From NCBI GenBank assembly GCA_900555465.1, contig USLE01000004.1, forward strand, positions 1 to 15,983: DNA of 15,983 nucleotides, read 5' to 3'. The DNA comes from an uncultured Butyricicoccus sp. (GTDB lineage: Bacteria > Bacillota > Clostridia > Oscillospirales > Butyricicoccaceae). The notes beneath the pieces were generated by a model. The model was not told where the DNA came from and made no database searches. It saw only the letters and a list, made by a program, of their open reading frames with translations. The position numbers and the translations under genes are program-made. How positions within the stretch are numbered: the stretch's first letter is position 1; every line of letters starts with the position of its first letter. Below are positions 1-15,983 of this stretch, one piece after another.

Positions 1-10
1 GGAGTCGTTT

Positions 11-115
11 TGTATAAAAACCGAGATACATGCTCCCGGTTTTTATGGAAATTGCGGCGAGCCGCAATTTCCTATTTGACGCGCGCTACGCGCGAAGGAC
101 TTTTTCGACAGACTG
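11..115. repeat. Hairpin-array repeat, copy 1 (left end outside window)
   Basis: A run of hairpins fills this interval. The first (14-46) has arms ATAAAAACCG and CGGTTTTTAT with CATG near its apex. The second (47-72) has 11-bp arms GGAAATTGCGG and CCGCAATTTCC around a CGAG loop. The third (80-94) is CGCGCG-CTA-CGCGCG. The run ends with TTTTTCGACA (101-110), which also ends the copy at 4748-4961. The same order of modules occurs there, and the first module recurs at the right edge of the window, each time with different but self-complementary arms. No protein is encoded. I see the repeat directly; its MITE-like nature is inference, and the left boundary lies outside the window. Confidence 0.75.
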
Positions 116-145
116 TTTTCGTCTGCGCCGCGCGGTGCGCAGGGA
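116..145. repeat. Small GC-rich hairpin after copy 1
   Basis: TGCGC at 124-128 pairs with GCGCA at 137-141, and CAGAC at 109-113 can pair with GTCTG at 121-125, so two alternative small hairpins extend the array. It could be the terminator or 3' end of a gene to the left of the window. There is no T-run, so a terminator call is not supported. Confidence 0.3.
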
Positions 146-190
146 AAGTAACGGGTTTGTAAAATGTAAAATAAGCTTTTGCAAGAACGC

Positions 191-219
191 TTGAGACGGA
201 TTTTTGACAGTGCTATACT
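191..219 (+). promoter_or_regulatory. Sigma-A promoter for the phosphatase gene
   Basis: TTGAGA (191-196) and TATACT (214-219) are separated by exactly 17 bp, and the -10 is preceded by TG at 211-212. Transcription would start near 226, about 60 nt before the ATG at 285. A second TTGACA at 204-209 lies inside the spacer and has no -10 at a usable distance. Confidence 0.75.
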
Positions 220-284
220 CGCTTTTGGAAACAGGGAAAAGTAACGTAAGCCCTGCAATATGACACAGAGGGAGTAATGCAAAC

Positions 285-2204
285 ATGCAGACAAAAAGAG
301 TACTCGCGGGCGTTCTGACCAGCACGCTGCTGCTCGGCGCGTGCCCGGCTGCGCTTGCGGCGGACTACAACGACTCCAGCCTGACCGGCGGTTCCGCAGC
401 CTGGCAGGCTTGGACCGAGGGCTGGGCTGCGCTGGCAGCTGACTACACGCAGGTATCGCTCACCCCCGGCGCGGATGAAACCCAACTGAACTTCGCGTGG
501 TACAGCAAAGATGCGGACGGCGCAGCCACCCCGGTCGTGCACTTCGGCACGGACCGCAACAACCTCGCTTCGTTTGAGGGCACGTCCGTGGCGGTGGATT
601 CCAGCCTGACGGACGGCGAGGCGTACTCTTACAACCACGTCACCGTGACCGGCCTCCAGCCGAATACCACCTACTACTACACGGTGGAAAAGAGCGGCGC
701 CGAGACCGAGGTGCAGACCTACACCACGGGCGACTTCGAATCCGCGCAGATCCTGTACGTCGGCGACCCGCAGATCGGCGCATCCAAGGGCCAGCCGCAG
801 AACGGCGAGGAGCTGGTCGCGGACAGCGGCGCTGCCAACACCGCGGCGCGCAACGACGGCTTTGCATGGGACCGCACGCTCGACATTGCGGTGGAGCAGA
901 ACCCCGGCCTTGACTTTGTGATCTCCGCAGGCGACCAGGTCAACAAGACCGGTCAGGCCAAGGAAGAGGAGTACGCGGGCTACCTCGCGCCGGACGCGCT
1001 GGCATCCCTGCCGGTTGCGACCACGATCGGTAACCACGACTCGCTCAACCCGGACTACATGTACCACTTCTATAACCCGAACCAGACCGGCTACGGTGAG
1101 ACCGAGGCGGGCGGCGACTACTACTACTCCTACGGCTCCGGCCTGTTCATCGTGCTCAACACCAACAACTACAATGTTGCCGAGCATGAGCAGGCGATCC
1201 GCGAGGCTGTCGCTTCCGACCCGGATGCGACCTTCCGCATCGTCACCATCCATCAGGACATCTACGGCTCGGGCCTTGACCACTCGGATACGGACGGCAT
1301 GATCCTCCGCACCCAGCTGACCCCGATCTTTGACGAGTACGACATCGACGTTGTGCTTCAGGGCCATGACCACACCTACAGCCGCACCAAGCTGCTCTAC
1401 GGCGACGGCCAGACCCACGGCACCTACGAGTTCCGCCTGAACGAGGACGGCTCGGACTACGATTGGGACAATGCCTACAACACCCAGACCGATGAGCAGA
1501 TCCCGCTCTATCCGGAAGAGGGCGACACCGCAGGTCAGGCGGCGCACGATGCGTTCCAGGCGGACAACAACTGCTACACCATCGAGGACGTCGAGGGCAA
1601 CACCGTGACCAACCCGCAGGGCATCCTGTACATGACCGCGAACTCGGCTTCGGGCTCCAAGTTCTACGAGCTGATCTCCAGCCAGCAGGACTATGTTGCA
1701 GCGCGCAGCCAGAACTGGCTGCCGAGCTACTCGGTCATCAACCTGACCGCGGACAGCTTCTCGATCGACACCTACCAGATCACAGATAACGGCACGGTCG
1801 AGAAGATCGACGACACCTTCACCATCCGCAAGACCGCGGACACCGCTGCGGTGACGGTGGACGGCGAAGCGGCAGAAGTCGCGACCGCGAATGTCGGCGG
1901 CGAGACCTACTACCGCCTGCGCGATCTGGCGACCGCGGTAAACGGCACGGCGGACCAGTTCAACGTCGAGTGGGAGAACGGCGTCATCGTCATCACCGGC
2001 GAGGCGTACACGACCGAAGCGCTTGCCCCGGCTGCCGAGGCGACCGGCTCCGCGATCAGCCTGACCATCGAGGTCGACGGTGAGACGGTTACGACTTCCG
2101 CGGCGGAGATCAACGGCAACAACTATGTGCCCGCAAGCCTGCTGGCCGAGCTGGGCGTGACCGCATCGGTATCCAACGGCACGCTGGCCATCACGACCCG
2201 ATAA
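285..2204 (+). CDS. Exported purple-acid-phosphatase-like metallophosphoesterase with C-terminal stalk-like domain
   Basis: A 639-residue secreted enzyme predicted to hydrolyse phosphate esters at a two-metal centre outside the membrane. Residues 1-25 are a signal sequence. ALA|A at 23-26 suits signal peptidase I, while LGAC at 17-20 could be a lipobox. Residues about 52-150 resemble the fibronectin-III-like domain of purple acid phosphatases. The calcineurin-like catalytic core follows, with metal-ligand motifs GDPQ (160-163), GDQVN (216-220), GNHD (249-252), IHQD (322-325) and GHDH (360-363). From about 520 the sequence has two motifs like copper amine oxidase N-terminal/stalk repeats (YYRLRDLA at 542-549, NYVPASLLAELGV at 613-625), which usually anchor or display exported proteins. 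The start is supported by AGAGGGAG at 267-274. The gene is monocistronic, with its own promoter and a following hairpin. Substrate unknown. Confidence 0.88.
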   Translation: MQTKRVLAGVLTSTLLLGACPAALAADYNDSSLTGGSAAWQAWTEGWAALAADYTQVSLTPGADETQLNFAWYSKDADGAATPVVHFGTDRNNLASFEGTSVAVDSSLTDGEAYSYNHVTVTGLQPNTTYYYTVEKSGAETEVQTYTTGDFESAQILYVGDPQIGASKGQPQNGEELVADSGAANTAARNDGFAWDRTLDIAVEQNPGLDFVISAGDQVNKTGQAKEEEYAGYLAPDALASLPVATTIGNHDSLNPDYMYHFYNPNQTGYGETEAGGDYYYSYGSGLFIVLNTNNYNVAEHEQAIREAVASDPDATFRIVTIHQDIYGSGLDHSDTDGMILRTQLTPIFDEYDIDVVLQGHDHTYSRTKLLYGDGQTHGTYEFRLNEDGSDYDWDNAYNTQTDEQIPLYPEEGDTAGQAAHDAFQADNNCYTIEDVEGNTVTNPQGILYMTANSASGSKFYELISSQQDYVAARSQNWLPSYSVINLTADSFSIDTYQITDNGTVEKIDDTFTIRKTADTAAVTVDGEAAEVATANVGGETYYRLRDLATAVNGTADQFNVEWENGVIVITGEAYTTEALAPAAEATGSAISLTIEVDGETVTTSAAEINGNNYVPASLLAELGVTASVSNGTLAITTR

Positions 2205-2238
2205 AATCGGTTGATTTCCATCCGATTCTTCCTTTCTG

Positions 2239-2272
2239 ATTCTCCGCAGGCATCTGCCTGCGGAGAATTTAT
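2239..2272 (+). terminator. Terminator-like hairpin after the phosphatase gene
   Basis: Arms 2240-2252 and 2255-2267 are perfectly complementary (TTCTCCGCAGGCA / TGCCTGCGGAGAA) and are followed by TTTATGTAATTCT, a weak T-rich tail. It lies 35 bp after the stop codon, which fits intrinsic termination before the next gene. Confidence 0.6.
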
Positions 2273-2301
2273 GTAATTCTGACAGAAACGAGTGATCCAT
2301 T

Positions 2302-3456
2302 TTGCAAACCGACCGTAATTCCATCCGCAAACTGCTTCTGCGCTGGGCGCCGCCGCTCATTCTGCTGCTCCTGTTCGCCGTGTTTGTGGTGCGCATCAAC
2401 ATGGTGGACAAGACCGAGCTGGTCTCCCGCGAAGGGCAGACCTTTGAAAAAGGCGTCGTGACCGAGATTTTGCAGGACAATTTGCAGCCGGACGGCACCC
2501 GTGTGGGCGAGCAGCGCGTGCGCGTGCAGATGACGACCGGCGTGCGCGCGGGCGAGACGATCGAGATGACCAGCGCGTCCGGCTATCTGTTCGGCGCGCC
2601 CTGCACCGTGGGCATGAAGGTCATCGTCATGCAGAGCGTGGCCGGCGACTCGACGGTCGCCAGCGTCTATGCGCAGGACCGCGAGATGGTGATTTATGTG
2701 TTCGGTGCGCTGTATCTGCTCGTGCTGTGCCTTGTGGGCGGCAAACAGGGCGTCAAGGGCGCGGCCGGTCTGGTGTTCACCTTTTTCTGCATCCTGTTTG
2801 TCTATCTGCCGCTGGTGTATCAGGGCCATTCGCCGTTCTGGGTGTCGGTATTTGTGTGTACGATCACGACCATTGTCACCATGTACCTGATCGGCGGGCC
2901 GACCATGAAAACCGTGGTCGCCACGGGCGGCACGGTCGCGGGCGTGTGCATTGCAGGACTGGCCGCGACCGCGTTCAGCGCGGCGAGCGGGATCACCGGC
3001 TGGAACGTGAGCGACATCGAAAGCCTGCTGACGCTGTCCAACACCAACGGCGTGCAGGTGGGCGGGCTGCTGTTCTCCGGCCTGCTGATCTCCACGCTCG
3101 GCGCGACGATGGACGTTGCCATGTCGATCGGCAGCGCGATCAGCGAGATCCACGCGCAGACGCCGGACATGCCGCGGCGCGACCTGTTCAAGGCAGGCAT
3201 GCGCGTTGGCCGCGACATGATGGGCACGGATTCCAACACGCTCATCCTCGCCTTCGCGGGCGGCAGCATCAGCATGCTGGTGCTGGATTATGCCTACGAC
3301 CTGCCGTACCAGCAGATCATCAACTCGAACAATATCGGCATTGCGATCATGCAGGGGCTGGCGGGCAGCTTCGGCATTGTGCTCAGCGTGCCGGTAACCG
3401 TGCTGCTGGCGGTGCTGCTGTACACGAGGCACAAGAAAGCCGCCGCGGCGGACTGA
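2302..3456 (+). CDS. YibE/F family multi-pass membrane protein
   Basis: A 384-residue integral membrane protein of the YibE/F family, whose biochemical role is not established. One N-terminal span (residues 13-31) precedes an extracytoplasmic domain of about 90 residues (35-125) with a beta-rich, OB-like look. At least six more hydrophobic segments follow (about 129-147, 153-172, 178-198, 204-226, 252-272, 312-330, 345-374). Family hallmarks are GATMDVAMSI (267-276) and GRDMMGTDSNTLILAF (303-318). The start is a TTG with only a weak GAGTGA at 2290-2295. It is preferred because the next ATG would delete the first membrane span. No clear promoter is seen, so it may depend on read-through of the preceding hairpin. 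Confidence 0.85.
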   Translation: MQTDRNSIRKLLLRWAPPLILLLLFAVFVVRINMVDKTELVSREGQTFEKGVVTEILQDNLQPDGTRVGEQRVRVQMTTGVRAGETIEMTSASGYLFGAPCTVGMKVIVMQSVAGDSTVASVYAQDREMVIYVFGALYLLVLCLVGGKQGVKGAAGLVFTFFCILFVYLPLVYQGHSPFWVSVFVCTITTIVTMYLIGGPTMKTVVATGGTVAGVCIAGLAATAFSAASGITGWNVSDIESLLTLSNTNGVQVGGLLFSGLLISTLGATMDVAMSIGSAISEIHAQTPDMPRRDLFKAGMRVGRDMMGTDSNTLILAFAGGSISMLVLDYAYDLPYQQIINSNNIGIAIMQGLAGSFGIVLSVPVTVLLAVLLYTRHKKAAAAD

Positions 3457-3472
3457 CACCTGTCATATGGTT

Positions 3473-3520
3473 AAATCCCTCCCTTTTGGGCAATACTGCT
3501 GCAAGAGGGAGGGATTTGCT
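3473..3520 (+). promoter_or_regulatory. Hairpin that sequesters the ribosome binding site of the next gene
   Basis: AAATCCCTCCC (3473-3483) is the exact reverse complement of GGGAGGGATTT (3507-3517). Five more pairs, one of them G-T, extend the stem inward, leaving a loop of about 13 nt. The right arm is the purine-rich ribosome binding site for the ATG at 3521. In the folded mRNA that site would be hidden, suggesting translation that depends on unfolding. There is no T-run, so it is not an obvious terminator. Confidence 0.6.
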
Positions 3521-3784
3521 ATGGTGAAAGGCGTGAGCCAGCGCGTTGTGGTGGTGCGGCCGGATGAGAACGGGATGTTTGAGCAGGCGATCTTTTTGGT
3601 GCGGGACTACAGCGTGCCGCGCAGCGACGCGGTGCGCGAGGCGTGCAGGATCGCCAACAGCTACCTGATGGGGCGCACGACGCGCCGCCGCAGGAACGCG
3701 ACGGTCTGCAAACTGGGGCTGGCGTTCATCGCCGGAGTGCTTGCTTCGAGCGCGGTTTGGACGGTGGTCAGCATGATTTTGTGA
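3521..3784 (+). CDS. Small single-span membrane protein of unknown function
   Basis: An 87-residue protein I do not recognise by name. Residues 8-29 form a beta-like segment containing RPDENGMFEQAIFLVRD. It is followed by a helix (about 34-49), a basic run (GRTTRRRR, 51-58) and a C-terminal hydrophobic segment (63-86). The basic run just before the span predicts an inside N-terminus and a tail-anchored arrangement. The ATG at 3521 is chosen over an in-frame ATG at 3467 because AGAGGGAGGG (3504-3513) sits 7 nt upstream and the upstream start has no such site. It lies 64 bp after the YibE/F gene, possibly in the same transcript. GC content and codon style match its neighbours. Confidence 0.7.
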   Translation: MVKGVSQRVVVVRPDENGMFEQAIFLVRDYSVPRSDAVREACRIANSYLMGRTTRRRRNATVCKLGLAFIAGVLASSAVWTVVSMIL

Positions 3785-3835
3785 AAACCGTGCATACGGT
3801 AAAAACGGCGGATCAATTATTGTGTACTTTTCCTA

Positions 3836-3864
3836 TGGACTTTATATGATATTTGGTTTATATT
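3836..3864 (+). promoter_or_regulatory. Likely sigma-A promoter of the rubredoxin gene
   Basis: An AT-rich block in a GC-rich region. The best pair is TGGACT (3836-3841) with TATATT (3859-3864) at 17 bp. An alternative is TTGTGT (3820-3825) with TATGAT (3845-3850) at 19 bp. The -10 region of the first option lies about 38 bp before the GTG start. Confidence 0.45.
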
Positions 3865-3901
3865 AATATCAGTTACTAATTAAAAGAGAGGAGCAATTCC
3901 T

Positions 3902-4060
3902 GTGAATAAGTATGTATGCAAGGTATGCGGTTATATCTACGATCCGGCGGAGGGCGATCCGGACAACGGCGTTGCGCCCGGCACGGCGTTTGAGGCGCTG
4001 CCGGACGACTGGGTGTGCCCGCTGTGCGCAGTCGGCAAGGATGAATTCGAGCCGGCCTGA
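3902..4060 (+). CDS. Rubredoxin
   Basis: A 52-residue rubredoxin, a small cytoplasmic electron carrier with one iron held by four cysteines. Anaerobes commonly use it to feed electrons to peroxide and superoxide reductases or flavodiiron proteins. The two knuckles are CKVCGY (6-11) and CPLCAVGK (39-46). The family signatures YDPAEGD (13-19) and DDWVCP (35-40) are intact, and the length is normal. The start is GTG, 8 nt after AGAGAGGAG (3885-3893). The next ATG (3912) is out of frame, so no ATG start is available. It is a single-gene unit between its own promoter and a strong hairpin; no redox partner gene is adjacent. Confidence 0.95.
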
Positions 4061-4074
4061 TCGGAAATACCGGG

Positions 4075-4104
4075 AAAGGGGCTGCCTGCGGGCAGCCCCT
4101 TTGT
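4075..4104 (+). terminator. Terminator of the rubredoxin gene
   Basis: A perfect 12-bp stem, AAAGGGGCTGCC (4075-4086) and GGCAGCCCCTTT (4091-4102), encloses the tetraloop TGCG. The T-run is only three bases but is contributed by the stem itself. It starts 15 bp after the stop codon. Confidence 0.75.
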
Positions 4105-4134
4105 AAACAGATTGAAAATTGCGCGCCGGGAAAC

Positions 4135-4163
4135 TTGTTTTGGCGGGACAGGCTTGTTATACT
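4135..4163 (+). promoter_or_regulatory. Sigma-A promoter of the DedA gene
   Basis: TTGTTT (4135-4140) and TATACT (4158-4163) are 17 bp apart. The start point would be near 4170, giving a leader of about 37 nt before the ATG at 4207. Confidence 0.7.
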
Positions 4164-4206
4164 ATGAAACAGAGAAACCAACCTTGTTTTAGGAGTGAGC
4201 GCAGGC

Positions 4207-4713
4207 ATGACAGCCGACCAGTTTTTTTCATTGTTTCATCAATATGGGCTGATTTTGGTCTGCGCGGTCATTTTCTGTGAATATATGAACCTGCCGGGCT
4301 TCCCGGCGGGTGTGATCATGCCGGCCGTCGGCGTGCTGATCGCGCAGAGCGAGCTGTCCCTGCTGCTGACGATCGTGCTGAGCGTGGTGTGCGGCGTGGG
4401 CGGCAGCCTGGTGATCTACGGGCTGTGCTACTGGGGCGGCGAGCCGATCATGGAAAAGGTGTTCGGCAAAAGCGAGAAGTTCCGCTCCTTTGTCCGGCGG
4501 TGCCATGAATATATTGATGCGCAGCATGGCCGCGGGCTGGCGCTGTGCCGCATCATCCCGGTGCTGCGCACGATCGTCTCCATCCCCGCCGGGCTGATCC
4601 GTATGCCGGTGCGCTGGTTCATCGGCTGGTCGGCGCTGGGGATCGCGGTGTGGAACACCGCGCTGATCTCGTGCGGATACTTTTTCGGCGACAAGATATT
4701 GAGTATGTTCTGA
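4207..4713 (+). CDS. DedA family membrane protein
   Basis: A 168-residue protein of the DedA superfamily (relatives include YqjA/YghB and the undecaprenyl-phosphate flippase UptA), which move lipids or support membrane potential and envelope integrity. It shows an N-terminal re-entrant region with the family pattern FCEYMNLPGFPAGVIMPAVG (residues 23-42). A glycine-rich segment ending in YGLCYWGG (about 70-77) follows. The diagnostic CRIIPVLRTIVSIPAGLIRM (113-132) carries the arginines typical of the family. The last segment ends in a GYFFG motif. The ATG at 4207 is used because AGGAG at 4191-4195 precedes it; a GTG at 4195 overlaps that site and is unlikely to be used. Monocistronic. The transported lipid cannot be told from sequence. 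Confidence 0.9.
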   Translation: MTADQFFSLFHQYGLILVCAVIFCEYMNLPGFPAGVIMPAVGVLIAQSELSLLLTIVLSVVCGVGGSLVIYGLCYWGGEPIMEKVFGKSEKFRSFVRRCHEYIDAQHGRGLALCRIIPVLRTIVSIPAGLIRMPVRWFIGWSALGIAVWNTALISCGYFFGDKILSMF

Positions 4714-4722
4714 CGTATGCAG

Positions 4723-4747
4723 AAGGCTCCCCAAGCGGGGAGCCTTT
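4723..4747 (+). terminator. Terminator of the DedA gene
   Basis: AAGGCTCCCC (4723-4732) pairs with GGGGAGCCTT (4737-4746) around AAGC, followed by a short TTT. A nearly identical hairpin lies at 4962-4985 on the other side of the repeat element. Confidence 0.65.
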
Positions 4748-4961
4748 GAGGCTGTCGAAAAACTATGTTTTTCGAACAGCCTCTCGATCGAAACCACGCT
4801 TTCGATCGAATCTGCCGCTGTCTGCGCGCGCCTTTCAGGCACACTTGCCAGCGGTTTGTATAAAAACCCACGCGCATGTCGCGGGTTTTTATGAAAATTG
4901 CGGTCTACCGCAATTTTCTATTTGATGTGCGCTGCGGCGCGGGAACTTTTTCGACAAGCTG
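4748..4961. mobile_element. MITE-like hairpin array with terminal inverted repeats, copy 2
   Basis: TGTCGAAAAA (4753-4762) and TTTTTCGACA (4947-4956) form 10-bp terminal inverted repeats about 204 bp apart. Between them lie consecutive hairpins. GAGGCTGT/ACAGCCTC encloses CGAAAAA/TTTTTCG (4748-4783). TCGATCGAAA/TTTCGATCGA follows (4784-4809), then CCGCTG/CAGCGG (4815-4854). ATAAAAACCC/GGGTTTTTAT has a CATG apex (4860-4892), and GAAAATTGCGG/CCGCAATTTTC encloses TCTA (4893-4918). A small GC hairpin (4928-4941) ends the row. The last three are shared in order with 14-94. No transposase is encoded, so it would be non-autonomous if mobile. The absence of an obvious short target duplication leaves mobility unproven. 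Confidence 0.7.
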
Positions 4962-4988
4962 AAGGCTCCCTGTTTGGGGAGCCTTTTT
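4962..4988 (+). terminator. Intrinsic terminator duplicating the DedA terminator
   Basis: AAGGCTCCC (4962-4970) pairs with GGGAGCCTT (4977-4985) and continues into TTTTTGTTT, the stronger T-run of the two similar hairpins. It would stop rightward transcripts and is positioned just beyond the end of the leftward gene at 4998. For leftward transcripts the tail is poor in T, so bidirectional use is uncertain. Confidence 0.65.
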
Positions 4989-4997
4989 GTTTCTGTT

Positions 4998-5339
4998 TTA
5001 ATACTGCGGCGCATCCGCCAGCTTTTCCTGCCACAGCTCGAACAGCGCATCTATATCCGCCTTGAACTCGGCTTCGGTCTGGGTCTCCTTCTGCGTCAGC
5101 TCCTCGAGCACCTCGAACACGAACGCCTTGCCGTCCCGGCCCCATTCGGCCTGCAGCGCATAATCCGTGCACGAGCCGGTCATCTGCGCGAACTGAAAAC
5201 GGTTCTGGCTGCCGCGCAGGTCGGTCGTGCAGCGCAGCAGGATGCGGCTGGTCCCGGTGTTGCGGATCTGGAAGACCCCGCCCTGCATGCGGCGCGCCTT
5301 GTAGGCCGCCGCGGCTTCGCGGCGCTGCTGCTTATCCAT
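4998..5339 (-). CDS. GIY-YIG-like family protein, probably catalytically degenerate
   Basis: A 113-residue protein resembling small Firmicutes proteins annotated as GIY-YIG nuclease family. The fold-like core is GGVFQIRN (20-27), where GVF stands in for GIY, then RILLRCTTDLRGSQNRF (32-48), where LLR stands in for YIG. A Trp-centred helix (LQAEWGRDG, 62-70) and VFEVLEELT (74-82) follow. The usual tyrosines and catalytic arginine context are not intact, so nuclease activity is doubtful; a nucleic-acid-binding or structural role is possible. AAAGGAGAG on the minus strand (5355-5347) ends 7 nt before the ATG. It has its own promoter and diverges from dusB. The family assignment is from recalled resemblance and is moderate. 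Confidence 0.7.
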   Translation of the reverse strand: MDKQQRREAAAAYKARRMQGGVFQIRNTGTSRILLRCTTDLRGSQNRFQFAQMTGSCTDYALQAEWGRDGKAFVFEVLEELTQKETQTEAEFKADIDALFELWQEKLADAPQY

Positions 5340-5368
5340 TGTGCAGCTCTCCTTTCGTCTGGATTTAC

Positions 5369-5383
5369 TAAATTACTAATTTA
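5369..5383. promoter_or_regulatory. Palindromic operator-like site in the leftward promoter
   Basis: TAAATTACTAATTTA is a perfect 7-1-7 inverted repeat set in a stretch with three TACT(A/G) direct repeats. It overlaps the predicted start point of the leftward transcript, so a bound repressor could block initiation. It is AT-rich in a GC-rich neighbourhood. Confidence 0.45.
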
Positions 5384-5388
5384 CTGAC

Positions 5389-5417
5389 AGTATAGCGCAT
5401 CGCGCAGGGCTTGTCAA
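5389..5417 (-). promoter_or_regulatory. Sigma-A promoter of the leftward GIY-YIG-like gene
   Basis: On the minus strand a perfect TTGACA (5417-5412) is followed after exactly 17 bp by TATACT (5394-5389). This is the best consensus match in the window. The predicted start is near 5382, giving a leader of about 43 nt. Confidence 0.85.
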
Positions 5418-5474
5418 TCGCCTGCTGAACAGCGGTTTTGGGGCCGCAGACAGGTGCTGCGGTTTTGTCACCAC

Positions 5475-5489
5475 ATTGCAAGTTGCAAT
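5475..5489. promoter_or_regulatory. Palindromic operator-like site over the dusB -35
   Basis: ATTGCAAGTTGCAAT is a perfect 7-1-7 palindrome whose right half contains the -35 hexamer TTGCAA of the dusB promoter. A dimeric regulator binding here would compete with RNA polymerase. The regulator cannot be identified. Confidence 0.5.
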
Positions 5490-5511
5490 CAGTGGGGCCG
5501 TATGGTAAAAT
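5483..5511 (+). promoter_or_regulatory. Sigma-A promoter of the dusB - sigma - anti-sigma operon
   Basis: TTGCAA (5483-5488) and TAAAAT (5506-5511) are 17 bp apart, and the predicted start is near 5518, 29 nt before the dusB ATG. I looked for an ECF-type AAC/CGT promoter that would signal autoregulation and did not find a convincing one in this gap. Confidence 0.7.
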
Positions 5512-5546
5512 ATTCACTGTTAAATCGAGCACAGTGGGGGAGAACG

Positions 5547-6518
5547 ATGCAAATCGGTTGTGTAACCCTTGACGGGCGTCTGGCGCTCGCGCCGATGGCC
5601 GGCGTGACTGACCGCGCCTTCCGGCAGATCTGCCGGGAACACGGTGCGGCGCTCACGGTGACCGAGATGGTCTCGACCAAGGCGCTGTGCTATCAGGACA
5701 AAAAGACGCCGCGCCTGCTCGCGCTTGCGGAGAACGAGCATCCGGCGGCGGCGCAGATCTTCGGCCATGAGCCCGAGACGATGGCCGAGGGCGCGAAGAT
5801 CGCGCGTGCGGTATCGGGCTGCGACATCATTGATATCAATATGGGGTGCCCCGCGCCCAAGATCGTAAATAACGGGGACGGCTCCGCGCTCATGCGCGAC
5901 CCTGCGCTCGCCGCTGAGGTGATCGAAGCGGTGGTGCATGCCGTGGACGTGCCGGTGACGGTCAAGTTCCGCAAGGGCTGGGACGAAAGCAGCGTCAACT
6001 GCGTTGCGTTTGCCCGCATGGCGGAGGCCGCCGGCGCGGCGGCGATCACCGTGCACGGCCGCACGCGCGCCCAGCAGTACAGCGGCAAGGCGGACTGGGA
6101 CATCGTCCGCGCAGTCAAGCAGGCGGCTTCCATCCCGGTGTTTGCCAACGGCGACGTGGCCGAGCCTGCGGACGCGGTGCGTATTCTGGAGCACACAGGC
6201 GCGGACGCGGTGATGATCGGCCGCGGGGCGCTGGGCGACCCGTGGATTTTCGAGCGCGCCAATGCGCTGATCGAGACCGGCGTTTGTCCGCCGCTGCCGC
6301 CCTTTGCCGAGCGGATCGACACCGCGGTGCGGCAGATCGAGCTGGCCGCCGAACACAAGGGCGAGCACATCGCCATGCTGGAAGCGCGCCGCCATGTCAA
6401 CTGCTATCTGAAATACGAACGCGGGCTCAAAGCGTTTAAAACGCGCATCTGTGCGCTCGAGCGCATGGAGCAGCTGTATGCGCTGGCGGAGGAACTGAAA
6501 AGCGCGGTCACAGACTGA
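5547..6518 (+). CDS. dusB: tRNA-dihydrouridine synthase, DusB type
   Basis: A 323-residue flavoenzyme that reduces uridine to dihydrouridine in tRNA with FMN and NADPH. The TIM-barrel motifs are complete. They include LAPMAGVTDRAFR (14-26) for FMN binding, QIFGHEP (70-76), DINMGCPAPK (96-105) with catalytic Cys101, and VKFRKGW (139-145). ITVHGRTRAQQYSG (167-180), PVFANGDV (197-204) and AVMIGRGALGDPWIF (221-235) for the FMN phosphate complete the set. The C-terminal helical domain from about 250 contacts tRNA. The ATG at 5547 is chosen because it follows GGGGGAG (5536-5542) and begins the conserved domain; an in-frame upstream start at 5454 would lie before the promoter. It is first in an operon with the sigma factor 37 bp downstream. 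Confidence 0.95.
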   Translation: MQIGCVTLDGRLALAPMAGVTDRAFRQICREHGAALTVTEMVSTKALCYQDKKTPRLLALAENEHPAAAQIFGHEPETMAEGAKIARAVSGCDIIDINMGCPAPKIVNNGDGSALMRDPALAAEVIEAVVHAVDVPVTVKFRKGWDESSVNCVAFARMAEAAGAAAITVHGRTRAQQYSGKADWDIVRAVKQAASIPVFANGDVAEPADAVRILEHTGADAVMIGRGALGDPWIFERANALIETGVCPPLPPFAERIDTAVRQIELAAEHKGEHIAMLEARRHVNCYLKYERGLKAFKTRICALERMEQLYALAEELKSAVTD

Positions 6519-6555
6519 ACGACCGGCTGGACAACAATGAGGGGAGGCGTGAGCC

Positions 6556-7161
6556 GTGGACGACAAGCATATACTGGCGCGGGCGCGCCGCGGCGAACTG
6601 GATGCATTTGAGGAACTGGTGCGTCAGTACGAAAAGCGGGTATATGCGGTCGCGCTGCGCTCGTCCGGCTCGCCGGAGGACGCAGCGGACATCACGCAGG
6701 AGGTGTTTCTGCGTGCGTGGCGCTCGATCGAGTCCTTCCGCGGGGACAGCGGGTTCTCCACCTGGCTGTTCCGCATCACCATGAACCTGTGCGTGGATCA
6801 TGCGCGCCACAAGAATGCCCAGCCCCAGACCCAGCCGCTCGTGGTGGGCGAGGAGGATGCGGAGCGCCCGATCCCGGACACGGCGCCCACGCCCGAGGAG
6901 CATCTGGAAAACAGCGAGCTGGGCCGCGAGCTTGCCGCGGCGCTGGACGAGGTCAGCGAGGAGCACCGCCGCATCGTGCTGCTGCGCGATGTGTCCGGCC
7001 TGAGCTATACCGAGATCGCAGAGGTGCTCGAAATCAGCGAAGGCACGGTCAAATCGCGGCTGTCACGCGCGCGTATTGCGCTGCGCACAATTTTGCTGCG
7101 GAGAGGGAACCTTTTGCCGTCCGCCGCGTCTAACCATACGAAAGGAGGCGGGGACGCATGA
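6556..7161 (+). CDS. ECF (group 4) RNA polymerase sigma factor
   Basis: A 201-residue SigW/RpoE-like sigma factor that redirects RNA polymerase to stress-response promoters. Region 2 spans about 14-85, with DAADITQEVFLRAWRSI (42-58) and FSTWLFRITMNLCVDHAR (67-84) for -10 recognition. A linker rich in Asp, Glu and Pro (95-120) is followed by region 4 (about 124-180). The helix-turn-helix YTEIAEVLEISEGTVKSRLS (151-170) there contacts the -35. The start is GTG, 8 nt after GAGGGGAGG. It lies 37 bp after dusB, and its TGA overlaps the anti-sigma ATG in ATGA, the usual sign of coupled, near-equimolar synthesis. Its signal and regulon cannot be read from here. Confidence 0.95.
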   Translation: MDDKHILARARRGELDAFEELVRQYEKRVYAVALRSSGSPEDAADITQEVFLRAWRSIESFRGDSGFSTWLFRITMNLCVDHARHKNAQPQTQPLVVGEEDAERPIPDTAPTPEEHLENSELGRELAAALDEVSEEHRRIVLLRDVSGLSYTEIAEVLEISEGTVKSRLSRARIALRTILLRRGNLLPSAASNHTKGGGDA

Positions 7162-8159
7162 GTGATGAAGAATATTTTGAACAGCTTTGCTCGAACAGCA
7201 TCGACGGGACGCTGACCGATTCCGAGCGCGAAAAGCTGGAAGCCCATCTGGCAGAGTGCCCCTCGTGCGCCGCGCTCAAGGAGGATCTGGAACAGATGCG
7301 GGCGCTGTTTGCCGAGGAGGCCGAGCCGCCCGCGGGCCTGCATGAGAGCATCATGCAGCGCCTCGAACAGGAAAGCAAGCTCAAGGTGGTGCAGCCGGAG
7401 AAGCCGGTGCGCCGCATGCCGGTGTTCACAATGGTGGCGGCAGCGGCTGCGGTGGTGCTGGTGGTGCTGGGCGGCGGCCTGATGCCGATGTTCAGCACGG
7501 TCAGCGGCGGCAGCACGGCGGCGAGTACGGCGAGCACTGCGGACGGCAGCGCGGCTGCGCCGGAAACAGATATGAGCGACGAGGTGCAGGAGGCCGCCGA
7601 CGAGGCCGGTCTGGCGCAGGAGGACGCCACGGCAGCTGCGGGCGAAAGCCAGACCGAAGGCGCAGCAAGCAGCGCGCCGTTTTCGGTAACCCCCGAGCCG
7701 CAGGCCGAGCCGGGCGATACCGCGGGCGGGAGCACCGCCCCGGCGGCGCAGAGTGAGCCCAAGCTGGCAGAGGTCCAGCCCTCGCAGGAGGAGCCTGCGG
7801 ATGGGGCGGCGGCCGATCCGGAGAGCGGCAGCAGCGAGCCCGCGGGCGGCAATGCGCCGCAGGCCATGACATCAGAAAACGTGGCGAAAACCGTGACCGT
7901 GCCCGAGTCGCTGCGCACGGTAGCCGTATCGCATTGCTACATTGCGCAGGGCGGCGGCGAGCTGCCGGACATCGGCGGCAAGCTGCTGGCGACCGATGGA
8001 ACGGCTTCGTGGTTCCTGCTGGACAGCGACCTGTCCACGCTGCAGGATACCCTGAACGCAGTTGAGGAAGCGGGCTTTACCGTATCCGGCTACGAGGGCG
8101 CCGGATTGACGATCGACAGCAAGGCGACCTCCTGGCTGCTGGCTGTCGTAGGCAGCTGA
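7158..8159 (+). CDS. Membrane anti-sigma factor with zinc-finger N-terminus
   Basis: A 333-residue membrane protein expected to hold the preceding sigma factor inactive. Residues 1-70 carry the anti-sigma zinc-finger motif HX3CX2C (H30, C34, C37) in HLAECPSC. One hydrophobic span (about 89-111) predicts a cytoplasmic N-terminus and an outside C-terminus. Residues about 115-235 are a low-complexity linker rich in Ala, Ser, Glu, Pro and Gly, possibly spanning the wall. A compact C-terminal domain (about 240-333) has no family I recognise and could sense the signal. The start is fixed by the 4-bp overlap and AAAGGAGG at 7140-7147. Release might occur by regulated proteolysis, as in RsiW-type systems; this is inference. 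Confidence 0.88.
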   Translation: MSDEEYFEQLCSNSIDGTLTDSEREKLEAHLAECPSCAALKEDLEQMRALFAEEAEPPAGLHESIMQRLEQESKLKVVQPEKPVRRMPVFTMVAAAAAVVLVVLGGGLMPMFSTVSGGSTAASTASTADGSAAAPETDMSDEVQEAADEAGLAQEDATAAAGESQTEGAASSAPFSVTPEPQAEPGDTAGGSTAPAAQSEPKLAEVQPSQEEPADGAAADPESGSSEPAGGNAPQAMTSENVAKTVTVPESLRTVAVSHCYIAQGGGELPDIGGKLLATDGTASWFLLDSDLSTLQDTLNAVEEAGFTVSGYEGAGLTIDSKATSWLLAVVGS

Positions 8160-8170
8160 AGCGAAGAGAT

Positions 8171-8200
8171 CAAAATGGCGGCGAAAGCCGCCATTTTGCA
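8171..8200 (+). terminator. Terminator of the sigma/anti-sigma operon
   Basis: A perfect 12-bp stem, CAAAATGGCGGC (8171-8182) and GCCGCCATTTTG (8187-8198), is closed by a GAAA tetraloop. The TTTT lies within the descending arm. It begins 11 bp after the stop codon. Confidence 0.75.
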
Positions 8201-8244
8201 TGTCCGGTCGAGCTGATTTGCGCGGCCGCAGAAATTTTGGAGCC

Positions 8245-8276
8245 TTACACAAAATTTTTGCAGAAATTTTGTGTAA
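8245..8276. promoter_or_regulatory. 13-bp inverted repeat just upstream of the S10 operon promoter
   Basis: TTACACAAAATTT (8245-8257) and AAATTTTGTGTAA (8264-8276) are perfect inverted repeats around TTGCAG, ending 4 bp before the -35. As DNA it could be an upstream activator or operator site. As RNA it is a hairpin without a following T-run. The AT-rich arms could also act as an UP element. Confidence 0.5.
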
Positions 8277-8280
8277 ACGC

Positions 8281-8309
8281 TTGACTTTGGGAAATGCTTG
8301 TAGTAATCT
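8281..8309 (+). promoter_or_regulatory. Sigma-A promoter of the S10-spc operon
   Basis: TTGACT (8281-8286) and TAATCT (8304-8309) are 17 bp apart. The predicted start near 8316 gives an untranslated leader of about 360 nt before rpsJ. No other good promoter is seen between the preceding terminator and rpsJ. Confidence 0.7.
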
Positions 8310-8315
8310 ATAAAG

Positions 8316-8575
8316 GCACCTGCAAAGCAGGTAAAACGCGATGATGCCGGAGATTGCTGCCAAGGGCAGGTAACTTCGGCGGAGTAGGTCCGACAATCGG
8401 GCGGTTGAGATAACTGCTATCAGCCGGAAGGCATTGCGCCTATCTCGGCAAAAACGCAATGTTCCTGCGTAAATTCGGGACTCGCGGCGCGTGCGCCGCA
8501 AAGCCGATGGCCTGAACCACTTACGTTTCTTATTGTGACCGGATCGTTACACTACCAGTGTGCCCGGTTATTTTC
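8316..8575 (+). ncRNA. Structured leader RNA of the S10 operon, or a separate small RNA (class unknown)
   Basis: This 517-bp gap (8160-8676) holds no gene, but the part after the promoter folds well. Pairings are ACCTGC/GCAGGT (8318-8332); CCGGAG/CTTCGG (8347-8379) with CTGCC/GGCAG inside; and GGAA+CATTGCG/CGCAATG+TTCC (8426-8465). CGTAA/TTACG (8468-8525) encloses TTCGGG/CCTGAA and GCGGCG/CGCCGC, then runs into TTTCTTATT. ACCGG/CCGGT (8538-8568) encloses ACACT/AGTGT, then runs into TATTTTC. The segment 8404-8412 can pair either with 8418-8425 or with the hairpin loop 8441-8449. That switch plus two terminator-like ends suggests attenuation. It matches no riboswitch class I know. It could regulate ribosomal protein synthesis, or end at 8535 as a separate RNA. 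Confidence 0.5.
8538..8575 (+). terminator. Possible attenuator hairpin in the rpsJ leader
   Basis: ACCGG (8538-8542) pairs with CCGGT (8564-8568) and ACACT (8549-8553) with AGTGT (8557-8561), followed by TATTTTCA. The tail is T-rich but broken, so termination would be partial. It lies about 100 nt before rpsJ. Confidence 0.4.
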
Positions 8576-8631
8576 ATGCCCGCACGTGATACACACGGCG
8601 GGGTTGCAGTTTCTCTCCGTAGCGAGTCAAA

Positions 8632-8645
8632 ACATTATTTAATGT
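8632..8645. repeat. Small AT palindrome before rpsJ
   Basis: ACATTA-TT-TAATGT is a perfect 6-bp inverted repeat 14 bp upstream of the rpsJ ribosome binding site. It may be only part of the leader fold; no specific role is supported. Confidence 0.3.
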
Positions 8646-8676
8646 ATGGCACACATACGAGGAGGAAAAAACCATC

Positions 8677-8988
8677 ATGGCAAACGCACAGAAGATCCGT
8701 ATCCGCCTGAAGGCGTACGACCACGAGCTGATCGACCAGAGCGCCGAGAAGATCATCGAGACCGCAAAGCGCAACGGCGCTAAGGTTTCCGGCCCGATCC
8801 CGCTGCCGACCGAGAAGCAGATCATCACCATCCTGCGCGCGGTTCACAAGTACAAGGACTCCCGCGAGCAGTTCGAGCGCCGCACCCACAAGCGCCTGAT
8901 CGACATCATCAACCCGAACCAGGCGACCATCGAGGCGCTGACCACCCTCGACCTGCCGGCGGGCGTCGAGTTTGAAGTTAAGCTCTAA
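8677..8988 (+). CDS. rpsJ: 30S ribosomal protein S10
   Basis: A 103-residue S10 of normal length, with the family start [12 protein letters not shown] (residues 5-16) and the core segment GPIPLPT (39-45). In the 30S head it helps bind tRNA, and in many bacteria it also joins NusB in antitermination. AGGAGG (8659-8664) precedes the ATG. It is first in the operon. Unusually, a hairpin array of about 260 bp separates it from rplC, where neighbouring genes normally sit within a few tens of bases. Confidence 0.98.
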
Positions 8989-8991
8989 AAA

Positions 8992-9258
8992 GTATAGGGG
9001 AATTCAGAATTCCCCTATATACGAAAACAGGTTCCCTTGAAACCTGTTTTCGATACCCCAACGACGCGCCCCAAGGACGCTGGGTCGGGGTATGAAATGA
9101 CCGGACAAAGCTCGGCCATTTCATGGAAACCGCATGGCGGTTTCGCGATATTCCTTATGTCAACAGGCAGACGGACTAACCCAACCGGCTGCTTGAAGCC
9201 CTGCCGCGACACGCGCGGCGAGGTCATGTTGGCGGCCAAATGCCGTCAACCAATAACC
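8992..9258 (+). repeat. Hairpin array A between rpsJ and rplC
   Basis: The rpsJ-rplC gap is filled by consecutive hairpins. These are TATAGGGGAATT/AATTCCCCTATA (8993-9019); CGAAAACAGGTT/AACCTGTTTTCG (9022-9052); ATACCCC/GGGGTAT (9053-9093); ATGAAATG/CATTTCAT (9092-9124) with CCG/CGG inside; and GAAACCGC/GCGGTTTC (9126-9144). The right part (9146-9258) is less ordered, with CCGCG-ACA-CGCG and CCAAC/GTTGG pairings. The joints CCCTATATACG (9013-9023) and CGATACCCC (9051-9059) recur exactly in array B. The loop region CGGACAAAGCTCG (9102-9114) recurs with one change. No protein is supported. It must be transcribed in the operon mRNA. Confidence 0.75.
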
Positions 9259-9277
9259 TTTAAGGAGGAAAATGCAA

Positions 9278-9976
9278 ATGCTGCAGAAAGCAATCATCGG
9301 CAAGAAGGTCGGCATGACCCAGATCTTCAATGCTGACGGCAAGGTGATCCCCTGCACCGTTATCGAGGCAGGCCCCTGCGTCGTCACCCAGCTCAAGACC
9401 GAAGAGAAGGACGGCTACAATGCGGTTCAGTTCGGCTTTGAGGATGTCAAGGAGCGCAAGCTCAACAAGCCGGAGAAGGGCCACCTGAAGAAGGCCGGCG
9501 ACTCTCTGAAGAAGTACCTCAAGGAGTTCCGCTTCGCGGACTGCTCCACCTTCCAGCTTGGCGATGTAGTAAAGGCTGACATGTTCGCCGCCGGCGACTA
9601 TGTCGACGTGACCGGCACCTCCAAGGGTAAGGGCTACGCGGGCGTCATCAAGCGCTTCAACGCTGGCCGTTCCCCGATGAGCCACGGCGCCGGCCCGATG
9701 CACCGTCACCAGGGTTCTATGGGCGCCTGCTCTGATCCTTCCAAGATCATGAAGGGCAAAATGATGCCTGGCCACCTGGGCGCTGAGCAGGTCACTGTTC
9801 AGAACCTGGACGTTGTCAAGGTTGACGCTGAGCTCAACCTGATCGCCGTTTGCGGCGCTGTCCCGGGCCCGAAGGGCGGCATCGTGGTGCTGAAGAACAC
9901 CGTCAAGAACAACAAGGTTGCCAAGGGCGAGGCTGGCGTCAGCAAGAACCCGCAGAAGGCTTCCGCGAGAAAGTAA
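9278..9976 (+). CDS. rplC: 50S ribosomal protein L3
   Basis: A 232-residue L3, an early assembly protein near the 3' end of 23S rRNA whose long loop reaches the peptidyl transferase centre. The start [14 protein letters not shown] and the loop motif [11 protein letters not shown], with the glutamine methylated in some bacteria, are intact. The ATG at 9278 is preferred over the one at 9272 because AGGAGG (9263-9268) would be only 3 nt from the latter. It is followed by rplD after a 19-bp gap with its own AGGAGG. Confidence 0.97.
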
Positions 9977-9995
9977 GGGAAGGAGGAGCATCTAA

Positions 9996-10619
9996 ATGCC
10001 TACAGTAGCAGTTTTTGATATGACCGGCAAGAAGACCGGCGAGATGGAGCTGAACGAGGCCGTATTCGGCATCGAGCCCAACATGGCTGTTGTACACGCA
10101 GCGGTTAAGAATTATCTGGCCAACCAGCGTCAGGGCACCCAGTCCACGCTGACCCGCGCCGAGGTTCGCGGCGGCGGCATCAAGCCGTGGCGCCAGAAGG
10201 GCACCGGCCGCGCCCGTCAGGGTTCGATCCGCTCTCCGCAGTGGACCCACGGCGGTATCGCGCTCGGCCCGAAGCCGCGTTCCTACAACTACAGCCTGAC
10301 CAAGAAGACCCGTCGTCTGGCAATGCTCTCCGCCCTGTCCGCTAAGGCGGCTGCCGGCGAGATCATCGTGATCGACGGCCTGGACATGAGCGAGATCAAG
10401 ACCAAGACCTTCGCGGGCTTCCTGAAGTCCGTTGAGGCCACCGGCAAGAGCCTGGTCGTGACTCCCGAGGTCCGCACGAACGTCGTCAAGTCCGCGGCCA
10501 ACATCCCGGGCGTGCGCACGACGATCGCGTCTACCCTCAACGTATACGAAATCCTCAACGCTGACAAGTTCATCATCGACAAGGCAGCGGTTGAGAAGCT
10601 GCAGGAGGTGTACGCATAA
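9996..10619 (+). CDS. rplD: 50S ribosomal protein L4
   Basis: A 207-residue L4, which lines the polypeptide exit tunnel. The extended loop RGGGIKPWRQKGTGRARQGS (about 56-75) is intact; macrolide-resistance changes in other bacteria map to this loop. In E. coli L4 represses its own S10 operon by binding the leader. Whether it binds the different leader seen here is unknown. GGAGG (9982-9986) precedes the ATG. The stop overlaps the rplW start in TAATG. Confidence 0.98.
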   Translation: MPTVAVFDMTGKKTGEMELNEAVFGIEPNMAVVHAAVKNYLANQRQGTQSTLTRAEVRGGGIKPWRQKGTGRARQGSIRSPQWTHGGIALGPKPRSYNYSLTKKTRRLAMLSALSAKAAAGEIIVIDGLDMSEIKTKTFAGFLKSVEATGKSLVVTPEVRTNVVKSAANIPGVRTTIASTLNVYEILNADKFIIDKAAVEKLQEVYA

Positions 10620-10912
10620 TGAAGTTCGCTTACGATATTATCAAGAAGCCGATCATCACCGAGCGTTCCATGATGGGCACCCAGAACAACAAGTACACCT
10701 TCGAGGTCGCTGCCGATGCCGGCAAGATCGAGATCAAGAAGGCTGTGGAAGAGATCTTCGGCGTTAAGGTCATGAAGGTCAACACCATCAAGCTGCCGGG
10801 CAAGTGGAAGCGCATGGGCGTCCACGTCGGCAAGCGCCCGGACATCAAGAAGGCGGTCGTCACCCTGACCCCGGACTCCAAGGGCATCGAGCTTTTTGAG
10901 AACATGATGTAA
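10619..10912 (+). CDS. rplW: 50S ribosomal protein L23
   Basis: A 97-residue L23, which sits at the tunnel exit and is the docking site for trigger factor and SRP. The conserved beginning (YDIIKKPIITERS, residues 5-17) and the core YTFEVAADA (27-35) are present. The start overlaps the rplD stop by one base, with GGAGGTG just upstream inside rplD, so the two are translationally coupled. The gene downstream is displaced by hairpin array B. Confidence 0.98.
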   Translation: MKFAYDIIKKPIITERSMMGTQNNKYTFEVAADAGKIEIKKAVEEIFGVKVMKVNTIKLPGKWKRMGVHVGKRPDIKKAVVTLTPDSKGIELFENMM

Positions 10913-10916
10913 AAGC

Positions 10917-11130
10917 GTATAGGAGGGACTCCGTCCCCCCTATATACGTGAAAAGTTCCGAAGAAACTTTTCACGATACCCCCCTCTCCCTCGCACGGCG
11001 AGGGAGGTTCGGGACACGTGTCCCGAAGCAGTGGAGCTTTGATCGGGCAAAGCTCGATCAAAGCAGCGCCCCTGCGGGGCGGTTGAATGACGCGAACAAG
11101 GTTCGCGTGTGTATGGGGAAGCCACCCCGA
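10917..11130 (+). repeat. Hairpin array B between rplW and rplB
   Basis: A second array in the S10 operon. Hairpins in order are TATAGGAGGGAC/GTCCCCCCTATA (10918-10944, one mismatch); CGTGAAAAGTT/AACTTTTCACG (10947-10975); CTCCCTCGC/GCGAGGGAG (10986-11006); the perfect palindrome TTCGGGACAC/GTGTCCCGAA (11008-11027); GCTTTGATCG/CGATCAAAGC (11036-11064); CGCCCC/GGGGCG (11067-11081); and ACGCGAAC/GTTCGCGT (11090-11108). The first two joints, CCCTATATACG (10938-10948) and CGATACCCC (10974-10982), equal those of array A although the stems between differ on both arms. It begins 4 bases after the rplW stop codon and is co-transcribed. Confidence 0.75.
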
Positions 11131-11160
11131 TAATAACGAATCAAGGAGTTGAAATTCCAA

Positions 11161-11994
11161 ATGGCTATTAAGACTTTCAACCCGACGACGCCCTCGCGCA
11201 GAAATATGACTGTGCTGTCCTACAAGGGTCTGTCCAAGGTGAAGCCCGAGAAGAGCCTTCTCGAAAAGGTCAAGAAGACCGCCGGCCGCAACAGCTACGG
11301 CCGCATCACCGTCCGTCACATCGGCGGCGGCAACAAGAAAAAGTACCGTATCATCGACTTCAAGCGCCAGAAGCTGGATATGCCGGCAACCGTTATGACG
11401 CTCGAGTACGACCCGAACCGCTCCGCGAACATCGCGCTCGTCCAGTACGAGGATGGCGAAAAGGCTTATATCCTCGCTCCCGAGGGCCTGAACATCGGCG
11501 ACAAGGTTGTTTCCTCCGCGTCTGCCGACATCAAGCCGGGCAACTGCCTGCCGGTTGAGAACATCCCGGTCGGTACCATGATCCACAACATCGAGCTGTA
11601 CCCGGGCAAGGGCGCGCAGCTGGTCCGTTCCGCAGGCGTCGGCGCGCAGCTGATGGCAAAGGAGAACGGCAAGGCAATGGTCCGTCTGCCCTCCGGCGAG
11701 CTGCGTTACGTCCGCCTCGAGTGCAAGGCGACCATCGGTGTCGTCGGCAATGCGGACCACGCAAACGTACAGATCGGTAAGGCTGGCCGCACCCGTCACA
11801 TGGGTATCCGTCCGACCGTCCGCGGTTCTGTTATGAACCCGTGCGACCACCCGCACGGCGGCGGCGAAGGCAAGAGCCCGATCGGCCGTCCGTCCCCGGT
11901 TACCCCGTGGGGCAAGCCGGCAATGGGTTACAAGACCCGCAAGAAGAACCACCGCACGGATAAGCAGATCGTGCGCCGTCGTAACGGTAAGTGA
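11161..11994 (+). CDS. rplB: 50S ribosomal protein L2
   Basis: A 277-residue L2, needed for subunit association and peptidyl transfer. The start [17 protein letters not shown] and the C-terminal catalytic-loop motif [12 protein letters not shown], with the conserved histidine, are intact. The ATG at 11161 follows AAGGAG (11143-11148) at 12 nt, slightly long; an in-frame TTG at 11149 directly abuts that site and is unlikely. The spacing may reflect the neighbouring hairpin array. It is followed by rpsS after 18 bp. Confidence 0.97.
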
Positions 11995-12012
11995 GAAAGG
12001 AGTTAACGTAAT

Positions 12013-12294
12013 ATGGGCAGAAGTGTCAAGAAGGGCCCTTTTGTGGCTCCTGAGCTTATCAAAAGAGTCAACGAGATGAACGAAAAGGGCGAGAAGAAGG
12101 TCCTCAAGACCTGGTCCCGCGCTTCCACGATCTTCCCGGAGTTCGTCGGCCACACCTTCGCGGTGCATGACGGCCGCAAGCATGTCCCGGTCTATGTTAC
12201 CGAGGATATGGTTGGTCACAAGCTGGGCGAGTTTGCTCCCACCCGTACCTACAAGGGTCACGCGGGCAGCAAGACCTCCAATAACGGTAAGTAA
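12013..12294 (+). CDS. rpsS: 30S ribosomal protein S19
   Basis: A 93-residue S19 of normal length, a 30S head protein that forms a complex with S13 near the A and P sites. The motifs [10 protein letters not shown] (1-10) and [15 protein letters not shown] (about 70-84) are intact. AAAGGAG (11996-12002) supports the ATG. rplV follows after 17 bp. Confidence 0.98.
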
Positions 12295-12311
12295 GGAGGA
12301 GTTAAGGAAAC

Positions 12312-12647
12312 ATGGAAGCTAGAGCAATCGTACGCAACGTGCGCATGACCCCGCGTAAGATCAAGCTGATCTGCGATCTGATCCGCGGCAAGGATGCGGG
12401 CGAAGCGATGGCCATTATCATGAATACCCCCAAGGCGGCCAGCGAGCCGATGGCGAAGCTCCTCAAGAGCGCTGTCGCCAATGCCGAGAACAACCACGGC
12501 ATGAACACCGACAAGCTGTACGTCAAGGAAGTACACGTCGGTCCCGGTCCGATCATGAAGCGCGTTATGCCGCGTGCACAGGGCCGTGCATTCAGAATCC
12601 TCAAGAGAACCTCGCACATCACGCTGGTTCTTGGCGAGAGAGAATAA
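12312..12647 (+). CDS. rplV: 50S ribosomal protein L22
   Basis: A 111-residue L22 that, with L4, forms the constriction of the exit tunnel. The N-terminal region ARAIVRNVRMTPRKIKLI (3-20) and the beta-hairpin loop GPGPIMKRVMPRAQGRAF are intact; macrolide-resistance changes in other bacteria map to this loop. The upstream region has AGGAGG and a second AAGGA nearer the ATG. Confidence 0.98.
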   Translation: MEARAIVRNVRMTPRKIKLICDLIRGKDAGEAMAIIMNTPKAASEPMAKLLKSAVANAENNHGMNTDKLYVKEVHVGPGPIMKRVMPRAQGRAFRILKRTSHITLVLGERE

Positions 12648-12660
12648 GGGAGGGTAATCA

Positions 12661-13443
12661 ATGGGCCAGAAAGTAAATCCGAACGGTCTCCGTGTCGGCG
12701 TTATCAAGAATTGGGATTCCCGTTGGTTCGCCAAGGACAATGCCTTCGGCGACCTCCTCGTGGAAGACTACAACATCCGTAAGGAACTGAAGAAGCGTCT
12801 GTACGACGCAGGCGTTCCGGCGATCGAGATCGAGCGCAAGAACGACGAAATCAAGATCATGATCCAGTGTGCGCGTCCCGGCATGGTTGTCGGCCGCGGC
12901 GGCGAGGACATCAAGAAGCTCGAGGAAGAGCTTACCAAGAAGTACGGCAAGAAGGTCCGCTGCTCGATCATCGAGATCAAGAACCCGGACACCAATGCCA
13001 CCCTGGTTGCTGAGAACATCGCAGCGCAGCTCGAGAAGCGCATCGGCTTCCGCCGTGCGATGAAGCAGTCTATGGGCCGTGCGATGCGCATGGGCGCCAA
13101 GGGCATCAAGGTATCCTGCTCCGGCCGTCTGGGCGGCGCAGAAATCGCCCGCACCGAGCACTATCATGAGGGCACGATCCCGCTGCAGACCCTGCGCGCG
13201 GATATCGACTATGGCTTTGCCGAGGCCGCGACCACCTATGGCCGCATCGGCGTTAAGGTTTGGATCTACAAGGGTGAGGTTCTCCACGGCGGTCCGCGTC
13301 TGGGCCGTTCGATCGAGGCGCCGAAGCCCGCTTTCGAGCGCCGCGAGCGCCGCGGCCGTGACGACCGCCGTGGCGGCCGCCGCGACTTTAACCGCGGTAA
13401 CGGCGAGCGCCGTGCACCCCGCCAGGAAGGAGGCAACCGCTAA
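12661..13443 (+). CDS. rpsC: 30S ribosomal protein S3 with a basic C-terminal tail
   Basis: A 260-residue S3 lining the mRNA entry channel, where it aids helicase activity and binds mRNA. It starts [13 protein letters not shown], has a type-II KH domain with the GRGG loop in VVGRGGEDI (77-85), and the C-terminal core [22 protein letters not shown]. The family usually ends near residue 220. Here residues about 226-260 form an added tail rich in Arg, Gly, Asp and Asn, which is probably disordered and RNA-binding. GGGAGGG precedes the ATG. The stop overlaps the rplP start in TAATG. Confidence 0.97.
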
Positions 13444-13871
13444 TGCTGCTCCCCAAGAGAGTTAAATACCGTCGCGTGCATCGTGGCCGCCTCAAGGGCA
13501 AGGCCATGCGCGGCAACTTCGTATCCAACGGCGAGTTCGGCCTGCAGGCCACCGAGCCGTGCTGGATCACCTCGAACCAGATCGAGGCCGCCCGTATCGC
13601 CATGACCCGTTACACCAAGCGTGGCGGTCAGGTATGGATCAAGATTTTCCCCGACAAGCCGATCACCGAGAAGCCGGCCGAGACCCGAATGGGTTCCGGT
13701 AAGGGCTCGCCCGAGTACTGGGTAGCGGTTGTAAAGCCCGGCCGTGTCCTGTTTGAGATCGCCGGCGTTTCCGAGGAAGTCGCCCGCGAGGCCCTGCGTC
13801 TGGCAAGCCACAAGCTGCCGTGCAAGACCAAGTTCGTTGCCCGTGAGACCAAGAATGGCGGTGAAGCATGA
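13443..13871 (+). CDS. rplP: 50S ribosomal protein L16
   Basis: A 142-residue L16, which helps position the A-site tRNA acceptor arm. The start [15 protein letters not shown] and the motif [19 protein letters not shown] are intact, and the length is normal. AAGGAGG lies within the end of rpsC, and the start overlaps its stop by one base, so the two are translationally coupled. Its own stop overlaps the rpmC start. Confidence 0.98.
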
Positions 13872-14071
13872 TGAAGGCATCTGAGATCAGAAAACTGTCG
13901 GCCGAGGAGCTCGCCGCTAAGCTCGGCGACCTGAAGAAGGACCTCTTCAACCTCCGTCTTCAGCTCGCTACCAACCAGCTTGAGAATACCAACAAGATCA
14001 CTGAGGTTAAGCGCGACATTGCGCGTGTCAACACCGTAATCCGTGAGAAGCAGCTCGCGGATAAGGCGTAA
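13868..14071 (+). CDS. rpmC: 50S ribosomal protein L29
   Basis: A 67-residue helical L29 at the tunnel exit beside L23. The signature [14 protein letters not shown] and [16 protein letters not shown] are present. The junction reads ATGATGA around the rplP stop, so the start may be the ATG at 13868 (4-bp overlap) or 13871 (1-bp overlap); these differ by one methionine. Either way it is coupled to rplP. Confidence 0.96.
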
Positions 14072-14085
14072 GGGAGGGAAACGAA

Positions 14086-14343
14086 TTGAGCGAAAGAGCA
14101 TTACGCAAAACGCGAGTAGGCAAGGTCGTTTCCGATAAGATGGACAAGACCATTGTCGTCGCGATCGAGGATCGCGTTGCGCATCCTCTGTATAAGAAGG
14201 TTATTCCGCATACCTATAAGCTGAAGGCGCACGACGAGAACAACGAGTGCAAGATCGGCGATAAGGTACGAGTGATGGAGACCCGCCCGCTGTCCAAGGA
14301 TAAGCGCTGGAGACTGGTCGAAGTCATCGAGAAGGCAAAGTAA
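14086..14343 (+). CDS. rpsQ: 30S ribosomal protein S17 (TTG start)
   Basis: An 85-residue S17, an OB-fold protein that binds 16S rRNA early in assembly. The motifs [18 protein letters not shown] (8-25) and HPLYKKVI are intact. The start is TTG, 5 nt after AGGGAGGGAA (14071-14080). No ATG upstream of the conserved domain is available. A weak start in an otherwise ATG-started operon could lower its initiation rate. Confidence 0.96.
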
Positions 14344-14355
14344 GGAGGAGAGCAC

Positions 14356-14724
14356 ATGGTTCAGCAGGAAACTTTTCTGCGTGCAGCTGACAACAGCGGC
14401 GCGAAGGAACTGAAGGTAATCCGTGTTCTCGGCGGCTCCGCACGCAAGTACGGCAACATCGGCGACGTCGTAGTATGCTCGGTGCGCAAGTGCACCCCGG
14501 GCGGCGGTGTCAAGAAGGGCGACGTAGTCAAGGCTGTCATCGTCCGCACCGTTAAGGGCCTGCGCCGCGCGGACGGCAGCTATATCCGCTTTGACGAGAA
14601 CGCCGGCGTTATCATCCGTGACGATAAAAACCCCCGCGGCACCCGTATCTTCGGGCCTGTCGCTCGTGAGCTGCGTGACAAGGACTATATGAAGATCCTG
14701 TCGCTTGCTCCGGAAGTACTGTAA
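14356..14724 (+). CDS. rplN: 50S ribosomal protein L14
   Basis: A 122-residue L14 of the standard length, at the subunit interface near helix 95. It contacts L19 and is the docking site for the silencing factor RsfS. The conserved ADNSGAKEL (11-19), RVLGGS and C-terminal [13 protein letters not shown] are intact. AGGAGG (14343-14348) precedes the ATG. Confidence 0.98.
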
Positions 14725-14739
14725 GGAGGTCGCCAACAA

Positions 14740-15057
14740 ATGAACACATTGCATGTAAAGACGGGCGACACCGCAGTCGTTCTTTCCGGCAAGGAAAAGG
14801 GCAAGCGCGGCAAGGTTCTGTCCGTTAACCCGAAGAAGGGCATGGTCGTTATCGAAGGTGTGAACATGATCAAGTGCCACACCAAGCCCCGCCGTCAGGG
14901 CGAGACCGGCGGCATCATCGAGCGCGAGGGCGCGCTGCGCGCCTGCAAGGTGATGAAGATTTGCCCGAAGTGCAACAAGCCCACCCGTCCGGCGCACAAG
15001 TTCACCGAGGACGGCAAGAAGCTGACGGTGTGCAAGCACTGCGGCGAGACACTTTAA
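14740..15057 (+). CDS. rplX: 50S ribosomal protein L24 with zinc ribbon
   Basis: A 105-residue L24, an assembly initiator near the tunnel exit. The KOW domain (about 5-40, GDTAVVLSGKEKGKRGKVL) is followed by a C-terminal zinc ribbon with CPKC (75-78) and CKHC (98-101). Cysteine-bearing L24 is common in clostridia. Together with the zinc-type S14 it shows that the operon encodes the zinc-requiring versions. AAGGAGG (14722-14728) precedes the ATG. Confidence 0.97.
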   Translation: MNTLHVKTGDTAVVLSGKEKGKRGKVLSVNPKKGMVVIEGVNMIKCHTKPRRQGETGGIIEREGALRACKVMKICPKCNKPTRPAHKFTEDGKKLTVCKHCGETL

Positions 15058-15076
15058 GAAGAGGAGGTTGCAATAA

Positions 15077-15622
15077 ATGGTTCCGAATTTGAAAGCCAAG
15101 TATACTGCGGATGTTGCGCCTGCTCTGATGAAGAAGTTCCAGTACAAGAGCACGATGCAGATCCCGACGATCGACAAGATCGTCATCAACGTCGGCTGCG
15201 GCAAGGAGGCCAACGGCAACTCCAAGGTCATCGAGTCCGTTGTCCGCGACATCACCATGATCACCGGCCAGAAGCCGGTTGTCACCCACGCCCGCAAGTC
15301 GGTCGCGAACTTCAAGCTCCGTGAGGGCATGCCGGTCGGCGTTAAGGTTACCCTGCGCCGCGACCGCATGTGGGAGTTCCTCGATCGTCTGTTCAACGTA
15401 GCGCTGCCGCGTGTCCGCGACTTCCGCGGCATCAACGGCGATGCGTTCGACGGCCGCGGCAACTACGCCCTCGGCCTGAAGGAGCAGCTGATCTTCCCGG
15501 AGATCTCCTACGATCAGATCGACAAGATCCGCGGCATGGACATTGTCATCTGCACCACCGCGAACACCGACGAAGAAGCCAAGGAGCTGCTTACCCTGAT
15601 GGGCGCTCCGTTTGCGAAGTAA
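15077..15622 (+). CDS. rplE: 50S ribosomal protein L5
   Basis: A 181-residue L5, which binds 5S rRNA and the P-site tRNA elbow. The motifs [12 protein letters not shown], the central [21 protein letters not shown] region, and the C-terminal [15 protein letters not shown] are intact. GAGGAGG precedes the ATG, and rpsN follows after 15 bp. Confidence 0.98.
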
Positions 15623-15637
15623 GGGAGGAGAATATAA

Positions 15638-15823
15638 ATGGCTAAGAAGGCAATGATTCTCAAGCAGCAGGCGAAGCCGAAGTTCTCTACCCGCGCTTAC
15701 AACCGCTGCAAGATCTGCGGCCGTCCGCACGCTTACCTGCGTGATTTCGGTATCTGCCGTATCTGCTTCCGCGAGCTGGCTTACAAGGGCCAGATCCCGG
15801 GCGTTAGAAAAGCAAGCTGGTAA
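15638..15823 (+). CDS. rpsN: 30S ribosomal protein S14, zinc-binding type
   Basis: A 61-residue S14 of the short zinc type, with CKIC (24-27) and CRIC (40-43) knuckles and the terminal [11 protein letters not shown]. It sits in the 30S head beside S3 and S10. GGGAGGAG precedes the ATG. Its stop codon lies in the loop of a hairpin (15807-15840), and the next spc-operon gene, expected to be rpsH, has been pushed beyond the window edge by a hairpin array. Confidence 0.97.
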
Positions 15824-15840
15824 AACCAGCTGTGCTTTTC
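15807..15840 (+). terminator. Hairpin enclosing the rpsN stop codon
   Basis: GAAAAGCA (15807-15814) pairs with TGCTTTTC (15833-15840), and AGCTGG (15815-15820) with CCAGCT (15826-15831), leaving one bulged G. The loop TAAAA carries the TAA stop codon. The descending arm ends in TTTTCTTC, so partial termination is possible. A terminating ribosome would hold the hairpin open, so folding depends on translation. Confidence 0.45.
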
Positions 15841-15983
15841 TTCGATTGAAAGTGATGCTTTCAATCGAGAGGGCTTTGCCGCGCGTGGCGCGGACAAAGC
15901 CGGGCTGCGAAAAGTTCCGCAAAGCGAAACTTTTCTCCGCTCTTGTATAAAAAGTCAGGTACATGCCCTGACTTTTTATGAAA
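15841..15983. repeat. Hairpin-array repeat, copy 3 (right end outside window)
   Basis: Hairpins in order are TCGATTGAAAG/CTTTCAATCGA (15842-15868), a relative of the one at 4784-4809; GGCTTTG-CCGCGC/GCGCGG-CAAAGCC with one bulged A (15872-15901); GAAAAGTT/AACTTTTC (15909-15935); and the ATAAAAA/TTTTTAT module with CATG in its loop (15947-15979), here with inner arms GTCAGG/CCTGAC. The third hairpin shares GTTCC and GAAAC with arrays A and B, so this copy links the two groups. It follows rpsN and probably lies within the spc operon transcript. Confidence 0.7.

Follow-up and report, generated by a model that had tools for sequence, protein, structure and literature searches.

Array B, a series of hairpins between rplW and rplB, is best explained as a member of an old family of non-coding repeats dispersed in Oscillospirales, in which about four to six independent hairpins are combined with similar joints and loops. 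The window (the whole stretch of DNA that was analyzed, 15,983 nucleotides) carries the gene order rpsJ-rplC-rplD-rplW-rplB and onward, with names read from the translations, and array A lies between rpsJ and rplC. Both arrays are members of the dispersed family. Of the relatives compared by their L4 protein, Agathobaculum sp. Marseille-P7918 (L001) and A. massiliense (L002) are nearest to the window, with a DNA identity to the window of 89.7% (about 10.8 kb aligned) and 89.2% (about 10.7 kb aligned), respectively. L001 is without both arrays. Its alignment with the window stops at 8988 and 10912 and restarts at 9155 and 11110, and it has 1 nt of its own at the site of array A and 15 nt at that of array B. 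Since L001 aligns up to the stop codons and resumes afterwards, the arrays are extra blocks in the window, of 166 nt (A) and 197 nt (B), and the breaks delimit array B to 10913-11109. The features are as follows.

8989-9154, + strand: array A, between rpsJ and rplC; block absent in L001; z -7.86 (8989-9271); R1 match at 8992-9059 (training sequence)
8993-9019, + strand: hairpin 1 of A; from the sequence and the five-copy rpsJ/rplC alignment
9022-9052, + strand: hairpin 2 of A; from the sequence and the five-copy rpsJ/rplC alignment
9053-9093, + strand: hairpin 3 of A, ATACCCC .. GGGGTAT with an inner helix; from the fold
9092-9124, + strand: hairpin 4 of A, starting with two letters shared with hairpin 3; from the fold
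9126-9144, + strand: hairpin 5 of A; from the fold and the five-copy rpsJ/rplC alignment
10913-11109, + strand: array B, between rplW and rplB; block absent in L001; z -9.01 (10913-11148); R1 match at 10917-10982, 81.9 bits (itself a training sequence)
10918-10944, + strand: hairpin 1 of B, TATAGGAGGGAC / GTCCCCCCTATA, with one A.C; from the sequence, 97.3% of cells paired in 10 copies at rplW/rplB
10938-10948, + strand: joint 1 of B, CCCTATATACG; exact in A and B
10947-10975, + strand: hairpin 2 of B; 7 of 11 pairs changed on both sides in 10 copies
10974-10982, + strand: joint 2 of B, CGATACCCC; exact in A and B
10986-11006, + strand: hairpin 3b of B; 6 of 9 pairs changed on both sides
11008-11027, + strand: hairpin 3c of B; from the fold, helices 4 and 5 of the 10-copy alignment, 83.7% and 75.0% of cells paired
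11036-11064, + strand: hairpin 4 of B; 8 of 12 pairs changed on both sides
11067-11081, + strand: hairpin 5 of B; helix 7 of the 10-copy alignment, 3 of 6 pairs changed on both sides
11090-11108, + strand: hairpin 6 of B, missing in some relatives; helix 8, 61.2% of cells paired
11112-11133, + strand: conserved rplB-proximal hairpin, separate from array B; kept in 9 of 9 aligned relatives

An earlier note on this DNA had reported two joints common to the arrays, and CCCTATATACG (10938-10948) and CGATACCCC (10974-10982) were indeed found exactly in both. The starts close behind stop codons were likewise recovered, 4 nt after the rplW TAA (10910-10912) for array B and 3 nt after the rpsJ stop (8986-8988) for array A. 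The arms that had been quoted as complementary are so, except that GGAGGGAC/GTCCCCCC contains an internal A.C mismatch. Hairpin 3 of array A consists of GATACCC..GGGGTATC and an inner helix; in array B this place is taken by two hairpins (3b and 3c). Pairing of the hairpin-1 loop with hairpin 3, and kissing between CATG loops, were considered by eye. RNAfold gave z scores of -9.01 for the array B gap (10913-11148) and -7.86 for the array A gap (8989-9271), both stretches including conserved gene-proximal parts besides the arrays, and none of 200 shuffles was as low in either case. At up to one mismatch, CCTATATACG was found twice in the window (0.26 expected; two were reached in 5 of 200 shuffles). 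The five occurrences of CGATACCCC alone in the window at one mismatch are not unusual (3.0 expected).

Other structured stretches of the window were also observed. The small rplB-proximal hairpin (TATGGGGAAGCCACCCCGATAA; arms TATGGGGA.GCCACCCCGATAA) is kept in relatives with the array present or absent. Before rplC, positions 9155-9271 form a structured conserved stretch (..GCCCTGCCGCG..CAACCAATAACCTTTAAGGAGG) that occurs in near relatives with and without array A and had no match in the Rfam search of the window. Three more hairpin stretches (6-115, 4719-4986 and 15824-15983) contain a common 41-nt repeat, TTGTATAAAAA..CATG..TTTTTATGAAA, 76% alike, and look like parts of the array family. The stretch at 4719-4986 is flanked on both sides by similar terminator hairpins.

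The search model comprised hairpins 1 and 2 and the two joints and was made from seven copies (arrays A and B of the window, both sites of L002 and of L007, and one of L016). In these training copies 13 of 23 pairs were changed on both sides, which none of 500 shuffles reached. The model found 4 to 14 copies each in seven of nine relatives. It matched 30 of the 87 genomes of the bacterial family of A. massiliense and 23 of 394 genomes sampled from the order (Oscillospirales), nine of these 23 carriers lying outside the 87 (G139, G142, G167, G173, G217, G285, G310, G356 and G386). Copy numbers are lower bounds, as part of the candidates were scored per genome. The genome search and alignment proposed in the earlier note thus yielded many further copies of the joint-hairpin element in related genomes. 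We analyzed 160 copies, which correspond to 89 loci once syntenic copies are joined under a strict rule; L087 (a duplicate of L016; from 64) and two reverse-strand matches and one cut match (from 100) were left out. The usual copy has hairpin 1, a joint (C)CTATATACG, hairpin 2 with a GGTTCC..GAAACC cap, a joint GATACCC, hairpins 3, 4 and 5 and sometimes more. Copies contained a mean of 4.1 hairpins per 220 nt (median 4), compared to 0.34 in 462 upstream control pieces. The description as a repeated modular element with varying stems and similar joints is right. The framework had been called fixed, which is too strict: the joints are similar, with GATACCC in 127 of the 160 copies, but both exact joints occur in only 27 of them.

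The earlier note knew of no described family with this design, and we came to the same result: no Rfam 15 family fits, and no description of the array family was found in the literature searches. These searches covered article texts, so the 3,161 candidates of PMC8040213 may include the family. In the Rfam 15 search of the window, only the S10-Clostridia leader (RF03136) was above the gathering threshold, at 8333-8396, upstream of rpsJ and separate from the arrays. When 8 loci were searched at E<=1, the sole hit overlapping a copy was BASRCI414 in L081, with 27 bits compared to a gathering score of 270.

The copies lie close to stop codons. An upstream gene was called at 84 of the 89 loci and was on the same strand at 64. 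Hairpin 1 starts -6 to +14 nt from the stop codon at 52 of these 64 loci, and -6 to +7 nt from it at 47. Counted by copies, 117 of the 155 with a called upstream gene are on the same strand as this gene, and of the 37 copies (among the 160) that have called convergent genes on their two sides, 34 are no more than 12 nt from the stop. These gene calls follow a simple open-frame rule and some are wrong; at L081, the upstream frame plainly ends beside the array. Twenty of 66 upstream frames were tested with Pfam. All 20 matched at E<=1e-4, 19 of them above the family cut-off, and several reach the last position of the domain. By Pfam domain, the upstream genes include pheS, grpE, infA, prfC, ilvC and pflB; one group (L095) follows the SRP RNA and not a coding gene. 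In other lineages, copies were seen between groES and groEL, and also between purH and purD, before atpD and before dnaB (translated flanks, by eye). The groES search gave matches in 137 of 147 genomes, and the best 30 loci and L287 were examined. The gap between groES and groEL was read at 26 of these 31 loci (four unparsed, L313 left out). Four gaps contained the array, with hairpins that follow one order as judged by eye, and the other 22 were short (12-87 nt) and without array.

TAA as a target site was rejected, with adjacent stops being TAA in 26, TGA in 18 and TAG in 9 cases (n = 53, looser grouping). A role as attenuator or terminator was dropped as well. An intrinsic terminator is a hairpin with a T run, and at least five T in the next 8 nt of the sense strand were found behind hairpins 1, 2 and 3 in 0 of 83, 0 of 79 and 0 of 15 cases. 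Such runs follow hairpin 4 in 11 of 76 and hairpins 5 and higher in 12 of 69 cases.

The stems had been proposed to be exchanged as cassettes or to co-evolve. Co-evolution in place is well supported; exchange was limited, as judged by eye, to whole units that are occasionally replaced, gained or lost at some sites. Among 21 rplW/rplB gaps read, 13 had the array in the same orientation, one had it inverted (L247) and seven had none. Ten of the 13 copies (window, L002, L016, L007, L240, L244, L248, L249, L228 and L235) were aligned with the structure taken from the window copy. Changes on both sides were found in 35 of 65 pairs (shuffled mean 19.9), the cells changed on both sides numbered 82 (26.9 shuffled) and the covariation score was 0.378 (0.155 shuffled); for each measure, none of 500 shuffles was as high. 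The number of further pair types was less striking (57 compared to 50.8 shuffled, 18 of 500). In this alignment 89.2% of the cells were paired, and shifting the partner by one column reduced this to 48% or less. At rpsJ/rplC, 23 gaps were read, of which five had a full array, one a partial array and 17 none. The five copies gave 13 cells changed on both sides compared to 4.7 in shuffles, and their further pair types were not above shuffles (376 of 500).

Hairpins 1 and 2 were then compared between syntenic copies under the strict rule (35 groups, 89 loci, 141 pairs). We counted 460 double Watson-Crick changes, 244 one-sided changes and 32 changes on both sides without pairing. With one random copy pair per group, the counts were 110, 23 and 6. 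A looser grouping (33 groups, 84 loci), in which some neighbouring sites were joined, gave the same picture, with 658 double and 282 one-sided changes and 53 of 65 loci near a stop. The fraction of hairpin 2 pairs that differ was 0.30 between syntenic copies and 0.45 between others, and syntenic copies are far from identical. Because of the covariation at rplW/rplB and the double Watson-Crick changes between syntenic copies, we conclude that the arms mostly evolve together in place and that whole-unit replacement is occasional.

Individual gaps differed in further ways. At rplW/rplB, array B is lengthened in L244 and L242 by a hairpin stretch resembling the 41-nt repeat of the window in reverse, and L247 (2418-2670, genome G020) has the array in opposite orientation. 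In the rpsJ/rplC gap of L248 and L249, a different AT-rich palindromic insertion (AATTAGGAATTAG..CTAATTATCAATTACTAAT) occupies the site that array A has in other species.

Based on orientation, position and retention, an element of the mRNA is judged most likely, although we hold this reading only tentatively and somewhat below an even chance: the array would be a structured intergenic repeat of the REP/BOX kind that acts in the mRNA behind stop codons. We infer that the array is transcribed as part of the host operon. A stable hairpin 0-7 nt behind the stop would then meet the terminating ribosome and 3'-5' nucleases, and the array could tune termination, decay or coupling of the neighbouring genes, as is reported for stop-proximal E. 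coli REPs. A protein may recognise the joints and loops. In going from position to effect we rely on an analogy: REP elements no more than 15 nt from a stop codon are reported to stall ribosomes (PMC12306157). Against an action in mRNA count the frequently empty sites (7 of 21 gaps at rplW/rplB, 17 of 23 at rpsJ/rplC) and the T runs behind hairpins 4 and 5 and higher.

The kind of imperfect pairs also bears on this question. A.C on one strand is G.U on the other. In stems of at least four pairs from the loop, distinct hairpins on the sense strand contained 3587 Watson-Crick pairs, 62 A.C, 18 G.U and 18 other pairs; over all stem positions there were 101 A.C and 63 G.U. This excess counts against a fold in the mRNA, which should show the reverse. 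The earlier note had folded the sense strand; the arms are complementary as it said, but with A.C exceeding G.U among the exceptions the relevant fold may be that of the other strand. The constrained fold could instead be on the antisense strand, as an antisense structured RNA or as a single-stranded DNA mobile element with a recognised bottom strand, mostly opposite the host operon, which we consider possible but rather unlikely. A.C prevails in each of the four gene contexts (A.C:G.U 31:6, 11:6, 10:2 and 7:3), whichever way the neighbouring genes run, and in 20 loci mostly of other lineages the ratio is 24 to 1, 19 of the 24 being one hairpin-2 motif in 7 loci. The covariance-model alignment gave 59 AC and 29 GU, including one column pair not taken as true (22 C.A). 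Terminator-like hairpins (80 loci, all positions) leaned to G.U (63 G.U to 38 A.C), and other hairpins showed no lean (863 to 889). A pattern applied to the 160 copies caught 149 hairpin-2 loops, 47 of which have C(UNCG)G as their antisense reading. Folded as RNA, the antisense strand was the more stable one in 108 of 158 copies, but this measure failed to separate the strands in 188 terminator-like hairpins, of which 86 were more stable as the RNA strand. Between syntenic copies the bias is weak, with one-sided changes in hairpins 1 and 2 comprising 111 A.C, 72 G.U and 61 other, and 7 A.C and 7 G.U with one pair per group; this slightly lowered our estimate for an antisense fold. Orientation and stop-codon position suit a sense transcript, and both the A.C pairs and the internal C/A loop might represent independent motifs. 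There is fair evidence of a strand asymmetry. We also regard as unlikely the fuller proposal that this family, absent from Rfam 15 and the literature searches, has a selected fold antisense to the host operon, as RNA (UNCG-like loops, G.U wobble) or as single-stranded DNA that ends where the convergent upstream gene has its stop codon, and is kept by compensatory change at fixed ribosomal and chaperonin operon sites and found also on a phage-like contig.

A purely selfish, MITE-like repeat without host role, whose arms are matched by one-arm-templated correction or copy replacement, is a doubtful account in our view. It would fit the presence or absence of arrays between close species, the inverted array of L247, the whole-unit replacements and the syntenic one-sided changes, which are close to mutation alone. 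In some copies an extra hairpin resembling GGCTGTCGAAAAA..TTCGACAGCC comes first, next to a terminator-like hairpin. G008 has seven copies that are 88-97% alike; the extra hairpin opens six of them, and three are flanked on either side by the same local terminator hairpin, which suggests a history of transposition. A MITE has terminal inverted repeats and a target-site duplication. End repeats (6 of 7) and a doubled terminator hairpin (3 of 7) are found in G008; at the rpsJ/rplC and rplW/rplB sites neither was seen by eye, and no target-site duplication was seen at these two empty/filled sites. The 13-letter end sequence GGCTGTCGAAAAA is absent from carriers G001, G002, G003, G005 and G009. 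A Y1/IS200-like transposase (PF01797) was not found in 16 of 20 carriers, whose genomes may be incomplete; it was above the cut-off in three (G012, G013 and G026) and weak in G011. Loops and joints that are still alike at old syntenic sites, and the groES/groEL hairpin order kept in four genomes, also argue against a purely selfish repeat. An autoregulatory site or ribosomal-protein leader of the S10 operon is very improbable. The array does lie in this operon, where the S10-Clostridia leader is known, but copies also follow pheS, grpE, infA, prfC, ilvC, pflB and groES, and L001 is without both arrays. As a general account this reading is refuted by the other sites.

The element may travel, because a 20-kb phage-like contig (IMGVR_UViG_2561511082_000007; L271, L272) holds four array copies. 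Pfam identified a resolvase and a replication protein on it, and phage structural genes were recognized by eye. Searches of phage and plasmid collections with array A as query gave no match. As separate observations, one copy on this contig contains the end of the replication protein frame (PF23343), window positions 4719-4986 resemble the extra-hairpin/terminator setting of G008, and in G008 the left terminator hairpin of L106 matches the right one of L131, as if copies had recombined.

Comparison with known systems places the family near REP/BIME elements (RAYT/TnpA-REP). Both are dispersed palindromic intergenic repeats, and some REPs, situated no more than 15 nt from a stop codon, are reported to affect translation (PMC12306157). 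The array family differs as a longer composite of several unlike hairpins, with arms that co-vary at one site, and its proximity to stops is stronger (52 of 64 loci, compared to the 446 of 4,072 E. coli REPs near stop codons given in PMC12306157). Membership in REP/RAYT was dropped: these are short (20-40 bp) single palindromes with a Y1 transposase, in contrast to about four hairpins per 220 nt and carriers mostly without a PF01797 match. According to PMC3733652, REP/RAYT palindromes also have a GTAG or CGTC tag at their foot. BOX, RUP and SPRITE of Streptococcus are structured intergenic repeats thought to alter co-transcribed genes, as proposed here, and BOX resembles the arrays in that its modules (boxA, boxB and boxC) vary in number. 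They have other hosts and repeat one module, in contrast to unlike hairpins with similar joints, a comparison made by description (PMC3049150). Also by description (PMC2267715), bcr1 of the Bacillus cereus group is a dispersed element of about 150 nt with a predicted common structure, like the array family, and has other hosts. Intrastrand triplex repeats are treated in PMC4666352. The S10-Clostridia leader is an RNA element of the same operon and differs from the arrays in lying upstream of rpsJ as a separate match.

Dispersed repeats are usually viewed as decaying copies. The array copies keep their structure at single sites of core operons via compensatory change, and the other strand is hinted at by the imperfect pairs. 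Close species offer natural pairs with and without an array at the same site, and it becomes directly testable whether palindromic repeats between genes are parasites or belong to the 3' ends of genes, which is an old question.
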